A stretch of 64,000 nucleotides of DNA from Pectobacterium carotovorum. GTDB taxonomy: Bacteria; Pseudomonadota; Gammaproteobacteria; Enterobacterales; Enterobacteriaceae. The position numbers and the translations under genes are program-made. Positions within the stretch are counted from its first letter, which is position 1; every line of letters starts with the position of its first letter. Where the stretch lies: assembly GCF_900129615.1 (NCBI RefSeq), contig NZ_FQWI01000005.1, positions 62,001 through 126,000 of the forward strand, in the 5' to 3' direction. The notes beneath the pieces were generated by a model. The model had not been told where the DNA came from, made no database searches, and worked only from the letters and a program-made list of their open reading frames with translations. Of this stretch, positions 1-64,000 are shown one piece after another.

Positions 1-1
1 C

Positions 2-1762
2 TGGAAAGGTATTGCCATTTTTAGAAAATTGGACACTGGCAGTGGCGCATTTAAAGATGAATACCTGTTAGATAAAAACTTTGTAGATTTTGCAAAAAGC
101 TATATTCGATATCAGCAGGCACTGAACCCAGTTAAAAAGCCTGGCACAGCAATAACGGCCTTGAAGTGCCTGGAAAAAGCACTTTTACAGGTTCATCAGA
201 ACGCTTATGTTTATAATACTTCAGTCATTGTTATTGATGAAGCTTTGCAGATTGCAGGTCAGTATTATGAAAATAATGTCCTGTATAAGTGTGGTTATGA
301 GATTGAAAAACTGGCTAAGTTTTTGTCTGAACATCATTTTGTGAAATGTGGCTTCCTTGGTTGGGTCAATCCGGTTAAACCACATACTAAAAATAATTAT
401 CTTCCTGAGAAAGAAGATGAAGACAGAAAAAATAAATTACCGGATGAGCGAGCTTTACTCGCTATCGCTGAAATTTTTTCCCGACCGGATGAAGAACTCA
501 GTGAGAGAGATCTGTTTACAACCTCTGCTTTTGCGCTACTGATGTGTTCACCAAGTCGTGCCTCAGAAATACTGGCCTTGCCTGCTGACTGTGAAATTAC
601 CCGAAATGATAAAAGCGGGGTAGAGCGCTACGGGCTGCGTTTTTATTCCGTAAAAGGCTATGGCGCTACTATTAAGTGGATACCTGACGTAATGGTGCCC
701 GTTGCGAGAAAAGCCATTAGCAGACTGCGCAGGCTGTCTGAAAACGCACGCACGCTTGCAGGATGGTATGAATCCTCGCCGGATAAATTTTACAGACACC
801 CGCTTTGCCCAGAAGTAAATGAAGATGAATCACTTGATGTTATTCAGGTTTGCCACGCGCTGGGTTATCCACTGAATGATAAGAAACAATGCATTGAAAA
901 ACTGAAGCGCACGAGTCTTGACGGTGGCATTACATTTCTTAACCCGACAGACGGGCATTACACACTGAGAACACTATGGAAAATGATAACTGGCCTATTT
1001 CCAGCGGATTTTCCCTGGTTTGATGAAGAGAAGTCAGTGAAATACAGCAATGCATTGTGTTTGTTGAATCTGCATCAGTGCCATGAACTGAAAATGACGG
1101 TTGATTACATATTATACCGACCAACCTATGACTTCTTTACGCAGGATATAGAGAAGGAGAGAAAGAACAGACAGGCAATGAAAAATATCTTTGCCCGTTA
1201 CGGTTATCTGAATGATTCAGGCAAAGCGTTATACCTGCGTTCTCATCAGCCAAGACATCTGTTAAACACACTTGCTCATCTCGGTGAATTATCAGAATTA
1301 GATATCGCAAAATGGTCGGGTAGAGTCAGCGTGATGCAAAACCGAGACTACAACCATACTTCGCAGGAAGAGATGCTTGAAAAAGTCGGGACGCTGAAGC
1401 TGGGGAACCATCGTTATTGCTACCAGCCCAAACCTGACGACAAGCCTGGTGAGACTCTGCCTGTCGGGGCTGAGGTGTTTCATGATTCAGTGAGTGGAGC
1501 GATTCACTTAACGCCTCATGGATATTGTATTCACAATTATGTCATTCCCCCTTGCAGGAAATTATCCGAAACCACTCATTATGGATGGGCAGGACATAAC
1601 GAAATGAGCGAACAGCAAAGAGAACAAAACATTAAAAAAATCCGCTCACTCTGGCAAACAGCTAAAGATGCTGTGGATGATGATCATTATGGTGCCGATA
1701 GGTGGGTTGCTCACTACGAAGAAGTGTTGTTCATTTTAGATAAAAATAACCAGAAAAATTAA
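2..1762 (+). CDS. Large tyrosine recombinase, 5' end cut by window
   Basis: Site-specific tyrosine recombinase, presumably acting in integration or excision of the island. The reading frame is open to the first base of the window, so the true start lies outside; a TTG at 29 is only the first possible start inside it. Counting from that TTG, the catalytic set is visible: Arg177 in SPSRASEIL, His406-x-x-Arg409 in SHQPRHLLNTL, and Tyr441 in NRDYNHTS. At more than 577 residues it is far longer than P4-type integrases (about 400) and resembles the large recombinases that occur in multi-gene recombinase modules. A small gene follows 40 bp downstream. Membership of the gamma-mobile-trio (GmtY-like) group is a guess, since only part of the module is visible. 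Confidence 0.8.
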   Translation, partial: WKGIAIFRKLDTGSGAFKDEYLLDKNFVDFAKSYIRYQQALNPVKKPGTAITALKCLEKALLQVHQNAYVYNTSVIVIDEALQIAGQYYENNVLYKCGYEIEKLAKFLSEHHFVKCGFLGWVNPVKPHTKNNYLPEKEDEDRKNKLPDERALLAIAEIFSRPDEELSERDLFTTSAFALLMCSPSRASEILALPADCEITRNDKSGVERYGLRFYSVKGYGATIKWIPDVMVPVARKAISRLRRLSENARTLAGWYESSPDKFYRHPLCPEVNEDESLDVIQVCHALGYPLNDKKQCIEKLKRTSLDGGITFLNPTDGHYTLRTLWKMITGLFPADFPWFDEEKSVKYSNALCLLNLHQCHELKMTVDYILYRPTYDFFTQDIEKERKNRQAMKNIFARYGYLNDSGKALYLRSHQPRHLLNTLAHLGELSELDIAKWSGRVSVMQNRDYNHTSQEEMLEKVGTLKLGNHRYCYQPKPDDKPGETLPVGAEVFHDSVSGAIHLTPHGYCIHNYVIPPCRKLSETTHYGWAGHNEMSEQQREQNIKKIRSLWQTAKDAVDDDHYGADRWVAHYEEVLFILDKNNQKN

Positions 1763-1802
1763 AAATAACTTATAAAAATTAATGAAATAAACAGGAGGCA
1801 GT

Positions 1803-2207
1803 ATGGCGAAGCATTTAACACAATCCGATATTAATAAAATCAAAGGCGTTATTCATCTGTGGGAAGGGAAATTAACATGGGAAGCGCTGTGTGAAGCGGT
1901 AAAATCACGTATCGGAAAAAGACCAACCCGACAGTCATTAAACATGCATAAAGATATTGTTGATGCGTATTTATTGAAAAAGAAGCTGATCAAAGAAATC
2001 GATATTCCGTTAAAGAAGCCTGCAAACCTTACCATTGCGGCGAAGACAATTAAATATATGGCCGCAGAAATCGAATTACTCAAAAAGCAGAATAACAGGT
2101 ATAAAGAGCAATTCACCCGATGGCAATATGGTGCTTATAAGCATGGGATGAAAGAACATCAACTTAATGCATCATTACCTGAAAAACGCACTCGAAATGT
2201 AAGTTAA
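1803..2207 (+). CDS. Small recombinase-associated protein
   Basis: 134-residue basic protein starting at an ATG preceded by AGGAGG (1794-1799), with a very short spacer. The first half (LTQSDINKIKGVIHLWEGKL, then KRPTRQSLNMHKDI) looks like a small helical DNA-binding fold; residues about 85-105 form a short coiled coil (AAEIELLKKQNNRYKEQ). Proteins of this type commonly sit directly behind large tyrosine recombinases in mobile elements, and here the gap is 40 bp, so co-transcription is likely. I infer a helper role in recombination or target choice. A match to a named component of a recombinase trio could not be checked. Confidence 0.65.
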   Translation: MAKHLTQSDINKIKGVIHLWEGKLTWEALCEAVKSRIGKRPTRQSLNMHKDIVDAYLLKKKLIKEIDIPLKKPANLTIAAKTIKYMAAEIELLKKQNNRYKEQFTRWQYGAYKHGMKEHQLNASLPEKRTRNVS

Positions 2208-2309
2208 TATTTACTGTGTAAATATATTTTTACGGAGTGCTTGATTTTTAATTTAATGCTGATATTTATTTGATGTCAGGATGACAAAATCACTGCAAGG
2301 ATGCATATT

Positions 2310-2723
2310 ATGAAAAAGATGAATATCAATCTAATGGAAAGATACCTTATTCTGCTTGATAGGTTTGTTGATAAGCTTACGCAATCAGGCTTTGAAGAAA
2401 AAGAAATTATAGAAAAATCATACCTGTTTTGTGCTGGGTTCTACATTAAATATCAGTCTGAAATAGAAAAACTAACGTTCTCAAACAGGGAAGTAGTGTT
2501 GAATTTTTTACTTCTCTCTTATTATTGTTATATCAATAAAATTGAGAATGACATGATCGATAAAGGACGAATGAAAAGCGTATGTTCTTCATTGATTAAT
2601 TTCATGATTAACAATGGTAGCAGAACTGAAAAAATCTATGTTCATGAGAAAAATAAGCATGATGAAAATATGTTAAAAAAAGAGTTATCCATGAAAGAGA
2701 AGAAAAGAAAATATGGATTGTGA
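2310..2723 (+). CDS. Hypothetical AT-rich island protein
   Basis: About 137 residues, very lysine- and isoleucine-rich, with low GC content like the rest of the island. An in-frame ATG lies at 2301, but AAGGA directly abuts it; the ATG at 2310 has AAGGA at a normal distance and is preferred. No signal peptide or clear membrane segment; mostly helical with a highly basic C-terminal tail (KKELSMKEKKRKYGL). I do not recognise the family. It could be the third member of the recombinase module that begins the window, since it has the same orientation about 100 bp downstream, but nothing in the sequence proves this. Confidence 0.5.
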   Translation: MKKMNINLMERYLILLDRFVDKLTQSGFEEKEIIEKSYLFCAGFYIKYQSEIEKLTFSNREVVLNFLLLSYYCYINKIENDMIDKGRMKSVCSSLINFMINNGSRTEKIYVHEKNKHDENMLKKELSMKEKKRKYGL

Positions 2724-2842
2724 TTGTTGTAGAATAAGCAGTTTTAATTTATTTTTCATTGTTGAATAATATAATAAAAATCATCATTAATTGTAATTAT
2801 TTCATGGTTAATTATTATTCGTAGAAGTTAATTGCCTATAAA

Positions 2843-2867
2843 AAAAGCATCCTAATGGATGCTTTTG
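2843..2867. terminator. Bidirectional intrinsic terminator
   Basis: Perfect six-base stem GCATCC/GGATGC with a four-base loop, flanked by A-run on the left and TTTT on the right. It closes the recombinase module and can also terminate leftward transcripts. Confidence 0.7.
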
Positions 2868-2930
2868 CTGTTACTATACGCTTGGACCATGAGTCCTTAA
2901 AAATAACAATAATAAAAAAGGAGGTGAGTT

Positions 2931-3008
2931 ATGAAAAATAATCACCTACAAGTGCTAAGGATGGTAATTTTTATCAGCCTACTCTTGTATAGCTCATCAC
3001 TATACTAA
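2931..3008 (+). CDS. 25-residue hydrophobic peptide, possible type I toxin
   Basis: A short ORF with a near-ideal ribosome binding site (AAGGAGGTGAGTT, 6 bp spacer) encodes a 25-residue peptide whose second half is one hydrophobic helix ending in SSSLY. The arrangement (strong Shine-Dalgarno, one hydrophobic segment, small hairpin GGAC/GTCC upstream, strong hairpin just downstream) is typical of type I toxins. The end pattern hydrophobic-Ser-aromatic recalls the Ibs peptides (ISFSAY end), but the peptide is not clearly homologous. Alternatives are a leader peptide or a chance ORF. No antisense RNA promoter was identified with certainty. Confidence 0.4.
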   Translation: MKNNHLQVLRMVIFISLLLYSSSLY

Positions 3009-3022
3009 GTTGTGCTGATGTA

Positions 3023-3048
3023 TGGCTACCAGTTCGCGCTGGTAGCCA
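3023..3048 (+). terminator. Strong hairpin after the small peptide ORF
   Basis: Perfect ten-base stem TGGCTACCAG/CTGGTAGCCA with a six-base loop, 15 bp after the stop of the 25-residue ORF. The following bases (TATTATTC) are only weakly U-rich, so it may act as an RNA-stabilising structure as well as a terminator. Confidence 0.55.
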
Positions 3049-3180
3049 TATTATTCATCTTATGACGTACATTTTTTTCTTTGTCAAATATAAGTGAAAA
3101 TAATTTCCCTGTTGCTTTATTTATAAGAAGATATTTTGATAGGTTATTTCACTTCACCAAAACATCTTCTCATTGTGATA

Positions 3181-3555
3181 TTAAAAAACACCCGTCTTCA
3201 CGTTGCTTTTTCCGGCATTAAAGATGTAAGAGCTTACTTTCTCGCCTTTGAAAGAAACTGTCAGAGATTTCGTTTGTGAGTCTGCTCCGCCTGCAAGCAG
3301 TCCCACAACGGGGATGAAAGAGGTTGCTTTGGACTGGCTGTTATACATAGTGTATGACCATTGCTCTTCACCATCGATCAAGGAATGGCTGTCAGGTTCA
3401 CCGAACGATGCTAACACGTCCTGTTTTGTAGTTTTGCCTTTAACAATTTTGGTTTTCACACTTTCCTGCGTCTCATTTTTCAGGGACTGATTACCCACAG
3501 AAGAACAACCCACAAGAGCCAGAGAAACGAATGCTGAGATAATGATTTTTTTCAT
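3181..3555 (-). CDS. BamE/SmpA-like lipoprotein
   Basis: 124-residue predicted lipoprotein. A signal peptide ends in the lipobox LVGC (Cys16), with Ser at +2, which favours the outer membrane. The region around residues 38-75 (IVKGKTTKQDVLASFGEPD, then EEQWSYTMY) matches the short BamE/OmlA-like fold, in which a KGKTTkxdVxxxfGxP motif leads into a W-x-Y strand. Such stand-alone SmpA-like lipoproteins are common in mobile islands and are not the housekeeping BamE. It lies 28 bp downstream of the two-helix membrane protein on the same strand, so the two are probably one transcript. The function is unknown; envelope association is inferred. Confidence 0.7.
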   Translation of the reverse strand: MKKIIISAFVSLALVGCSSVGNQSLKNETQESVKTKIVKGKTTKQDVLASFGEPDSHSLIDGEEQWSYTMYNSQSKATSFIPVVGLLAGGADSQTKSLTVSFKGEKVSSYIFNAGKSNVKTGVF

Positions 3556-3583
3556 ACAACACTTTCCTTTTTATTTTTAACTT

Positions 3584-4249
3584 TTAGCGTTTTACTGACT
3601 CAATAAGGTTTCTGAGTTCATTTTCAAATCTTTCGCTTCTTCTTTTCATCAACTTGATGCAAATAAAACTTCCAATTCTTGAGAAAAGATACGTAAACCA
3701 CATATATTTGTGGTCGCTCCACATGTAGCCGTCTTTAAAGCCCCAAGGCAATGTGAGAAATGAAATAAGTGCAACAGCACAAAGTAAAATAAAAATAACG
3801 GAGAACATCTTTGGAACAGGCATTGCTCTGTAATACGAAGCTGTGGAAGCATTATGGAAAAGCATTGTCATAAAAGCGGGGATAACAACTGTTTTCCTGT
3901 TTAAGTTTACTTCATGTTCACCCGTGTTCTTATTAACGATAAGGGCATCTTTATACGCATCATACGAACCATCTTCACTATACCGACGAAGCTCGTATTT
4001 ATGGATAGTGTGTGAACTTCTGAACGGGATACCATAGTCGGAAATCTGCTTCTCATCCCCGGCGTCGGTTTTTACCCAGATCTGACCATTATTTGGATCG
4101 GAATCAATGACGGTACGAGAGAAAGTCTCAACAAACGTGTAAGTTTCACCAAACAGATCAAACTTGGGCGCTGTAATCTCGGTTTTCAGACGATCAGAAA
4201 GACCAGCTTTAGTTTCTTCACTGTGGCGTTTCGTGGTGGTGATACTCAT
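3584..4249 (-). CDS. Two-helix membrane protein of unknown function
   Basis: 221 residues. A soluble N-terminal part (about 1-150, beta-rich by composition, with SRTVIDSDPNNGQIWVKTDA) is followed by two hydrophobic segments at about residues 147-167 and 180-198 and a basic cytoplasmic tail. I do not recognise the family. The start ATG has an upstream GGAACTTG, a weak ribosome binding site. It is followed after 28 bp by the BamE-like lipoprotein gene, so the pair is probably an envelope-directed operon. No catalytic motif is visible. Confidence 0.55.
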   Translation of the reverse strand: MSITTTKRHSEETKAGLSDRLKTEITAPKFDLFGETYTFVETFSRTVIDSDPNNGQIWVKTDAGDEKQISDYGIPFRSSHTIHKYELRRYSEDGSYDAYKDALIVNKNTGEHEVNLNRKTVVIPAFMTMLFHNASTASYYRAMPVPKMFSVIFILLCAVALISFLTLPWGFKDGYMWSDHKYMWFTYLFSRIGSFICIKLMKRRSERFENELRNLIESVKR

Positions 4250-4906
4250 ACAAGTTCCTTTGTGTTAGATGTGAAATTCATATTCGATGTATGAAGAAAT
4301 CAGGGACTACAGATGAGACGGTATCAGCCATTTCAAAACCTGCGTGTTAGTTGAGTGCGTAAATAGACTAGGTAAATCAGTCTGTTATGTTCTTTGGCGT
4401 GAAATCACATTTTGACTGGGTTTACAGGAAAGGCAAATCACTTGTACCGATCGATGCATGAATTATAATAGCTATTAACTATCATAAATTGATTATAGAT
4501 CGTTTATATCGATCGTTTTATCAGTCTATACGTATAAAGAAAGAGTTATCAGAAGGCTTGCCAGCCCTACATTGACAGCGAAGTTCTGCGGGATTTATGT
4601 GGTGTATCAATGCCGGTTTTTGGGGTTGACGGCGTTATATCTACCATCCTCACGCCAGTAATGGTTTTGTGTTTTCCTGGGCGCTTAAGGGTTGGGATTT
4701 TGAGGTTTTTCAGCATAAGATAAATCACATCGAGGTAGGGGATGGTTTCTAACCATTTTAAAAGTGATTTTATTTTAAAATACCTAGATCGATATATTAA
4801 CAACTCTCCCCTATAAGAACTAACTTAATAAGGGAGAGTTTATAATTAAACTAATTTATAACTTAGGCTTTTGTATCCGTCGAAATGGATTAAAATTATA
4901 GCATTT
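4250..4906. other. AT-rich intergenic stretch without a convincing gene
   Basis: About 650 bp. The part at 4440-4545 is very AT-rich with several GATCG/CGATCG words. A 78-codon minus-strand frame at 4567-4803 has no ribosome binding site and no recognisable domain; its higher-GC section (4560-4700) may be a fragment of a lost gene. I see nothing else that can be supported. Confidence 0.5.
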
Positions 4907-5203
4907 TTAAGCTTTAGGATTATCCATATTTCTTTGAAAGCCATACCAACTTTCTACATCATCAGCTCCAGACATGTAATCTTCTTTTAAAATGCTAAGA
5001 AAATTGGCTTTAGCTTCTTCAGAGTCTATGATCAAATCATCTTCTACATGACCAATAGATATTATTAATTTTTTTCCTTTTCTAGTGACATTCCAAATTC
5101 CATCACCTTCCTCCGTAGTTACAGCTTCATATAGTGCATATATTTCTTCTGTCCCATCGGGGTCGGCCTGACTCAACCATTGTTCGAATTCATTTGTATT
5201 CAT
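4907..5203 (-). CDS. Small, strongly acidic protein
   Basis: 98 residues with more than 20 Asp/Glu against about 8 Lys/Arg, giving a strong net negative charge. The start ATG has AAGGAAAAAT upstream, a reasonable ribosome binding site. No signal peptide or membrane segment. The composition (EEIYALYEAVTTEEGDGIW) resembles cytosolic immunity proteins or DNA-mimic proteins, but no family is recognised and neither role is shown. It stands alone on its strand between AT-rich spacers, so its neighbours give no clue beyond the island setting. Confidence 0.55.
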   Translation of the reverse strand: MNTNEFEQWLSQADPDGTEEIYALYEAVTTEEGDGIWNVTRKGKKLIISIGHVEDDLIIDSEEAKANFLSILKEDYMSGADDVESWYGFQRNMDNPKA

Positions 5204-5367
5204 GTGTTAATTTTTCCTTTGTTAATTATGTGTATGAAATTGTAGAGTTGAGGTTTATCAAAATTATAAGGGAACACCCAAGTTGTTTTAATCTTCGCTA
5301 TGCTACTACGAAACTAGGGTGTTAATATTTTAGGTGAAAAAATCACTAAACCTCAACATTATCTTCA

Positions 5368-5781
5368 TTATTTATCACTGACTGATGGAGTTGCTGAGAT
5401 CAGAGCATCTCTCAATGCTTTTATTCTTTTTTGTACGGTATAAATTTCGGTGATGGTAAAAGGACTATCATGTGATTTATTGTTGAGATGCTGAACAAGG
5501 TTGTTCAGATCCTGAGATGCTCTAGCCAAAGCCTTCCAGACAGTCAGATTTATTTCAGGAATTTTTTGTGGGAGATGCTCTAAAGCCGACATACGAATCC
5601 ACACCGCACGATTGAGATGCTCTCGTGCGCCGTCAACGTGTGATAACTCGTCATCATTCAATCTGACACTTATACAATGAGAGCGTATCTTCTGGGCAGG
5701 AAATTTAGACGAATTAGAGTTAATATCGCTAATTTTTCTATCTGAAATAATTTTATTAAAAGTACGATTTTCACCATTCAT
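5368..5781 (-). CDS. MobC-like relaxosome accessory protein
   Basis: About 137 residues. An upstream in-frame start exists at 5817, but the ATG at 5781 has AAGGAG at a good spacing and is preferred. The segment SHCISVRLNDDELSHVDGAR starts a ribbon-helix-helix fold; then comes AVWIRMSALEHLP and a helical C-terminal half with LARASQDLNNLVQHLN, the pattern of MobC-family proteins that bind near oriT and help the relaxase. No relaxase gene follows, which suggests a remnant of a mobilizable element or mobilization in trans. An oriT-like region lies directly upstream (5896-5965). Confidence 0.7.
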   Translation of the reverse strand: MNGENRTFNKIISDRKISDINSNSSKFPAQKIRSHCISVRLNDDELSHVDGAREHLNRAVWIRMSALEHLPQKIPEINLTVWKALARASQDLNNLVQHLNNKSHDSPFTITEIYTVQKRIKALRDALISATPSVSDK

Positions 5782-5895
5782 ATGAACTCCTTTCATATAG
5801 TGAAGTAAAATAAGCATGTCCGTGATGCTTATTTTATTTATATGATAGATGCTAAAAATGTCAATGGATGGTGTTGATTCTGCTTTTTATTTTTT

Positions 5896-5965
5896 CAACC
5901 AAAGGGCGAAAAAACAAGGAGCAACTCGAAGAAGCAAGCGTAGCGCTTCGCTGAGTTAGCCCTTG
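5896..5965. other. Possible oriT remnant upstream of mobC-like gene
   Basis: The stretch is bounded by an inverted repeat AAGGGC/GCCCTT and contains a nearly perfect palindrome AGCGTAGC/GCTTCGCT at 5937-5952. It is clearly richer in GC than the surrounding sequence and lies about 115 bp upstream of the mobC-like start, where origins of transfer usually lie in small mobilizable plasmids. The nic site was not identified. Confidence 0.4.
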
Positions 5966-6057
5966 CTAAATAATAATATAAGAAGTTTAGATAATTGACA
6001 AACTTGTTTCATAATGTATAAAGAATTAAACATAGCAATTATATAAAAGAGGTATAT

Positions 6058-6255
6058 ATGAAGGGTAATAAAAGATATCAAAATTTAATGGCCATAATCT
6101 TTGTAGTCTGTTTTTTCTTTAATCTACCATTCAGTCAGCCATTATATAAAGATGGAAGTGTCGTGGAGGTATTAGTAGTATTAGCTAGTTTCTTTTACAT
6201 GATGGCTTTCCCATTCTTTTACTTTTTTGAAAATAAATGCAGAGATAAGGTATAA
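6058..6255 (+). CDS. Small two-helix membrane protein
   Basis: 65 residues with hydrophobic segments at about 10-26 and 37-56 (VVCFFFNLPF; VLVVLASFFYMMAFPFFYFF). The ATG has AGAGG seven bases upstream. The only plus-strand gene between the mobC-like gene and the conjugation operon; it converges with the latter, and only 28 bp separate the ends. I do not recognise it. It could be a holin-like or toxin-like peptide, but no evidence decides this. Confidence 0.45.
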   Translation: MKGNKRYQNLMAIIFVVCFFFNLPFSQPLYKDGSVVEVLVVLASFFYMMAFPFFYFFENKCRDKV

Positions 6256-6283
6256 TCTCCGCATTATTAGCATTCATCCGTAT

Positions 6284-6667
6284 TTATGGTAATCTTTTTA
6301 ATATAATTGCGGAAATTATTTTTGCTAATGAAAGAGAAGCTATTACAACTATAATTAAATACCCTATAACACTTTGAAAAAAATATGGGAATAGATTATT
6401 CTGTGTATTTGCCAAAGTATCAATACACAAAGTCAATGCTCCCAATGCAGAAGCAATGGAGAAAATAAACTCTGCAATCTTTTTCAATTTTTCGTAGAAA
6501 ATAGAAAAACCAAAAGATATTAAAATTGGAGGAACTAGCAACCAATATTTAGAAAGGATTTCATTGTTGAGTTCTTTTACAATGACTACCACTATAACAG
6601 CTATAAATCCAATGCCCACTATCCCTAATGCAGCTTTGATACAGTTTGGATGTAATGAGTTATTCAT
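6284..6667 (-). CDS. Four-helix membrane protein, last gene of conjugation operon
   Basis: 127 residues, predicted to be mostly membrane-embedded: hydrophobic segments near 12-29, 41-56, 66-85 and 95-118. The start ATG overlaps the end of the JAB gene by 4 bp (ATGA), so translation is coupled. Because this gene is wired into the operon, it is likely part of the same system, either as membrane effector or membrane-anchored target. No known effector motif is seen. Homology to the other membrane protein of the operon (10187-10657) is not evident. Confidence 0.6.
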   Translation of the reverse strand: MNNSLHPNCIKAALGIVGIGFIAVIVVVIVKELNNEILSKYWLLVPPILISFGFSIFYEKLKKIAEFIFSIASALGALTLCIDTLANTQNNLFPYFFQSVIGYLIIVVIASLSLAKIISAIILKRLP

Positions 6668-7155
6668 TCAAAACCCTTCCTTTCTAAACAATATTTAAAT
6701 TTATGTAATTTTCCCCCATCTGCTGCTACCAAATAACAATTGGAAATATTCGCTTTGTTCGGAATTATTAGCATGATGAAAAAGGGTCTTGTATGTCCTG
6801 ATTTTATAAATAAGTCTTGGATACTGCGGATATCCGTCCCAGAAGGGTTTGCTACGGCTTCGTTATGTGTATGCCAATCACCCAAATAGTGAAATCCCTC
6901 TTTAAATAAGGAAGTAATATCTTCTTTGGCTTTCTTCTCGTCTAACTTGAAATAATTTCTTCTCCGCAAGTCAGAAGGGCCGGGGATAGTAATTTTATTA
7001 ATTTCAACCTCTGAATCATTAAGATTATTTGAAAATAACATACCTCCAGATTCTTTACTGAAACAGTGAGTTTGACGATGAGAAAATAATTCATCTACTA
7101 TGCTTTGGCTGATGCATATTTTAAAATCTAATTCGGTACAATGAAATTTATGCAT
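6664..7155 (-). CDS. JAB/MPN-family metalloprotease (deconjugase-like)
   Basis: About 163 residues. The full JAMM zinc motif is present, numbered from the ATG at 7155: Glu35 (SKESGGMLF), His95-x-His97 (GDWHTHNEA), Ser105 and Asp108 (PSGTD). This fits an active peptidase of the Cap3/BilC type, which trims the C-terminus of a ubiquitin-like partner or removes it from targets. An alternative ATG lies at 7170, but the ATG at 7155 overlaps the stop of the E2-E1 gene in TGATG form and is preferred. The gene lies between the E2-E1 fusion and a membrane protein gene, all overlapping. Substrate identity is inferred from context only. Confidence 0.85.
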   Translation of the reverse strand: MHKFHCTELDFKICISQSIVDELFSHRQTHCFSKESGGMLFSNNLNDSEVEINKITIPGPSDLRRRNYFKLDEKKAKEDITSLFKEGFHYLGDWHTHNEAVANPSGTDIRSIQDLFIKSGHTRPFFIMLIIPNKANISNCYLVAADGGKLHKFKYCLERKGFE

Positions 7156-9023
7156 CACATTTTTTCCCAATTAGAATTTTTAAAAATAAGAGGTATAATA
7201 CAATCACCTTTTTCTGGATTTCCGAATTGTGCTATCCATTTATTATTCCATTTTCCACCCAGCTCTAATAGTTCTGCTTCTCTTCCTAAATAACTATAAG
7301 CAAAAGATTCATTTGAAAAACGAGTCATAATAAGATCTATTACTGTTCTTGCAGTTAGAGCATGTAAATTAGTCAATGGGATAGCTCCGTATGGCTGGAA
7401 CTCTCCGGCACATGCAGCTATTCTTTTGCGAGTATTTTCTTTCCAGTAAGTAGCAGGATATTTTAATGCACCAATATATTTACCTTCTGTAATATGCCAG
7501 CTATTAAAAGCATTAGAATCCACTTGATTGACTATTACATGCCCAGCCATTGCATGAGCTTCAACAAATGCAAAGACAATAGCACCAAGAATGTCTTCCG
7601 ACTGTCTTTTAATTAACTGCTGTTCAGTATTCCAATGTGCAGTGCAGCTTACTATAATGTCAGCTTCTGCAATTTTCTGGTTATTCTTGGAATCTTCTGT
7701 CCAATCTTCATTAAATGCTTCTATATAGGCATTTGGAAACTCTTCCCGTAGTCTTGAGGCAAGAGCTAATGCTTTATTTTTATAAACAGAATCAAATCCT
7801 AATAGATGACGAGAGGAGTTTTCACTCTTCATTAAATCATCATCCCAAAGCATCATTTTTCTAACGCCTGATTGAAGTAATAGTCTTGAGACCGAAGAAC
7901 CTACTGAACCACATCCGACGATAGCTACTTTATGTTCAGAGATTTTCTTGTAAGTTTTGTTATGCTCACGGCCAGTTAACCAAAAATCGTCAGAACGGTC
8001 TACTATGAGATTTTCTGTTTTAGTTTGACTTATTCTATTTTTTAAAATCTTTCCATCGATGTAATTTCTATAACCATCTAATAAAGCTGTATTCCTGAAT
8101 CGACCCCGACTAATACCTCTGGTATCGAAACGATCGGAGGCAAGATCACTAACTCCCTTAGGAATCTGTATTCCTATAATATTCATCCCAGAAGGGGTTG
8201 GGAATGAAATTAGAATTATTGGCTTGACATTGAACATATTAGCACAAGATCTTAAGATCAATTCAATAGTGCTTTCTGAATCTTCCTGTTGCTGATTTAT
8301 TAGTTCAAAAAAATCCCTTGCAGTTTTGGGATACTGACTCGGATACCAGGCTTCATCGAAGAATATCAATGGAATTGAAATTATTTTAGAGAGTTGCTGT
8401 TGCCTTATTCGCTTATCTTTTGAATTACTTTCATCCGATTCTATTAGCAATATTTTTTGGTTTTCCAACCAGTTAATTAATTCTTTTTGTGTGTCAGAAT
8501 ATATTACTCCAAATTTCCGAGTCCGATAACCGAAAACCAACCTTGTGTTTTTATTTGTTAGATCACACAGGCTTATAAGTCGATCTGTTTTATTACATTG
8601 ATAAATCCAATAGTTCTGGAACTCATCAATAAAATCCTCATTTAAATCTCCATTTATTCCTTTTCTTAGCATTAGTATAGCATCGTTTAGTAAGTCGACT
8701 GCATAGGTCATATCATTATGATCGATGATATAACTGTCAGGCCAAACACATAACTTGCCATTTTTTTCTAAGTGCGGGAGTTGGCAAACATCAATTTTAG
8801 GTGAGGAAATAAACACATCTGGAATGTCAAATTGACTAAGAGTTTTGTATCTTAGTTGCAATACAATAGGTTCATTACTAAATTCTAAATCAGTTGGTAA
8901 CTCCCAAGCGCAAGCATATCTATTATCGAATTTTATTAATTCATTCATAGAAAGCTTCCTTGCACCATAAGGTGCAAGGATTGTGCTCAACTGATCTATC
9001 TTTTTTTTAAGACAATCAGGCAT
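7155..9023 (-). CDS. E2-E1 fusion enzyme (Cap2-like, ThiF domain)
   Basis: About 622 residues; numbers below count from the upstream ATG at 9035. Residues about 1-145 look like an E2-type conjugating domain with candidate active Cys96 in HLEKNGKLCVWPDS, the H-x(n)-G-x-L-C pattern of Cap2-like E2s. Residues about 150-340 form a linker region. From about 365 a ThiF/E1 adenylation domain begins: IVGCGSVGS (374-379), then LWDDDLMKSENSSRH. Cys542 in AACAGEFQPYG is a candidate E1 thioester cysteine. Together this predicts activation and transfer of a protein C-terminus. The start at 9023 is chosen because AAGGTGG lies at the right spacing; it overlaps the upstream gene by 8 bp. E2-E1 fusions of this kind are known from CBASS (Cap2), but no CD-NTase is found here. 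Confidence 0.85.
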   Translation of the reverse strand: MPDCLKKKIDQLSTILAPYGARKLSMNELIKFDNRYACAWELPTDLEFSNEPIVLQLRYKTLSQFDIPDVFISSPKIDVCQLPHLEKNGKLCVWPDSYIIDHNDMTYAVDLLNDAILMLRKGINGDLNEDFIDEFQNYWIYQCNKTDRLISLCDLTNKNTRLVFGYRTRKFGVIYSDTQKELINWLENQKILLIESDESNSKDKRIRQQQLSKIISIPLIFFDEAWYPSQYPKTARDFFELINQQQEDSESTIELILRSCANMFNVKPIILISFPTPSGMNIIGIQIPKGVSDLASDRFDTRGISRGRFRNTALLDGYRNYIDGKILKNRISQTKTENLIVDRSDDFWLTGREHNKTYKKISEHKVAIVGCGSVGSSVSRLLLQSGVRKMMLWDDDLMKSENSSRHLLGFDSVYKNKALALASRLREEFPNAYIEAFNEDWTEDSKNNQKIAEADIIVSCTAHWNTEQQLIKRQSEDILGAIVFAFVEAHAMAGHVIVNQVDSNAFNSWHITEGKYIGALKYPATYWKENTRKRIAACAGEFQPYGAIPLTNLHALTARTVIDLIMTRFSNESFAYSYLGREAELLELGGKWNNKWIAQFGNPEKGDCIIPLIFKNSNWEKM

Positions 9024-10170
9024 AACCACCACCACCTTGTCTATTTACAGCGGCACTTGATGATTCAGCCATGCCTAATGCAGATGCTGCAATTTTCTTA
9101 ATACCATTATCTGAAATTTCAATTTCTAACGGAATATTCTCTCCATTCTTTTTATGGTCCGATACACATAAAAATTGACCTTGTACATTATCAACAATAT
9201 TTTCGTATTCTTTTTTTGCTCGATATGATGGGGGATCATTAGCATCATCTGCAATAGGATCTGAACTTGCAATTATGAATGCATTTTGTTTTGCCCGGTT
9301 GAATACTTCCATCGCCAGTTCGGAGGTTTTTGCTTCATCACCTTTACCGCTTGAACTATCATGCGATAAAGATCGCCAAGAGCAATGATGTGGGGTTTGT
9401 AGTATATCGTAATCAAGCCACGACATATTGTAATTTTTAAACAGGCGGTTACGGACACCTTCCCAACAAACAACTTCCGCATCACCACCACTTAAAAAGA
9501 ATGCTGTTTTATTATCGCCTTTTAACTCAAAATTGATAATTACACTTGAATGATTCTTACCTAACTTATCTTCATCCTCATCCAAATCTTTTTTTGGTGA
9601 TGGTGCAAGCAAATGAGCTTCAAAATTGTATGAATATGCACCATTAATTAGTCGAGTTGTATTATCAAGGTGCAGTACAATATTAGGGATATCATCAGTT
9701 TTACCATTTTCATCTTTACCTAAGACTAAAACTTGATTACCGACACCATCTAAATATCGTTTTTCTTTGTAAAGATTAACTCTTCGTTTTACTTCTGAAT
9801 TAAGATCTCTTGCATCTTGGACTAAATTATGATTTTGCGCATGGTGTCGCCTAAATACTATCGGACTGGACCAGATTTCATTAATAAAGATTTTATCTGA
9901 CCTTTCACTCCAGTCTTCGGGTTTGCCTAAATGGAAGTGCTCAGAAATTCCAGAACAATGATCTTTATCGGGATGAGACCAAATAAATAGGTGGATAAAT
10001 AATCTACCTTTCTCATCACGATCCAGCTTTTCTCTTAACTGAGAAAGAACATCAGGGTGTTCCTTCCCTTTTCTTATGTGGCAATCGATTAAAATATTTT
10101 GCCCATCTTCCGTTTGGATGAGGGTCATATCCCCATTACCAACGGGGAAGAAACATATCTTTGCAGACAT
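9016..10170 (-). CDS. Metallo-beta-lactamase-fold protein with Gly-Gly tail
   Basis: 384 residues. A ComEC-like metallo-beta-lactamase fold: FFPVGNGDMTLIQT at 7-20, ILIDCH at 26-31, metal motif His66-x-Asp68-x-Asp70-His71 (WSHPDKDHCSG), FFLSGGDAE in the middle and a later TPHHCSW. The last 20 or so residues are a low-complexity Ser/Ala linker ending in GGGGYA. A flexible tail with a Gly-Gly pair shortly before the C-terminus is what E1 enzymes and JAB proteases recognise, so this protein may itself be the moiety conjugated by the neighbouring E2-E1 enzyme, as the CD-NTase is in CBASS. That is an inference. The glycine codons also supply the ribosome binding site of the next gene, so they may be kept for that reason. 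Operons combining MBL, E2, E1 and JAB genes have been noted in comparative genomics. Confidence 0.85.
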   Translation of the reverse strand: MSAKICFFPVGNGDMTLIQTEDGQNILIDCHIRKGKEHPDVLSQLREKLDRDEKGRLFIHLFIWSHPDKDHCSGISEHFHLGKPEDWSERSDKIFINEIWSSPIVFRRHHAQNHNLVQDARDLNSEVKRRVNLYKEKRYLDGVGNQVLVLGKDENGKTDDIPNIVLHLDNTTRLINGAYSYNFEAHLLAPSPKKDLDEDEDKLGKNHSSVIINFELKGDNKTAFFLSGGDAEVVCWEGVRNRLFKNYNMSWLDYDILQTPHHCSWRSLSHDSSSGKGDEAKTSELAMEVFNRAKQNAFIIASSDPIADDANDPPSYRAKKEYENIVDNVQGQFLCVSDHKKNGENIPLEIEISDNGIKKIAASALGMAESSSAAVNRQGGGGYA

Positions 10171-10186
10171 ATTATATCCTTATTAA

Positions 10187-10657
10187 TTATTTCTGATCGG
10201 TATTATCTCCCGATCTTGCTGTGCGAGATTTCTCAATCCCAAAAATAGCCATACCTACATCCTCGATTTTGCCAACGAATTTATCTACATTCAAGCCAGC
10301 AAAGAAGGCAAATGCCATATATCCATAATCGCCACCACTACCGTTTTGTGATGCATCTAACACTATCAAACCCGCTTTAAGGAACAGGTAGGCCACAACA
10401 CCACAGATACCACTAACGATAGGTCTCAACACATACCAAACATGCCAGCGGTCATCCCAGCAGTTTCTAACACACTTGTTTAGATATACACCACGGAGGC
10501 AGTAAAGAGTCCCACCAAGCACTCCGATCAGTCCACAACGGATCATTAGCTTCTTGCTCATGATCCATTCAGGGAACACATCACCCTTTACTAATCCTGC
10601 ATACACAAGGATAACAAGTAAAAGTAAGGTAAGGAGATAACCGATTATTCTTTTCAT
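10187..10657 (-). CDS. Membrane protein, first gene of conjugation operon
   Basis: 156 residues with hydrophobic segments near 4-21, 36-56, 77-99 and perhaps 112-124, and a polar C-terminal tail (about 130-156) containing SRTARSGDNTDQK. The gene lies 16 bp upstream of the MBL-fold gene on the same strand, which indicates a single transcript starting in the spacer upstream of 10657. No family is recognised. Because membrane genes flank the enzyme genes on both sides, a role as membrane-acting effector or anchor is plausible but unproven. Confidence 0.6.
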   Translation of the reverse strand: MKRIIGYLLTLLLLVILVYAGLVKGDVFPEWIMSKKLMIRCGLIGVLGGTLYCLRGVYLNKCVRNCWDDRWHVWYVLRPIVSGICGVVAYLFLKAGLIVLDASQNGSGGDYGYMAFAFFAGLNVDKFVGKIEDVGMAIFGIEKSRTARSGDNTDQK

Positions 10658-11018
10658 ATGTAGCCTATATGTAACCTTTGATGAGGATTTTTATTTTTAT
10701 TCATTTTAGATCATTAACTTAGATTGTCTAGAAAAGTACTGCTGCATCATCGGCGTATTGTCTGGTAACTCTTCCAATCTAGCAGAAGAGAGGACTTTCG
10801 AACATGCTTATTAGTTGAATGCGAATTAAACAATGTTAATATTATTACCTTGCTATCTTTATGTGGCCGAAGACCATTAAATGATTATTTTTATCTCTCA
10901 GGTGGATCTTTTCTGATAGTAGAGCTATATCGTATAAGTAGTATTTTAAAAATCATTAGCATAAAAATATTTTACGTCTGTAATTTTTTTAAATTGTTAT
11001 TAATTAAACAGGACAGCA
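10658..11018. other. Divergent promoter region
   Basis: About 360 bp between the leftward conjugation operon and the rightward small gene and TIGR04141-type gene. It must hold promoters for both directions, but I cannot assign -10/-35 boxes with confidence in this AT-rich sequence. A minus-strand frame near 10725-10790 reads LEELPDNTPMMQQYF, faintly like the start of MutS; it has no start codon and is too short to call. Confidence 0.4.
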
Positions 11019-11258
11019 ATGTTTATAAAAACTATAGAAAAAAAACATTCTGAATGGGTGATGATAAATAGTTCGCATTGGATGTCTACTTACACGAGAT
11101 GGCAACTGGGAGTAGATAACAACGACTGGATCGTCTCTTTTGAGTCCTTTGACGATACCATCAAGTTTGAATTTGAACGATTCTTTATTCATACCAATCC
11201 CTTCTACGAAAATCCTGTATACCCATCACTACATTACCTCTGTGATTTAGACCATTAA
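11019..11258 (+). CDS. Hypothetical 79-residue protein
   Basis: 79 residues, rich in Trp, Phe and His (HSEWVMINSSHWMSTYTRWQ; ERFFIHTNPFYENP). The ATG is preceded by AGGACA at 5 bp. It ends 25 bp before the TIGR04141-type gene on the same strand, so the two probably form an operon. No signal peptide, no membrane segment and no recognised domain. It may be a small partner (for example an antitoxin or adaptor) of the larger protein; this rests on position only. Confidence 0.5.
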   Translation: MFIKTIEKKHSEWVMINSSHWMSTYTRWQLGVDNNDWIVSFESFDDTIKFEFERFFIHTNPFYENPVYPSLHYLCDLDH

Positions 11259-11283
11259 TTATAAATATTAGAGAGTAAATTCA

Positions 11284-12888
11284 ATGAAGATTAAACTATC
11301 AATATATAAAGCAAAAAAAATTAGTGACAGTATTGATCAGGTATTAAATCTGGAAAGAGTGAAATCTTCCATTGAATTTGAGAATGAAAAAGCACGAATG
11401 TATCTATATGCTAAAGAATATGTTGAGCCACAAGTACCTGAATGGGCAACGTTGTTTATAAATGCTAATTTAGATCTAGGTTATGATTTTTTTGGAAAGA
11501 ATAGCAACACTGGTGCGGTTCTTGTTGTGGAGCTTAATGACGAAAGATACCTCATTCCATTTGGAACTGGTCATCATCTAATTAATGATAATTATATAGT
11601 TAAAGGATTTGGTCTTAAAACAACTCTTAACTGCATTGAACATAAAAAAATACGTAGTATTGATAAAGGAAATCATAACGAGACAAATCTCCTTACTCGA
11701 AACCAGAGCAGTAAAGAAGTTGATATTTATAATTTAAAAATAGACTCAGAATTAGATATATTAACAACTTTAACAGGAACCTCTACGGAAGAGATATTAG
11801 GTAATAAAATAACGGGAAGAGATGCTTTTGTCATAACACCAGATGTTGTTTTAAATAGTATCCCAGATTTATTGGAAAAAATCATTGATATATATAGCCT
11901 TCCTCTTCCTGAGGAATTCGAATGGGTAAATAATATACAAGAAGCAGATGAGTCAGAAATTGAAATACTTGATTTATTACTTATGGACTTAATTAAAGCG
12001 AAAGATTTTTCTGACATTTGGCTTGGTGAACCTGAAATTGTTGATTGGGAAAGTCAGATAGGTTATTGCTTTGAGAAGCGGCAACGTAGCATAATTTATG
12101 AAAGCTTATCTATGAACCATGTTTGTGATTTTTTCGAAGAGAAAGAAATAGAAATCACAGTTGATAATTTGAAAGAAAAAAACATACACATATTAGATGC
12201 TGATTATCAATCAATAAAGAAATGGTCAATCTATAGATGTCTTTATGCTGAGATAAAAAATGGCGATCAAAACTATATCCTGAGAGATTCAATTTGGTAC
12301 GTGGCTGACCGGAAATTTCTGTCAACTATAGATGATGAAATAAGTAAAATTTTACCTTATGAAAATGCTGATAAATTTCCTATTTATTCTTTTAAAAGAG
12401 AAGAGGATTATAATAGCAATATATGTGGGCTTGATGCCTCCTTTACCCATATGGATCAAAAATTTATACATCATGGCAGTGGGAAAAGTAAGATTGAGTT
12501 TTGCGATTTAATCCGAGGAAGTAACGATTTCATACACGTAAAATATTATAATGGTTCTCAAAGCATGAGCCATTTGTTCTCTCAGGGATTTATTAGCTCA
12601 GAACTTTTTATAAGTGATTCTGAGTTCAGAGAAAAACTTAATGATAAACTCCCTGTTAATTTAAAACTAAAAGATCACATATTGAGACCAGATGCAAGAA
12701 ATTATAAAATAATTTTTGCAATAGCAACTAATAAAAATATACCTAATGAACTCCCACTGTTTTCAAAGATAAATCTTAAGAATTTTTATAAATCTATTTC
12801 TAACTTTGGTTATGAGGTTAGAATATGTAAAATACCCGTAGATGACTTAATATATAAGAAGAAATCTTATAGGCCAAAAAATAATTAA
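11284..12888 (+). CDS. TIGR04141/DUF6119-type sporadically distributed protein
   Basis: 534 residues. The N-terminal third shows the features I associate with the TIGR04141/DUF6119 family: an opening KLSIYKAKK strand, then VVELNDERYLIPFGTGHHLI followed by VKGFGLKTTLNCIE, which fits the family pattern of an FG-x-G-hydrophobic stretch leading into FGLxxxLN. Members are patchily distributed, mostly in mobile and defence-rich regions; the molecular function is not established to my knowledge. The ATG has GAGAG upstream. The remainder is acidic and helical without known motifs. Strong AT bias marks it as acquired. Family assignment is from memory of the pattern only. Confidence 0.6.
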   Translation: MKIKLSIYKAKKISDSIDQVLNLERVKSSIEFENEKARMYLYAKEYVEPQVPEWATLFINANLDLGYDFFGKNSNTGAVLVVELNDERYLIPFGTGHHLINDNYIVKGFGLKTTLNCIEHKKIRSIDKGNHNETNLLTRNQSSKEVDIYNLKIDSELDILTTLTGTSTEEILGNKITGRDAFVITPDVVLNSIPDLLEKIIDIYSLPLPEEFEWVNNIQEADESEIEILDLLLMDLIKAKDFSDIWLGEPEIVDWESQIGYCFEKRQRSIIYESLSMNHVCDFFEEKEIEITVDNLKEKNIHILDADYQSIKKWSIYRCLYAEIKNGDQNYILRDSIWYVADRKFLSTIDDEISKILPYENADKFPIYSFKREEDYNSNICGLDASFTHMDQKFIHHGSGKSKIEFCDLIRGSNDFIHVKYYNGSQSMSHLFSQGFISSELFISDSEFREKLNDKLPVNLKLKDHILRPDARNYKIIFAIATNKNIPNELPLFSKINLKNFYKSISNFGYEVRICKIPVDDLIYKKKSYRPKNN

Positions 12889-13016
12889 TGAGGTTGTTTA
12901 ATTGATAAATAAATGCTGATCGTTAATATAGATACTAACGATCAGTTGTGAATAAAATTTGCTTTTAAAGCTATAGTCTCAGAGCGATATATTATGAATA
13001 CAGTCGAATAAAATAT

Positions 13017-13187
13017 CTATACAGCTTCTTCCGCATGAACATCCTGATACAGCCAGTCGAGTCTTTCCCAGAGGATGAACGTCAGGATCTCTTTAACCTG
13101 TGGCTGTTTGGTCTCGATAACGGCATAGATCAAGGCCCGGCACTGATCAATAATTTCTTCCTGCTCTAATGGTGTGTTATCGAACAT
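13017..13187 (-). CDS. Small P4-satellite-type protein (MFDNTPL family)
   Basis: 56 residues from the ATG at 13187, which has a perfect GGAGGTG upstream. The sequence MFDNTPLEQEEIIDQCRAL is closely similar along its length to the product at 62567-62749 in the P4-like prophage of this same window. The open frame extends further upstream without a good start. In both places the start overlaps the end of a small upstream gene, so the gene pair layout is conserved. Function unknown. Its presence shows that this island contains part of a P4-like satellite. Confidence 0.7.
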   Translation of the reverse strand: MFDNTPLEQEEIIDQCRALIYAVIETKQPQVKEILTFILWERLDWLYQDVHAEEAV

Positions 13188-13293
13188 AACGCACCTCCAC
13201 ACTCTCTTGCAGGAACCGCTTAAAATAACGATTAATAGACTGCTTAACTTGCTGATCTTCAAAAAGGGAATTGCTAGACTTGTTGATAGGCAT
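13177..13293 (-). CDS. Small upstream partner ORF (38 residues)
   Basis: Encodes a 38-residue basic peptide starting MPINKSSNSLFEDQQ. Its last codons overlap the start of the MFDNTPL-type gene, exactly as the Icd-like gene does at 62377-62574, although the two peptides are not clearly homologous. It carries the ribosome binding site of the next gene within its coding sequence, so it may serve for translational coupling. Too short to assign a function. Confidence 0.4.
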   Translation of the reverse strand: MPINKSSNSLFEDQQVKQSINRYFKRFLQESVEVRYVR

Positions 13294-13390
13294 ATCGTTA
13301 GTCCTATAACGTTGTGGTCAGCCCCTGTTTGGTATTCCACTACCTTTCAGGGGCGAAACGGGTGATGTGTATAAGATGCTTTTGTGATAG

Positions 13391-13433
13391 GGTACGTACC
13401 TATAAAACCCAGCATAGTTAAAAAGGTACGTAC
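13391..13433 (+). promoter_or_regulatory. Twin palindromic operators for RHH regulator
   Basis: Two copies of the self-complementary word GGTACGTAC(C) at 13391-13400 and 13425-13433, 34 bp apart (about three helical turns), the second touching the start codon of the ribbon-helix-helix gene. This layout suggests autorepression by cooperative binding. Confidence 0.6.
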
Positions 13434-13628
13434 ATGTCAACGATAAAACGCGATACGAAAAAATCTTCATCAGCAGGTAAATCACCAACCTTCCAGATAC
13501 GCATCTCCCCTGAGCTACGCGAACAGCTTGATGAGATAGTTGCAAAAGAGGGCGTCAGCCTTGGGAACTGGTTCAAAGAACTTGCCCGTAAAGAGCTTCG
13601 CAAGCAGGGGATTGAGCCGAAGGGATGA
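13434..13628 (+). CDS. Ribbon-helix-helix DNA-binding protein
   Basis: 64 residues. A basic tail (residues 1-17) precedes TFQIRISPELREQLDEIVAKEG, a classical MetJ/Arc ribbon-helix-helix strand and first helix, then SLGNWFKELARKELRKQG as second helix. Such proteins are transcription regulators or antitoxins. The start ATG abuts a GGTACGTAC operator with a second copy 34 bp upstream, so autoregulation is likely. The next gene (13665) starts 36 bp downstream on the same strand, so this protein may control or partner with that membrane protein. No canonical toxin gene follows. Confidence 0.75.
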   Translation: MSTIKRDTKKSSSAGKSPTFQIRISPELREQLDEIVAKEGVSLGNWFKELARKELRKQGIEPKG

Positions 13629-13664
13629 ACGGAAACCTTACACTAAAACTCTAAGGATTTATTC

Positions 13665-14564
13665 ATGAAATCATTCGACCATTACTCGATTGTCTTTGCT
13701 TTAAATCATCTAATAGATGCTGTGGATGCTGCAAACCAAACAAACTTTTTTAAAGACTATTTTATGCCTGTTTTTGTTGTTATTCTCTCAGCTATAACAG
13801 CATATATTATCGCCATTCGAGGCTACCAATATCAGGAAGCATCGAAAACTGAACGCATGAAGGCTGATTTAATTAATACTGTTATTCTGCAAATGCAGAT
13901 CATGCAATCAAATCTAATTGCAGTGAAGAAAAATTATTGTGAGGATTTAACTACACACCCGATACAACGGGCTTTGAATGTTCCAATAATGCCTATAAAA
14001 ATTGAAACAGTGAATCTCAAACCACACGAATTAGCACAGCTATTGTATGTGCGAAAAATAGATTTTGAAAAATATCCGTGGATGAATATATCTTCATTTA
14101 TTGCAACATATGCTAACTTTAATATGTTTGTAGAATTGCTAACAATAAGAAATGAACTTGATGAAAAAGTGAAAGGAAATTTAGCACCGTTGCTTTCCCG
14201 TGCAGATATAAATGGCGAAATAAAAACCAAAGATGTGAGGGATTTGCTGAGCGAAGATTTGCTTATGAAGTATGTTGATTTGACAGAAAAGTTTATAACA
14301 TTAGTCGACGATCTCTTAATCACGATTAATGATTTTTTGAAAAATTTTCCGTCTAAAGCGGCTGAATTGATAAAAAAGAAATATCTCAAAAATTATGTTT
14401 TACTTCAATCTTATATAAACCAGTCAGAAGTATTTAATCAAATCTTGGTGAGATGCAAGGATGTAGATATTGATATTTTGGCGGAAATAATGAAATTTAA
14501 TAAAGAACAGGCAACTAAAATGTATATTGACAATTCTATCGTTATAATCACTCCTAAAGATTAA
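13665..14564 (+). CDS. Membrane-anchored helical protein
   Basis: 299 residues. One clear membrane helix at about residues 32-50 (FMPVFVVILSAITAYIIAI), followed by a long mainly helical cytoplasmic part; the residues after the helix (RGYQYQEASKTERMKADLIN) look like a coiled coil. No signal peptidase site, no catalytic motif recognised. It follows the RHH regulator by 36 bp and probably shares its promoter. Strong AT bias. The architecture (one anchor plus a helical cytosolic domain) would fit an effector or sensor in a defence island, but this is only a possibility. Confidence 0.5.
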   Translation: MKSFDHYSIVFALNHLIDAVDAANQTNFFKDYFMPVFVVILSAITAYIIAIRGYQYQEASKTERMKADLINTVILQMQIMQSNLIAVKKNYCEDLTTHPIQRALNVPIMPIKIETVNLKPHELAQLLYVRKIDFEKYPWMNISSFIATYANFNMFVELLTIRNELDEKVKGNLAPLLSRADINGEIKTKDVRDLLSEDLLMKYVDLTEKFITLVDDLLITINDFLKNFPSKAAELIKKKYLKNYVLLQSYINQSEVFNQILVRCKDVDIDILAEIMKFNKEQATKMYIDNSIVIITPKD

Positions 14565-14809
14565 CTATAATTAGGAGTGAAGAGTTTTAGGTCGTGTAAG
14601 TATCCCATATAATTTTGCAATTAAAATCTAGATTTTTTATCATATACAAATCATTTCAAAAAATAAGTACTTCTATTTAAAATATATAATATGTTTTCTC
14701 CGAGTATTTGGCCGATATGAACCTCCTTATTAGCCCCGATTATGAGGCTTTATAGCGAGGTCTTCAATAAATAATTGAAAAAATTATATGATAGTATTGA
14801 TCTTTGATA

Positions 14810-15685
14810 TCACATTCCATAATACTTTGAACTAAAACCAACAGTCAAAGGTGCTCCATCATATGAGCAGCTAACACTGATTTTTAGTTTCTTACGGTGG
14901 TCATAATATGTATGATAATGAGTTTTTTTTCTTGCTAACTCTATTTCTGATAGCCCTATACTCAATGCGCCGAGTGGAATTTCAGAGTCAAATTCTTGGT
15001 TCTGATAATGAGGGGCTGTCTTTTTAAGATCAATTTCAACATAACTTATAAAATTACCCTCTGCCTCAAGTAGCATATGGCAATCTTCATCTTCAATGAT
15101 GATATTCCCTACATCATTGGCTTTACATCCAGTTTCTTTCTCCACTTGAGAAGTTGTCATTCCTATATACTGAAATGGTCGGTGAAATGGTTTAGACATC
15201 ATTGGTAAGTTTTTATAGAATGCTTTATCTAATGCGGTCGATAAATTATGAGGAGTTTTCTCATTTCTCATTATGTTTTTATTGAAAACTATTCCAATAC
15301 TGTTTATTAGTATTCTAAATGATTCTTCGTAATTTTCTTCACATCTAAAGTCACCATAAAGTTTCCCCAATAAAAACCCAGGTGGTTCACACTCTTTAAG
15401 CATTATTGGTAAGACTTTTATTTTCCTTCCACTTATTTGTTGATTCATTGCCACATCAAGTTCATTTACTACCCAAGGAGCATTAATGGAATTGGGGGAG
15501 AGAATAACGGCAAAGTAATCTACATTATCTATGCCCTCTCTAATTTTCATTATTAATGAATCACCAATTTTCATTTCTGCTTCATCAAGCCAATATCGAA
15601 CACCATGATTTTCCAGATCTCTTGCCAATTTTCTGACAAAATCCTTATCGCTGTTATTATGACTTAAGAATATGCTTATGCTCAT
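14810..15685 (-). CDS. TIR-domain protein with unknown C-terminal domain
   Basis: 291 residues. Residues 1-about 135 form a TIR domain: SISIFLSHNNSDKDFVRKLA, then RYWLDEAEMKIGDSL, FAVILSPNSINAPWVVNELDVAM, with Glu75 in the position of the catalytic glutamate of NAD-consuming TIRs. Bacterial TIR proteins often act in phage defence by degrading NAD or making signalling nucleotides. The remaining 150 residues (from about FHRPFQYIGMTTSQVEKETG) are not recognised and may be a sensor. No second gene is clearly linked: upstream is a non-coding stretch and downstream the neighbouring gene converges. The start ATG has GAGGGAAAA upstream. Confidence 0.8.
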   Translation of the reverse strand: MSISIFLSHNNSDKDFVRKLARDLENHGVRYWLDEAEMKIGDSLIMKIREGIDNVDYFAVILSPNSINAPWVVNELDVAMNQQISGRKIKVLPIMLKECEPPGFLLGKLYGDFRCEENYEESFRILINSIGIVFNKNIMRNEKTPHNLSTALDKAFYKNLPMMSKPFHRPFQYIGMTTSQVEKETGCKANDVGNIIIEDEDCHMLLEAEGNFISYVEIDLKKTAPHYQNQEFDSEIPLGALSIGLSEIELARKKTHYHTYYDHRKKLKISVSCSYDGAPLTVGFSSKYYGM

Positions 15686-15953
15686 TTTTCCCTCAAGATA
15701 TGTATGATATAATATTTTGGAATTAAAAAATAATTGCGATTGAAGTTAATATACAATAGTTGTTATTCAACCATATCTGTATATTAGATTTTATATTTCT
15801 TTTTGCAAATCTAAACAGCCAGACTATTCACTTCATTAGTTAATGCTGAGAAAATTACTCATCATTACAAGATTTGCTTTAGTGGACTAGACCGCATGGT
15901 TTCAGGGGGTAATGACAGAAAACTCTTTGAGTGAAGATATTTTACAGTGTAAG

Positions 15954-16105
15954 CTATTCTTTACTGTGAGATCTATCCTCTATTAGCAGACTCAATAGCC
16001 TTATCACGTGATTGCGGTTTGCATCCAGAAAATCTGCCCACCATTGCATCATCAGCTTACGCTCATCGAGATGCTAAGCCTGATTGCGTTCTTGATGACC
16101 CATCT
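15954..16105 (-). pseudogene. 3' remnant of a second P4-type integrase
   Basis: The minus strand reads QMGHQERNQA, a stop, then HLDERKLMMQWWADFLDANR. This matches the C-terminal end of P4-type integrases (compare LAHVDKNAIRATYNH...REMLQWYADYV in the intact neighbour). An internal stop and a deletion of the region around the catalytic tyrosine show it is dead. The remnant lies just downstream of the intact integrase, so at least two related elements have used this tRNA site. Confidence 0.7.
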
Positions 16106-16146
16106 GATTTTTCTTCTACACATCCTGTTGCTCTCAGAAAGCAATA

Positions 16147-17352
16147 CTAAGCAATAAGACTGAATTCAGAGATATTACTCTTTCCCAACTTATCAACATA
16201 ATCCGCATACCATTGAAGCATTTCCCGCCGACCATCCAGATATAGCGCGTGGTTATAAGTGGCACGGATAGCGTTTTTATCGACATGGGCTAACTGGAGT
16301 TCAATCCATGCACTATTAAAACCCTGCTCATGAAGGATGGTGCTCATCGTATGGCGAAAACCGTGTCCAGTCAGTTTTTTATCGTATCCGACACGTTTGA
16401 TGACCTGATTGATACTCGCTTCGCTCATTGATTTACTGGAATCGTTCCGACCCGGAAAAACCAACTGAAAACCCCCAGTGATGTTTTGTAGTTCCGACAA
16501 CAGATCACAAACCTGAGTGGATAGGGGAACCAGATGGGGACGGCGCATTTTCATACGCTCTTTGGGGATCTGCCAGATCTTCTTGCCAAAATCGATTTCC
16601 TGCCATTCAGCAGATCGTAGCTCGATGGTTCTCAGTCCGGTCAGCATCAGCAGGCGGGTGGCAATTTGAGTAATGCGACTACCGCTATAGCCACTCAGTG
16701 CCTGAATAAAGGGACCAAGTTCATCAGCCAACAGGTGAGGGAAGTGTTTTTGCTTCGGCGCTTTCAATACCCCAGCTAAATCCGTTACCGGATTATATTC
16801 AGCCCGACCGGATACGATGGCGTAGGTGAAAATCTGTCGGCAAGCCTGACGAGTCTTTTTCAGTTTATCCAGTACGCCCCGCTGTTCCATTTTTCTCAGC
16901 ACATCCAGCATATCTTTTGGCTTGATGTCAGTGATTGGCCGTTTACCAAGGTAGGGGAAAATGTCTTTTTTCAGATATTCAAGAATGTCTTCAGCATAGC
17001 CCTTCGACCAGTTAGGGCGCTTATGTTCGTGCCACTCTAATGCGATAAGCTGAAAGCTGTTGTTGACTGCCGCGATTTTTGCCTGTTTCTCAACCTGCTT
17101 TTCTTCGCTCGGATCGCCGCCATTCGCAAGAAGCTTTTTGGCTTCCCCACGTTTTGTTCTTGCATTAGCCAGTGAGATATCGGGATATGTGCCAATAGAA
17201 AGCAGTTTTTCTTTTCCTGCATAACGATACTTTAAACGCCAGTAGCGTGAGCCATTGGTGTTAACCAGCAGATATAATCCAGCACCATCAGTAAGCTTAT
17301 AGGGCTTATCTTTGGGTTTAGCTGTTTCTACTTGGCGAGCAGTTAGCTTCAT
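16147..17352 (-). CDS. P4-type tyrosine integrase
   Basis: 401 residues, normal length for P4/CP4-type integrases. An N-terminal arm-binding domain opens with KLTARQVETAKPKDKPYKLTDG and a DUF4102-type YRWKLKYR-like strand region; the catalytic domain shows LTGLRTIELRSAEW (Arg), HGFRHTMSTIL (His-x-x-Arg), LQLAHVDKN and Tyr in RATYNHALYL. The gene starts about 165 bp from the 3' end of tRNA-Arg and reads away from it, the usual layout for tRNA-targeting islands. It presumably integrated the island extending left of it. There is no obvious excisionase next to it. Confidence 0.92.
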   Translation of the reverse strand: MKLTARQVETAKPKDKPYKLTDGAGLYLLVNTNGSRYWRLKYRYAGKEKLLSIGTYPDISLANARTKRGEAKKLLANGGDPSEEKQVEKQAKIAAVNNSFQLIALEWHEHKRPNWSKGYAEDILEYLKKDIFPYLGKRPITDIKPKDMLDVLRKMEQRGVLDKLKKTRQACRQIFTYAIVSGRAEYNPVTDLAGVLKAPKQKHFPHLLADELGPFIQALSGYSGSRITQIATRLLMLTGLRTIELRSAEWQEIDFGKKIWQIPKERMKMRRPHLVPLSTQVCDLLSELQNITGGFQLVFPGRNDSSKSMSEASINQVIKRVGYDKKLTGHGFRHTMSTILHEQGFNSAWIELQLAHVDKNAIRATYNHALYLDGRREMLQWYADYVDKLGKSNISEFSLIA

Positions 17353-17516
17353 TTGGGGGTATCACTTCTATTGAACCTGCGAATACCCCCAAACATACCC
17401 CCAAGTGATGCTAGAACTCAAGAGACCACACTAGACCTTGATAGCCCATTCCGTAGAGGATAGTTCTGATTTTAAAGGGAATTGTAGACTTTAAAAGACG
17501 TCAGAAGACGAAATTA

Positions 17517-17593
17517 TGGTACGCCCTACAGGGCTCGAACCTGTGACCTACGGCTTAGAAGGCCGTTGCTCTATCCAACTGAGCTAAGGGCGC
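17517..17593 (-). tRNA. tRNA-Arg (anticodon UCU)
   Basis: A 77-nt cloverleaf on the minus strand: acceptor GCGCCCT paired with AGGGCGT (one G-U pair), D arm AGCTCAGTTGGATAGAGC, anticodon TCT in CCTTCTAAG, T arm with GGTTCGAGCC, encoded CCA. Its 3' end faces the P4-type integrase, so it is the attachment site of the island on its left. The expected partial 3'-end duplicate at the far end is not inside this window. Confidence 0.95.
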
Positions 17594-17990
17594 ATTTCAA
17601 AAAGAAATGGCTGTTGCTTGTTACAACAGTGGGCTGGATTATACCCACACGTCCCAGTGAGTCAACGGGTTGGCGCTGGATTTACGCTATACGGTGAATC
17701 CCTGTACAACTTTGGTAACTGTCGCTTTCTCTGGTGTGACTTTTTTGCACAATTGCGAGCTTCGTCCACATGAACTACACATAGCAATGAAAATTTCAGT
17801 TTTATCTGCTAGATGCTTCCAGTAATTCTTTTCAAGTTATGATCGGGCGTATTCTGCATCCTGCGCTGTTGGTACACTATGCCCGCATTCGTTGGGTTTT
17901 GGATGAGTGTGGGCTGCTTTCACGTGTCGGGCTTATCGTCCGGTCATTTGTGGATCCGCTATTTTGTCGAACTTTGGAATCTTTTGATTT
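17594..17990. other. Intergenic region right of tRNA-Arg
   Basis: About 400 bp holding the promoter of the tRNA (leftward) and that of the mechanosensitive channel gene (rightward). I see no gene in it; the short frame at 17879-18085 is a shadow overlapping the channel gene start. Confidence 0.5.
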
Positions 17991-20444
17991 ATGAACATTC
18001 TTTCATCCGCATTCTTGCGCGTTTGTCTGCTGGCGATGTTGCTGCTGCCTGTTGGATATGCATCGGCGGCGAGTGCGGATTCTGATCCTGACCCACAGCC
18101 CGCGCAGACCGATGCGCCCGTAAAAATTAATGTTGATGCCGAGTTGATCAAGCTGCAAAAACAGTTAGATAACATCAAGCAGCAGGTTTCAGGCACCAAT
18201 AACGACAGCAAATTCGGCGCGTTGAATGACACAACGCAGGAACTGGTGAATAGCGCCAACGAGCTTGCTAATGCGGTAGCACCGCAGCGCGCTCAAATTC
18301 AGGCTCAGTTGGATGTCTTAGGGCCAGCGCCAGAGTCTGGATCCAGCATTAATGAAACCAGCGAAGTGACGCGTAAGCGAAACAGTCTGAATGCGCAAAA
18401 AGCAAAAATGGATGCGCAGATCGAGCAGATTCAGGCCTTACGCACCGGAGCGGCCAATCTGTCCGCGCAAATAGTGACTCTGCGCCGTAATGCGCTGAAA
18501 ACGCAGCTGGCATTGAATTCCGGTAGTATTCTGGGCGGTCGCTTCTGGGCACCGCTTGTGGCTCCGCAGGCTGAGGATGTACGCCGCCTGAGCACCTTTC
18601 AGGATCAATTAAGTGATGCCTTTACGGTGGCCTGGGAGCCAGACTGGCGTTACGGTTCCGCACTCCTGATTTTGATCGCCATGGCTATGAGTTCGGCGGG
18701 GCGTCGGTATATGGAGAAATGTCTGGCCTGGGCGGGAATTAACTGGCTGCCGGAAGGGCGTCTGCGGCGGAGCTTTTTAGCCACGGCGTCGGTTATTTCA
18801 ACCGTGGTCACGATCGGTATTGCGGTAAATCTGATCGACTTTACGTTTACGCGCCACGGTGAGGCTTCAGAACGCGTCGTGTCGTTCCTTGATGCATTGG
18901 TGAGACAGGCAATTTTCTGTTCGATGATCGCTGGATTGGGACGTGCGTTTCTTTCGAATCAACGCCCTTCATGGCGTTTGCCTGCGATTGCTAACCCCGT
19001 CGCAAAAGCCATGAAGCCGTTTCCCGTGGTTGCCGCTGGCATTATTCTGATCTTCGGTTTTATTGAACAAATCACGGCGACGGTAGGGACATCGGTCGCG
19101 GCAACCATTATGGTGAATGGCTTATCTGCACTGTTCCTGGCCTTTACTGCGGGGACGATCACGCTGAAAAGCGATCAGATCCGTCGGCAGATGGTGCACT
19201 CAGGGGAACAGCCGGAAGCGCGTTCGACATTATCCGGCATTATTCATCTTGCCGTATTGGCGACGGCGTTTGCTATTTTGGTGTCGCTGGTCATCGGTTA
19301 TATCTCACTGGCTCGCTTCCTGGCGTTCGAACTGGTGTGGATCGGCATGGTGTTCTCCTGTCTGTATTTGTTCTCAACGTTTATTACCGATATCTGCGAA
19401 AGCCTCTTTTCTCCCAACAATGCCTGCGGCAAGCGAATGAAAAATTCGCTTAATCTGGACGATCGGCATTTGGCTCAGGCCACATTGATTCTGTCGGCCG
19501 GCGGTAAAGTCCTGTTAATTTTAATGGCAGCCGTCGCCTTACTTAACGGAACGTTTGGTACGACGACCCCTCTGGAACTCGTGCAAAAAGCCGTTGAAAT
19601 CTGGGGCGGGAAAGGGCTGGAAACGCTGAGCATCGTGCCGGCGCATCTGGTCAATGCTGTTCTCTTTCTGGTGGTGGGGATTTATGTTTTACGTTCCTCA
19701 AAACGCTGGCTGGAAGATGAATTTCTTCCTAAAACGACGTTAGAACGCGGAATCCGGGCGTCGCTGGTGACGCTGTTCAGCAACATCGGCTACATCCTGA
19801 TTATCCTGCTGACGTTGGCGACATTAGGGATTGAATGGAACAAGCTGGCATGGATTGTCAGCGCGCTGTCGGTGGGTATCGGTTTTGGTTTACAGGAGAT
19901 CGTGAAGAACTTTATCTCTGGCCTGATTTTGTTGACGGAGCGCCCGGTGAAAGTCGGCGACTCGGTCAGTATCAGCGGCGTTGAAGGGGATATCCGGCGG
20001 ATTAACGTGCGGGCAACAGAAATTCAGCTGGGCGACCGTTCGACGGTGATTGTGCCGAACTCTCAATTCATTTCACAGAATGTACGCAATATTACGATGG
20101 GAAATCCGTTTGGGGTCGCTACGCTGGCGCTGACGTTCCCGCTCGATATCGATCCTGAAGAAGTTCGGACGCTTTTGCTGGATGCTTACATCAGCCATGA
20201 GGCGATTCTGGAAACACCCGCACCGTCAGTGAAGTTCAGTCAGTTAAACCCAACGGGCATGGTGCTGAGCGTCACGGGCTATGTCAGCAGCCCGAGAATG
20301 GTATCGGAAGCGAAGAGCGATCTGCTGTTTGAGATTATCAAGCGGCTACGGGCATCAAATATTCCGCTGGCCGTACCGCAGAAGATGGTGCTGGAAAACT
20401 CAGGATTTGCGCTGCCTGACGGCATTTCGGGTGAGGATAAATAA
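17991..20444 (+). CDS. MscS-family mechanosensitive channel with DUF3772-like periplasmic domain
   Basis: 817 residues. A signal peptide (about 1-26, ending YASAASA) is followed by a periplasmic coiled-coil domain to about 205 (IKLQKQLDNIKQQVSGTNND), the arrangement of DUF3772-containing channels; then several membrane helices and a C-terminal MscS core: GIGFGLQEIVKNFISGLILL marks the pore helix, TERPVKVGDSVSISGVEGDI the beta domain, VIVPNSQFISQNV the conserved NS motif. Such inner-membrane channels release solutes on hypoosmotic shock. It stands alone, followed by a hairpin and a convergent gene. Start chosen for the signal peptide; a longer N-terminus is not supported. Confidence 0.88.
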   Translation: MNILSSAFLRVCLLAMLLLPVGYASAASADSDPDPQPAQTDAPVKINVDAELIKLQKQLDNIKQQVSGTNNDSKFGALNDTTQELVNSANELANAVAPQRAQIQAQLDVLGPAPESGSSINETSEVTRKRNSLNAQKAKMDAQIEQIQALRTGAANLSAQIVTLRRNALKTQLALNSGSILGGRFWAPLVAPQAEDVRRLSTFQDQLSDAFTVAWEPDWRYGSALLILIAMAMSSAGRRYMEKCLAWAGINWLPEGRLRRSFLATASVISTVVTIGIAVNLIDFTFTRHGEASERVVSFLDALVRQAIFCSMIAGLGRAFLSNQRPSWRLPAIANPVAKAMKPFPVVAAGIILIFGFIEQITATVGTSVAATIMVNGLSALFLAFTAGTITLKSDQIRRQMVHSGEQPEARSTLSGIIHLAVLATAFAILVSLVIGYISLARFLAFELVWIGMVFSCLYLFSTFITDICESLFSPNNACGKRMKNSLNLDDRHLAQATLILSAGGKVLLILMAAVALLNGTFGTTTPLELVQKAVEIWGGKGLETLSIVPAHLVNAVLFLVVGIYVLRSSKRWLEDEFLPKTTLERGIRASLVTLFSNIGYILIILLTLATLGIEWNKLAWIVSALSVGIGFGLQEIVKNFISGLILLTERPVKVGDSVSISGVEGDIRRINVRATEIQLGDRSTVIVPNSQFISQNVRNITMGNPFGVATLALTFPLDIDPEEVRTLLLDAYISHEAILETPAPSVKFSQLNPTGMVLSVTGYVSSPRMVSEAKSDLLFEIIKRLRASNIPLAVPQKMVLENSGFALPDGISGEDK

Positions 20445-20454
20445 TGTGCTCAGC

Positions 20455-20487
20455 CATCCGTTATCCGGCATTGAACGGGTAACGGAT
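20455..20487. terminator. Hairpin between convergent genes
   Basis: Long inverted repeat CATCCGTTATCCG/CGGGTAACGGATG (one mismatch) with an 8-base loop, between the stops of the mechanosensitive channel and the transaminase gene. It lacks a long T-run, so a termination role is likely but not certain. Confidence 0.55.
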
Positions 20488-20524
20488 GAACATCGAAGCC
20501 GTGCTTACAGGATGTGAAGTGCGG

Positions 20525-21388
20525 CTATCTTTCCTGTTGTTTAATCATATCGAGATAGATTTCACGCAACCGCTGAGTAATTTTTCCGGGCTTGCCGTCG
20601 CCGATCGTTTTTCCATCCAGCATCACGACGGGGAGAACGAGCATGGTGGCTGAACTGACAAAAATCTCTTTGGCGTGATACGCCTCTTCCGGCGTAAAAA
20701 AGCGTTCTTCCAGCGCAATGCCATCCTTTTCTGCCAATTTGAGCAGCGACTGACGTGTAATGCCGTGCAGAATAGCGTTGCTCAGTGGGCGGGTCACAAC
20801 CGTGTTGTCATGCAGGACGATGTAGCAGTTGCAGGAACTGCCTTCGGTAATGAAACCTTCTTCAACAAAGAAAGCGTCGTCGGCCTGGTTGGCATGGGCA
20901 TACTCTTTTGCCAGGCTGGCGGCGAGCAGGCTGACGGTTTTGATGTCCCGACGCTGCCAGCGAATATCCTCGGTGGTGACAACGTGCAGGCCCGTGGTGG
21001 CTTTCGGGTTACCGACCAGCGAACGTGCCTGAGTGAATAAAACCAGCGTGGATTTGACGTCAGCAGAAGGGAAATAGAAATCACGATCGCCAGCATTGCC
21101 ACGGCTAAGCTGTAAATAGATCGCGCCTTCTTTCAGATCGTTTTTATTGATCAGCTCATCGTGAATCTCTTTGAGTGCCTCAGGTGTGACAGGCAACGTG
21201 AGCGATAGCTCGTGGCAGGAGCGTTGCAGGCGAGTGATATGATCGGGAAAATCAACCAGCTTGCCATCGATGACCGCTGTCACTTCATAGACGGCATCGG
21301 CAAACAGGAAACCACGGTCAAATACAGATATTTTTGCTTCATTTTCTTCTAAATACTGTCCATCAACATAAACAAGACGTTGCATCAC
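20525..21388 (-). CDS. dat: D-amino acid transaminase (class IV)
   Basis: 287 residues, a PLP enzyme of fold type IV that interconverts D-amino acids and 2-oxo acids, chiefly D-alanine and 2-oxoglutarate to pyruvate and D-glutamate. Visible signatures: VYVDGQYLEENEAKISVFDRGFLFADAVYE at the N-terminus, RDIKTVSLLAASLAKEYA with the PLP-binding Lys, EGFITEGSSCNCYIV, NAILHGITRQSLL and FVSSATMLVLPV. ATG at 21388 encodes MM; either Met may start, with AAGGAG nearby. The epimerase gene (21428) ends 39 bp upstream on the same strand, so the two may be co-transcribed in a D-amino-acid or peptidoglycan-peptide recycling role. Branched-chain transaminases are related but less similar in the N-terminus. 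Confidence 0.88.
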   Translation of the reverse strand: MMQRLVYVDGQYLEENEAKISVFDRGFLFADAVYEVTAVIDGKLVDFPDHITRLQRSCHELSLTLPVTPEALKEIHDELINKNDLKEGAIYLQLSRGNAGDRDFYFPSADVKSTLVLFTQARSLVGNPKATTGLHVVTTEDIRWQRRDIKTVSLLAASLAKEYAHANQADDAFFVEEGFITEGSSCNCYIVLHDNTVVTRPLSNAILHGITRQSLLKLAEKDGIALEERFFTPEEAYHAKEIFVSSATMLVLPVVMLDGKTIGDGKPGKITQRLREIYLDMIKQQER

Positions 21389-21427
21389 AACACTCCTTAA
21401 TAGTTGCTCAATGCAGGTTAACGCGCG

Positions 21428-22408
21428 TTATCCCCACAATAATGCGTTGGGCGGTAATATTTCGCTACCGTTATAGTGCAGCCCGTTAGTGCGATCGCGC
21501 TGCAAGAGCAGCGGGCCATCCAAATCGACCACGGCGGCACCTTGTGCCACGACAAATGCGGGTGCCATCGAGAGTGATGTACTCACCATGCAGCCGACCA
21601 TAATTTTTAAACCTTGCGCCTGTGCGTATTTTCGCAGACGCAGGGCTTCAGTGAGTCCGCCGGTTTTATCCAGCTTGATGTTGATCATGTCATAGCGACC
21701 GACCAGAGCGGCCAGCGACTGACTGTCATGACAGGATTCATCGGCACAAACGGGAATCGGACGGGGCAATTCTGCTAGCACATCGTCTTTGCCTGCCGGG
21801 AAAGGTTGCTCGATCATTGTTACGCCAAGCGCGGCGAGTTCAGGAACCAGTGCCAGATAGCGCTCGATATCCCACCCTTCGTTGGCGTCCACAATCAGAC
21901 GTGCTAATGGCGCGCCTTCGCGCACGGCTGCAACTCTGGCCAGATCGTCTGCGTCTGCCAGTTTTAGTTTGAGAAGAGGGCGAGTGGCATGATGTATTGC
22001 GGCGTGGCGCATACGGTCTGGTGTATCCAGCGATAGCGTATAGGCCGTCTCCAACGCTGTAGGCGAAGGGAGATCCAAACGCTGCCAAATGCGCTGCTGA
22101 TGTTGTTTGCACTCCAGATCCCAGAATGCACAATCGAGCGCATTGCGTGCCGCGCCGGCAGGCAGGATGGTTTGCAGCGTCTCCCGATCTAAACCGTTAC
22201 AAAAGTCGCTGTGCAGTGAGGCAATCTGTTCCATTACGCTGTCGAGGGACTCGCCGTAGCGTGAATAAGGGACACACTCGCCATAGCCTGCCACGTTGCC
22301 AGACTGGAGCGCCACCACAACGACATCCGCCTGACGCTTGCTGCCGCGTGAAATGGTAAAGGCGCCTTCTATTGGCCAACTCTCGGTGAAATATCGCATC
22401 TCAGTCAT
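21428..22408 (-). CDS. Enolase-superfamily epimerase (L-Ala-D/L-Glu epimerase or DgcA type)
   Basis: 326 residues, muconate-lactonizing subgroup of the enolase superfamily. Seen: capping domain start MRYFTESWPIEGAFTISRGS, the Lys-x-Lys acid/base pair in LLKLKLAD, metal ligands in IVDANEGW (Asp), MIEQPF (Glu) and VCADESCH (Asp), the second catalytic Lys in INIKLDKTGGLTEA, and the substrate loop DLDGPLLL. This set is that of dipeptide epimerases (ycjG type), also annotated as N-acetyl-D-Glu racemase DgcA. Its neighbour is a D-amino acid transaminase, which supports a role in D-glutamate or murein-peptide metabolism. Exact substrate cannot be told from sequence. Confidence 0.85.
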   Translation of the reverse strand: MTEMRYFTESWPIEGAFTISRGSKRQADVVVVALQSGNVAGYGECVPYSRYGESLDSVMEQIASLHSDFCNGLDRETLQTILPAGAARNALDCAFWDLECKQHQQRIWQRLDLPSPTALETAYTLSLDTPDRMRHAAIHHATRPLLKLKLADADDLARVAAVREGAPLARLIVDANEGWDIERYLALVPELAALGVTMIEQPFPAGKDDVLAELPRPIPVCADESCHDSQSLAALVGRYDMINIKLDKTGGLTEALRLRKYAQAQGLKIMVGCMVSTSLSMAPAFVVAQGAAVVDLDGPLLLQRDRTNGLHYNGSEILPPNALLWG

Positions 22409-22649
22409 AAGCTTACTCTCGGATTAACTATCCTGTGCCTCACTGGCATAAGTGCCTTATTTACAAGGCCTGAGCGGGTCATCAAGTGTAATGCTTCTTT
22501 CGGTGCGTATTCTTCATTTTTCGCGATTTTAGCCAGAAATTGATGAGGCTTAATTCTGGGCCGGAAAAATTTATGAGCACGGTATCGACAGGACGAATTA
22601 TCTGAGATAGCTTGAATAAGCTCATCACACTTCAGGTCGCCTGTACCCT

Positions 22650-22713
22650 TGTAGTTAACGAAAGCTGTAGTTAACGAAAGCTGTCGTCAACGAAAGCTGT
22701 CGTCAACGAAAAC
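22650..22713 (+). repeat. Four tandem copies of a 16-bp unit
   Basis: Unit TGT(A/C)GT(T/C)AACGAAAGC; copies at 22650-22665, 22666-22681, 22682-22697 and 22698-22713. Copies 1 and 2 are identical, copies 3 and 4 differ by two bases from these, and the last ends in AAC. It lies about 95 bp upstream of alaC in an otherwise gene-free 400-bp spacer and may vary in copy number between strains. Confidence 0.85.
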
Positions 22714-22808
22714 GGGTTTACTGCGATTTGAATGATGCTGAGTAGAGTGCCTTTACAGGCACTGCGTCGCTCGGACGGTCCGGGCGCTCACGTTAATCTG
22801 AGGATGTT

Positions 22809-24050
22809 ATGGCTGATTCTACTTCTCCGCGCCGTTTTACGCGCATCGATCGTCTTCCCCCGTATGTATTTAATATTACTGCTGAATTAAAAATGGCTGC
22901 GCGTCGTCGTGGCGAAGATATTATTGATTTCAGCATGGGTAACCCTGACGGCCCGACACCTCCTCATATCGTGGAAAAACTCTGTACGGTTGCACAACGC
23001 GAAGATACTCACGGGTATTCGACATCCCGAGGCATTCCGCGCTTACGTCGTGCGATCTCCCGCTGGTACGCCGATCGCTATGAGGTTGATATCGATCCTG
23101 AAAGCGAAGCTATCGTCACGATTGGCTCCAAAGAGGGGCTGGCGCACCTGATGCTGGCAACGTTGGATCATGGCGATACGGTGCTGGTGCCTAACCCCAG
23201 TTACCCGATTCACATTTATGGTGCGGTGATTGCCGGGGCGCAGGTGCGTTCTGTGCCGCTGGTAGAAGGCGTTGATTTCTTCAATGAATTAGAACGCGCG
23301 ATCCGCGAGAGTATTCCGAAGCCGAAAATGATGATTCTCGGTTTTCCGTCGAATCCGACAGCGCAGTGTGTCGAGCTGGATTTCTTTGAACGCGTTGTAG
23401 CGTTGGCGAAACAGTACGGCGTGTTAGTGATCCACGATCTGGCTTATGCCGATATCGTGTATGACGGTTGGAAAGCGCCGTCGATCATGCAGGTTCCCGG
23501 CGCGAAGGATATCGCGGTAGAGTTCTTCACGCTGTCAAAAAGCTACAACATGGCGGGCTGGCGCATCGGCTTTATGGTCGGCAACCCGGAGCTGGTCAGC
23601 GCGCTGGCGCGGATTAAGAGCTACCATGATTACGGCACGTTCACGCCGTTGCAGGTGGCGGCGATTGCTGCGTTGGAAGGCGATCAGCAATGTGTGCGGG
23701 ATATTGCCGAGCAGTATCGCCAGCGCCGTAACGTGTTGGTGCGTGGTCTGCACGAGGCTGGCTGGATGGTTGATGAACCGAAAGCGTCAATGTACGTCTG
23801 GGCGAAAATTCCTGAAGCCTATGCGCATATGGGGTCGCTGGAGTTTGCCAAGCGACTGCTGTCGGAAGCGAAGGTTTGCGTTTCCCCCGGTATTGGCTTT
23901 GGCGATTATGGTGATACCCATGTGAGGTTTGCCTTAATTGAGAATCAGGATCGTATTCGGCAGGCGGTGCGCGGTATTAAGGCCATGTTCCGTGCTGACG
24001 GTCTCCTACCAACCACCAAATCCTTACCCGGCAAGGGCACGGCTGCCTGA
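22809..24050 (+). CDS. alaC: Glutamate-pyruvate (alanine) aminotransferase AlaC
   Basis: 413 residues, PLP-dependent class I aminotransferase making alanine from pyruvate and glutamate. Features: [22 protein letters not shown] at the start, [73 protein letters not shown] and the PLP lysine motif [19 protein letters not shown]. Length and N-terminus match enterobacterial AlaC (formerly YfdZ). ATG at 22809 follows GAGGATGTT. The gene is monocistronic: a tandem-repeat spacer precedes it and a strong hairpin follows. Confidence 0.92.
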
Positions 24051-24072
24051 TAGTGATTTCCTGATGTCCACG

Positions 24073-24096
24073 GCTCCCGGTTGTCTGACCGGGAGC
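24073..24096 (+). terminator. Hairpin after alaC
   Basis: Perfect eight-base stem GCTCCCGG/CCGGGAGC with an eight-base loop, 22 bp after the alaC stop. The following bases ACATAAAC hold no T-run, so termination is likely but imperfect. Confidence 0.6.
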
Positions 24097-24171
24097 ACAT
24101 AAACATGCCGTGACAGCGGCTTATCATTTGCTAGAATGCCTACCGTTAATCTCAATCAGGATGAGTTTGTC

Positions 24172-24585
24172 ATGTCATTATCTCTGTTTAAAATTTCTGC
24201 GTTAACGCTGCTTTGCGTCACGCTGGCCGGGTGCCAACAAACAGGAACGTCTGCCCAAAAAGGAACGGTGGCAGGTCAGTCTTCTGCGGTAACGGTTTCT
24301 CCTAACGATCAAATGAATCAACTGGCGTCGCTGGTTGCGGCTACCCGCTATCTCAAATCGAAGTGTAATCGCAGCGATCTGCCTGATGATGCGACGATTG
24401 CCAATGTCGCGTTGGCTGTAGCGAAACAGCGAGGCTGGAATGTCGCGAGCTATCAGGCTTTACCGCAGCGCAGTGAAAGCCTGTATCAAGGGTTATTGAA
24501 AGACAGTACGCCAAAAGAGGCGCAGTGTTCGGAATTTAACCGTACGCTGACGCCGTTTATTGACGCCATTCGCAGCCGGGGCTAA
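24172..24585 (+). CDS. outS: Type II secretion pilotin OutS
   Basis: 137-residue outer-membrane lipoprotein that escorts the secretin OutD to the outer membrane. The ATG at 24172 is chosen over that at 24136 because it gives a clean lipoprotein signal peptide with lipobox TLAGC (Cys21) and Gln at +2 (outer-membrane sorting), and has AGGATGAG upstream. The mature part (DQMNQLASLVAATRYLKSKC to FIDAIRSRG) is helical with two cysteines, as in GspS/OutS pilotins. It converges with outB; the two stops overlap by 4 bp. Together they lie about 5 kb upstream of outC. Confidence 0.85.
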   Translation: MSLSLFKISALTLLCVTLAGCQQTGTSAQKGTVAGQSSAVTVSPNDQMNQLASLVAATRYLKSKCNRSDLPDDATIANVALAVAKQRGWNVASYQALPQRSESLYQGLLKDSTPKEAQCSEFNRTLTPFIDAIRSRG

Positions 24586-25166
24586 GGCGTAGCGTTTCCA
24601 CTTTCATCGTCGGCGGAACGTTCATTCTCGTTGAATTTTCCGCCCGGCCAATCTTCCAGTGCTTCCAGAATAAACACTTCACCTTCTACGCTAAAAATGG
24701 TCATATCCTGCTGAATTTGCTCTATGGTCAGCCCTTCTATTGGCGAATCCCCTTCGCGGAATTGCAGGCCGTTGAGCGTGATGCTGCGCTTGGTTTCATC
24801 CGACGTATAAACATGTGCGCTGTAGGTCAGCGGTGGAATCTCACCGTTGCTGATGGCGGGTAACGACAGTGTGGTCCTTTTCTCTGGGGGAACTGGCGTA
24901 TCGGTATGGGGCGCTTCTTGATGAGACGTTGCTGTGGGAACGGTTGGCGTTTGCTCTTCTACCATAGGCAAGGTAGCAGCTTGAGCAGCCAAAGCGAGCT
25001 CAGGAGAAGCAGGGCTCCCCCAGCGCTGGTGGCTGAACCAGCCGAGAGCGATAAAAAGCAGAGCATAAATAACCATCAGATAACCGGGCATTGGGTATCT
25101 GGCAAGCAGCGCTGGCTGTGAGTGTGTCTGTGCGTCCGGTGCGTTATCCACGCGCTCATCCTTCAT
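24582..25166 (-). CDS. outB: Type II secretion accessory protein OutB (GspB)
   Basis: 194 residues. A short cytoplasmic tail, one membrane helix at about 29-47 (GYLMVIYALLFIALGWFSH), a Pro/Thr-rich periplasmic linker (EEQTPTVPTATSHQEAPHTD), and a C-terminal GspB domain with IPPLTYSAHVYTSDETKRSI and LNGLQFREGDSPIEGLTIEQI. OutB is an inner-membrane protein that interacts with the secretin and aids assembly or gating. It reads leftward, convergent with outS, and starts a 500-bp spacer before the pectate lyase gene. Confidence 0.88.
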   Translation of the reverse strand: MKDERVDNAPDAQTHSQPALLARYPMPGYLMVIYALLFIALGWFSHQRWGSPASPELALAAQAATLPMVEEQTPTVPTATSHQEAPHTDTPVPPEKRTTLSLPAISNGEIPPLTYSAHVYTSDETKRSITLNGLQFREGDSPIEGLTIEQIQQDMTIFSVEGEVFILEALEDWPGGKFNENERSADDESGNATP

Positions 25167-25679
25167 TTTTAGGGGGTACTTAGTCCGTGTAGCATCACAT
25201 CATAAACGAAAGTCGGGTGCGTAGGATGGTGCCGTCTGCCTTATTTTGCAAAAAATAGAAAGAGCCAGAAAACTGAATCTCTCGGTTATGTGACAGTTCC
25301 TCCATTTTGATTAAAAACTATTACAGTCATAATAATCACAGATGGAATCTTGATGCGGGTCGCAAAAAAAACGTGTGAATTTGCTTTAATGAAACCATGT
25401 TTTACCATTGTAGGTATAACGTTTCTTTTTGGTGGTCGATAATCAATCAGCGTGGGGTGGTGCCATCATCATTTAATTAACAGTCCCGAGTGCTAAATGG
25501 GCAGTACTATTATGTGGTTTTTTACTACAGAGAGTGCGCTGCTTTTTTATCAATAAGGGACGTGTCAATCTGCCACGACATTAAGAATAAAAGTACTTTT
25601 AAAGTATGCGATTAATATCGCAGGGTTTTGTGCGGATTTATTTTGTTATTTTAATAATTAAAAAATACTGAGGGATAAA
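25167..25679. promoter_or_regulatory. Regulatory spacer upstream of pectate lyase gene
   Basis: About 510 bp between outB (leftward) and the pectate lyase gene (rightward). At 25388-25407 lies a KdgR-box-like palindrome, AATGAAACCATGTTTTACCA (GAAA-N6-TTTxC, imperfect). KdgR represses pectinolysis genes in soft-rot bacteria, so this is a plausible operator. The rest is AT-rich; no gene seen. Confidence 0.4.
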
Positions 25680-27248
25680 ATGTTTAGAGCGGTTATTGGG
25701 ACTGGTCGTTTACGCACCTGTGCGGTAGCTATTGCCCTTTCCGGGATCGTGCTTTCTGGGTGTGATAATAGTCAGCAGCCCGTGGAAGAAGCGGTTCCGC
25801 CAGATTTACAGGTGAAAACGGCACCGTTTGGTTGGGCTGCGCAATATCATAATACGGATGGTAAATTTTATGCGACGACGGGGGGCGAGGGTGCGCATGA
25901 AAATAGCATTTATGTCGTCACCAGCCGTCAGGAATTAAAAGATGCATTAAATAATATCCGCAGCCCCCGTTATATCGCCGGTGATGCTGATGCGGAATTG
26001 AAGGCGAAGTTAGAGCCCAAAATTATCTACTGGCAAGGCACGGTTCGCGGCGATGATTTAGGTAATGGACGCTATGCGGATGCTGAGTATTATAAAACCA
26101 AGCCGAATAAAACGACGTTTGATTTTGATTTATATGTCAAAGCGTTCGATCAGGATTACATGGCGCAGTTGAAAGCGACGGCGGATGCTGGCGGCAGCGA
26201 TGCGGCGGCGGCTAGCGCTGAACTTAGCCTGCTTAAAAAGCAAAATGGTCAACGCTCGCAGTATGCCAACAACCAGAAGGCGCAGATTCAATTTCAGGTA
26301 CCGCCAAATACCACGATTTTAGGCGTGGGTAGCGAAGCAAAACTGGTGGAAGGTTATTTATCCCTCAATACCCTGAGCCACACGTTCGGCAAAACGGATA
26401 ACAGCAATATCATTATCCGTAATATTACGTTTCAGGCACCGCGTGACTTTGCTCCGGCTTGGGATGCGGGCGACGGAGATAAAGGGAACTGGAATGCGCG
26501 TTATGATTCCGTGTCGATTAACGCCAGCAAAAATGTCTGGGTCGATCACTGTACCTTTACGGATGGTGAACATCCTGACTATCAGGAACCGGTGCTATTT
26601 GGCAAGCATATCCAACGCCACGACGGCTTGCTGGATATCGAAGACGGTGCCGACTACCTGACGATTTCCTACAACATTTTTGCCGAGCATGACAAAACGG
26701 TATTAATTGGCTCCGGCGATGGTGATAAAGGGGAATACCGAATCACCTTTGAAGGCAATTTATGGGACAACAGCGTGCAGCGTTCACCGCGTGTACGCTT
26801 TGGCCAGGTGCATTTGCTCAATAACTACCATCGCGGGGCAACGGATACGAATTACCCCATTCTCTATGCCATTGGGATGGGCTTCGATTCATCCATTCTT
26901 TCCGAAAGTAACGTGTTTAATTTCCAGGGCGGCGGTGCGGATGAAAAGCTGATCATCGGTGCCTACAAGGGAAGTAAATTTAAAGACAACGGCTCCTGGT
27001 TCAATGGCAATCCGGCAAGCAATTTGAATCAAATCGCAGTAGACAAATGCAGTGTATTGCAAGAAGCCGAGAAGGCCGCCGCCACGACTTCTGGGAAAGC
27101 CGCTCCGGCATGGGCGCTGGAAACCTGCACCAATGAATTGGAATGGAGTCCGCCTTATGCCTATAGCGCTGGGAAATCCATCGCCGCCGTTGAGAAATAC
27201 GTTCTGGACAATGCTGGTGCGGGGAAATTGGATATTTCTCTGCCGTAG
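25680..27248 (+). CDS. Lipoprotein pectate lyase (polysaccharide lyase family 1)
   Basis: 522 residues. Cleaves polygalacturonate by beta-elimination. N-terminal lipoprotein signal with LSGC (Cys28), followed by Asp-Asn; Asp at +2 is the Lol-avoidance signal and the CDN start is the same as in pullulanase, a type II secreted lipoprotein. The beta-helix shows PL1 marks: WVDHCTFTDGEH, HDGLLDIEDGADYLTISYN, and VQRSPRVRFGQVHLLNNYH with the catalytic Arg region. The position just upstream of pehX and the out cluster supports secretion by Out. A weak KdgR-like box lies in the upstream spacer. Pectin lyases of the same family are an alternative specificity. Confidence 0.85.
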   Translation: MFRAVIGTGRLRTCAVAIALSGIVLSGCDNSQQPVEEAVPPDLQVKTAPFGWAAQYHNTDGKFYATTGGEGAHENSIYVVTSRQELKDALNNIRSPRYIAGDADAELKAKLEPKIIYWQGTVRGDDLGNGRYADAEYYKTKPNKTTFDFDLYVKAFDQDYMAQLKATADAGGSDAAAASAELSLLKKQNGQRSQYANNQKAQIQFQVPPNTTILGVGSEAKLVEGYLSLNTLSHTFGKTDNSNIIIRNITFQAPRDFAPAWDAGDGDKGNWNARYDSVSINASKNVWVDHCTFTDGEHPDYQEPVLFGKHIQRHDGLLDIEDGADYLTISYNIFAEHDKTVLIGSGDGDKGEYRITFEGNLWDNSVQRSPRVRFGQVHLLNNYHRGATDTNYPILYAIGMGFDSSILSESNVFNFQGGGADEKLIIGAYKGSKFKDNGSWFNGNPASNLNQIAVDKCSVLQEAEKAAATTSGKAAPAWALETCTNELEWSPPYAYSAGKSIAAVEKYVLDNAGAGKLDISLP

Positions 27249-27298
27249 AACGTCTGTTCCAACGCATTATTTTTATCTGTAAGCCCTCTGCCGATAAG

Positions 27299-27335
27299 TT
27301 TCGCTCTGTGGCAACGATCCTGCCGCAGGGCGAAA
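27299..27335 (+). terminator. Long hairpin between pectinase genes
   Basis: Arms TTTCGCTCTGTGGCA/TGCCGCAGGGCGAAA (two mismatches or G-U pairs) with a seven-base loop, about 50 bp after the lyase stop and 40 bp before the pehX start. No T-run follows; it may attenuate or stabilise transcripts. Confidence 0.5.
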
Positions 27336-27374
27336 TACATCGGACAAAATAATAGTAAAAATACAGGAAATGCT

Positions 27375-29354
27375 ATGACTGACTTTTTACCTCGTACCCG
27401 TCTTACGCTCTGCGCGACATTAGTTCTGAGCGGCCTGATTGCCGGATGCAGCGATAGCGACTCAACGCCGGATGTCGGTATTGATCGTTCCGCCGCGCCA
27501 CAAAATCTTAAAGTGCCGACGTTGGCTTATGATGACAGCAGCGTGGTACTGGCCTGGGAAAAACCGACCAAACCTGCCGCTGGCATTAAGGATTACCGTG
27601 TCTACATGAATGGAACCTTGCTGGGCGGAACTATTGATAACCAGAACACCCATTCGCCGGCCAAGCCGTATATCGATAACTTCTACAATTCGATCGATAC
27701 CGATAACTGGCATGTCCGCGTCAGCTTCCATAATTTCAAAGTGGCTAATCTGTCACCGGAAACGGAATACCGTTTCACGGTGCGTGCGCTTTATGACGAT
27801 GGCAAAGAATCCGTTGATAGTGAAACCGTCGTGCAGAAAACGACGGCGACGCCAGCTTCATTGAATGTGACCAACTATGGTGCGAAAGGGGATGGTGTAA
27901 CCAACGACACGGTGGCGATTCAGAAGGCGATTGATGACTGTACGCCAGCCGCGTATCCGAAAGGATGTAAGGTCGTGGTTGAGGGGGGAACGTTTAAAAC
28001 TGGCGCGCTGTTCCTGCACAGTGATATGACGTTTGAAGTCGCGAAAGGTGCCATATTGCTGGGATCGGCAAACGGTGACGATTACCCGCTCGCCCGCGGC
28101 TACTATCTCTACCCTTACAGTTCACCTAAATTGCCGAAGCGCCCACCTTCGCTGATTAACGTACTGGAAGCGGACGATCAGGGCAGCAGCCATGCAGGCA
28201 CCTTTAAAAATATTCGTATCGTCGGGCAGGGCACCATTGATGGCAACGGCTGGACGCGTGGCATTAAAGCCAGCGATACAAACATTACTGAAATTGATGA
28301 ATTAAAGAATGAATTGCCGCTCTACCGTGCGAGCAAAGCCGCCAATGTTGGTAGTGACGGTATTCTGGCAAAAGACCAAACGGCAAAAGCCGTTGCTGAA
28401 GGAATGTTACTGGATGAGGCGTACAAAAACCGGCGCTCCAGCCTGATGACGCTGCGCGGCGTGAGCAACATGTATCTGGAAGGGCTGACGATTCTGAACC
28501 CGGCTTTCCACGGTGTGATGGTGCTTGAATCCGAAAATGTGGCGATGAATGCGCTGGTACACACGACGTACGATGCCAATAATGCGGATGGTATTGAATT
28601 CGGCAACAGCCAGAACGTCATGGTATTCAATAACTTTTTTGACACAGGTGATGACAGTGTAAACTTTGCCGCGGGATACGGTGCCGAAGTCGCCACGCTG
28701 GGGCAAAAAGCGCAGAGTGGTGCCTGGATCTTCAATAACTACTTCCGCCGTGGGCATGGTGCGGTGGTCACGGGTAGCCATACCGGTGCCTGGATTGAAA
28801 AAATTGTTGCTGAAGATAACGTAATGAATAAGACGGATGTTGGCCTGCGCATGAAGAGCCGACCCTATTATGGTGGTGGCTCGCGTGACGTGGTATTCCG
28901 TAATAACGCGATGCGTGATATTGTCAACGAGCCGTTTGTGTTCACGATTAAATATAAAGCGGACGTGAACGATACCCAGCCTGCCGCTGAGCCTGCACAG
29001 TTCCGTGATGTGACCGTTTCCAACGTCACGGTTGATGGTACAGCGAAGAAAAACAGTATCATGGTCGATGGGATGACTGTGGCTGAAATGGCTGATGCGT
29101 ATAAGTTCTCTTTTGGACGTGATGCCTATCACCAAGGCTTGCATTTTGAGAATGTAAAATTCAAAAATGTAAAAGCGACGGACATTACGTTCCTGAAGAA
29201 CAGTGAATTTAAAAATGTCATTTTTGAGAATGTACCGGGAGCCTGGAATTTCGGTCATATTGAAAATATCAGGCTCGAAGACCGTGTAAATAAGGATGCC
29301 GCGCTGACGACCAGCGGTGATGAAACCATCACCCGGGAAGCCGCAACGGAATAA
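27375..29354 (+). CDS. pehX: Exo-polygalacturonase PehX-like lipoprotein (GH28)
   Basis: 659 residues. Hydrolyses polygalacturonate from chain ends, giving digalacturonate. Order: lipoprotein signal with LIAGC (Cys25), a fibronectin type III-like domain (about 40-160, APQNLKVPTLAYDDSSVVLA), and a GH28 beta-helix from about VTNYGAKGDGVTNDTVAIQ. Catalytic signatures: NADGIEFGNS (N-x-D), GDDSVNF (DD), RRGHGAVVTGSH (GHG) and LRMKSRPYYGG (R-x-K). FN3 plus GH28 is the usual PehX layout. Lipidation is notable because PehX is usually described as soluble or periplasmic; Ser at +2 would normally direct outer-membrane sorting. Gene lies between the lyase gene and outC. Confidence 0.85.
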   Translation: MTDFLPRTRLTLCATLVLSGLIAGCSDSDSTPDVGIDRSAAPQNLKVPTLAYDDSSVVLAWEKPTKPAAGIKDYRVYMNGTLLGGTIDNQNTHSPAKPYIDNFYNSIDTDNWHVRVSFHNFKVANLSPETEYRFTVRALYDDGKESVDSETVVQKTTATPASLNVTNYGAKGDGVTNDTVAIQKAIDDCTPAAYPKGCKVVVEGGTFKTGALFLHSDMTFEVAKGAILLGSANGDDYPLARGYYLYPYSSPKLPKRPPSLINVLEADDQGSSHAGTFKNIRIVGQGTIDGNGWTRGIKASDTNITEIDELKNELPLYRASKAANVGSDGILAKDQTAKAVAEGMLLDEAYKNRRSSLMTLRGVSNMYLEGLTILNPAFHGVMVLESENVAMNALVHTTYDANNADGIEFGNSQNVMVFNNFFDTGDDSVNFAAGYGAEVATLGQKAQSGAWIFNNYFRRGHGAVVTGSHTGAWIEKIVAEDNVMNKTDVGLRMKSRPYYGGGSRDVVFRNNAMRDIVNEPFVFTIKYKADVNDTQPAAEPAQFRDVTVSNVTVDGTAKKNSIMVDGMTVAEMADAYKFSFGRDAYHQGLHFENVKFKNVKATDITFLKNSEFKNVIFENVPGAWNFGHIENIRLEDRVNKDAALTTSGDETITREAATE

Positions 29355-29362
29355 GGCATTTT

Positions 29363-29384
29363 CCCCACGCCAATCGGCGTGGGG
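29363..29384 (+). terminator. Hairpin between pehX and outC
   Basis: Perfect nine-base stem CCCCACGCC/GGCGTGGGG with a four-base loop, 8 bp after the pehX stop and 20 bp before the outC start. No T-run; read-through into outC is possible. Confidence 0.6.
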
Positions 29385-29404
29385 AGTATTATGGATGATT
29401 ATCT

Positions 29405-30268
29405 ATGGCACGATTGCAAGCTTTCAAAGATCCGTCTTTTCATTCGTTGGTTGCCACTTTTCGGTCACTGCCAGCTCCGCTGATCCGCCGTATTGTGTTG
29501 GGGCTGATTTTGCTGCTGATTTGTCAGCAGTTGGCCGTATTGACCTGGCGCTTTCTCCTACCTGAAGACTCACGCATTGTTGGCGTGTCGGTCACGCCTG
29601 CTCAGGCGAAAGAAAAGCCCTCAACGCCGGGTGATTTTACCTTATTCGGCCATGCCCCCGATGCAGATGCGTCTGCGGTTAACGACGCCGCATTATCCGG
29701 CGATATTCCGCTAACCTCGTTAAATATCAGCCTGACTGGGGTGTTGGCGAGTGGAGACGCCAAGCGTTCGATTGCCATTATCGCTAAAGATAGTCAGCAA
29801 TACAGTCGCAACGTCGGCGATGCCATTCCGGGCTATGAAGCCAAAATTGTGACTATCTCTGCCGATCGTGTCGTGCTCCAGTATCAGGGGCGCTATGAGG
29901 CGCTGCATTTGTATCAGGAAGAAGAAGCGACTGGCGCGCCGTCGTCGTCTGGCGCATTTAATCAGGTGAAAGATGAGATACAAAAAGATCCCTTCTCGGC
30001 GCAGGACTACCTGACCATTTCTCCCGTCACGGAAGAAGAAGTCCTGAAAGGATATCAGTTAAACCCCGGCAAAAATCCCGATCTTTTCTACCGCGCAGGC
30101 TTGCAGGATAACGATCTCGCCGTGTCATTAAATGGCATGGATTTACGTGATGCGGATCAGGCACAGCAGGCGATGGCGCAACTGGCAGGGATGAGCAAAT
30201 TTAATTTGACCGTCGAGCGTGATGGTCAACAGCAGGATATATATCTGGCACTGGATGGAGACCACTAA
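29405..30268 (+). CDS. outC: Type II secretion protein OutC (GspC)
   Basis: 287 residues. Inner-membrane protein that links the assembly platform to the secretin and takes part in substrate selection. One membrane helix at about 28-46 (RRIVLGLILLLICQQLAVL), a periplasmic homology region (FTLFGHAPDA ... LNISLTGVLASGDAKRSIAII) that contacts the OutD N-domains, and a C-terminal PDZ-like domain (KGYQLNPGKNPDLFYRAGLQDNDLAVSLNGMDLRD). First gene of the colinear outC-O operon; overlaps or nearly abuts outD. Confidence 0.92.
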   Translation: MARLQAFKDPSFHSLVATFRSLPAPLIRRIVLGLILLLICQQLAVLTWRFLLPEDSRIVGVSVTPAQAKEKPSTPGDFTLFGHAPDADASAVNDAALSGDIPLTSLNISLTGVLASGDAKRSIAIIAKDSQQYSRNVGDAIPGYEAKIVTISADRVVLQYQGRYEALHLYQEEEATGAPSSSGAFNQVKDEIQKDPFSAQDYLTISPVTEEEVLKGYQLNPGKNPDLFYRAGLQDNDLAVSLNGMDLRDADQAQQAMAQLAGMSKFNLTVERDGQQQDIYLALDGDH

Positions 30269-32309
30269 TTTGTTTAGCAAGGGACAGGGATTTTTTAAGC
30301 GTCAGGTTTTTTCGAAGAATAAAAACCAATGGCTTGGTCAGGTACGCCGCAAGAGCATGCTATTGCTCAGCGGGAGTGTTCTGCTGATGGCGTCATCATT
30401 GGCGTGGAGTGCCGAATTCTCCGCCAGTTTTAAAGGCACCGATATTCAGGAGTTTATTAATACCGTCAGTAAGAATCTAAATAAGACGGTCATTATCGAT
30501 CCGTCGGTCAGCGGAACGATTACCGTACGCAGCTATGACATGATGAATGAAGAACAGTATTACCAGTTCTTCCTGAGCGTGCTGGATGTCTATGGGTTCA
30601 CCGTGATTCCGATGGATAACAACGTCCTGAAAATTATTCGCTCGAAGGATGCGAAATCGACGTCTATGCCGCTGGCGACTGATGAACAGCCGGGCATTGG
30701 TGATGAGGTGGTGACGCGCGTCGTGCCCGTCAACAACGTTGCGGCCCGCGATTTGGCACCGCTGCTGCGCCAGTTGAACGACAACGCCGGTGCCGGGAGC
30801 GTGGTGCATTACGAACCATCGAACGTGCTGCTGATGACCGGCCGCGCGGGGGTGATCCAGCGGCTGATGACGATTGTCGAACGGGTTGATCAGACGGGCG
30901 ATCGGAATGTGACCAGCATACCGCTGTCTTACGCTTCCTCAACGGAAGTGGTGAAGATGGTGAATGAGCTGAACAAGATGGATGAGAAATCCGCCTTGCC
31001 CGGCATGTTGACCGCCAACGTGGTGGCTGACGAACGAACCAACTCGGTGCTGGTGCGCGGTGAGCCGAATTCACGCCAGCGCGTGATTGATATGATCAAG
31101 CAGCTCGATCGCCAGCAGGCGGTACAGGGCAACACCAAAGTTATCTACCTCAAATATGCCAAGGCTGCCGATCTGGTCGAAGTGCTCACCGGCGTCGGGG
31201 ACAGTATCCAAACCGATCAGCAAAATGCGCTGCCTGCGCTGCGTAAAGACATTTCGATTAAGGCGCACGAACAAACTAACTCCCTGATTGTGAATGCCGC
31301 ACCGGACATCATGCGCGATCTGGAACAGGTGATCTCACAGCTGGATATCCGCCGTCCGCAGGTGTTGGTCGAAGCGATTATTGCGGAAGTGCAAGATGCC
31401 GATGGGATGAACCTCGGCGTGCAGTGGGCCAATAAAAATGCGGGGGTAACGCAGTTCACGAATACCGGGTTACCGATCACGACCATGATGGCGGGAGCGG
31501 ACCAGTATCGGCGTGATGGAACGCTTGGCACGGCAGCGACAAGTGCACTTGGCAGCTTCAACGGCATTGCCGCGGGCTTCTATCAGGGCAACTGGGGCAT
31601 GCTGATGACGGCGCTGTCCAGCAACAGCAAGAACGATATTCTGGCGACGCCCAGCATTGTGACGCTGGACAATATGGAAGCGACGTTTAATGTCGGTCAG
31701 GAAGTGCCCGTATTGGCGGGTTCACAGACGACATCCGGTGACAACGTTTTCCAAACGGTAGAGCGTAAAACGGTCGGTATCAAGCTGAAGGTGAAGCCGC
31801 AAATCAACGAAGGTGACTCCGTTTTGCTGGAAATCGAGCAGGAAGTCTCCAGCGTGGCAGATGCGGCCTCCAGCAGCAGTACCAATCTAGGGGCAACCTT
31901 CAATACGCGTACCGTTAATAACGCGGTGCTGGTCAGCAGCGGCGAAACCGTGGTGGTAGGCGGCTTGCTGGATAAAAGTACGAATGAGTCTGCAAGTAAG
32001 GTGCCATTTTTAGGGGATATTCCCGTTCTGGGATACTTATTCCGTTCCAACAGTCAGGAAACGAAAAAACGTAACCTGATGCTGTTTATCCGTCCTTCCA
32101 TTATTCGCGATCGCAGCCAATTCCAGAGCGCCTCTGCCAGTAAGTATCACTCGTTCAGTGCTGAAGAAAATAAACAGCGAAACGTGAGTAATGGTGAGGG
32201 AGGGCTTCTGGATAACGATTTGCTGCGTCTGCCGGAAGGTGGGAATGCTTATACGTTCCGTCAGGTTCAGTCCTCCATTGTGGCGTTCTATCCGGCGGGC
32301 GGGAAATGA
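30255..32309 (+). CDS. outD: Type II secretion secretin OutD (GspD)
   Basis: About 684 residues. Forms the outer-membrane channel. Signal peptide region around [18 protein letters not shown], then the N0-N3 domains ([22 protein letters not shown] at the N0 start, [19 protein letters not shown]) and the secretin core ([78 protein letters not shown]), ending in the S-domain that binds OutS. The start is uncertain: ATG 30255 overlaps outC, while a TTG at 30270 has GGAG at a better distance; upstream starts at 30219 look unlikely. It overlaps outE by 4 bp. Confidence 0.93.
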
Positions 32310-33802
32310 GTGACGTTGCCTCCCAGATTATAGAATTACGCCCCATACTGCCTTTTGCCTATGCGCGATCGCAGCAAATTCTGCTGTTGCAGAGGGAAAA
32401 TGACGCGAGCCTGCAGACAATTTGCGTCGCGCAAACGCCGCTAGCCGCTTTGCTGGAAGCGCGCCGGATTGCGGGCTGTTCGCTCAAGATTGAGCGCGTT
32501 ACGGATGAGGAATTTGAGCGGCAATTAGTCATTAGCTATCAGCGCGACTCGGAAGAAGCGCGCCGTATGATGGAGGACATCGGTAATGAGATGGACTTCT
32601 ATACGCTGGTGGAAGAACTGCCAGATAGCGATGACTTGCTTGATGCCGATGACGACGCGCCGATTATCCGCCTCATCAACGCCATGTTGACCGAAGCGAT
32701 TAAGAATAAAGCGTCGGATATTCATATCGAAACGTATGAGCGCTATTTGCTGATCCGCTTCCGCGTTGACGGCGTATTGCGTGAGATTTTGCGTCCACAG
32801 CGTAAGCTGGCTTCGCTGCTGGTGTCGCGTATCAAGGTGATGGCAAAGCTGGATATTGCCGAAAAGCGTGTCCCGCAGGATGGACGTATGGCGCTGCGAG
32901 TAGGGGGGCGGGCGATTGATGTCCGTGTCTCCACGCTGCCGTCGAACTACGGCGAGCGCGTCGTGCTGCGTTTGCTGGATAAAAACAGCGTTAAGCTCGA
33001 TCTTGAGCTGCTGGGGATGTCGGAACGCAATCGACAACTGCTGGACAGCCTGATCCATCGTCCTCATGGCATTATTCTGGTCACCGGCCCGACAGGCTCG
33101 GGGAAAAGTACCACGCTTTACGCTGCGCTCAGTCGCCTGAATGCTTCGGAACGTAACATCATGACGGTGGAAGATCCCATCGAGTATGAACTGGAAGGCA
33201 TCGGGCAAACGCAGGTCAACACCAAGGTCGATATGACGTTTGCCCGCGGGCTGCGTGCCATTCTGCGTCAGGATCCGGACGTCGTGCTGGTGGGGGAAAT
33301 TCGTGATGGTGAAACGGCGCAGATTGCTGTGCAGGCCTCGCTGACCGGTCACCTCGTGTTATCCACTCTGCATACCAATAGTGCGCTGGGCGCGCTGTCT
33401 CGTTTACAGGATATGGGCGTCGAGCCTTTCCTGCTGTCAACCTCTCTACTGGGCGTACTCGCGCAGCGTCTGGTCAGGACGCTGTGTTCTGACTGTAGCC
33501 AACCGCAGCCGGTCGATCCGGTTCAGGCTGAACAGATGGGGATCGCGCCCGGTACGCTACTGCATAATCCCGTTGGCTGTCCGCAGTGTAGCTTTACCGG
33601 CTACCGGGGACGTATCGGCATTCATGAGCTGGTGCTGATTAATGACGACGTCCGCGCCGCGATCCACCGCAGTGACGGTGAAATGGCGATTGCGCAGATT
33701 CTGGGGGGGAGTCGAACCACCATTCGTCAGGACGGGTTGAATAAGGTACTGGCGGGGCTCACGACCTGGGAAGAAGTGATCCGCGTAACCAAAGAGGAAT
33801 GA
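32306..33802 (+). CDS. outE: Type II secretion ATPase OutE (GspE)
   Basis: 498 residues. Cytoplasmic hexameric ATPase that powers pseudopilus assembly. N1E domain at the start, Walker [11 protein letters not shown] at about 260, Asp box and Walker B ([22 protein letters not shown]), His box ([13 protein letters not shown]), and the four-cysteine zinc motif CSDC ... CPQC around 395-430. The ATG overlaps the outD stop (ATGA), so translation is coupled. Full family length. Confidence 0.95.
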
Positions 33803-33803
33803 T

Positions 33804-35030
33804 ATGGCACAGTACCACTATCAGGCGCTGGATGCGCAGGGGAAAAAATGCCGTGGCACTCAGGAGGCCGACTCTGCCAGACAGGCGCGTCAGCTATTGC
33901 GGGAGCGCGGGCTGGTGCCGCTGTCGGTTGATGAAAACCGAGGCGATCAGCAGAAATCCGGTTCTACAGGACTCTCTCTGCGCCGCAAAATTCGGCTCAG
34001 CACCTCAGATTTGGCGCTATTGACTCGCCAGTTGGCTACGCTGGTGGCGGCGTCGTTGCCGCTGGAAGAAGCGCTCGATGCGGTGGCAAAACAGAGCGAA
34101 AAGCCACATCTGAGCCAGTTGATGGCGGCGGTACGCAGCAAGGTCATGGAGGGGCACTCGCTGGCCGATGCCATGAAATGCTTCCCCGGCAGCTTTGAAC
34201 GGCTGTACTGCGCGATGGTTGCCGCAGGCGAGACATCCGGTCACCTTGATGCCGTGTTGAACCGGTTAGCCGACTACACCGAGCAGCGCCAGCAGATGCG
34301 CAGCCGCATCCAGCAGGCGATGATCTACCCGTGCGTGCTAACCGTGGTCGCGATTGCCGTGGTCAGCATTTTGCTGTCCGTCGTGGTGCCGAAAGTTGTT
34401 GAGCAATTTATTCATATGAAGCAGGCGTTGCCGCTTTCAACCCGCGTATTGATGGGGATGAGTGATGCCGTGCGCACGTTTGGACCGTGGATGTTGCTGG
34501 CATTGCTGGCGGGATTTATGGCGTTCCGCGTGATGCTGCGGCAGGAAAAGCGACGCGTCAGTTTTCATCGACGCTTGCTGCATTTACCGTTGATCGGCCG
34601 CATAGCGCGTGGCTTAAATACGGCACGTTACGCGCGGACGCTCAGTATTCTTAACGCCAGTGCGGTGCCGCTGTTACAGGCGATGCGCATTAGCGGCGAT
34701 GTCATGAGTAATGACTATGCCCGCCATCGGCTCTCTCTGGCGACGGATGCGGTACGAGAGGGCGTCAGCCTGCACAAAGCGCTGGAACAGACGGCGCTCT
34801 TCCCCCCAATGATGCGCCATATGATCGCCAGCGGTGAACGCAGCGGCGAGCTGGACAGCATGCTGGAACGGGCGGCGGATAATCAGGATCGGGAATTCAG
34901 TTCGCAGATGACGCTGGCACTGGGGCTATTTGAGCCTCTGCTGGTGGTTAGCATGGCGGCGGTGGTGTTGTTTATCGTACTCGCGATTTTACAACCGATT
35001 CTGCAACTGAATACGTTAATGAGTTCGTAA
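33804..35030 (+). CDS. outF: Type II secretion platform protein OutF (GspF)
   Basis: 408 residues. Polytopic inner-membrane core of the assembly platform. Starts [20 protein letters not shown], carries two repeated GspF domains ([26 protein letters not shown] and [22 protein letters not shown]), each followed by membrane segments at about 170-195, 225-245 and 375-400. Only one base separates it from the outE stop. Full length and without disruptions. Confidence 0.94.
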
Positions 35031-35062
35031 GAGAACCAACAATTGAATGAGGAAAAGTAAGG

Positions 35063-35533
35063 ATGCAACAGTCTCAGCGTGGTTGTGGACAAAATAGTTA
35101 TGGTCAGAGCGGTTATCGTCAGCGTGGTTTTACCCTGTTGGAGATTATGGTGGTCATCGTCATTCTCGGCGTACTGGCGAGTCTGGTGGTGCCCAATCTG
35201 ATGGGGAATAAGGAAAAGGCGGATCGGCAAAAAGCCGTCAGCGATATTGTTTCTCTGGAAAGCGCACTCGACATGTACAAGCTGGATAACAACCGCTATC
35301 CGTCCACAGAGCAGGGGCTGAAGGCGCTGGTAACGAAGCCGACGGTACAGCCGGAACCACGTAACTATCCAGCCGATGGCTATATTCGCCGCCTTCCGCA
35401 GGATCCGTGGGGTACGGACTATCAACTTCTGAACCCTGGCCAGCACGGCAAACTGGATATCTTCTCTCTGGGGCCAGATGGCATGCCGGGGACGGAAGAT
35501 GACATCGGCAACTGGAATCTTGATAAAAAATAA
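35063..35533 (+). CDS. outG: Major pseudopilin OutG (GspG)
   Basis: 156 residues. Major subunit of the periplasmic pseudopilus. A 23-residue leader ends in the prepilin peptidase site RG|FTLLEIMVV with Glu5 of the mature protein; then the hydrophobic helix, and the C-terminal calcium-binding region (GQHGKLDIFSLGPDGMPGTEDDIGNWN). The leader is longer than usual and Ser/Gln/Gly-rich (QQSQRGCGQNSYGQSGYRQ), so a later start (none with ATG) cannot be excluded. AGGAAAAGTAAGG precedes the ATG. Confidence 0.93.
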   Translation: MQQSQRGCGQNSYGQSGYRQRGFTLLEIMVVIVILGVLASLVVPNLMGNKEKADRQKAVSDIVSLESALDMYKLDNNRYPSTEQGLKALVTKPTVQPEPRNYPADGYIRRLPQDPWGTDYQLLNPGQHGKLDIFSLGPDGMPGTEDDIGNWNLDKK

Positions 35534-35809
35534 AGACGTCGGTCTTTGTTGCAGATTGTTGACAAACCTATTTATTGAACGAGAACGGGAGTAACGGAAT
35601 AGAAGAGTAAAGCGTTTGCGCCATGGATGGCGCAATCCGAGCGTACAGGGATGTATTTACAGCGTCTTTACGATCTATCCGTTACTACCGCCATACGGAC
35701 TTTGTCGGCAACCTCAAATAAATATGCCTGTCTTTATTGATGACGGCAGTGGATGACTGTTGTGGGTAGTTGCTATCAATGGCGGCGGGAAAAGGACGGC
35801 AAAAGCGCA
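35534..35809 (+). repeat. Intergenic hairpin repeat between outG and outH
   Basis: A 276-bp spacer interrupts the otherwise tightly packed out operon. At 35618-35633 it contains GCGCCATGGATGGCGC (arms GCGCCAT/ATGGCGC), followed by sequence resembling dispersed intergenic repeats of enterobacteria (GAGCGTACAGGGATGTA). It may be an inserted repeat that sets the excess of OutG by RNA stabilisation or partial termination. Dispersed status is from memory of similar sequences. Confidence 0.4.
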
Positions 35810-36369
35810 ATGAAGCGGTCAACTAGGAAGCAGCAGGGGTTCACCCTGCTGGAAATGATGCTGGTCGTGTTACTGGCTGGCATTGCCGCTGGCATGGTGG
35901 TCATGGCGTTTCCTCCCGAGCGCCAGAATGACAGCGCCTGGCAGTTGGCTCGTTTTCAGGCGCAGCTAGAGTTTGCCGCTGAAAGCAGTCAGGTTAACGA
36001 ATACATGCTGGGTGTTCGTATCTATCCCGATCGCTGGCAGTTTTATCAGCTCCAGCGACCCGCTACATCAGAAGGGATACCGATCCCGAGCGGCGATCGC
36101 TGGCAGGGCTATAAATGGCAGCCGTGGCAACCGCATCGGGTGAGCGCATCGGCGACGCTACCCGAGGCATTACGGCTTGAGCTATTACAGGCTGATGGGA
36201 AAAAGGTGGATAAAACGCAGAGCGGCGACCCCGATATCCTGATTTTGCCCGGTGGCGAAATCACGCCTTTCCGTCTGCTCGTTAAATCTGAAAACAAAGC
36301 GCTCTCGAATTGGCTCCAGGTGGATAACACCGGACGATTTGTGACGTCGATGAGTCAGGGCAAGAAACG

Positions 36370-36373
<4 letters not shown>
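35810..36373 (+). CDS. outH: Minor pseudopilin OutH (GspH)
   Basis: 187 residues from the ATG at 35810. Prepilin leader of 10 residues (MKRSTRKQQG) with cleavage before FTLLEMMLVVLLAGIAAGMV; the upstream in-frame start at 35753 would give an implausibly long leader. The C-terminal part has WLQVDNTGRFV typical of GspH. Ends with ATGA overlap into outI. Minor pseudopilin in the pseudopilus tip or shaft. Confidence 0.9.
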
Positions 36374-38364
<1,991 letters not shown>

Positions 38365-38368
<4 letters not shown>

Positions 38369-39642
38369 AAATAGCGGGAAAATGGAAGCGAAAAGCCGCA
38401 AAAGCCCCATTACATCGAGGAACGGTCGCTCGACATCCGTGCCTCATTGTTCGTCTTCCGGTAGAAGAGCAGGGAGAGATCGAATGGCAGGTGCGTTCAT
38501 CCAATGGGGAAAGTTTACTGAGTCAGGGGCGCGGTAGCATAGAGCAGGTTCGTCCTGCGTTGGCGGCCTACCCGTCCGTGACGTTTACCCGCGTTCTGGT
38601 ACCAGCCACTGACGTAACGTTTTATGCCCTGACGTTGCCCCGACAGGCGAGGCGTCAGCTGACGCAAGTCGTGCCGTTTATGCTGGAAGACCAACTGGCG
38701 ACGGAAATTGAAAAGCTGCATTTTGCCGTGCTGGAAATTCATGGCGACGACGGCACGGTTGCCGTGGTGGAAAAAAACCGGATGCAGCGTTGGCTGGCAC
38801 AGTGTGATGCGCTGGGCCTCAGCGTCGATACGTTATTGCCTGACGCGCGCGTATTGCCGAAACATCAGGATGGCTGGAGCGCGTTGCAGCATGATGACAT
38901 GTGGCTGTTTCGCCAGCCGACGGGCCATGCGATGGCGGCGGAATCCTCCTGGTGCGGCGACCTGCTGAAAGCGTCTATGCCGCTGCCAGCAATATACAGC
39001 TACAGCTCTGCATCGGTCGGCGGTGAGTTGTCGCAGTACGAATGGCAGGAAGAGGGCGAATGGAAGGCGCAGCCGGAAACGGATCTCTTCACGCTGGCGG
39101 CAACGGCGCACTTACCTGCCTCGGTCGATCTGCGACAAGGCGACTATACGCCGGATAAAGCCTGGCAAAACACTCTGCTGCCGTGGCGCGGCGTCGGGAT
39201 CGCGTTTGCCTGTTACCTCCTGCTTGTCGTGGCGGATGCTGGCTGGGCGCACTATCAGCTTTATCAACAGGCCGAACATTGGCGGCAGGAAAGCGTGCGT
39301 GTCTATCGGCAGATTTTCCCTTCCGAGACGAATGTCGTTAACCCGCGCGCGCAGATGCAGCAGCACCTGCAACGTACGGCAGCCGGGGGAGCAGGGAAAG
39401 CACTGCTGGATCAATTGACTCCTTTGCAGCAGCTCATGACACAGAATAGTGCGATCAAAATTCAGTCGCTGTCTTACGACGGCGCTGCGGGTGAGTTCCG
39501 GCTGGCGTTGCAGGGCACGTCATATCAGGAACTCGAGCAATTTCAGCAGCAGGCTGCCGCTTATTATCAGGTACAGGCGGGAGAGATGCGGCAGGAGAAC
39601 GATCGGGTTGAAGGTCGCTTAACATTAAGGAGCCAGCAATGA
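38365..39642 (+). CDS. outL: Type II secretion platform protein OutL (GspL)
   Basis: 425 residues. Inner-membrane protein with an actin-like cytoplasmic domain that binds OutE (region ARRQLTQVVPFMLEDQLATEIEKLHFAV), one membrane helix at about 275-293 (GIAFACYLLLVVADAGWA) and a periplasmic ferredoxin-like domain that pairs with OutM. The first 20 residues are basic and slightly longer than in some relatives. Overlaps outK and outM by 4 bp each. Confidence 0.92.
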
Positions 39643-40133
39643 ATGAATTACGGCAACGCTGGCAGGCGATGAGCCAGCGCGAACGTCAGCTTATGGTGGT
39701 GTGCGCGGCGGTGCTTCTGCTCTGTGTGGTGTATTACGCTATCCTCCAGCCTTGGCAGGAGCGGGAAGATCTGTGGGGTCGCACAATTTCCCGCGAGCAG
39801 CAGACCGTCAACTGGATGCAGAAACAGGCCTCATCGATTCCGCAGGGAAATCAGGCGCAGGGGGACAATAGTCAGCGCGACGTCAGTCTGCCGATTTTGA
39901 TTTCGCAAAGTACCAAGCGTTACGGGCTGACCGTCGTGCGTTTGCAGCCGCAGGGCAGTCAGGCATCGGTGACGCTGGGGCAGAGTGATTTTAATAGTCT
40001 GCTGCGTTGGCTTGGTGAACTGGAACAGAAAAATGGCGTGAAAGTGATATCGCTGGATGTGAATGCCGTCGAGCAAAGCCCAGGAATCGTAGATGTTACC
40101 AGACTGATGTTGGAACGGACGGATGAAGCTTAA
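39639..40133 (+). CDS. outM: Type II secretion platform protein OutM (GspM)
   Basis: 164 residues. Short cytoplasmic N-terminus WQAMSQRERQLM, a membrane helix at about 20-36 (VVCAAVLLLCVVYYAIL), then a periplasmic ferredoxin-like domain. Partner of OutL. Translation coupled to outL by ATGA; its end overlaps outN by 11 bp. Confidence 0.92.
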   Translation: MNELRQRWQAMSQRERQLMVVCAAVLLLCVVYYAILQPWQEREDLWGRTISREQQTVNWMQKQASSIPQGNQAQGDNSQRDVSLPILISQSTKRYGLTVVRLQPQGSQASVTLGQSDFNSLLRWLGELEQKNGVKVISLDVNAVEQSPGIVDVTRLMLERTDEA

Positions 40134-40869
40134 GTCCGGCATCGGCACTGGTGTCGCTCTGGTTCTGGCCTATGGGCTGTTCCTGGCGAGCTATGCGCCT
40201 GCCCGCTTGCTCACTGCCGTGCCGCTGCCTGCTGGAATGGTGGTTGCAGAGGCCGCCGGAACGCTGTGGCAGGGGAGCCTGCAACGGTTTAGCTGGCGCA
40301 CGTTAACGCTGGATGATGTGCACTGGAACATCACGTTCTCGGATTTTATGCCCGCGTTGGATATTGCGTTTAAAAACCCAGAAGGCATTGCAGGCCGTGG
40401 GATCATTCGCGGCTGGCAGCAGCCGCAGTTTTATCAATGGCAGCTTTCTGTACCGGCAGGCTATTTATTTAGCCATATGCGCTTTATTGTGCCAATCGGG
40501 GCCGAAGGAAACGTGCAGCTAAATCTACAAGAGGCGACGGTAGACCGTTCGGGCTGCCAATCTCTGGATGCCAACGTAACCTGGCCGGGCGCGCGGGTGA
40601 AAACGCCGCTCGGTGGACTAGTGCTTGCGACACCGCAGGCCACGTTACGCTGCCAGCAAGGCGCGCTAGAAGCGAGCCTGCGGCAGACCTCCTCACATCT
40701 GCAATTGTCTGGCAAAGGCAGCGTCACCCCGAAAGGCGAATATCGTTTTACGGGGCAGCTTAGCAGCGGAAATGACTTACCCGCGACGATGAAAAAACTG
40801 CTGGCAACCACCGGTAAAGCCGATGATCAGGGTGCCAGAACGCTGAATTTTCAGGGGCGCTTGCTGTAA
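40123..40869 (+). CDS. outN: Type II secretion protein OutN (GspN)
   Basis: 248 residues. One N-terminal membrane helix (VALVLAYGLFLASYAPARLL) followed by a beta-rich periplasmic domain with LPAGMVVAEAAGTLWQGSLQ and LDDVHWNITFSDFMPALDIAF, the GspN pattern. Not essential for secretion in several systems. Overlaps outM by 11 bp; followed by a 90-bp gap before outO. Confidence 0.9.
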   Translation: MKLKSGIGTGVALVLAYGLFLASYAPARLLTAVPLPAGMVVAEAAGTLWQGSLQRFSWRTLTLDDVHWNITFSDFMPALDIAFKNPEGIAGRGIIRGWQQPQFYQWQLSVPAGYLFSHMRFIVPIGAEGNVQLNLQEATVDRSGCQSLDANVTWPGARVKTPLGGLVLATPQATLRCQQGALEASLRQTSSHLQLSGKGSVTPKGEYRFTGQLSSGNDLPATMKKLLATTGKADDQGARTLNFQGRLL

Positions 40870-40958
40870 TAGCGGTAAGCGCTGTCGGTGCCGCGTAGTC
40901 GAGCGCAAAAATAAACCGCTCATTCATATCGTTTCTTTATCAACAATCAGGGACTAAC

Positions 40959-41804
40959 GTGGACGATTTAAGGGAATTCGCACAGCTGTTTCCGGCGTGG
41001 TGGTTTGGGGCGCTGGGCGTGTTGGGGTTGATTGTTGGCAGTTTTCTGAACGTGGTGATTTACCGCTTGCCGATTATGCTGGAGCGTCGCTGGCGGCAGG
41101 ACATCGAGCTTGAAACGGGCGTGGCCGATTCCGATCCTGATACGCGCTACAACCTGTGGTGGCCGCCTTCGTCTTGCCCGCACTGCCAGCAGGCTATTGC
41201 GCTAAAAGATAATATCCCGCTATTCAGCTGGCTGTGGCTGCGCGGCCGCTCCCGCTGCTGCCATCAATCGGTCTCTGTGCAATATCCGTTAGTGGAAGTC
41301 ATCACCATGCTGGCTTTTCTGGCGGCAGGTTTGCTCTGGTTGCCCGGTATGGCGCTGTGGGGGGCGTTGATCCTACTGTCCTTCCTGTTGGTGCTGACCG
41401 TTATTGATATAAAAACGCTGCTGCTGCCGGATGTGCTTACGCTGTCGCTTCTGTGGATGGGGTTGCTGTTTAATCTGTCAGGGACATTTGTCTCATTGAA
41501 TGATGCCTTAGTCGGCGCGATGGCCGGTTATTTATCTCTGTGGCTACTTTATTGGGCATTCAAATACGCAACGGGCAAAGAAGCGCTGGGGTACGGTGAT
41601 TTTAAGTTGCTGGCTGCGCTGGGGGCTTGGCTGGGCTGGCAGGCATTGCCGAATCTGGTTTTGGTGGCGGCGCTGAGCGGGCTGGCCGTGACTCTCATCT
41701 GGCGCGGGTTGCGTAAAGAGGATACGGCTAAACCGCTGGCCTTTGGCCCCTGGCTGGCAATCGGTGGGGTGTTCGGCGTGATAATGAACGGATTTAATCT
41801 GTAG
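40959..41804 (+). CDS. outO: Prepilin peptidase OutO (GspO)
   Basis: 281 residues. Membrane aspartyl protease that cleaves and N-methylates pseudopilins OutG-K. GTG start with AGGGA at 6 bp. Features: GSFLNVVIYRLPIMLERRWR near the N-terminus, the cytoplasmic zinc region with CPHC and CC, catalytic Asp in LTVIDIKTLLLPD and the second in GYGDFKLLAALGAWLG (GxGD). Last gene of the out cluster, closed by an intrinsic terminator. Confidence 0.95.
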   Translation: MDDLREFAQLFPAWWFGALGVLGLIVGSFLNVVIYRLPIMLERRWRQDIELETGVADSDPDTRYNLWWPPSSCPHCQQAIALKDNIPLFSWLWLRGRSRCCHQSVSVQYPLVEVITMLAFLAAGLLWLPGMALWGALILLSFLLVLTVIDIKTLLLPDVLTLSLLWMGLLFNLSGTFVSLNDALVGAMAGYLSLWLLYWAFKYATGKEALGYGDFKLLAALGAWLGWQALPNLVLVAALSGLAVTLIWRGLRKEDTAKPLAFGPWLAIGGVFGVIMNGFNL

Positions 41805-41876
41805 AGAATGACAAAGGCAATACGAATTATCGGCTGAATAACCGTCGGCTGAACATAGATCGGCAGGCATAAAAAT

Positions 41877-41909
41877 AGGCTGAGGGTATAAATACCATCA
41901 GCCTTTTTT
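41877..41909 (+). terminator. Intrinsic terminator of the out operon
   Basis: Stem AGGCTGAGGGTA/TACCATCAGCCT (one mismatch), four-base loop TAAA, then a six-base T-run (TTTTTT). About 70 bp after the outO stop. Confidence 0.85.
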
Positions 41910-41964
41910 ATCTTTATCTGTGTGTGCCCTTCAATGAATAAATCTTTGCCGGGCAAATGACAGG

Positions 41965-42039
41965 TTATTCTACCATCAGCATAAAGGTACTCACCCAAAC
42001 GACTAAACAGAATGAGATACCCATAAAAAAATACTTCAC
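41965..42039 (-). CDS. Possible 24-residue membrane peptide
   Basis: GTG start with GGAG nine bases upstream; the product is nearly all one hydrophobic helix (starting MKYFFMGISFCLVVWVS, ending MVE). It lies in the 590-bp spacer between outO and the LLM oxidoreductase gene (41805-42395), which otherwise holds no convincing gene. Single-helix peptides of this kind are common but are easily produced by chance. Confidence 0.25.
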   Translation of the reverse strand: MKYFFMGISFCLVVWVSTFMLMVE

Positions 42040-42395
42040 CGATTTATTCTCCAGCAGAAACCACGCCAGCAACGATCCCGATTGTGCGTTTTATTATGGA
42101 AGGAAATAATTACGCTGCCGGTGATGTCACCGAAGGGTAATCTTTCCCGTTGTCATCACCAGAGTCACACCAGTTATGACGGGATCGGCGCTAAATCTAC
42201 GCCCAGTGAGGGGGGGAATTCAAGAGGTCCAGAAACTATATTTTCAAAATAGCATTAAAAAGCGTCGAGCCGTTTCACAGGCTGAAAAAAACGGGGAGAT
42301 ACGAGTAAAAATAACCCCTCAATCTCCCCGATTCTTGACGCTGTTATCGTCGGTTTTACGCCTGCTGAATAGGCTTTCATTGTTAGGCCGTAGAC

Positions 42396-43421
42396 CTAAT
42401 CCCGCCATCCCATCGCAGGCGCGACATGCTTCAGAATTGATTCAATCACATGCGCATTGTAATCCACGCCCAGTTGGTTCGGCACTGTTAGTAATAGCGT
42501 ATCCGCTTCGGCAATCGCTTCATCCTGTTTTAACTGTTGGATGAGTGCTTCTGGTTCGGCGGCATAGCTGCGGCCGAAAATCGCGCGCGTGTTTTCATCC
42601 AGAAAACCCACCTTGTCGCTATCGTTACTGCTTCCGCCGAAATAGGCGCGATCGCGGTGATCCATCAATGCAAAAATACTACGGCTGACGGAGACACGTG
42701 GCGTGCGCGTATGTCCCGCCTCAGCCCAGGCAGCTCGATAGGCACGAATTTGCTGTGCCTGTTGGATATGAAAAGGCTCGCCTGTTTCATCATCCTTTAG
42801 CGTGGAGCTTTGCAGGTTCATGCCCAGCTTCGCTGCCCATACTGCCGTAGCATTCGATCCGGCACCCCACCAGATTCGTTCACGTAACCCATCAGAATAA
42901 GGCTCCAGACGCAAAAGGCCCGGTGGATTCGGGAACATAGGCTGTGGATTCGGTTTTGCAAACCCTTCGCCACGCAGCACATCCAACAGCACTTCGGTAT
43001 GACGCCGTGCCATGTCTGCTTCCGATTCCCCGTCTGTCGGCTGGTAGCCAAAGTAGCGCCAGCCATCGATCACCTGTTCAGGTGAGCCACGGCTGATGCC
43101 GAGCTGCAAGCGTCCGCCAGAGATCAGATCGGCGGCGCTGGCGTTTTCAGCCATGTACAGCGGATTTTCGTAGCGCATGTCGATGACGCCAGTACCAATC
43201 TCAATGCTTTTGGTTTTTGCCCCAATCGCGGACAGCAGTGGGAAAGGCGAACCCAACTGACGGGCAAAGTGGTGCACCCTGAAATAAGCGCCGTCAGCCC
43301 CCAGCTCTTCAGCGGCAACGGCAAGGTCGATAGATTGCAGTAGTGCGTCAGCCGCTGAACGTGTGCCAGACTGCGGCGATGGGGCCCAGTGGCCGAATGA
43401 TAAAAAGCCAATCTTCTTCAT
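42396..43421 (-). CDS. LLM-class flavin-dependent oxidoreductase
   Basis: 341 residues from the ATG at 43421 (MKKIGFLSFGHWAPSPQSG); the frame is open 17 codons further upstream but without a good start. A luciferase-like TIM barrel: LAVAAEELGADGAYFRVHHFA, GTGVIDMRYENPLYMAENAS, GGRLQLGISRGSPEQVIDGW, DENTRAIFGRSYAAEPEALIQQL. This corresponds to the LLM group of single-component, FMN-dependent oxidoreductases with unknown natural substrate. It stands alone, convergent with nothing obvious, and divergent from the ABC operon on its right. Confidence 0.85.
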   Translation of the reverse strand: MKKIGFLSFGHWAPSPQSGTRSAADALLQSIDLAVAAEELGADGAYFRVHHFARQLGSPFPLLSAIGAKTKSIEIGTGVIDMRYENPLYMAENASAADLISGGRLQLGISRGSPEQVIDGWRYFGYQPTDGESEADMARRHTEVLLDVLRGEGFAKPNPQPMFPNPPGLLRLEPYSDGLRERIWWGAGSNATAVWAAKLGMNLQSSTLKDDETGEPFHIQQAQQIRAYRAAWAEAGHTRTPRVSVSRSIFALMDHRDRAYFGGSSNDSDKVGFLDENTRAIFGRSYAAEPEALIQQLKQDEAIAEADTLLLTVPNQLGVDYNAHVIESILKHVAPAMGWRD

Positions 43422-43702
43422 AGGGTATTTATCCTTATATTCAGACAAATATTTAGCATATTTACCCTGCACAGCAAGGGTATATAGATCAGTAATAGAA
43501 GCACTCTACGCGATTAATAGTGAGAATAAATATGATTTTTTTAACGTAATAATTCAGTTTATCTGACTAATATTTTGAAGAATAAATCGCCGCTGGTTAT
43601 TTAGCAGAAAACTCAAGCAGAAAACCCAGTCTGGGTTTATCTACCCCAAAATTGGTATCCAGATATTATTATGAGCGAGATCAGTATTTTCTTTGTCGCT
43701 AA

Positions 43703-43726
43703 CGCTGTATCATTTTATATATAGCG
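43703..43726 (+). promoter_or_regulatory. ModE-like operator
   Basis: Palindrome CGCTGTAT-N8-ATATAGCG, one mismatch between arms, 17 bp before the start codon of the ABC operon. It fits the CGxTATAT-N-ATATAxCG form of molybdate-responsive ModE sites. It lies in a 320-bp spacer (43422-43743) that holds no gene. Confidence 0.6.
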
Positions 43727-43743
43727 AAAATCAGGATACCAAC

Positions 43744-44808
43744 ATGATAAAGAAATTTGGCTACACGCTGTGGGTTGCTGGGCTGTTTTTGGTGTTTTCT
43801 AACGCTTGGGCAGTGCGTCAGGTGACCGATCAACTGGGGCGTAATGTAACGATTCCCGACCACGTTAACCGCGTGGTGGTGTTACAGCATCAAACCTTAA
43901 ATCTGCTGGTGCAATTGGATGCACAAGAGAGCGTAGTGGGTGTGCTTTCCAGTTGGAAGAAACAGCTGGGCGAGCATTATGTGCGGCTGGCTCCTCGTCT
44001 GGCGGATTTACCGATGCCGGGCGATCTCACGCAGGTCAATATTGAAAGCCTGCTAAAGCTGTCACCGCAGGTGGTTTTTGTCGCTAACTATGCGCCGCCG
44101 GAAATGATTGCGCAGATTGAGCGGACAGGCATTCCGGTAGTGGCGATCTCGCTGCGTCAGGATCAGCCGGGAGAGGCCGACAAAATCAATCCTACGATGA
44201 GTGATGAAAACACGGCATATAACGAAGGGCTTAAGGCAGGGATTCGGCTGATTGGTGACGTCGTTGAGCGTCAAAAACAGGCGGAAGCGCTGATCGACTA
44301 TACGTTTACGCAGCGGCAAAATGTGAGTGCGCGTCTGGAGTCGATTCCAGAAGAAAAGCGAATCCGCGTGTATATGGCTAACCCTGACCTGACAACCTAC
44401 GGCTCAGGGAAATATACCGGCCTGATGATGTCGCATGCAGGGGCGCTGAATGTGGCGGCCGCTTCGATAAAAGGCTTTAAACAGGTATCAATTGAAAATG
44501 TGCTGGCCTGGAATCCAGAGGTGATTTTTGTGCAGGATCGCTACCCGGATGTGGTGAAACAGATCGTTAACGATCCGGCCTGGCAGGCGATTGAGGCGGT
44601 GAAACAGCATCGCGTGTATCTGATGCCGGAATACGCCAAAGCCTGGGGTTACCCGATGCCGGAAGCGTTAGCGATTGGCGAACTGTGGATGGCGAAAAAG
44701 CTGTACCCTGAGCGCTTTGCCGATATCGATATGCAAAAAGCGGCCGATGCGTATTACCAACGCTTCTACCGTATGGACTACCGTGCGGACGCCTCTGCGG
44801 CACAATGA
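43744..44808 (+). CDS. ABC transporter periplasmic binding protein (MolA-like)
   Basis: 354 residues from the ATG at 43744 (AGGA upstream; the start at 43693 lies before the ModE-like box and is rejected). Signal peptide MIKKFGYTLWVAGLFLVFSNAWA. A class III (helical-backbone) binding protein: VTDQLGRNVTIPDHVNRVVV, LLKLSPQVVFVANY, ENVLAWNPEVIFVQDRYP. The family covers iron-siderophore, B12 and molybdate/tungstate (MolA) binders. The linked ModA-like gene and the ModE-like box favour molybdate or tungstate. First gene of a four-gene overlapping operon. Confidence 0.82.
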   Translation: MIKKFGYTLWVAGLFLVFSNAWAVRQVTDQLGRNVTIPDHVNRVVVLQHQTLNLLVQLDAQESVVGVLSSWKKQLGEHYVRLAPRLADLPMPGDLTQVNIESLLKLSPQVVFVANYAPPEMIAQIERTGIPVVAISLRQDQPGEADKINPTMSDENTAYNEGLKAGIRLIGDVVERQKQAEALIDYTFTQRQNVSARLESIPEEKRIRVYMANPDLTTYGSGKYTGLMMSHAGALNVAAASIKGFKQVSIENVLAWNPEVIFVQDRYPDVVKQIVNDPAWQAIEAVKQHRVYLMPEYAKAWGYPMPEALAIGELWMAKKLYPERFADIDMQKAADAYYQRFYRMDYRADASAAQ

Positions 44809-45842
44809 GTTATCGCACCTATCGGATCACGCTGCTGACGGTGGTGGTGTCTACGCTGTTGATTGCCGTGTGCTCACTGGGGATAGGGCGTTTTAGCTTA
44901 TCCCCGTGGCGCATCATCCAGATCCTTGTCGAGCCGCTGTCTGGCAACGATCTGCTGTTCGGAAAAAAACCGCTGCTTGGGGATATCGAGCGGCAAGTGG
45001 TGTGGAGCGTACGTTTACCCCGCGTGTTATTAGCCTGGTGTGCGGGTGCGGCGCTTGCACTGAGCGGGGCTACGCTGCAAGGCGTTTTCCGTAACCCGCT
45101 GGTCGATCCGCATATTATCGGTGTGTCCGCAGGCGCGGCCTTCGGCGGCACGCTGGCGATTCTATTAAGCTGGACGCCGCTGCTTTTGCTGCTGTCTGCG
45201 TTTACATTCGGCATGCTGGCGCTCTTGCTGATTTTCATGATGGCCGCCGCATTCGGCAAACAGAACGTGCTGATCCTGATTCTGGCGGGCGTCATCCTCA
45301 GCGGCTTTTTCGGTGCGTTGGTCAGTCTGATGCAATATCTGGCGGATACCGAAGAGAAGCTGCCGAGCATCGTTTTCTGGCTGTTAGGCAGTTTTGCCAC
45401 CGCACACTGGAACTCGCTGATGACCATGGCGGTGCCGCTAGGCCTTGCGGGTGGGTTACTGCTGCGGCTGCGTTGGCACATCAACGTGTTGTCGATGGGT
45501 GAGCAGGATGCGCGTGCGCTGGGTGTCGCCGTACAGCCCTTGCGCTGGCTGATTTTGAGCTTGTGTGCCGCGATAGTCGCCGCGCAGGTGGCGGTCAGCG
45601 GGAGTATTGGCTGGATTGGGCTGGTGATTCCTCATGTCGCACGCATGCTGGTGGGAGCCGATCACCGTCGCCTGCTGCCGGTGTCGCTGTGGTTGGGTGG
45701 GGGCTTTATGGTGTTGGTGGACGATCTGGCTCGCAATCTCACTGAGGCGGAGATTCCGCTGGGCATTCTGACGGCGCTACTTGGCGCACCGCTTTTTGCC
45801 GTGCTGTTGTATAAAACACAGCGACAGGGGAGAGGACGCTAG
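44805..45842 (+). CDS. FecCD-family ABC permease (MolB-like)
   Basis: 345 residues, about ten membrane helices. Signatures of the BtuC/FecCD/MolB fold: RLPRVLLAWCAGAALALSGATLQGVFRNPLVDPHIIGVSAGAAFGG and SGSIGWIGLVIPHVARMLVGADHR, the last with the coupling-helix region. Translocates the substrate delivered by the upstream binding protein. Overlaps that gene by 4 bp and is followed one base later by the ATPase gene. Confidence 0.88.
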   Translation: MSYRTYRITLLTVVVSTLLIAVCSLGIGRFSLSPWRIIQILVEPLSGNDLLFGKKPLLGDIERQVVWSVRLPRVLLAWCAGAALALSGATLQGVFRNPLVDPHIIGVSAGAAFGGTLAILLSWTPLLLLLSAFTFGMLALLLIFMMAAAFGKQNVLILILAGVILSGFFGALVSLMQYLADTEEKLPSIVFWLLGSFATAHWNSLMTMAVPLGLAGGLLLRLRWHINVLSMGEQDARALGVAVQPLRWLILSLCAAIVAAQVAVSGSIGWIGLVIPHVARMLVGADHRRLLPVSLWLGGGFMVLVDDLARNLTEAEIPLGILTALLGAPLFAVLLYKTQRQGRGR

Positions 45843-45843
45843 C

Positions 45844-46614
45844 ATGCCGACTATCAGGTTATCGACAGAAGAATTGGTGTATGGCTACCAACAGAGGCAG
45901 GGCTTTTTTTCACCGTTGAATCTGTGCTGTCTGGAAGGGGAAATTACGGCGATTCTGGGCGCGAACGGCAGAGGGAAAACGACGCTGCTGAATACGCTGA
46001 TGGGGCATTTATCGCCGCTTTCCGGGACGATCCAGCGCGATGGGCACATTGGCTTTGTGCCGCAGCTATTTACGCCGCCGTTTTCTTATAGCGTTCTGGA
46101 CATGGTGCTGATGGGGCGTGCGGGGCGTGTCCGGCTGTTTGCCATGCCTTCTGCGCATGACATCACCGTGGCTCAGAATGCACTGACCATGCTGGGAATC
46201 GCCTCCCTTGCTGAATGTGAATTTAGTGCGTTGTCCGGCGGGCAGCGACAGCTCGTGCTCATCGCGCGCGCGTTGGCCTCGGAGTGTCAGGTGCTGATTC
46301 TGGACGAACCGACGGCGGCGCTTGATGTGCAAAATCAGGCGCAGGTGCTGCGGTTATTGAAGCATCTGGCTAAAACGCAGCATTTGAGCATTCTTCTGAC
46401 CACACACGATCCCTCTCACGCGCTGGCCATTGCCGATCGAGCACTGCTTCTGATGGATAATCAGCACTATCTTTATGGCCGCTGTGATGAGGTTGTGACG
46501 GAGGATAACCTGTCACGGCTGTACGGCATTCCGATGCGGCAGGTCTGCGTGGACATCGCGCCGCAGCCGTATTATGCGCTGATACCGATATTGACCATGA
46601 CGGAGTCACTATGA
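45844..46614 (+). CDS. ABC transporter ATPase (MolC-like)
   Basis: 256 residues. Walker A GANGRGKTTLLNTL (note Arg in place of the usual Ser/Cys at the fourth variable site), Q-loop FVPQLFTPPF, signature LSGGQRQLVLIARALAS, Walker B VLILDEPTAALD, and H-loop LLTTHDPSHAL. The subfamily is that of FepC/BtuD/MolC importers. Overlaps the ModA-like gene by 4 bp. Confidence 0.9.
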   Translation: MPTIRLSTEELVYGYQQRQGFFSPLNLCCLEGEITAILGANGRGKTTLLNTLMGHLSPLSGTIQRDGHIGFVPQLFTPPFSYSVLDMVLMGRAGRVRLFAMPSAHDITVAQNALTMLGIASLAECEFSALSGGQRQLVLIARALASECQVLILDEPTAALDVQNQAQVLRLLKHLAKTQHLSILLTTHDPSHALAIADRALLLMDNQHYLYGRCDEVVTEDNLSRLYGIPMRQVCVDIAPQPYYALIPILTMTESL

Positions 46615-47345
46615 TTACCCCCCTGCGCCTGTATGCGGCTGGCAGTCTGCGCCTTGCATTCGCTCCGCTGTTGGCGACGTTCAGCGAACGCTATGCGGTG
46701 GACGTTGTGCCGACTTTCGGCCCGGCGGGGCTGCTGAGTGAAAAAATGATGCACGGCGATGCGGTGGATATTTTCGCCTCGGCGAATTGCGCGCACCCTT
46801 TACGCTTGAAAGCGCTGGGGCTGGCGGAGGAAACCACCGTGTTTACGCGCAACCATCTGTGTATTGTGATGCGTAACGTACCGGAACTCACCACGCAATC
46901 CTGGCTGATGGCGCTGCGTGACCCGCGTTTTGTGCTGTCAACCTCAACGCCCGGCAGCGATCCCGGTGGGGATTATGCATTTCAACTCTTTGATCGCATC
47001 GAACGTCTGCATCGGGGATGGGGAAATCAACTGCGCGACAAAGCAAAACCGCTGGTGGGTGGAGCGCTTGACCATGCCATCCCAGCAGGTATGACGGCGG
47101 GAAGTTACCTGATTCGGACTGGGCAGAGCGATATGCACATTGGCTATGCCAGCTATCTGCCGTTACTGCTCAATCAACCGGATCTGCATGTGGTTCATTT
47201 ACCCGATCTCTATCGTATTGATGCCGAGTACATGCTGGCCGTTATGAAGCCTGCCCGGCGTGAAGCGCGGCTGCTGGCGAACTACCTTTTATCACCTGAA
47301 GGACAAGGCTTTCTGGTGAGCAAAGGATTCGCCTCGCTGTTTTAG
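46611..47345 (+). CDS. ModA-like molybdate-binding protein without signal peptide
   Basis: 244 residues. Clear ModA/WtpA (class II solute-binding) fold: LRLYAAGSLRLAFAPLLATFSERYAVDV, FGPAGLLSEKMMHGDAVDIFASAN, LSTSTPGSDPGGDYAFQLF, IGYASYLPLLL. The protein begins directly with the first strand and has no signal peptide, so it should stay in the cytoplasm. It may be a cytosolic molybdate/tungstate buffer or sensor tied to the transporter. An upstream start that restores a signal peptide would have to lie inside the ATPase gene in another frame and is not seen. Confidence 0.85.
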   Translation: MITPLRLYAAGSLRLAFAPLLATFSERYAVDVVPTFGPAGLLSEKMMHGDAVDIFASANCAHPLRLKALGLAEETTVFTRNHLCIVMRNVPELTTQSWLMALRDPRFVLSTSTPGSDPGGDYAFQLFDRIERLHRGWGNQLRDKAKPLVGGALDHAIPAGMTAGSYLIRTGQSDMHIGYASYLPLLLNQPDLHVVHLPDLYRIDAEYMLAVMKPARREARLLANYLLSPEGQGFLVSKGFASLF

Positions 47346-47465
47346 TTGCAGAACGGGAGGTAAATCGGTCAACGATGAGGAACTCTGCTATGATTGCGGC
47401 ATATCTGCGCCGCTCTTTAGCTCGGCGTCACCTTTCGTTATCTCGTCCTTGGTAGAGTAATCACT

Positions 47466-48848
47466 GTGAGTACAACCTCTTTTTCTTCCCTCGCGCTGCC
47501 CGCAGAGCAGTTATCCAACCTTAATGAACTGGGCTATACCGAAATGACGCCAGTCCAGGCGGCGACGCTGCCAGCCGTTCTGAGCGGTGCAGACGTGCGG
47601 GCCAAGGCGAAAACTGGTAGCGGCAAAACGGCGGCATTTGGCATTGGGCTGCTGGATCGTATTGTCGTGAGCGATTTTACCACGCAGGCGCTGGTACTGT
47701 GCCCGACGCGTGAGCTGGCCGATCAGGTCAGCAAAGAGCTGCGTCGTCTGGCGCGTTTTGCGCAAAATATTAAGATTCTGACACTGTGCGGCGGTCAGCC
47801 GATGGGCCAGCAGCTCGATTCGCTGGTTCACGCCCCGCATATTGTCGTCGGGACGCCGGGTCGTATTCAGGACCATTTACGCAAGCAGTCGCTGTCTCTG
47901 GATAGCCTGAAAGTGCTGGTGCTGGATGAAGCGGATCGCATGTTGGACATGGGCTTTACTGACGCGATTGATGATGTGATTTCCTATACGCCGACCGATC
48001 GTCAAACTCTGCTATTTTCTGCTACCTATCCGGAAGAGATCGAGCAGATCAGCGCACGCGTTCAGCGTCAGCCGCAACGTTTCGAGGTTGCAGATGGTGT
48101 AGAAGAGCCAGCTATTGAACAACGTTTCTATGAGACGACGAAAGAGCAGCGCCTGCCGCTGTTGATTGCCATTTTGGACCATTATCAGCCTGCGTCCTGC
48201 GTGGTGTTCTGTAATACGAAACGTGATTGCCAGAGCGTATTTGACGCGCTGGACATGCGTGGGATTAGCGTATCCGCGCTGCATGGCGATCTGGAGCAGC
48301 GCGATCGCGATCAGGTTCTGGTGCGTTTTGCTAACCGCAGCTGCCGTGTGCTGGTGGCAACCGATGTTGCGGCTCGCGGCCTCGATATCAAAGAGCTGGA
48401 GCTGGTGGTGAATTTTGAGCTGGCTTTCGACCCTGAAGTTCACGTTCACCGCATTGGCAGAACGGGACGCGCGGGTACGAAGGGGCTGGCGGTGAGCCTG
48501 TGTACACCACAGGAAATGAACCGCGCGAATCTGATTGAAGACTATCTCGGTATACGCATTAAATGGACACCGGCGGATGAGATTGGCCGCAGTGGCGAGG
48601 TTGCGCTCGAACCTGAGATGATGACGCTGTGCATTGATGGTGGCAGAAAAGCCAAAATTCGTCCCGGCGATATCCTCGGGGCGTTAACCGGTGATGCAGG
48701 ATTAACGGCAGCAGAAGTGGGGAAAATTGATATGTTCCCGATGCATGCCTATGTGGCAATCCGTAAAGCCAGTGCTAAGCGCGCGTTGCAGCAGCTCCAG
48801 AAAGGTAAAATCAAAGGAAAAAGCTGCAAGGCCAGATTGTTAAAGTAA
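47466..48848 (+). CDS. dbpA: ATP-dependent RNA helicase DbpA
   Basis: 460 residues, GTG start. DEAD-box helicase acting in 50S ribosome assembly through hairpin 92 of 23S rRNA. Motifs in order: Q motif (YTEMTPVQAATLPAVL), I AKTGSGKT, Ia PTRELADQ, II DEAD (VLVLDEADRMLDMGF), III SAT (LLFSATYPE), IV-VI (VATDVAARGLDI, HRIGRTGRAG). The C-terminal RNA-binding domain (LCIDGGRKAKIRPGDILGALTGDAG) identifies DbpA rather than other DEAD-box proteins. Normal length. Confidence 0.95.
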   Translation: MSTTSFSSLALPAEQLSNLNELGYTEMTPVQAATLPAVLSGADVRAKAKTGSGKTAAFGIGLLDRIVVSDFTTQALVLCPTRELADQVSKELRRLARFAQNIKILTLCGGQPMGQQLDSLVHAPHIVVGTPGRIQDHLRKQSLSLDSLKVLVLDEADRMLDMGFTDAIDDVISYTPTDRQTLLFSATYPEEIEQISARVQRQPQRFEVADGVEEPAIEQRFYETTKEQRLPLLIAILDHYQPASCVVFCNTKRDCQSVFDALDMRGISVSALHGDLEQRDRDQVLVRFANRSCRVLVATDVAARGLDIKELELVVNFELAFDPEVHVHRIGRTGRAGTKGLAVSLCTPQEMNRANLIEDYLGIRIKWTPADEIGRSGEVALEPEMMTLCIDGGRKAKIRPGDILGALTGDAGLTAAEVGKIDMFPMHAYVAIRKASAKRALQQLQKGKIKGKSCKARLLK

Positions 48849-48908
48849 TCGGTGGCTGATATACCAGACAGAAGGGCCACGGGTAACTGACAGGAGTGTT
48901 AAAGGCGG

Positions 48909-49481
48909 ATGCAGACAACAGAAATCGATCGGCGGCTAACGGAAGTGAGCCAGCAGCTAACGATGGTGCTGGTGCCGGGATTGCGGGACAGCGATGATGA
49001 ACACTGGCAAAGCCATTGGGAACGGCGTTTCCCTTACTGGCATCGTATACGCCAGCGGGAATGGTATCAGGCCGATCTGGATCGCTGGGTGTTGGCGATC
49101 CGTCGTGAGCTTAGCATCTGTACACAGCCCGTGATTCTGATCGGCCACAGCTTTGGCGCGCTGGCTTCCTGTCATGTTGTGCAGCAGGGTCAGGAAGGGA
49201 TCGCCGGCGTGATGCTGGTGGCCCCTGCGGAGCCGATGCGCTTTGAGATTGACGATCGTATTCAGGCTACACCGTTGTCGGTTCCGACGCTGACATTTGC
49301 CAGTCATAACGATCCACTGATGAGCTTCACTCGCGCCCAATACTGGGCGCATGCGTGGAACAGTGAACTGGTTGATGTCGGTGAGGCAGGGCACATTAAT
49401 GCAGAAGCGGGATTTGGTCCCTGGGAATATGGTCTGACAAGATTAGCTGAGTTTTCAGAGGCGCTCATTGATACTCGTTAA
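48909..49481 (+). CDS. RBBP9/YdeN-family serine hydrolase
   Basis: 190 residues. Small alpha/beta hydrolase with LVPGLRDSDDEHWQSHWERRFP at the start, nucleophile elbow GHSFGALASCHVV, Asp in TLTFASHNDPLMSF and His in GEAGHINAEAGFGPW. These are hallmarks of the RBBP9/YdeN group; substrate unknown. It follows dbpA by 60 bp with its own upstream AGGAGTG, so it may be co-transcribed. Confidence 0.85.
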   Translation: MQTTEIDRRLTEVSQQLTMVLVPGLRDSDDEHWQSHWERRFPYWHRIRQREWYQADLDRWVLAIRRELSICTQPVILIGHSFGALASCHVVQQGQEGIAGVMLVAPAEPMRFEIDDRIQATPLSVPTLTFASHNDPLMSFTRAQYWAHAWNSELVDVGEAGHINAEAGFGPWEYGLTRLAEFSEALIDTR

Positions 49482-49585
49482 TCGGTCAGTTTCCATCAAG
49501 TAGCCATATTACATTATTAAGATAACGTTATATTTTTCTTTAATGCCAGGGCAATGAATAGCGTTGTCTTGGCATCTATTTTTTA

Positions 49586-50125
49586 TTAAGCCAGCTCTTC
49601 TTGATCGCCTGAGCCATGCAGCATTTCCTGAATCTGCTGATAAACTTCGGCAGCAGACAAATTGCTATATGACGTTTTGCTCTCAAAATGTAATACCTGT
49701 TCACCACCGGAACTATGAAGTGCGCCCATGAGTGCCAGATCTTCTTGTGTAATGCGCTGCCCGGTAAAGGCATCGAACATTTCAGAATTACCATCTGGGT
49801 ATTTAACCACGGAAATGAGCTTGCCGTTGTACAAAGGAATACCCGTCATTGCCAGTGAGTATTCGGTGGCGGCTTTCTGCTGTGCCTTAACTTGCTCAGG
49901 TGGAGGGGCATCTTTCTCTTCAGCGGCGCGCTTCTTTTGAGAAGACAGCGTGACCTTCGTGCTCTCGTTTGAGCCCGGCATATTTTGAGAGTCGGAGTTT
50001 GTTGATGTGTCGGTTTTATTCCCCGGGCTGATAGCTGCAACGACCGTCGGGTTAGCAGCCGCGCCAATCGGAGGCATGGTTGCCGGAGTAGTCGCATTCA
50101 CGAGTTGAATATCTGGAATCACCAC
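49586..50125 (-). CDS. Hypothetical protein with low-complexity N-terminus
   Basis: 179 residues, GTG start with AAGGAG upstream. The first 80 residues are rich in Ala, Thr, Ser, Asn and Pro (NATTPATMPPIGAAANPTVV; NKTDTSTNSDSQNMPGSNES) and probably disordered. The C-terminal part contains TGIPLYNGKLISVVKYPDG and QRITQEDLALMG. No signal peptide. Disordered Ser/Asn-rich N-termini occur in type III-secreted and surface proteins, but I do not recognise this family. Monocistronic. Confidence 0.55.
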   Translation of the reverse strand: MVIPDIQLVNATTPATMPPIGAAANPTVVAAISPGNKTDTSTNSDSQNMPGSNESTKVTLSSQKKRAAEEKDAPPPEQVKAQQKAATEYSLAMTGIPLYNGKLISVVKYPDGNSEMFDAFTGQRITQEDLALMGALHSSGGEQVLHFESKTSYSNLSAAEVYQQIQEMLHGSGDQEELA

Positions 50126-50649
50126 AGTATAACTCCTTCTTATATCTATTTAATGCTGGTAATGGTTTTACCAGTGAGTTACTTCAGTGTGTTAAAACCA
50201 CATACGTTAATACCGCAATCGTTGAAATTCAGGTCACCAACACCAGCAGGATAATTATCTTCCGTGAAAGACGGATCAATCTGCCGGAGATAATTTCCTA
50301 TTATTCAACACTATGACGTTAACGAAATGGTTCAGTGAGAACACGGTTAATGTAAAAAGTATTTATGCCAAACACTATTTATGCAAAATGCAATTGCATT
50401 AAAAAACACCCTATCGGAAAAGGTATCGGCTGTTTTTTCTGCTTCATTAATATCCAAAAGGCATAAGATTTAACTTTTTGATTACCAATCGTGCGAACTT
50501 ATGTGACCAAACCTCTCTATTTTTAAAAAATAGAAAACTATCAGGGTATTAGCGTGATGCAGTGATAACCCTTTCTTCATATCTTCTCTACAAGCGCGGG
50601 GGAACGCGATACACTGTTTTCCCTGTCTTTTCCTCTGTTAAGAAGCGCT
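50126..50649. other. AT-rich intergenic region
   Basis: About 520 bp with divergent promoters. Around 50397-50441 an A-run and a T-run flank partly complementary sequence (AAAAAACA ... TGTTTTTT), which could be a weak bidirectional terminator. No gene seen. Confidence 0.4.
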
Positions 50650-50916
50650 ATGCCTAGCATTAAACTGACGGTTAATTATTTGTATCGGCAAGTCGGCGAA
50701 ACGCGCGAAGCCTCACAGGCAACGGCCCGCGTTTTTGTTGGTGATGAACTCATTGCCACGGAGGTGATTACCGGAATGACGGAAAGCCCGGTCGAGAAGT
50801 ATTTGCACCACTCAGGGCGAGAAGCGCAGGCCGTACGTGTTGAATGGGATTGTGAAGGCACAACAGCCATGATGGTGTCTGAGGTGGAAATCTGCCCCTG
50901 CTGCCACCATGATTAG
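50650..50916 (+). CDS. Small hypothetical protein with CPCC end
   Basis: 88 residues, compact beta-rich sequence (SIKLTVNYLYRQVGETREAS) ending in EICPCCHHD, a possible metal-binding cluster of Cys and His. No signal peptide. ATG preceded by AAGAAGCGC. Not recognised; conserved in position by no neighbour I know. The next gene starts about 120 bp downstream on the same strand. Confidence 0.55.
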   Translation: MPSIKLTVNYLYRQVGETREASQATARVFVGDELIATEVITGMTESPVEKYLHHSGREAQAVRVEWDCEGTTAMMVSEVEICPCCHHD

Positions 50917-51038
50917 CCAGATAGGCTAAGCCATTTTGAACGTTCGGCTTCATGATTGACACGCTAAAACACAATGCGAGTTGCAGACAAACCAACGCAT
51001 AAGCAGCCTGAAGTATGACGGGTAGACAAGGTGAATGT

Positions 51039-51800
51039 ATGAGAGCAGCGGTATCAACCTTAATAGCCTGTGGACTGTGGGCGGCAACATGGGGTGCGCA
51101 AGCCGGCTGGTATGTCGTGAGCAATTACGAAGGTCACATTGGGCCTTATCCAGTACATTTTTCATTGCAGAAATACAGTATTGACCAGGAGAAGAACCTT
51201 CTTGGGAGCTACTTTTACGATAAATACAGAGCGCCGATCCCTCTGTATGGACGACTCTCCGAAACCTCGCTTGAAATCTGCGAAATCCATACCCCGCAGG
51301 ACTATGACAAATATATCATCCAGGGCGCTAAGTCCGACAGCGATATGACGCACTGCCCGTTTAAATTGACCGAGACAGGGGAAGAACTCCGCGGCGAGTG
51401 GTCAGACGGAAAGGCGCGTTATGATGTTAGCCTACGGCGCGTGGCATCCTTTGACGATAGCGAGCAGCCCGTCAAAGTCGAAGGGCAGATTGATATTCCT
51501 TTCTGGGGGCAAACGGCGACTCACAGTTTCGTCGGTGTGTATCAAAACAGTGATGCAGGAATGGTCGTTGAGGGAATCAAGGCGATTAACAAGAAGAGCG
51601 GCAATGTCGATCAGCTTCTCCAGCCTGATTTTCAACAATGCCAATTTGGCTTCTTCATGACTCCGGTTTATATGAATATTGAAAATGGCGGAGATAATCG
51701 CAGCATCCTGCTGAACTGCTATTCCCACGGCGGAGGTGATATTCTGCTGGAATACCGTTTTGATGCGGCAAGTCAGCGTTATGGTGTGGTCGGTGAGTAA
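51039..51800 (+). CDS. Exported protein of unknown function
   Basis: 253 residues from the ATG at 51039, which gives a clean signal peptide (MRAAVSTLIACGLWAATWGAQA). An earlier start at 51015 adds only a polar tail. The mature part has four to five cysteines and repeated beta strands (GWYVVSNYEGHIGPYPVHF; CQFGFFMTPVYMNIENGGDN), suggesting a disulfide-bonded periplasmic or secreted domain. No catalytic motif recognised. It lies about 240 bp upstream of nip, but has its own spacer. Confidence 0.6.
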   Translation: MRAAVSTLIACGLWAATWGAQAGWYVVSNYEGHIGPYPVHFSLQKYSIDQEKNLLGSYFYDKYRAPIPLYGRLSETSLEICEIHTPQDYDKYIIQGAKSDSDMTHCPFKLTETGEELRGEWSDGKARYDVSLRRVASFDDSEQPVKVEGQIDIPFWGQTATHSFVGVYQNSDAGMVVEGIKAINKKSGNVDQLLQPDFQQCQFGFFMTPVYMNIENGGDNRSILLNCYSHGGGDILLEYRFDAASQRYGVVGE

Positions 51801-52038
51801 GGGTAAGGGTTCTAACGCGTTAGGAACGTTAGCGGTTTTTCATAGATAAATTCTCTGCATTATTTTGCAGGCTAAATATATTGGTGTTCATTGTTGGAAA
51901 TAAATGATTTTTATTTCCACTCCTTTCTTGTTAAAAATAATCCCGCCTTCATTTTTTTATCAATATTGCGTTTTATCTTCATTGTAACTGCAAGGGTACG
52001 AGTCCATAAAGGGGCTATTTTCTGCTAAAGGAGTGAAA

Positions 52039-52830
52039 ATGCTTTCAGGAAAGAAAACGATCATGGCGATATCCATATTATGTGTCGCTTTTTCTGCGCA
52101 TGCGGATAATTTCTCTAAGTTGGATCAAGCGCTACCGTCAGGTATTAATGCGCTTGCGATTGCGCCGGTATTTGATTTCGACAGTGATGGTTGTTTGCCC
52201 AGTGCCGGGTTTAGCCGAGGCGGGATACAAAACGGTGGCTTGAAGCCGACAGGAAGTCTGACAGGCGGATGCCGATGGGGAAATTTTCTCGAATCGTCAA
52301 ATACATTGCACCGATACGCCTGTGTTGATTCCGGTGGCTCTCGCTATTGTGGTAGCTTCTATGCGCTCTATTTCTTAAAAGATCAGGTATTGGGCGGTTT
52401 GAATACGGGTCATCGACATGACTGGGAACATGTTGCCATCTGGACTAAAAACGGCGCGGTAACACACGGTAGTTTCAGCGCGCACGGTAAACTGACGACG
52501 GAAGCCGCAGCGAATATCGATAAGCAGGGCGGTCGCCTAAAATTTGTGTACCACAAAGACGGCGCGTTAACACACGCTTTCCGGTTTGCCAAAACGAATG
52601 AACAGGCGGAAAACCCTTACGGCAACTTTGTGACGCCGGACATTGTCAGCTGGTATGCGATGTCGGGTGACGGTATTAGTAACGAGGAACTGCGTAACCG
52701 ATTAAATGCGTTTGACTACGGTTCTGCCTCGATTCCGCTTAAAGACAGTAATTTCCTGACTAACCTGAATAATGGCCGACCGGCTGGTTATCCAGAATTT
52801 ACGGCTGCCAGCTTAACGGCGTCTAAATAA
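52039..52830 (+). CDS. nip: Nep1-like necrosis-inducing protein (Nip)
   Basis: 263 residues from the ATG at 52039 (AAGGAG upstream; a GTG two codons earlier is less likely). Signal peptide ending SAHA. The NLP heptapeptide GHRHDWE is intact at about 124-130, together with DFDSDGCLPS upstream and paired cysteines. NLP toxins bind plant sphingolipids and lyse dicot cells; in Pectobacterium Nip is a secreted virulence factor exported through the Out system. Expression in related strains depends on quorum sensing and plant signals; no specific operator could be assigned here. Confidence 0.95.
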   Translation: MLSGKKTIMAISILCVAFSAHADNFSKLDQALPSGINALAIAPVFDFDSDGCLPSAGFSRGGIQNGGLKPTGSLTGGCRWGNFLESSNTLHRYACVDSGGSRYCGSFYALYFLKDQVLGGLNTGHRHDWEHVAIWTKNGAVTHGSFSAHGKLTTEAAANIDKQGGRLKFVYHKDGALTHAFRFAKTNEQAENPYGNFVTPDIVSWYAMSGDGISNEELRNRLNAFDYGSASIPLKDSNFLTNLNNGRPAGYPEFTAASLTASK

Positions 52831-53069
52831 TTATGATGGTAAGGGAGGTATAATTTTTTTTATACCTCTCATTATTAGGTTTATTTTCCTGCTATGCGTT
52901 TTTCGATATATAGATATTTTTATATTTATTTTGATAATAATCATTAGCAATCTTTCCTTGAAATTATGCTCACCCAATTACGCGACCATTTATATCATCG
53001 AACCTGGCGTGTATAGCTCGTTCAGGAGAATATAAGGTGAACACTTTTATTCCGGAAATACGGGCATGT

Positions 53070-53270
53070 TTACACTGTGACGTTATTCGCTTTTGTACGC
53101 TTCTCGTCGAACTGTTCACGGCAATATTCATCACTGATGTCGTCCACGATCACAAGTGCCGTTAGGGCAACATTGCGTAGGGTGTCAAGTTCGGTTGAGT
53201 CGTCGCAACTGGTCATTAGGTCAATAATTCCACGGAGCATGGTCAGCTTTATGTCGATCCCTTTCTTCAC
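53070..53270 (-). CDS. Small prophage-type hypothetical protein
   Basis: 66 residues, GTG start overlapping the stop of a 36-residue ORF (GTGA), so translation is coupled. Acidic helical sequence (IIDLMTSCDDSTELDTLRN). This looks like the small orphan genes of prophages and satellites. No known function. It marks a short stretch of accessory DNA right of nip. Confidence 0.5.
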   Translation of the reverse strand: MKKGIDIKLTMLRGIIDLMTSCDDSTELDTLRNVALTALVIVDDISDEYCREQFDEKRTKANNVTV

Positions 53271-53377
53271 TTGCTTGCCTCCTGTTCCAGCGATTCGCGG
53301 GCTTCAGCATAGATAGCGCAGACGATCCTGATAGGGGCAGTTAGTTGGGAGGAAAGAACTATAGAGAGGTGAGTCAT
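53267..53377 (-). CDS. 36-residue upstream ORF
   Basis: Starts with ATG at 53377 after a strong AGGAG seven bases upstream; product begins MTHLSIVLSSQLTAPIRIV. Its stop overlaps the start of the 66-residue gene. The ribosome binding site is part of the right arm of a 9-bp inverted repeat (53385-53414), so access to it may be controlled by RNA folding. Confidence 0.45.
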   Translation of the reverse strand: MTHLSIVLSSQLTAPIRIVCAIYAEARESLEQEASK

Positions 53378-53384
53378 TTACTAT

Positions 53385-53414
53385 CTCCTGTAGGGGGTTG
53401 CGGTTCTACAGGAG
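53385..53414 (-). promoter_or_regulatory. Inverted repeat that can hide a ribosome binding site
   Basis: Perfect repeat CTCCTGTAG-N12-CTACAGGAG. On the minus-strand transcript the second arm (CTACAGGAG) contains the Shine-Dalgarno sequence of the 36-residue ORF, so the hairpin would sequester it. It could also be an operator. Confidence 0.5.
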
Positions 53415-53477
53415 AATTGTGTCAATGCTGAATCGCTGGTGGGGTAATCTTACAAAGAGAAAGTGCAATATTACGAT

Positions 53478-54410
53478 TTATTCTATGTCTGATAGCCAGT
53501 TTTCGATGGTGACTCCGCTAGGACAGTAAAGGCTTTTTGCCTCCAAATCAGTTCTAATTTGCGCCATCTTTCCATCGATATGTTTTCTTGGATGTTCAGC
53601 GACATCCTCGCCATACATCACAGTGAGTAGATTTTTAATAAACTTGGCTTGAGCATTCTCAGTTTTCTTTGATTGTTTTGGTGTGTTTGTCACAGGAGTG
53701 GCATTGAGCACCTCAACTAACTTATCCAGGTTGGCTGTTCTGGCAACAAAATAGATATCATCTGGCACGGATGGTGCGGGTATATATCTCATGTGGGCAT
53801 CGGGATCCCACATGGTAATCGTGCTGAGATTTTGGAATATTTCGATAATGCTATTGAAAGCGGGATGATTGGCATCCCCGGCGGCTTCTGCGGCTCGGTA
53901 AAGCTCCTCGATCTCATCCTCAACGTCGATAAAATGCTGGAGTTGGTAAAGACCCGATGGGCCAGCAGAGATGGTTACACCTCGAATGATATCTTGCTTT
54001 CTTGATGGCTTGGGGAGTCCAAGGCTCTTACAGTATTGTTCTTCAGCAAATAAGCGTTCAATACCTAACAGTGGCGTGTCTTGAACCCCACTCAGGCTGG
54101 TTATCTCATTGCTTGTTGGGATAGCAAAGTCTATTTCACGATCTGGGGAGAAGGATTCACCGATATACACTCCCCAGTTTTCACGCACATACACTTCCAC
54201 ATTGGTCGCTGTTTCAGCCATTTTTACTCGTTTGATTTCAACCTTTTTGGCGATCTTGGGTGATTGTAGGTTTACTGATAAAATCAGATGCCCATCCAGA
54301 GCAAATCGTAAAATATCTGTTATGGCTACTTGCTCATTAATTTTTCTTTCGAGGTATTTCGCTGACTCGTCGAGACTGAGCCATTTCCGTAAATTGTTCA
54401 ACTTTGACAA
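53478..54410 (-). CDS. Hypothetical mobile-element protein
   Basis: 310 residues. The apparent start is a TTG at 54410; no better ATG precedes it. The N-terminus (LRKWLSLDESAKYLERKINE, then ITDILRFALDGHLILSVNL) looks like an excisionase- or MerR-like helix-turn-helix, a feature of many small-molecule-independent phage and island proteins. The C-terminal region (TENAQAKFIKNLLTVMYGEDVAEHPRK ... NWLSDIE) is typical of proteins of unknown function found in integrated elements. No partner gene is evident. Function unknown. Confidence 0.55.
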   Translation of the reverse strand: MSKLNNLRKWLSLDESAKYLERKINEQVAITDILRFALDGHLILSVNLQSPKIAKKVEIKRVKMAETATNVEVYVRENWGVYIGESFSPDREIDFAIPTSNEITSLSGVQDTPLLGIERLFAEEQYCKSLGLPKPSRKQDIIRGVTISAGPSGLYQLQHFIDVEDEIEELYRAAEAAGDANHPAFNSIIEIFQNLSTITMWDPDAHMRYIPAPSVPDDIYFVARTANLDKLVEVLNATPVTNTPKQSKKTENAQAKFIKNLLTVMYGEDVAEHPRKHIDGKMAQIRTDLEAKSLYCPSGVTIENWLSDIE

Positions 54411-54517
54411 AGGTGTTCCCCATTACCTTTCCCCTCTATTTTTTAACTGGCACCAACCGATGAGGTGTCGGCTTTTGGAACGACCCTAGATGCTAGTTTA
54501 GCCATTCTATCATGCAG

Positions 54518-54754
54518 TTACTGCTTGGCATTACTTGATGTGTGTTTCTCAAATAAACTATGACCGCATTTTCGCTGTTCTTCTGGGTGCTCATAGCATT
54601 GGTATACCATTGAGATATTTCCCAGTGTCGATTCGGATATTGAGCGTGGAGCGAATAGCATGCTTATCAAAATAGGCGGTTGAGTGTCAATCCATGTGAT
54701 ATTGGTATCGCGGAAGTCGTGACGGGGCCGCACCGATCTTGTCAGGCGGTACAC
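54518..54754 (-). pseudogene. Degraded C-terminal part of a phage integrase
   Basis: The minus strand reads RPRHDFRDTNITWIDTQPP and later STLGNISMVYQCYEHPEE. The first part fits the HDLRDTNITWLIDAG box (His-x-x-Arg) of P2-type tyrosine recombinases and the second the region around the catalytic Tyr, but the LGHSS box between them is disrupted and no N-terminal part is present. Likely a relic of a lost prophage. Confidence 0.4.
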
Positions 54755-54954
54755 ATTCAGTGCGCCGCTACAAAAAATCCTGCTGGATAAGAGAGGGAAA
54801 TGTATTCATGCCATTCAGCGCTTGCTAGTCGTTCGAATTTATACTGTGAACAGAATGGAAATCACCATGAAACCTACTGCGGCGTATAGCGCGGTTGTAT
54901 AACCCAATATAGGTAGAGTGCGCCCAAAAGTGTATTCCCGGTAAAGACGGCTAA

Positions 54955-55104
54955 ATAGGTATCCTCAGGATCCGCACAGAAGATGCGCAGTCGCTGGAAA
55001 AGCGCCTGTTTCAGCTTTACGCGGTGCTGAGCGTGAGTTCAACACGTTCGTACATTGTGCTGTCTACCTATCTTGAGCGCCCCGTACAGCCAAGTGATAA
55101 CTGA
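54955..55104 (+). pseudogene. C-terminal remnant of an Lrp/AsnC-family regulator
   Basis: After an in-frame stop, the frame reads IGILRIRTEDAQSLEKRLFQ and then STRSYIVLSTYLERPVQPSD, the end of the AsnC ligand domain (V-x-T-R-S-x-IVLST-x-ER). No start and no DNA-binding domain are found upstream. It is a gene fragment left by rearrangement. Confidence 0.45.
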
Positions 55105-55193
55105 TGCACTGACGGGTAAACTGAATGAGAGGCTTATATTCAGGCCATTGCTAAGATAGCAGGCAATAGCCTGAAGCGGTATCGGCGTGGCTA

Positions 55194-55261
55194 TCACTCC
55201 TCGTTTGGATTTAAACTTGATACTTGTTCACTCCTCGTTTGGATTTAAACTTGATACTTGT
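55194..55261. repeat. 34-bp tandem duplication at a gene end
   Basis: Two identical 34-bp copies (55194-55227 and 55228-55261), starting TCACTCCTCGTTTGGATTTA, plus the first bases of a third. On the minus strand each copy encodes the last codons EQVSSLNPNEE and a stop, so the duplication lies at and just beyond the end of the LprI-like gene and does not alter its product. Confidence 0.9.
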
Positions 55262-56031
55262 TCACTCATCGTTGCATTATGGCAGCGATAAGCATCAATT
55301 TTTTCTTTAATGGAAAGATTATTCGTCTCTAAGGATTCGGCATTACCGCATTTTTTATTTCTTTCTTTAACCCATGTTTCTTGAGAGGCGTGGAATTTAC
55401 TCTTTATGTCTTCAGGTGCGTCTTCCAATATTCCATACACGTCGGTGAAAAAGAAAAGATATTGTTCTTTTTCACTTTCAAGCGTTTTCTCTTGTGCGGT
55501 CGTTGTGATTTTTTCGGCATTTTCACTGAGCCAGGCTACGGCATAAATCGCTCTGGATAGGGCGTCATAGGTTTTTTTCTCTACTTTTATTTCCTTGCCA
55601 TTATCAAGAACACTGAGATCGTAGGCAAAGGACGGAATGACGATCTTGTTATCGTTGAGTCTATTATCTCTGCTTTCACCTGTTTTAGTGAAAATATTAT
55701 TGTCGATCTTATCTGTTTCATCTTTTTTGTACATCAGATCGTCTTCATTAAGAATAATATCGATGACTTCCTGACTCACGGGGATTTCAACCCGAAGGCT
55801 ACATGAGAATGCTTTCCCCCAGCGCGGCTGAGTGGATAATTTAGAATAAATCACGTTCACCGTATCAACAGATTGAGAAGGGGACTTATAGAACATTTCT
55901 TTTGCGCGTTCGGTAAACGTTTTTTTAACGGCTTCAAGCGCGTTGGGATCGCTGCATTGAAAATCATCCTTTGCATACGCTGACGTGGAGGTAAAGATAA
56001 TCCCAATCATGATATAGAGGAGTTGTTTCAT
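55228..56031 (-). CDS. Exported LprI-like domain protein
   Basis: 267 residues with signal peptide MKQLLYIMIGIIFTSTSAYA. The C-terminal part, WVKERNKKCGNAESL ... EKIDAYRCHNATMSEQ, follows the W-x3-R-x3-C and later C-x-N-x2-T-x-R-type pattern of the LprI/DUF1311 family, some members of which inhibit lysozyme. The gene overlaps the related upstream gene by 4 bp and shares its domain layout, so the two are probably tandem paralogues. Likely periplasmic. An inhibitor or immunity role is inferred from the family, not shown. Confidence 0.6.
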   Translation of the reverse strand: MKQLLYIMIGIIFTSTSAYAKDDFQCSDPNALEAVKKTFTERAKEMFYKSPSQSVDTVNVIYSKLSTQPRWGKAFSCSLRVEIPVSQEVIDIILNEDDLMYKKDETDKIDNNIFTKTGESRDNRLNDNKIVIPSFAYDLSVLDNGKEIKVEKKTYDALSRAIYAVAWLSENAEKITTTAQEKTLESEKEQYLFFFTDVYGILEDAPEDIKSKFHASQETWVKERNKKCGNAESLETNNLSIKEKIDAYRCHNATMSEQVSSLNPNEE

Positions 56032-56852
56032 TTCTTGTCCTTGTTTTCAGTCAATCCAAGTTGTACCAGCCTTTCCCTCGTCATCTGCTGTTGGCAGGTA
56101 TAAATTTTTGCCTGATCTTCCATTGAGCGATTTTTACTCGCGACAGTTTCTATCGCACCGCATTGCTTATTTTTATTTTTATTTTTTATCCACTGCCGTG
56201 CATCCTCTTTCATCTGTCCTTTAATATAATCGGGAAGGCTACTCCAGTAAGTATTTAACGCACTATCAGCCTCTCTGAATTCGACAATGGCTTTAATATA
56301 TTTAAAACGTGGTGATTGCTCTTCCAGTCTTGCCGCATTTTCTTGTAACCAGGCCAGGCCATAGAGTGTGCGCGAGACTGACTCATCGTGTGGATACATA
56401 ATATTGGTTTCTTGCTGATTATCAGCAATATGTACATTATAATAAACACGGTCTAATGTGATGTATTCATCGCCTTTTTTGTGAGGGGGGATATTGAGAA
56501 GGTAAATGCTTTTTGCTTTAGGATCTCCATTCTCCAGAATAGGATAGTATTTTAAAAAATTTAATACATCGGATGGGATTTTTATTTTGGCTTTACCAAA
56601 GCAGTTTAGGTTATTTTTTGTTTTAAGTTTTGTGATAATGATGTCATATTCAAATTCAATTTTTTTAATTGTTTTTAAAGATACACGGTCGCTGATGGGT
56701 TGTGCTTTATCTTGATCTTCTTTGATTAACGACTGAATGACGAGAGGACTACGACACACAAAATTATTTGCATTAACATAGTGTGATGAAAGTATTATCA
56801 ATAATAGAGATTTTATTAGGATTTTTATCATTTTCAATTCCATTGAAATCAT
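56028..56852 (-). CDS. Exported LprI-like protein, paralogue of next gene
   Basis: About 274 residues. The frame is open upstream to 57011, but that part overlaps the preceding gene; a start at 56852 (just after its stop), 56843 or 56831 gives a signal peptide (KILIKSLLLIILSSHYVNA). Mature domain with cysteines (NNFVCRSP ... LNCFGKAKIKIP) and a C-terminal WIKNKNKNKQCGAIE ... IYTCQQQMTRERL, the same pattern as the downstream gene. Also shared: a central YGLAWLQENAARLE versus YAVAWLSENAEKI. A tandem gene duplication is clear. Function unknown. Confidence 0.6.
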   Translation of the reverse strand: MISMELKMIKILIKSLLLIILSSHYVNANNFVCRSPLVIQSLIKEDQDKAQPISDRVSLKTIKKIEFEYDIIITKLKTKNNLNCFGKAKIKIPSDVLNFLKYYPILENGDPKAKSIYLLNIPPHKKGDEYITLDRVYYNVHIADNQQETNIMYPHDESVSRTLYGLAWLQENAARLEEQSPRFKYIKAIVEFREADSALNTYWSSLPDYIKGQMKEDARQWIKNKNKNKQCGAIETVASKNRSMEDQAKIYTCQQQMTRERLVQLGLTENKDKK

Positions 56853-56853
56853 G

Positions 56854-57480
56854 TTAGCAGGACATGCAGATTCGTTTGTCTGAAGATGAATAGGCGTTAG
56901 CGCTGACCATCTTATAGGTCTCATTTGTTTTTTTGAATTGGTAAATATAAGCTCCTTCGCCTGCTTCTTGTCTAAGTTCAGATTCCCTTTCGTTAAGTAT
57001 ATTGATGACAATGCCTTTGAGGCCAGGAGGAGAAACGATGTCCATCTGGATATTAATGATGCCTGATGACAGCGTATAGTAATTCATGACGAAGACCGAT
57101 CCTGCATCCGTGTAGGATTTTTCAAAATATTTTTCTGACGGCGGTAGATTTTTTATTTCTTGCAGAAATGAAATAAAAGCCGCTTTTCCATTTGAACCAT
57201 TGAAGATAAAGCTGGCGTCAGATTCCAGTTTTGGCATTATTTCATTGTTTTTATAACTTATTTTATCTTTTTTCGCGATGCTTACACCATAGCTAGCGGG
57301 AATAAAATAGGAATTAGTGAGTTCAATAAATTGGTTATAGTCTTTTTGTGATAGTTTACTTTTTTGCAACACATTGGTGAAATCTGTCACAAAAGTGGAG
57401 AAGTCTTGCGCATATGCTCCGTTGGCGAGGGGAAGGAAAAGAAAAGGCCAAACGACGCTTTTTATATAACTCCGTTTCAT
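56854..57480 (-). CDS. Exported protein, first gene of three-gene cluster
   Basis: 208 residues from the ATG at 57480 (an alternative lies at 57489). Signal peptide MKRSYIKSVVWPFLFLPLANGAYA. Mature protein has no recognised domain (FSTFVTDFTNVLQKSKLSQK; KRICMSC at the end with two Cys). Its stop is one base before the next possible start, so the three genes are one operon. Export of all three products points to the periplasm. An immunity cluster against a periplasm-acting toxin is one possibility; no toxin gene is nearby in the window. Confidence 0.55.
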   Translation of the reverse strand: MKRSYIKSVVWPFLFLPLANGAYAQDFSTFVTDFTNVLQKSKLSQKDYNQFIELTNSYFIPASYGVSIAKKDKISYKNNEIMPKLESDASFIFNGSNGKAAFISFLQEIKNLPPSEKYFEKSYTDAGSVFVMNYYTLSSGIINIQMDIVSPPGLKGIVINILNERESELRQEAGEGAYIYQFKKTNETYKMVSANAYSSSDKRICMSC

Positions 57481-57586
57481 AATAAACACGCATTCCTTAA
57501 AAATAGTGAATAAATCCTTTTGATATTATAAGGTTATTCATGGTTGTGCGTATATATTCTTTGTCATTCACATTGTTGTTGATGTT

Positions 57587-58039
57587 CTACAGACGATCTT
57601 GTCTGTTGCGTTTCATCTTTACTGCACCATCAGCACTATCAACGACCTTAAAACCTACGCGTTGGTAGAGCATTATTGCTCTATTGCCCTTCAAAACACT
57701 TAGCGTCACGGGGACGTTGGCTTCGTCTGCCTGCTGTAAAAATGTGTTTAATAGCCACGCCGCGATGCCTTGTCCTTGATAGGCTGGCAAAATCTGAATT
57801 TGTATAATGGTCCACTCGTTGGCACCTTTGTGTCGTTTGAATAACCCAATACGTTCAGATCCCATCAGCACAATATAAGCGTCGTTATAATGATATTTGA
57901 TTCGCTGCCAGTGCGCCGAATCATCAGCAATAACGCCGGCTCTGTGAAGATGTTCATCCATCGTTGAGCGACGAAGCTTAAACAGGAACGCTTCGTCTTG
58001 CGGTGTAGCCAAACGCAGCGTGATATTGCGCCATTCCAT
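57587..58039 (-). CDS. GNAT-family N-acetyltransferase
   Basis: 150 residues. Acetyl-CoA-dependent acetyltransferase of unknown substrate. GNAT marks: TLRLATPQDEAFLFKLRRST at the start, IIQIQILPAYQGQGIAAWLLNTFL with the Q-x-x-G-x-G/A loop, and LSVLKGNRAIMLYQRVGFKVV. Stands alone about 100 bp upstream of the exported cluster's start and divergent from the gene at 58144. Confidence 0.85.
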   Translation of the reverse strand: MEWRNITLRLATPQDEAFLFKLRRSTMDEHLHRAGVIADDSAHWQRIKYHYNDAYIVLMGSERIGLFKRHKGANEWTIIQIQILPAYQGQGIAAWLLNTFLQQADEANVPVTLSVLKGNRAIMLYQRVGFKVVDSADGAVKMKRNRQDRL

Positions 58040-58143
58040 ATAACCCTCTGTATCGTGAGATGAACGTCGTGTTCCACATTGACAAAATCAGGTAAGTACC
58101 ATCAAATGATTTTCAGGAATACATATAAATCAAGGGAATAAGT

Positions 58144-58449
58144 ATGAGGTATTTAGGTTTAACGCTGGTTTGTTGCGCGGTTCTTTTTTCGCCATTTTCC
58201 CTTGCCGTCGATGTGTCTAAAGTTTATGGCAGAATTCAAATTGTTGATTCGTTTCCAGACTATAGAGTGCAGATTGTCAGCGCACACGAACACCTAAGAG
58301 TACAAGAAGTTACTGCGTTCGCTAACCGAGCAGGGGAATGGGAAATTGTTGATAATTTTCCTGATTTTAAGATTCAGATTGTCGACGTTCACCCCGACTT
58401 CAAAGTTAGACTCGTCGAGCATTTTCCCGGCCCAGGCCGACGACGATAA
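58144..58449 (+). CDS. Small exported repeat protein
   Basis: 101 residues. Signal peptide MRYLGLTLVCCAVLFSPFSLA, then about 80 residues with repeats of the form hydrophobic-QIV-D-x-FPDF-K (IQIVDSFPDYRVQIV, WEIVDNFPDFKIQIV, VHPDFKVRLVEHFPG). The pattern suggests a small beta-prism or beta-solenoid repeat with alternating charged and aromatic residues. Start ATG has AAGGG upstream. I do not know the family by name; likely periplasmic or secreted. Confidence 0.6.
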   Translation: MRYLGLTLVCCAVLFSPFSLAVDVSKVYGRIQIVDSFPDYRVQIVSAHEHLRVQEVTAFANRAGEWEIVDNFPDFKIQIVDVHPDFKVRLVEHFPGPGRRR

Positions 58450-59302
58450 GTGCCTTTCTTATGCAGGCAACCCTCAAACGCCTGCATATTGCCCATCGCT
58501 TCACTTCCTGCCGCTGGCGCTCACACTACTATTTCCTGTTGGCTCGGTGCTGTACCAACAAAGACGCGCAGATGTTGGTACGACATCGTTGTTTGTAGCC
58601 AACGGTGTGCATGACTTAATTTTATGATTTTATAAGAAAAAATTGGATTTTCTAGGCGCTTCGAGAGGTGTGAATGGTGTCCCCAGCAGGAATCGATAAT
58701 ATAAACCACTATGCTGATTTTTAAGAATTAATTTTTATTGTTCATAAATACTTATACATTCATTTATACATAGGCGATCTTCTTACTTCATTTTGGCAAC
58801 CGGTTAATCTAATCATTTTGTTTACCTAACTTTACAAAATGAATTGCGGTCGATTCGAGTATACATTTTGTGAGCATAAGTTTACTGCTCATTAACACTC
58901 ACTTATATTCATCTATATTCAATAGTTCAAAATTCCAGCTTTATTTAGGCAGGTGTTTTTTAAGTGAAATCTGGGTGCATTTACGAATTAATATTTTTGT
59001 GCGAGGATTTATGCATCCGGTGAGATTGAGTTAAACCTTGTTGGAATCTAAGTAAAGCTCTCGATTACAAAAAATTACATTTTTATTTTTAGTAGGTCAA
59101 TTTTACTGAATATATATATATATAGCGATATATAGATAAATATGGGGTTTTGAGTGATTCGAATGATGATACTCGCCTGACGACTCCTATTTACAACAAA
59201 ATTCCGCCATGTAAATCTATATACATCTTACGAACTCCTTTTGAATCTGAATTCATCTCAGAGGGATCGTGCATCTCAAATAAATGTGTGGAAGGTATGG
59301 CT
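58450..59302. other. Island left border region without genes
   Basis: About 850 bp. At 58450-58625 there is no supported gene. At 58675-58696 lies the partial tRNA 3' end described separately. From 58700 the sequence becomes AT-rich and leads into the alpA promoter region, including an (AT)n run near 59110-59125. An in-frame extension of alpA begins at 59150 but lacks a ribosome binding site. Confidence 0.5.
58675..58696 (-). other. Attachment-site copy: 3' end of argW-type tRNA
   Basis: The minus strand reads TCGATTCCTGCTGGGGACACCA, identical except at one base to the 3' end of enterobacterial tRNA-Arg(CCU) (argW), a well-known integration site. No full tRNA is present here. The fragment is therefore the distal border of the P4-like element, whose intact tRNA and integrase should lie beyond the right end of the window. 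Confidence 0.65.
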
Positions 59303-59521
59303 ATGGATGCTTCATTGATTAAAAACAAAGAGATACGGTTAATTCGTCTGAAAGATGTAATGTCTAAAACGGGGCTTCCCCGTTCAACGATTTATCATCG
59401 AATGAAGGATGGTCGATTCCCGCTTAATGTATCGATCGGGGAAAGAACGGTGGCATGGGTGGAGCAAGAAATTATCGATTGGATTAATAGCAATCTGGTA
59501 AATAGGAAAAGCGCGGAGTAA
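59303..59521 (+). CDS. AlpA-family transcriptional regulator
   Basis: 72 residues from the ATG at 59303 (GGAAGG seven bases upstream). MerR-like winged helix: IRLIRLKDVMSKTGLPRSTIYHRMKDGRFPLNVSIGERTVAWVEQEIIDWINSN is the AlpA signature. AlpA-type activators are the late or excision switch of P4-like satellites. The frame extends upstream to 59150 without a good start. Followed 4 bp later by the next gene, so it leads the capsid operon. Confidence 0.88.
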   Translation: MDASLIKNKEIRLIRLKDVMSKTGLPRSTIYHRMKDGRFPLNVSIGERTVAWVEQEIIDWINSNLVNRKSAE

Positions 59522-59525
59522 GGAA

Positions 59526-60377
59526 ATGAAAAAAATAGAACGCTGTAAATATGATAAAGCCCTGAACATCATTTCAGTTTATCAGCCGGTTCCGTTTGAA
59601 CCAAAATACGGGGATGGTGGTTATGCGATCCGCGTCATTGAAATTTATCGCCTGTTTAAAATGGAGCGTTCATTAGCTGAGTTGGAAACGCTAACCGGCT
59701 ATAACATGCCTAGCTACATGTGTGACCCGGACGAAATCAACTTCCTGATTGAGAGAGGGACGGCGATCTGTGCGGCGGCACAGGAGGCCGTCAATGACGC
59801 ACACCAGGGCGTTATCCGCTACGGTGGTGAGACAGATAATCACCATGCGCTTGATACCCATCATGGCCTTGTCTCGATGAAAGAAGCATTGAGACAATTG
59901 CAAGTGCAGCGGCAACGGGCGGAGGACAATCACGAAAAGGCCAAATTAATCTATCAGGCGCGGCAGGGGTTATTAGGTTTATTACGCCCTGTTGTAGAAG
60001 CGATGCTGAAAAAGAACATCAAAGGCTTTATGAGCAAGGTTATGGAAAAATTGCCGATTGCCTCATTGCCTGCGTATGCCTATAGGATGGATTCCTATTC
60101 TAATAGCCTAAGCAGTCAGTCTCATATTTATGCCTGGTCAAAGATGGATGAATTACAAAAATCGGTAGAGGAGATATTAAAACTCTGTCGTCATCCTATA
60201 GATAAATATGAATTAAACCGTAATGGGATCGCAAAGGCTGAGTTATGCCGTTTATATTACGGCCATGAAGGTGAGTTATTTCGCCAACTCATGCCAGTGA
60301 ATGATTATGTGGAATTAATGATCGAGACGGTGAACGCCGAACAAGATAAAAATCGCATGATGCGAGACACACTGTAA
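59526..60377 (+). CDS. Satellite protein of unknown function upstream of capsid gene
   Basis: 283 residues, start 4 bp after alpA with AAGGAAATG. Helical, with a long coiled-coil region (MKEALRQLQVQRQRAEDNHEKAKLIYQAR, about 118-150). The place between AlpA and the capsid gene is where P4-like satellites keep capsid size-determination or scaffold genes, so it could be a Sid-like protein; sequence similarity to P4 Sid is not visible. Contrary to P4, the neighbouring genes encode a full capsid protein. Confidence 0.5.
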   Translation: MKKIERCKYDKALNIISVYQPVPFEPKYGDGGYAIRVIEIYRLFKMERSLAELETLTGYNMPSYMCDPDEINFLIERGTAICAAAQEAVNDAHQGVIRYGGETDNHHALDTHHGLVSMKEALRQLQVQRQRAEDNHEKAKLIYQARQGLLGLLRPVVEAMLKKNIKGFMSKVMEKLPIASLPAYAYRMDSYSNSLSSQSHIYAWSKMDELQKSVEEILKLCRHPIDKYELNRNGIAKAELCRLYYGHEGELFRQLMPVNDYVELMIETVNAEQDKNRMMRDTL

Positions 60378-60414
60378 TTTACCGTATTACCCTATTTATA
60401 TAAAAGGATATTTT

Positions 60415-61413
60415 ATGCATCACGTTAATGCTCCGGCATTGGCGGGGGAATTTCATCGCAATTTTACCCGCGGCGCGAATTATTTAAGCAATAACAAAAA
60501 GAGTTTTTCTGTATCCGATGAGGCAGAAAATAAATTACGCATTGCCTTACTGGAATCCGGTTGGATGATGCAGGGCATTACCATGATGGACATGGTGGAA
60601 GAAACCGGCCAGGCGATCACCATTGGGGATAGCAGCCTGCATACCGGGCGGGCGTTAGAAGGGCGATTTAACAAGCCGCTGGCCGTTGATGGTACGCCGT
60701 ATGTACTGGTTGAAACGGACTCCTGCGCGTCGCTGTCGTATGAGCAAATGTCACTGATTGCCAACGTGGGCGGCATTGATCACTTCACCCGGACGGTGGC
60801 GGCGTTCTTTGAACGCGCAATGGCGTTAGATATTTTGCGTATCGGGCTAAATGGCACGTTTCTTAGCCCCGAAACCAACCCCGCTAAATACCCCAAAGGG
60901 GAAGATATCAATCTTGGCTGGCATGCCGTCGCCAAACAATTTAATGGCGGCTCACAAGTGCTGGCTGATGCGATCACGCTGGGGAACGGCGGCGATTTCC
61001 CACATCTGGATGCATTGGCCAATTACCTGATTACCCAAAAGATACCAGAGGGATTACGCGAAGATCCGCGCCTGGTGGTGTTGGTCGGTGCAGAGCTGGC
61101 CGCTGCGGAACGGCTACGACTATTCAATATGGCAGACCGACCAACGGATCTCGCCGCCGCACAGATGGTCACCAGTTCGATTGCGGGGCGCTTTGCCTTT
61201 GTGCCACCGTTTATGCCGGGTAAACGGCTGGCCATTACCACACTGGAAAACTTGCACGTCTACACGCAAAAAAACAGCCGTTATTTTCGGGCGGAGTTCG
61301 TGGATGACCGTTCCGTGTATGAGCACAGCTACTGGCGTAATGAGGGCTATGCGCTGGGGAATGGCTATCTGTATGCCGCTGCCGATGAACAGGCCATTAC
61401 GTTGTTACCGTGA
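60415..61413 (+). CDS. P2-family (gpN-like) major capsid protein
   Basis: 332 residues. Major capsid protein of the P2 type: SVSDEAENKLRIALLESGWMM at the N-terminal arm, GRFNKPLAVDGTPYVLVETDS, DILRIGLNGTFLSPETNPAKYP, LVVLVGAELAAAERLRLFN and the end SYWRNEGYALGNGYLYAAAD. Length matches gpN (about 350) after N-terminal processing. P4 itself has no capsid gene and pirates that of P2, so a satellite-encoded capsid is unusual. Overlaps the scaffold gene. Confidence 0.85.
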   Translation: MHHVNAPALAGEFHRNFTRGANYLSNNKKSFSVSDEAENKLRIALLESGWMMQGITMMDMVEETGQAITIGDSSLHTGRALEGRFNKPLAVDGTPYVLVETDSCASLSYEQMSLIANVGGIDHFTRTVAAFFERAMALDILRIGLNGTFLSPETNPAKYPKGEDINLGWHAVAKQFNGGSQVLADAITLGNGGDFPHLDALANYLITQKIPEGLREDPRLVVLVGAELAAAERLRLFNMADRPTDLAAAQMVTSSIAGRFAFVPPFMPGKRLAITTLENLHVYTQKNSRYFRAEFVDDRSVYEHSYWRNEGYALGNGYLYAAADEQAITLLP

Positions 61414-61421
61414 GGGAGCAC

Positions 61422-61931
61422 ATGAACGATTCACAGTTAACCACCGGCTGGTTTTGCGTGGCTACCGAAGGCATCACCATTGACGGGCGCTATATCGATC
61501 CGGCCTGGCTAAAAGACATGGGCGCGACCTACAACCCATCACGTTATACCGCGCTGATTTGGGGAGAACACAAGCGCACCGGCGATAACCTGGGGGAAGT
61601 GCTGGCCGCGAAACATGAGGTTATCGATGGCGAGTCCCGGCTATTCGTGCGTATTCGTCCCACGGCACAACTGGTTAGCTACAACGAGAAAGGGCAAAAG
61701 CTGTTTTGCTCGATTGAGATTGAAGAGGATTTCCCCGAAGCCGGGCGGTTTTACCTTAGCGGGCTGGCAGTCACGGACAGTCCGGCCAGCGTGGGAACGG
61801 ATCGCCTGCGCTTTAGTGTAAATCGCGGGTATTTCTCACGCCGGGGGAAACGTGGCCGACTCAGTCAGCCGATCCCCTGTCAGTTTTCGCTGTCGCCGTC
61901 CGGCTGGTATGCCGCGATATCAGGCGGCTAA
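61422..61931 (+). CDS. GPO-family capsid scaffolding protein, short form
   Basis: 169 residues from the ATG at 61422 (GGGAG upstream; a GTG at 61410 overlapping the capsid stop is an alternative). Matches the N-terminal protease domain of P2 gpO: FCVATEGITIDGRYIDPAWLKDMGATYNP, LIWGEHKRTGDNLGEVLAAK, FCSIEIEEDFPEAGRFYLSGLAVTDSPASVGTD. In P2 gpO this part processes the capsid and is followed by a long scaffold helix, which is missing here. Order capsid-then-scaffold is reversed relative to P2 (O before N). Confidence 0.8.
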   Translation: MNDSQLTTGWFCVATEGITIDGRYIDPAWLKDMGATYNPSRYTALIWGEHKRTGDNLGEVLAAKHEVIDGESRLFVRIRPTAQLVSYNEKGQKLFCSIEIEEDFPEAGRFYLSGLAVTDSPASVGTDRLRFSVNRGYFSRRGKRGRLSQPIPCQFSLSPSGWYAAISGG

Positions 61932-61945
61932 ACGCAGGCAAAAAA

Positions 61946-61970
61946 TACCCGGTGCGGCAGGCACCGGGTA
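61946..61970 (-). terminator. Hairpin, terminator for leftward transcripts
   Basis: Perfect ten-base stem TACCCGGTGC/GCACCGGGTA with a five-base loop. The A-run lies on its left, so only the minus strand has a T-run after it. It separates the capsid operon from the immunity/primase module. Confidence 0.65.
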
Positions 61971-62020
61971 ACACTCCCTTGTCATCTAACGTCATGGCTC
62001 GTCACTGAGCAGGAAACACT

Positions 62021-62749
62021 ATGTACGCGATAACACACCCGGTCAATCACGGGGATTCGGATAAAAATTGCTTGCTGTCGCCAGAATACGCGGGGTATAG
62101 TTTTCGCGTTGCCGCAAAATCGGCAACCGGGCGTAGGAACTCGATATGTTTACAGGCGACATCAGACGCGCCATGCGTCTTTTTTATTGTCGAAGCTTTT
62201 GCACACCTAGTAAAAGTGGCTTTTAGCCATTCAGAATCAATGGTGGGCTGGGCGGGGCAGCTTTCGGGCTGGCCGGTTTCCTGTAACGCCGGTATTCCTA
62301 CCCCCGTCCAGCTCACCACCCTGAGTGTAGGAACTCCGGTGGTGGGACATTCACCCAGTTACAGGAGTCTGCCGCTATGGCTGCTACCCCTATTCAAACT
62401 CGCCCCGAATTTGTCTTTTTATTTCTTGCAGTGCGCCGTGCTGATGTTCACGCCGTTCCGCACCGTGAAACCGTTATTGCCCCCAATGAACGCAGCGCCC
62501 GCCGTCTGCTGGCGCGTGACTATGTGCTCGCTTTTGCTGGCCGTCTGCCAGTTGAGGGGGCGCGTCATGTTTGATAACACGCCGTTGGATCTGGAAGAAG
62601 TTATCGATCAATGCCGGGCGCTGGCGTATGCGCTGGTTGAGCTGAATCAGCCCCAGGCGAAAGAGGTGCTGACCTTTGTTCTGTCGGAGCGGCTGGACTG
62701 CTTGCACCGCACCTTTCACCAGCCGGTAACGGAGGGTGAACATGACTAA
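62021..62749 (+). CDS. Ash-family long open frame (P4 ash-like), overlapping genes
   Basis: An uninterrupted frame of 242 codons. Its middle part, ESMVGWAGQLSGWPVSCNAG then PLWLLPLFKLAPNLSF, fits the Ash protein family of P4-like elements (MVGxAGxxxxxPVSxxAGxxxPV). The frame continues without a stop into the small gene at 62567, and it overlaps the Icd-like gene in another frame and the putative immunity RNA. Whether the whole frame is translated is unclear; the family is well known for such overlaps. In P4, ash relates to immunity and host growth inhibition. Confidence 0.45.
   Translation: MYAITHPVNHGDSDKNCLLSPEYAGYSFRVAAKSATGRRNSICLQATSDAPCVFFIVEAFAHLVKVAFSHSESMVGWAGQLSGWPVSCNAGIPTPVQLTTLSVGTPVVGHSPSYRSLPLWLLPLFKLAPNLSFYFLQCAVLMFTPFRTVKPLLPPMNAAPAVCWRVTMCSLLLAVCQLRGRVMFDNTPLDLEEVIDQCRALAYALVELNQPQAKEVLTFVLSERLDCLHRTFHQPVTEGEHD
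62080..62186 (+). ncRNA. Possible P4-like CI immunity RNA leader
   Basis: The transcript leader of the primase operon contains hairpin GGTTGCCG-like stems (62108-62130, TTGCCG/CGGCAA), then a perfect intrinsic terminator AGACGC/GCGTCT followed by six T at 62164-62186. The word GTAGGAACTC occurs at 62132-62141 and again near 62327-62337. In P4, immunity works by premature termination driven by a small RNA (CI) pairing with repeated leader sites. The arrangement fits, but the exact RNA ends cannot be read. Confidence 0.4.
62377..62574 (+). CDS. Icd-like (host cell division inhibitor) small protein
   Basis: 65 residues, ATG with AGGAG upstream. Sequence TRPEFVFLFLAVRRADVHAVPHRETVIAPNERSARRLLARDYVLAFAGRLPVE matches the Icd-like family of P4 satellites (small protein with FxxxxRxxR and SARRxLAxDYV). 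P4 Icd blocks host cell division; here the role is inferred. Its frame differs from the surrounding Ash-like frame. Its last codons overlap the start of the next gene. Confidence 0.7.
   Translation: MAATPIQTRPEFVFLFLAVRRADVHAVPHRETVIAPNERSARRLLARDYVLAFAGRLPVEGARHV
62567..62749 (+). CDS. Small P4-satellite protein (MFDNTPL family)
   Basis: 60 residues, start ATG inside the end of the Icd-like gene, with AGGGGGCGCG upstream. MFDNTPLDLEEVIDQCRALAYAL is nearly identical in its core to the gene at 13017-13187 in the first island. Function unknown, but the conserved overlap at its start suggests translational coupling. It ends by overlapping the next start (ATGACTAA). Confidence 0.7.
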   Translation: MFDNTPLDLEEVIDQCRALAYALVELNQPQAKEVLTFVLSERLDCLHRTFHQPVTEGEHD

Positions 62750-62978
62750 TGCTCAGTTTCCTTGCGGCTACACGCAGAATGGCGAAGAGCGTATAAATCG
62801 CGCTTTACAGGCCACCGAGTGCATGGCCGAGTTGTTACGCCACCATGCCGTTCACCCTGGTAAGCCGCTTAATTCAGACGGTTTGGCCGCTATTTTTGAA
62901 TGTGTTCGTGACCAACTCAACGGTGCGGTAGAAACCAGTGAATTCTTTGCTGGAGGGGTGAACCATGAGTGCAATTAA
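62742..62978 (+). CDS. Small satellite hypothetical protein
   Basis: 78 residues from the ATG at 62742 (GGAGGGTGAAC upstream; a GTG at 62736 is the alternative). Features: ERINRALQATECMAELLRHHAVHPG. Overlaps both neighbours, so it belongs to the primase operon. Such small genes regularly precede the alpha gene in P4-like elements; function not known to me. Confidence 0.55.
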   Translation: MTNAQFPCGYTQNGEERINRALQATECMAELLRHHAVHPGKPLNSDGLAAIFECVRDQLNGAVETSEFFAGGVNHECN

Positions 62979-63375
62979 CCTGCCGACCTCACCGGCTTTC
63001 AAAATGGCGCTTTTGCGCCATTACATCGCCAACGCTTTTCTGGAAGCAATGACAACCCAGCACGGCCAGGCGGTGTATGTACTGAACGGTAGCCGTATTC
63101 CGCTGACCGCCGACAAGGTGGCGATTAACATCATTTCCCACATTGAAGCGCCCTATATCGACCAGTTCGGCTGTGTAATGGGGCAAGCGATGGCGGCGCA
63201 GGCGCTGTATGAAATGCTCGAACCGGGCTTTATGCGTGAGGCGGTACGCCTGTCAGCGTATGGCTACTGCTGCCTGTTGGCCATGTATGCCGAGATAGCC
63301 AGTGGTGCGACGGATGGCGAACTGCCGCCCGGTGCCGTGGTGGAAACGCTGACGACGGGAGGAACGGCGCAATGA
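62965..63375 (+). CDS. Satellite hypothetical protein before alpha gene
   Basis: 136 residues, ATG 62965 with GGAGGGGTGAACC upstream. Sequence FKMALLRHYIANAFLEAMTTQHG and LMFMREAVRLSAYGYC-like segments suggest a helical protein. Overlaps the alpha gene by 4 bp (ATGA). Typical of the gene directly upstream of the P4-type primase; function unknown. Confidence 0.55.
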   Translation: MSAINLPTSPAFKMALLRHYIANAFLEAMTTQHGQAVYVLNGSRIPLTADKVAINIISHIEAPYIDQFGCVMGQAMAAQALYEMLEPGFMREAVRLSAYGYCCLLAMYAEIASGATDGELPPGAVVETLTTGGTAQ

Positions 63376-64000
63376 GTAGACCCAAACTCTCCGAGACTGT
63401 GAAGGCGGCAAACAACCGCTGGGTGCAGATATTACCGGTATTAGGGATTACGGTTCCGGCCAACGGCAGGCACGGTGCCTGCCCGAAATGCGGCGGTACA
63501 GACCGTTTCCGCTTTGATGATAAGGATGGGCGTGGGACGTGGTTTTGTTCGCAGTGTGGCAACGGTGACGGGCTGGATTTGGTGCAACTGGTCAGCGGGG
63601 ATGACAACAAAACCGCTGCCGATGCGGTGGCGTCCGTGCTGGGCTTACCACAAGTGCAACACCCAACAACACCGCCCGCCAGGAAAGAATCCGATGAAGC
63701 CGAAAAGCGCCGCCAGTTCAGCGCCAGCTATCGCACACTGCGGGCGACTTGTGAAACCGGCGAAAGCGCCTATCTGACCAATAAAGGCTTAACGGGGCAG
63801 GGCTTGCCCCTGACTCGCCAGGAGAAACAGAGCGGTGGCGTGGCGTTTCCTGCCGGTTCGCTGTTGCTGCCGCTGACTGACGTTGACGGCCAGATAACGG
63901 GCGCGCAGCTAATCAGCCCATTGGGAGATAAACGGCTGCTGGCCCATTCCACCCTGGCGGGCAGCTTTATTACTCTGCAACCGCTGCTGAGTGAGGCACC
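63372..64000 (+). CDS. P4-type alpha primase-helicase, 3' end cut by window
   Basis: Starts with ATG at 63372 and runs to the window end without a stop (209 codons visible). The zinc-binding primase domain is clear: CPKCGGTDRFRFDD and WFCSQCGNGDGLDLV, beginning after VKAANNRWVQILPVLGI. P4 alpha combines zinc/primase, helicase and origin binding in one protein of about 770 residues; the Toprim and helicase parts would lie to the right. Translation is coupled to the preceding gene by ATGA. It marks the replication module of the satellite. Confidence 0.88.
   Translation, partial: MSRPKLSETVKAANNRWVQILPVLGITVPANGRHGACPKCGGTDRFRFDDKDGRGTWFCSQCGNGDGLDLVQLVSGDDNKTAADAVASVLGLPQVQHPTTPPARKESDEAEKRRQFSASYRTLRATCETGESAYLTNKGLTGQGLPLTRQEKQSGGVAFPAGSLLLPLTDVDGQITGAQLISPLGDKRLLAHSTLAGSFITLQPLLSEA

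Follow-up and report, generated by a model that had tools for sequence, protein, structure and literature searches.

In the Bil and Bub systems, which possess E1, E2 and JAB functions, the conjugated molecule is a ubiquitin-like protein. Both are named in the excerpted text of PMC13373217. In excerpts of Jenson 2023 (PMC10097602), CD-NTases encoded in an operon with Cap2 and Cap3 end in Gly or Ala, which CD-NTases from the other architectures examined do not, and the thioester is formed through this terminal residue. According to an extract of PMC11153139, conjugation also occurs for a CBASS cyclase from Bacillus, which requires its C-terminal Ala. The 6A-MBL system (NF058523/NF058524) corresponds to row 6a of Iyer et al. 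2006, which, in the excerpt of that paper (PMC1779556), usually has two genes and names no membrane gene. In the open-access literature excluding preprints we found nothing under '6A-MBL' or on a metallo-beta-lactamase-fold (MBL) protein with E2/JAB conjugation, although the system and its tail pattern may have been published elsewhere. We propose, at a probability of roughly two in three, that the locus described here is a split-architecture relative of 6A-MBL which would work by type II CBASS logic, with the MBL in the CD-NTase position.

The operon lies in a stretch of 64,000 nucleotides of Pectobacterium carotovorum DNA, the window, and comprises the five leftward, overlapping genes seen in the original prediction, all present in the ORF list on the minus strand (6284-10657). 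The first gene, TM1 (10187..10657), encodes a membrane protein of 156 aa, recognizable as an ORF with hydrophobic segments. It is followed by genes for an MBL-fold protein of 384 aa (9016..10170), a Cap2-like E2-E1 fusion of 626 aa (7155..9035), a Cap3-like JAB/JAMM protease in a gene of its own (6664..7170) and an accessory membrane protein, TM2, of 127 aa with three hydrophobic segments (6284..6667). Spacing from TM1 to TM2 consists of a 16-nt gap followed by overlaps of 20, 16 and 4 nt. Judging from annotated relatives, the likely start codons are the ATG at 9023 for E2-E1 and the ATG at 7155 for JAB. A hairpin scan placed a terminator-like hairpin directly 3' of TM2 (6236..6265, minus strand), which is weak evidence because six such sites were found in the region against 2.8 (sd 1.9) expected from shuffles. 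A TIR gene and an integrase adjoining a tRNA-Arg are located on the same stretch.

The E2-E1 protein matches Pfam ThiF (78.8 bits), Prok-E2_B (38.5 bits) and the PADLOC E1-E2 model PDLC00836 (344.5 bits), and Cap2 provided the best PDB matches (7tsq, 7tsx, 7to3) of the profile from alignment A2. E2 Cys96 (codon 8748..8750), GCGSVG at 374 and the candidate E1 Cys542 (codon 7410..7412) are located where they had been predicted; Cys96 is conserved in 16/16 aligned E2-E1 proteins and Cys542 in 14/16, L021 and L026 being without the E1 cysteine column. JAB matches Pfam Prok-JAB at 40.0 bits and the Cap3 model at 63.1 bits (cut-off 200), and its complete JAMM motif, likewise predicted, comprises E40, H100, H102, S110 and D113, which are kept in 12/12 sequences. 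Separate E2-E1 and JAB genes with their catalytic residues kept, as characterize type II CBASS, are thus found here.

NCBI already curates the MBL family as the anti-phage 6A-MBL enzyme: our protein scores 372.9 bits against NCBIfam NF058524 ('anti-phage 6A-MBL' enzyme family), well above the cut-off of 220. It had no match in Pfam up to E 0.1, and none in a sequence search of the PDB. Among 30 aligned proteins, H66, D70, H71, D230, H261 and H262 are invariant, and D68 is present in at least 90%.

The C-terminal tail of this MBL (residues 357-384; 9019..9102, minus strand) ends in NRQGGGGYA, and hence in Ala, one of the two residues that terminate a type II CBASS core enzyme. We surveyed the tails of 60 non-redundant MBL clusters, of which 10 are split-type, 49 fused-type and one lone-E2, alongside 483 background ORFs and 78 E2-E1 proteins from the same loci. 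With motif definitions made after part of the data had been inspected, a [YF]A ending was found in 10/10 split and 0/49 fused clusters, in 1/483 background ORFs and in 2/78 E2-E1 proteins, and [HYFARQ]G within the last nine residues in 49/49 fused clusters, 49/483 background ORFs and 5/78 E2-E1 proteins. Under the stricter criterion of Jenson, which asks for Gly or Ala at the very last position, the passes were 10/10 for split, 32/49 for fused and 0/1 for lone-E2 clusters, and 87/483 for the background. On a tree of tail-removed MBLs the split type occupies three places and needs three changes, at least two of them forced by starred branches; the tail therefore tracks the conjugation machinery rather than the descent of the MBL. 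Independent switches between split and fused amount to two pairs on well-supported branches, so that a sign test cannot reach significance. One exception, L108, is annotated as split, yet its MBL ends in GFGAA.

These tails bear on the view, held in the original prediction, that the system would need another conjugated partner. That part is probably wrong, since the MBL has its own tail, which tracks the conjugation enzymes; the notion of a hidden ubiquitin-like partner as a requirement was rejected. The best candidate for the conjugated partner is the MBL itself, via NRQGGGGYA. The self-contained module for conjugation and deconjugation built around the MBL, which had also been predicted, is supported. 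Looking for an attached MBL had already been proposed there.

A lone short E2 (PADLOC E2 family) adjoins MBL, CD-NTase and Pycsar-cyclase genes alike, and at three loci (L041, L051 and L128) an MBL occupies the CD-NTase position beside the same short E2 family. A [KR]P[WY] tail ends 16 of the 18 distinct ORFs upstream of a lone short E2, and is present in 10 of the 12 upstream ORFs examined after the motif was first noticed. An exception is L147, a CD-NTase that ends in NPRQYSNK.

The two membrane proteins differ in conservation, and the predicted five-gene unit stands for TM1, a recurrent partner across phyla, and falls for TM2. TM1 homologues accompany 6A-MBL loci of both Pseudomonadota and Bacteroidota, with 24 invariant columns in 11 sequences, and TM1 has no match in Pfam, NCBIfam or PADLOC (up to E 0.1) or in PHROGs (up to E 0.01). 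TM2 was found only in L002 and L008 among 71 loci searched, several of which end before the TM2 position, and was rejected as a core part. Homologues without the neighbours, which the original prediction had named as evidence against itself, were encountered in two mild cases: at L080, TM1 is accompanied by a WYL gene, insertion sequences and what remains of an MBL, and at L077 it lies beside a different MBL, with no E2-E1 seen. TM1 also gave two weak matches away from 6A loci, at 33.7 and 30.2 bits, which were left out of the counts; one of them, L084, adjoins a gene whose start looks HIT-protein-like by eye, and the other, L085, looks spurious.

A slot for such a partner recurs across the family. 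Of 60 clusters, 57 have a patatin or a membrane-protein family close to the MBL, with the patatin in 10, within a search range of 4.2 kb downstream and 2.2 kb upstream on either strand that may admit chance neighbours, and with slot families built from the slot itself. In a profile comparison, slot families A and B were related to each other (87%), while TM1 showed no link to any other slot family (0.2-0.6% probability). Patatin phospholipases are the effector class of CBASS CapV, and a patatin beside a nucleotidyltransferase and a short E2 is annotated as 'CBASS cGAMP-activated phospholipase'. Upstream of the relatives we found either WYL genes or HTH genes together with ImmA/IrrE peptidases, which resemble CapW and CapH+CapP, respectively, as defined in the excerpted text of PMC13373217.

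In the mechanism that we envisage, E1 would adenylate the C-terminal Ala384 of the flexible MBL tail and hand it on to E1 Cys542 and E2 Cys96, whereupon E2 would join the MBL to a cellular target and thereby arm it; the JAB protease could remove the MBL from this target. Upon infection, the armed MBL may act via its metal site to switch on the membrane effector encoded in the adjacent slot, which would stop the cell before phage maturation. This effector or partner is proposed to be TM1 here, and would be another membrane family or a patatin phospholipase elsewhere. Against this mechanism stands that MBLs are hydrolases, none of which, to our knowledge, makes an immune signal.

A different role for the MBL, that of the killing effector itself, would make it a ComEC-like nuclease which conjugation places or restrains, with TM1 as membrane anchor or sensor rather than killer. 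The ComEC MBL domain is regarded as a nuclease, the annotation of a near-identical MBL from E. coli Yu5 reads ComEC/Rec2 family, the metal-site residues are kept, and profile searches bring up the defence MBLs Avs1a, LmuA and RTasMBL as relatives. However, the patatin in the slot of 10/60 clusters would be redundant beside a killer nuclease, and that short E2 family is otherwise the partner of signal-making enzymes. We consider this explanation unlikely, though of appreciable weight.

E2-E1 and JAB could also act on an unlinked ubiquitin-like protein, as conjugated by Bil and Bub, with the MBL as mere neighbour or target. We regard this as very improbable: as had been predicted, there is no ubiquitin-like gene nearby, none having matched Pfam or NCBIfam among 10 neighbouring ORFs, where a highly diverged one could escape, and the tail of the MBL varies with the type of E1. 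The MBL is moreover present in 7/7 TM1-centred loci with E2-E1, in surveys that were not E2-E1-centred and left MBL-less E2-E1 uncounted. A ThiF/JAB module for sulphur transfer or metabolism, with no defence role, has almost nothing to recommend it beyond matches of the E1 domain to ThiF/MoeB models (NCBIfam), which stay below the cut-offs; the invariant Cys96 of an E2 domain, Cap2 as best structural match, the CapW-like or CapH/CapP-like genes in relatives, and the integrase and TIR genes on the same stretch all argue against it.

Beyond the split-architecture reading of this locus, it is possible, if somewhat doubtful, that MBLs form a third core immune enzyme class alongside CD-NTases and Pycsar cyclases, each able to replace the others. 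Each would be armed by a portable C-terminal tail, with the E1/E2 type setting the code ([YF]A, xG or [KR]P[WY]), and would trigger effectors that attack membranes; in place of simply cutting nucleic acids, the MBL would produce, release or destroy a signal molecule. If true, own-tail conjugation of immune enzymes would be a general arming device and not a CBASS peculiarity, the arming type could be read from the last few residues, and a simple sequence test would be available for enzymes targeted by a bacterial E2. A hydrolase would then stand in place of a signal-making cyclase, and TM1 would be a recurrent partner named in none of the libraries searched.

Among the closest known systems is 6A-MBL (Iyer et al. 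2006, row 6a), which has the same curated MBL family with E2, E1 and JAB domains alongside. Here, in contrast, E2-E1 and JAB are separate, the MBL ends in [YF]A and not in xG, and the locus includes TM1, a conserved membrane gene. Against the fused-protein model NF058523 (cut-off 320) our E2-E1 and JAB score 71.5 and 40.4 bits, and the fused proteins encoded at L105 and L006 reach 540.1 and 661.9. Because the fused model failed and two genes take its place, we file the locus as a 6A-MBL variant, and its identity as a canonical two-gene 6A-MBL was rejected. Bil and Bub have E1, E2 and JAB functions in common with it and differ by their ubiquitin-like gene. The lone-E2 form of CBASS, which we take to be 'type II-short', is linked to it through the MBLs beside the same short E2 family, whereas the window encodes a complete E2-E1 together with a JAB. 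CBASS identity was rejected, since there is no CD-NTase: as predicted, none lies near the operon, with none among the 10 neighbouring ORFs (Pfam scan) and 0 matches to SMODS PF18144 genome-wide at E 0.001. The likeness to type II CBASS nevertheless extends to separate E2-E1 and JAB genes, a core enzyme whose C-terminal tail ends in Ala/Gly and an exchangeable partner gene, a patatin in some relatives, with an MBL in place of the CD-NTase.

The five leftward, tightly packed genes of the original prediction are present at 6284-10657 on the minus strand and encode a membrane protein (TM1, 156 aa), an MBL-fold protein (384 aa), an E2-E1 protein (626 aa), a JAB protease (168 aa) and a second membrane protein (TM2, 127 aa); comparison with annotated relatives points to later start codons for two of them, the ATG at 9023 for E2-E1 and the ATG at 7155 for JAB. 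The catalytic residues proposed for these enzymes proved to be conserved: the E2-like Cys96 in all 16 aligned proteins, the candidate E1 Cys542 in 14 of 16 and the JAMM residues of JAB in 12 of 12. With 372.9 bits, the MBL passes the cut-off of 220 of the NCBIfam model 'anti-phage 6A-MBL system MBL-fold protein', and both E2-E1 (71.5 bits) and JAB (40.4 bits) fall below the cut-off of 320 of the Cap2_3 model, which spans E2-E1-JAB and which the fused proteins of two related loci (L105, L006) pass. The enzyme family is thus known, and its arrangement in the window is a variant.

The MBL ends with a Ser/Ala-rich linker and the residues NRQGGGGYA, outside the curated model, which spans residues 7-356. 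Homologue searches were centred on the MBL, TM1 and a short E2, and the tail was surveyed in 110 MBL open reading frames (ORFs; score >120 bits, >280 aa, stop codon present), omitting fragments (e.g. L042, L045) and divergent MBLs (e.g. L077, L128). These form 60 clusters at 85% identity: 10 with separate E2-E1 and JAB genes (split), 49 with a fused E2-E1-JAB protein and one with a lone E2. With motifs picked after part of the set had been looked at, and with those ORFs of these loci that reach 200 aa as background (n=483), an [YF]A ending was found in 10/10 split and 0/49 fused clusters (background 1/483, E2-E1 proteins 2/78), and 49/49 fused clusters have [HYFARQ]G among their last nine residues (background 49/483, E2-E1 proteins 5/78). 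One locus scored as fused (L108, MBL ending GFGAA) is annotated with separate ThiF and JAB genes; reclassed accordingly, it changes the split [YF]A count to 10/11. The last residue is exactly Gly or Ala in 10/10 split, 32/49 fused and 0/1 lone-E2 clusters (background 87/483). The fused-type motif often stops short of the C-terminus (HGAA, HGRK, PRAGVSNQ), which suggests that JAB may trim these tails.

On a tree of the 60 cluster MBLs, from which the last 30 residues had been removed, split systems occupy three positions (the window's clade; L021 with L026; L029), and well-supported branches force no fewer than two of these. Supported branches provide two independent pairs of differing architecture, the tail differing in both, and a third architecture-differing pair appears if all branches are counted; with so few pairs, a sign test cannot reach significance. 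In the split Bryobacterales loci L021 and L026, E1 lacks the cysteine column, yet the MBL ends GFA.

A lone short E2 (PADLOC family E2) represents a third machinery. On two contigs of one Bacteroidia bin (L041, L051), a 6A-type MBL ending KKPWCNTDD or KKPWCKTNE adjoins a short E2 of 220-221 residues and TM1, and no E1 or JAB was seen in either locus. The short E2 occurs in 10 of 395 genomes of this phylum, including the source genome. In Runella (L128), a short E2 of the same PADLOC family adjoins another MBL; in Cytobacillus, Vibrio gigantis, Aliarcobacter and Haliscomenobacter (L129, L131, L158, L159) the neighbours are annotated nucleotidyltransferases, and in Chryseobacterium (L130) an annotated adenylate/guanylate cyclase, itself next to a 'Pycsar system effector'. 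A [KR]PW tail was first noticed in six upstream proteins; among 12 further distinct upstream ORFs, 10 carry [KR]P[WY] within the last 12 residues, the two misses being the CD-NTase of L147 and, in L160, a transposase from an upstream insertion sequence. Overall, 16 of 18 distinct upstream ORFs have the motif (background 1/483). Pfam or PADLOC support a CD-NTase in six loci (L149, L150, L152, L154, L156, L157), L151 encodes a Pycsar cyclase (PADLOC PycC, 448.6 bits), L153 gives a cyclase match under the cut-off, and the upstream enzymes of L130 and L155 have no Pfam match. Judged by these counts and sequence assignments, MBL, CD-NTase and Pycsar cyclase have the same type of tail wherever they are paired with this type of E2. 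A Pycsar-type cyclase, assigned by PADLOC (L151), annotation (L130) or likeness (L153, L155), bears a C-terminal [KR]P[WY] tail in these four loci and is paired there with a short E2; our literature search did not find this pairing of cyclase and short E2.

Jenson et al. 2023 (PMC10097602) showed that the CD-NTase C-terminal Gly forms a thioester with Cap2, and that terminal Gly/Ala is conserved in operons that also encode Cap2 and Cap3, but not in the other operon types they compared. In a Bacillus CBASS the cyclase, which needs its C-terminal Ala, is joined to PspA (PMC11153139). Since the MBL bears the same signature, we propose that it is conjugated as well. Most likely, E1 and E2 would load Ala384 of the MBL, conjugation would arm the MBL, JAB would reverse the conjugation, and the armed MBL would turn on TM1. 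In literature of partial coverage we found neither a membrane partner of an MBL system nor the tail rule; NCBI's naming of the 6A-MBL system implies a further source.

The main rival, and the less likely reading, is that the MBL is a nuclease that kills directly. Its metal-site residues (HPDKDH / GGD / PHH) are retained across 30 aligned proteins, in a pattern that we take to be ComEC/Rec2-like, and the E. coli Yu5 copy is annotated as ComEC/Rec2 family. 

In 57 of 60 clusters, the searched flank encodes a member of one or more multi-pass membrane families, or a patatin; two have no slot family and one has too little flank. This partner slot holds TM1 in 10 clusters, patatin in 10 and family A, B, C, D or DUF6338 in others, where families other than TM1 were built from the slot itself and the patatin profile from two genes that carry the annotation patatin-like phospholipase. 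Some clusters encode a further, smaller MBL-like protein in or next to the slot (L004 5044-5949, L032 9815-10690, L110 7983-9053; profile matches in 13/60 clusters), and in relatives the adjoining regulators are WYL proteins, or HTH proteins with an ImmA/IrrE peptidase.

TM1, the proposed target of the armed MBL, accompanies all three machineries, and its presence on the tree takes five changes. Homologues with 41-57% identity occur in Celerinatantimonas, Aeromonas, Shewanella, a Flavobacteriaceae, a Bacteroidia bin and an enterobacterial plasmid; in 398 genomes searched, the sole strong match was the window's own. TM1-centred searches led to nine fetched loci (plasmid records 5/179, viral contigs 4/4). 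MBL, E2-E1 and JAB are present in four of the five plasmid loci (L079, L081, L082, L083; the last two with identical proteins), and the system in three of the four viral contigs (L075, L076, L078). The remaining plasmid locus, from K. pneumoniae (L080 3629-3883 and 4881-5399), retains TM1 and WYL with only an MBL remnant and an adjoining IS5 element, and in the remaining viral contig (L077 1953-3436) TM1 directly precedes a different MBL-like protein, with no E2-E1 seen.

The locus sits in a low-GC stretch, at whose right end an integrase gene (Pfam Phage_integrase, 16147-17352, minus strand) and tRNA-Arg(tct) (17517-17593, minus strand) likely mark the attachment end of an island. The same stretch encodes a TIR-domain protein (14810-15685, minus strand; Pfam TIR_2, 100.4 bits), possibly another defence gene. 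Divergent from the operon lies a TIGR04141/DUF6119 'sporadically distributed protein' (11284-12888, plus strand, 515 bits), and an ORF at 13665-14564 (plus strand) matches PHROG 21267 (160 bits; function not assigned). Of 5426 complete E. coli genomes, 17 contain similar DNA, with identities of 98.2% (one copy), 88-90% (eleven) and 72-74% (five). TM2 was found in the 98.2% copy and in Citrobacter gillenii (L008), and another gene takes its position in three other copies. In E. coli 266917_2 (L003 1-4869), a CTX-M-15/ISEcp1/Tn3 region lies a few kb from the locus.

No SMODS-family CD-NTase was found in the whole genome. The window's system belongs to the enzyme family of the 6A-MBL system, which Iyer et al. 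2006 (PMC1779556, row 6a) described as a usually two-gene arrangement of the MBL with a triple-module E2-E1-JAB protein, whereas here E2-E1 and JAB are two genes. Its MBL shares the C-terminal Gly/Ala signature of CBASS cyclases, and, like type II CBASS, it has separate Cap2-like and Cap3-like genes.
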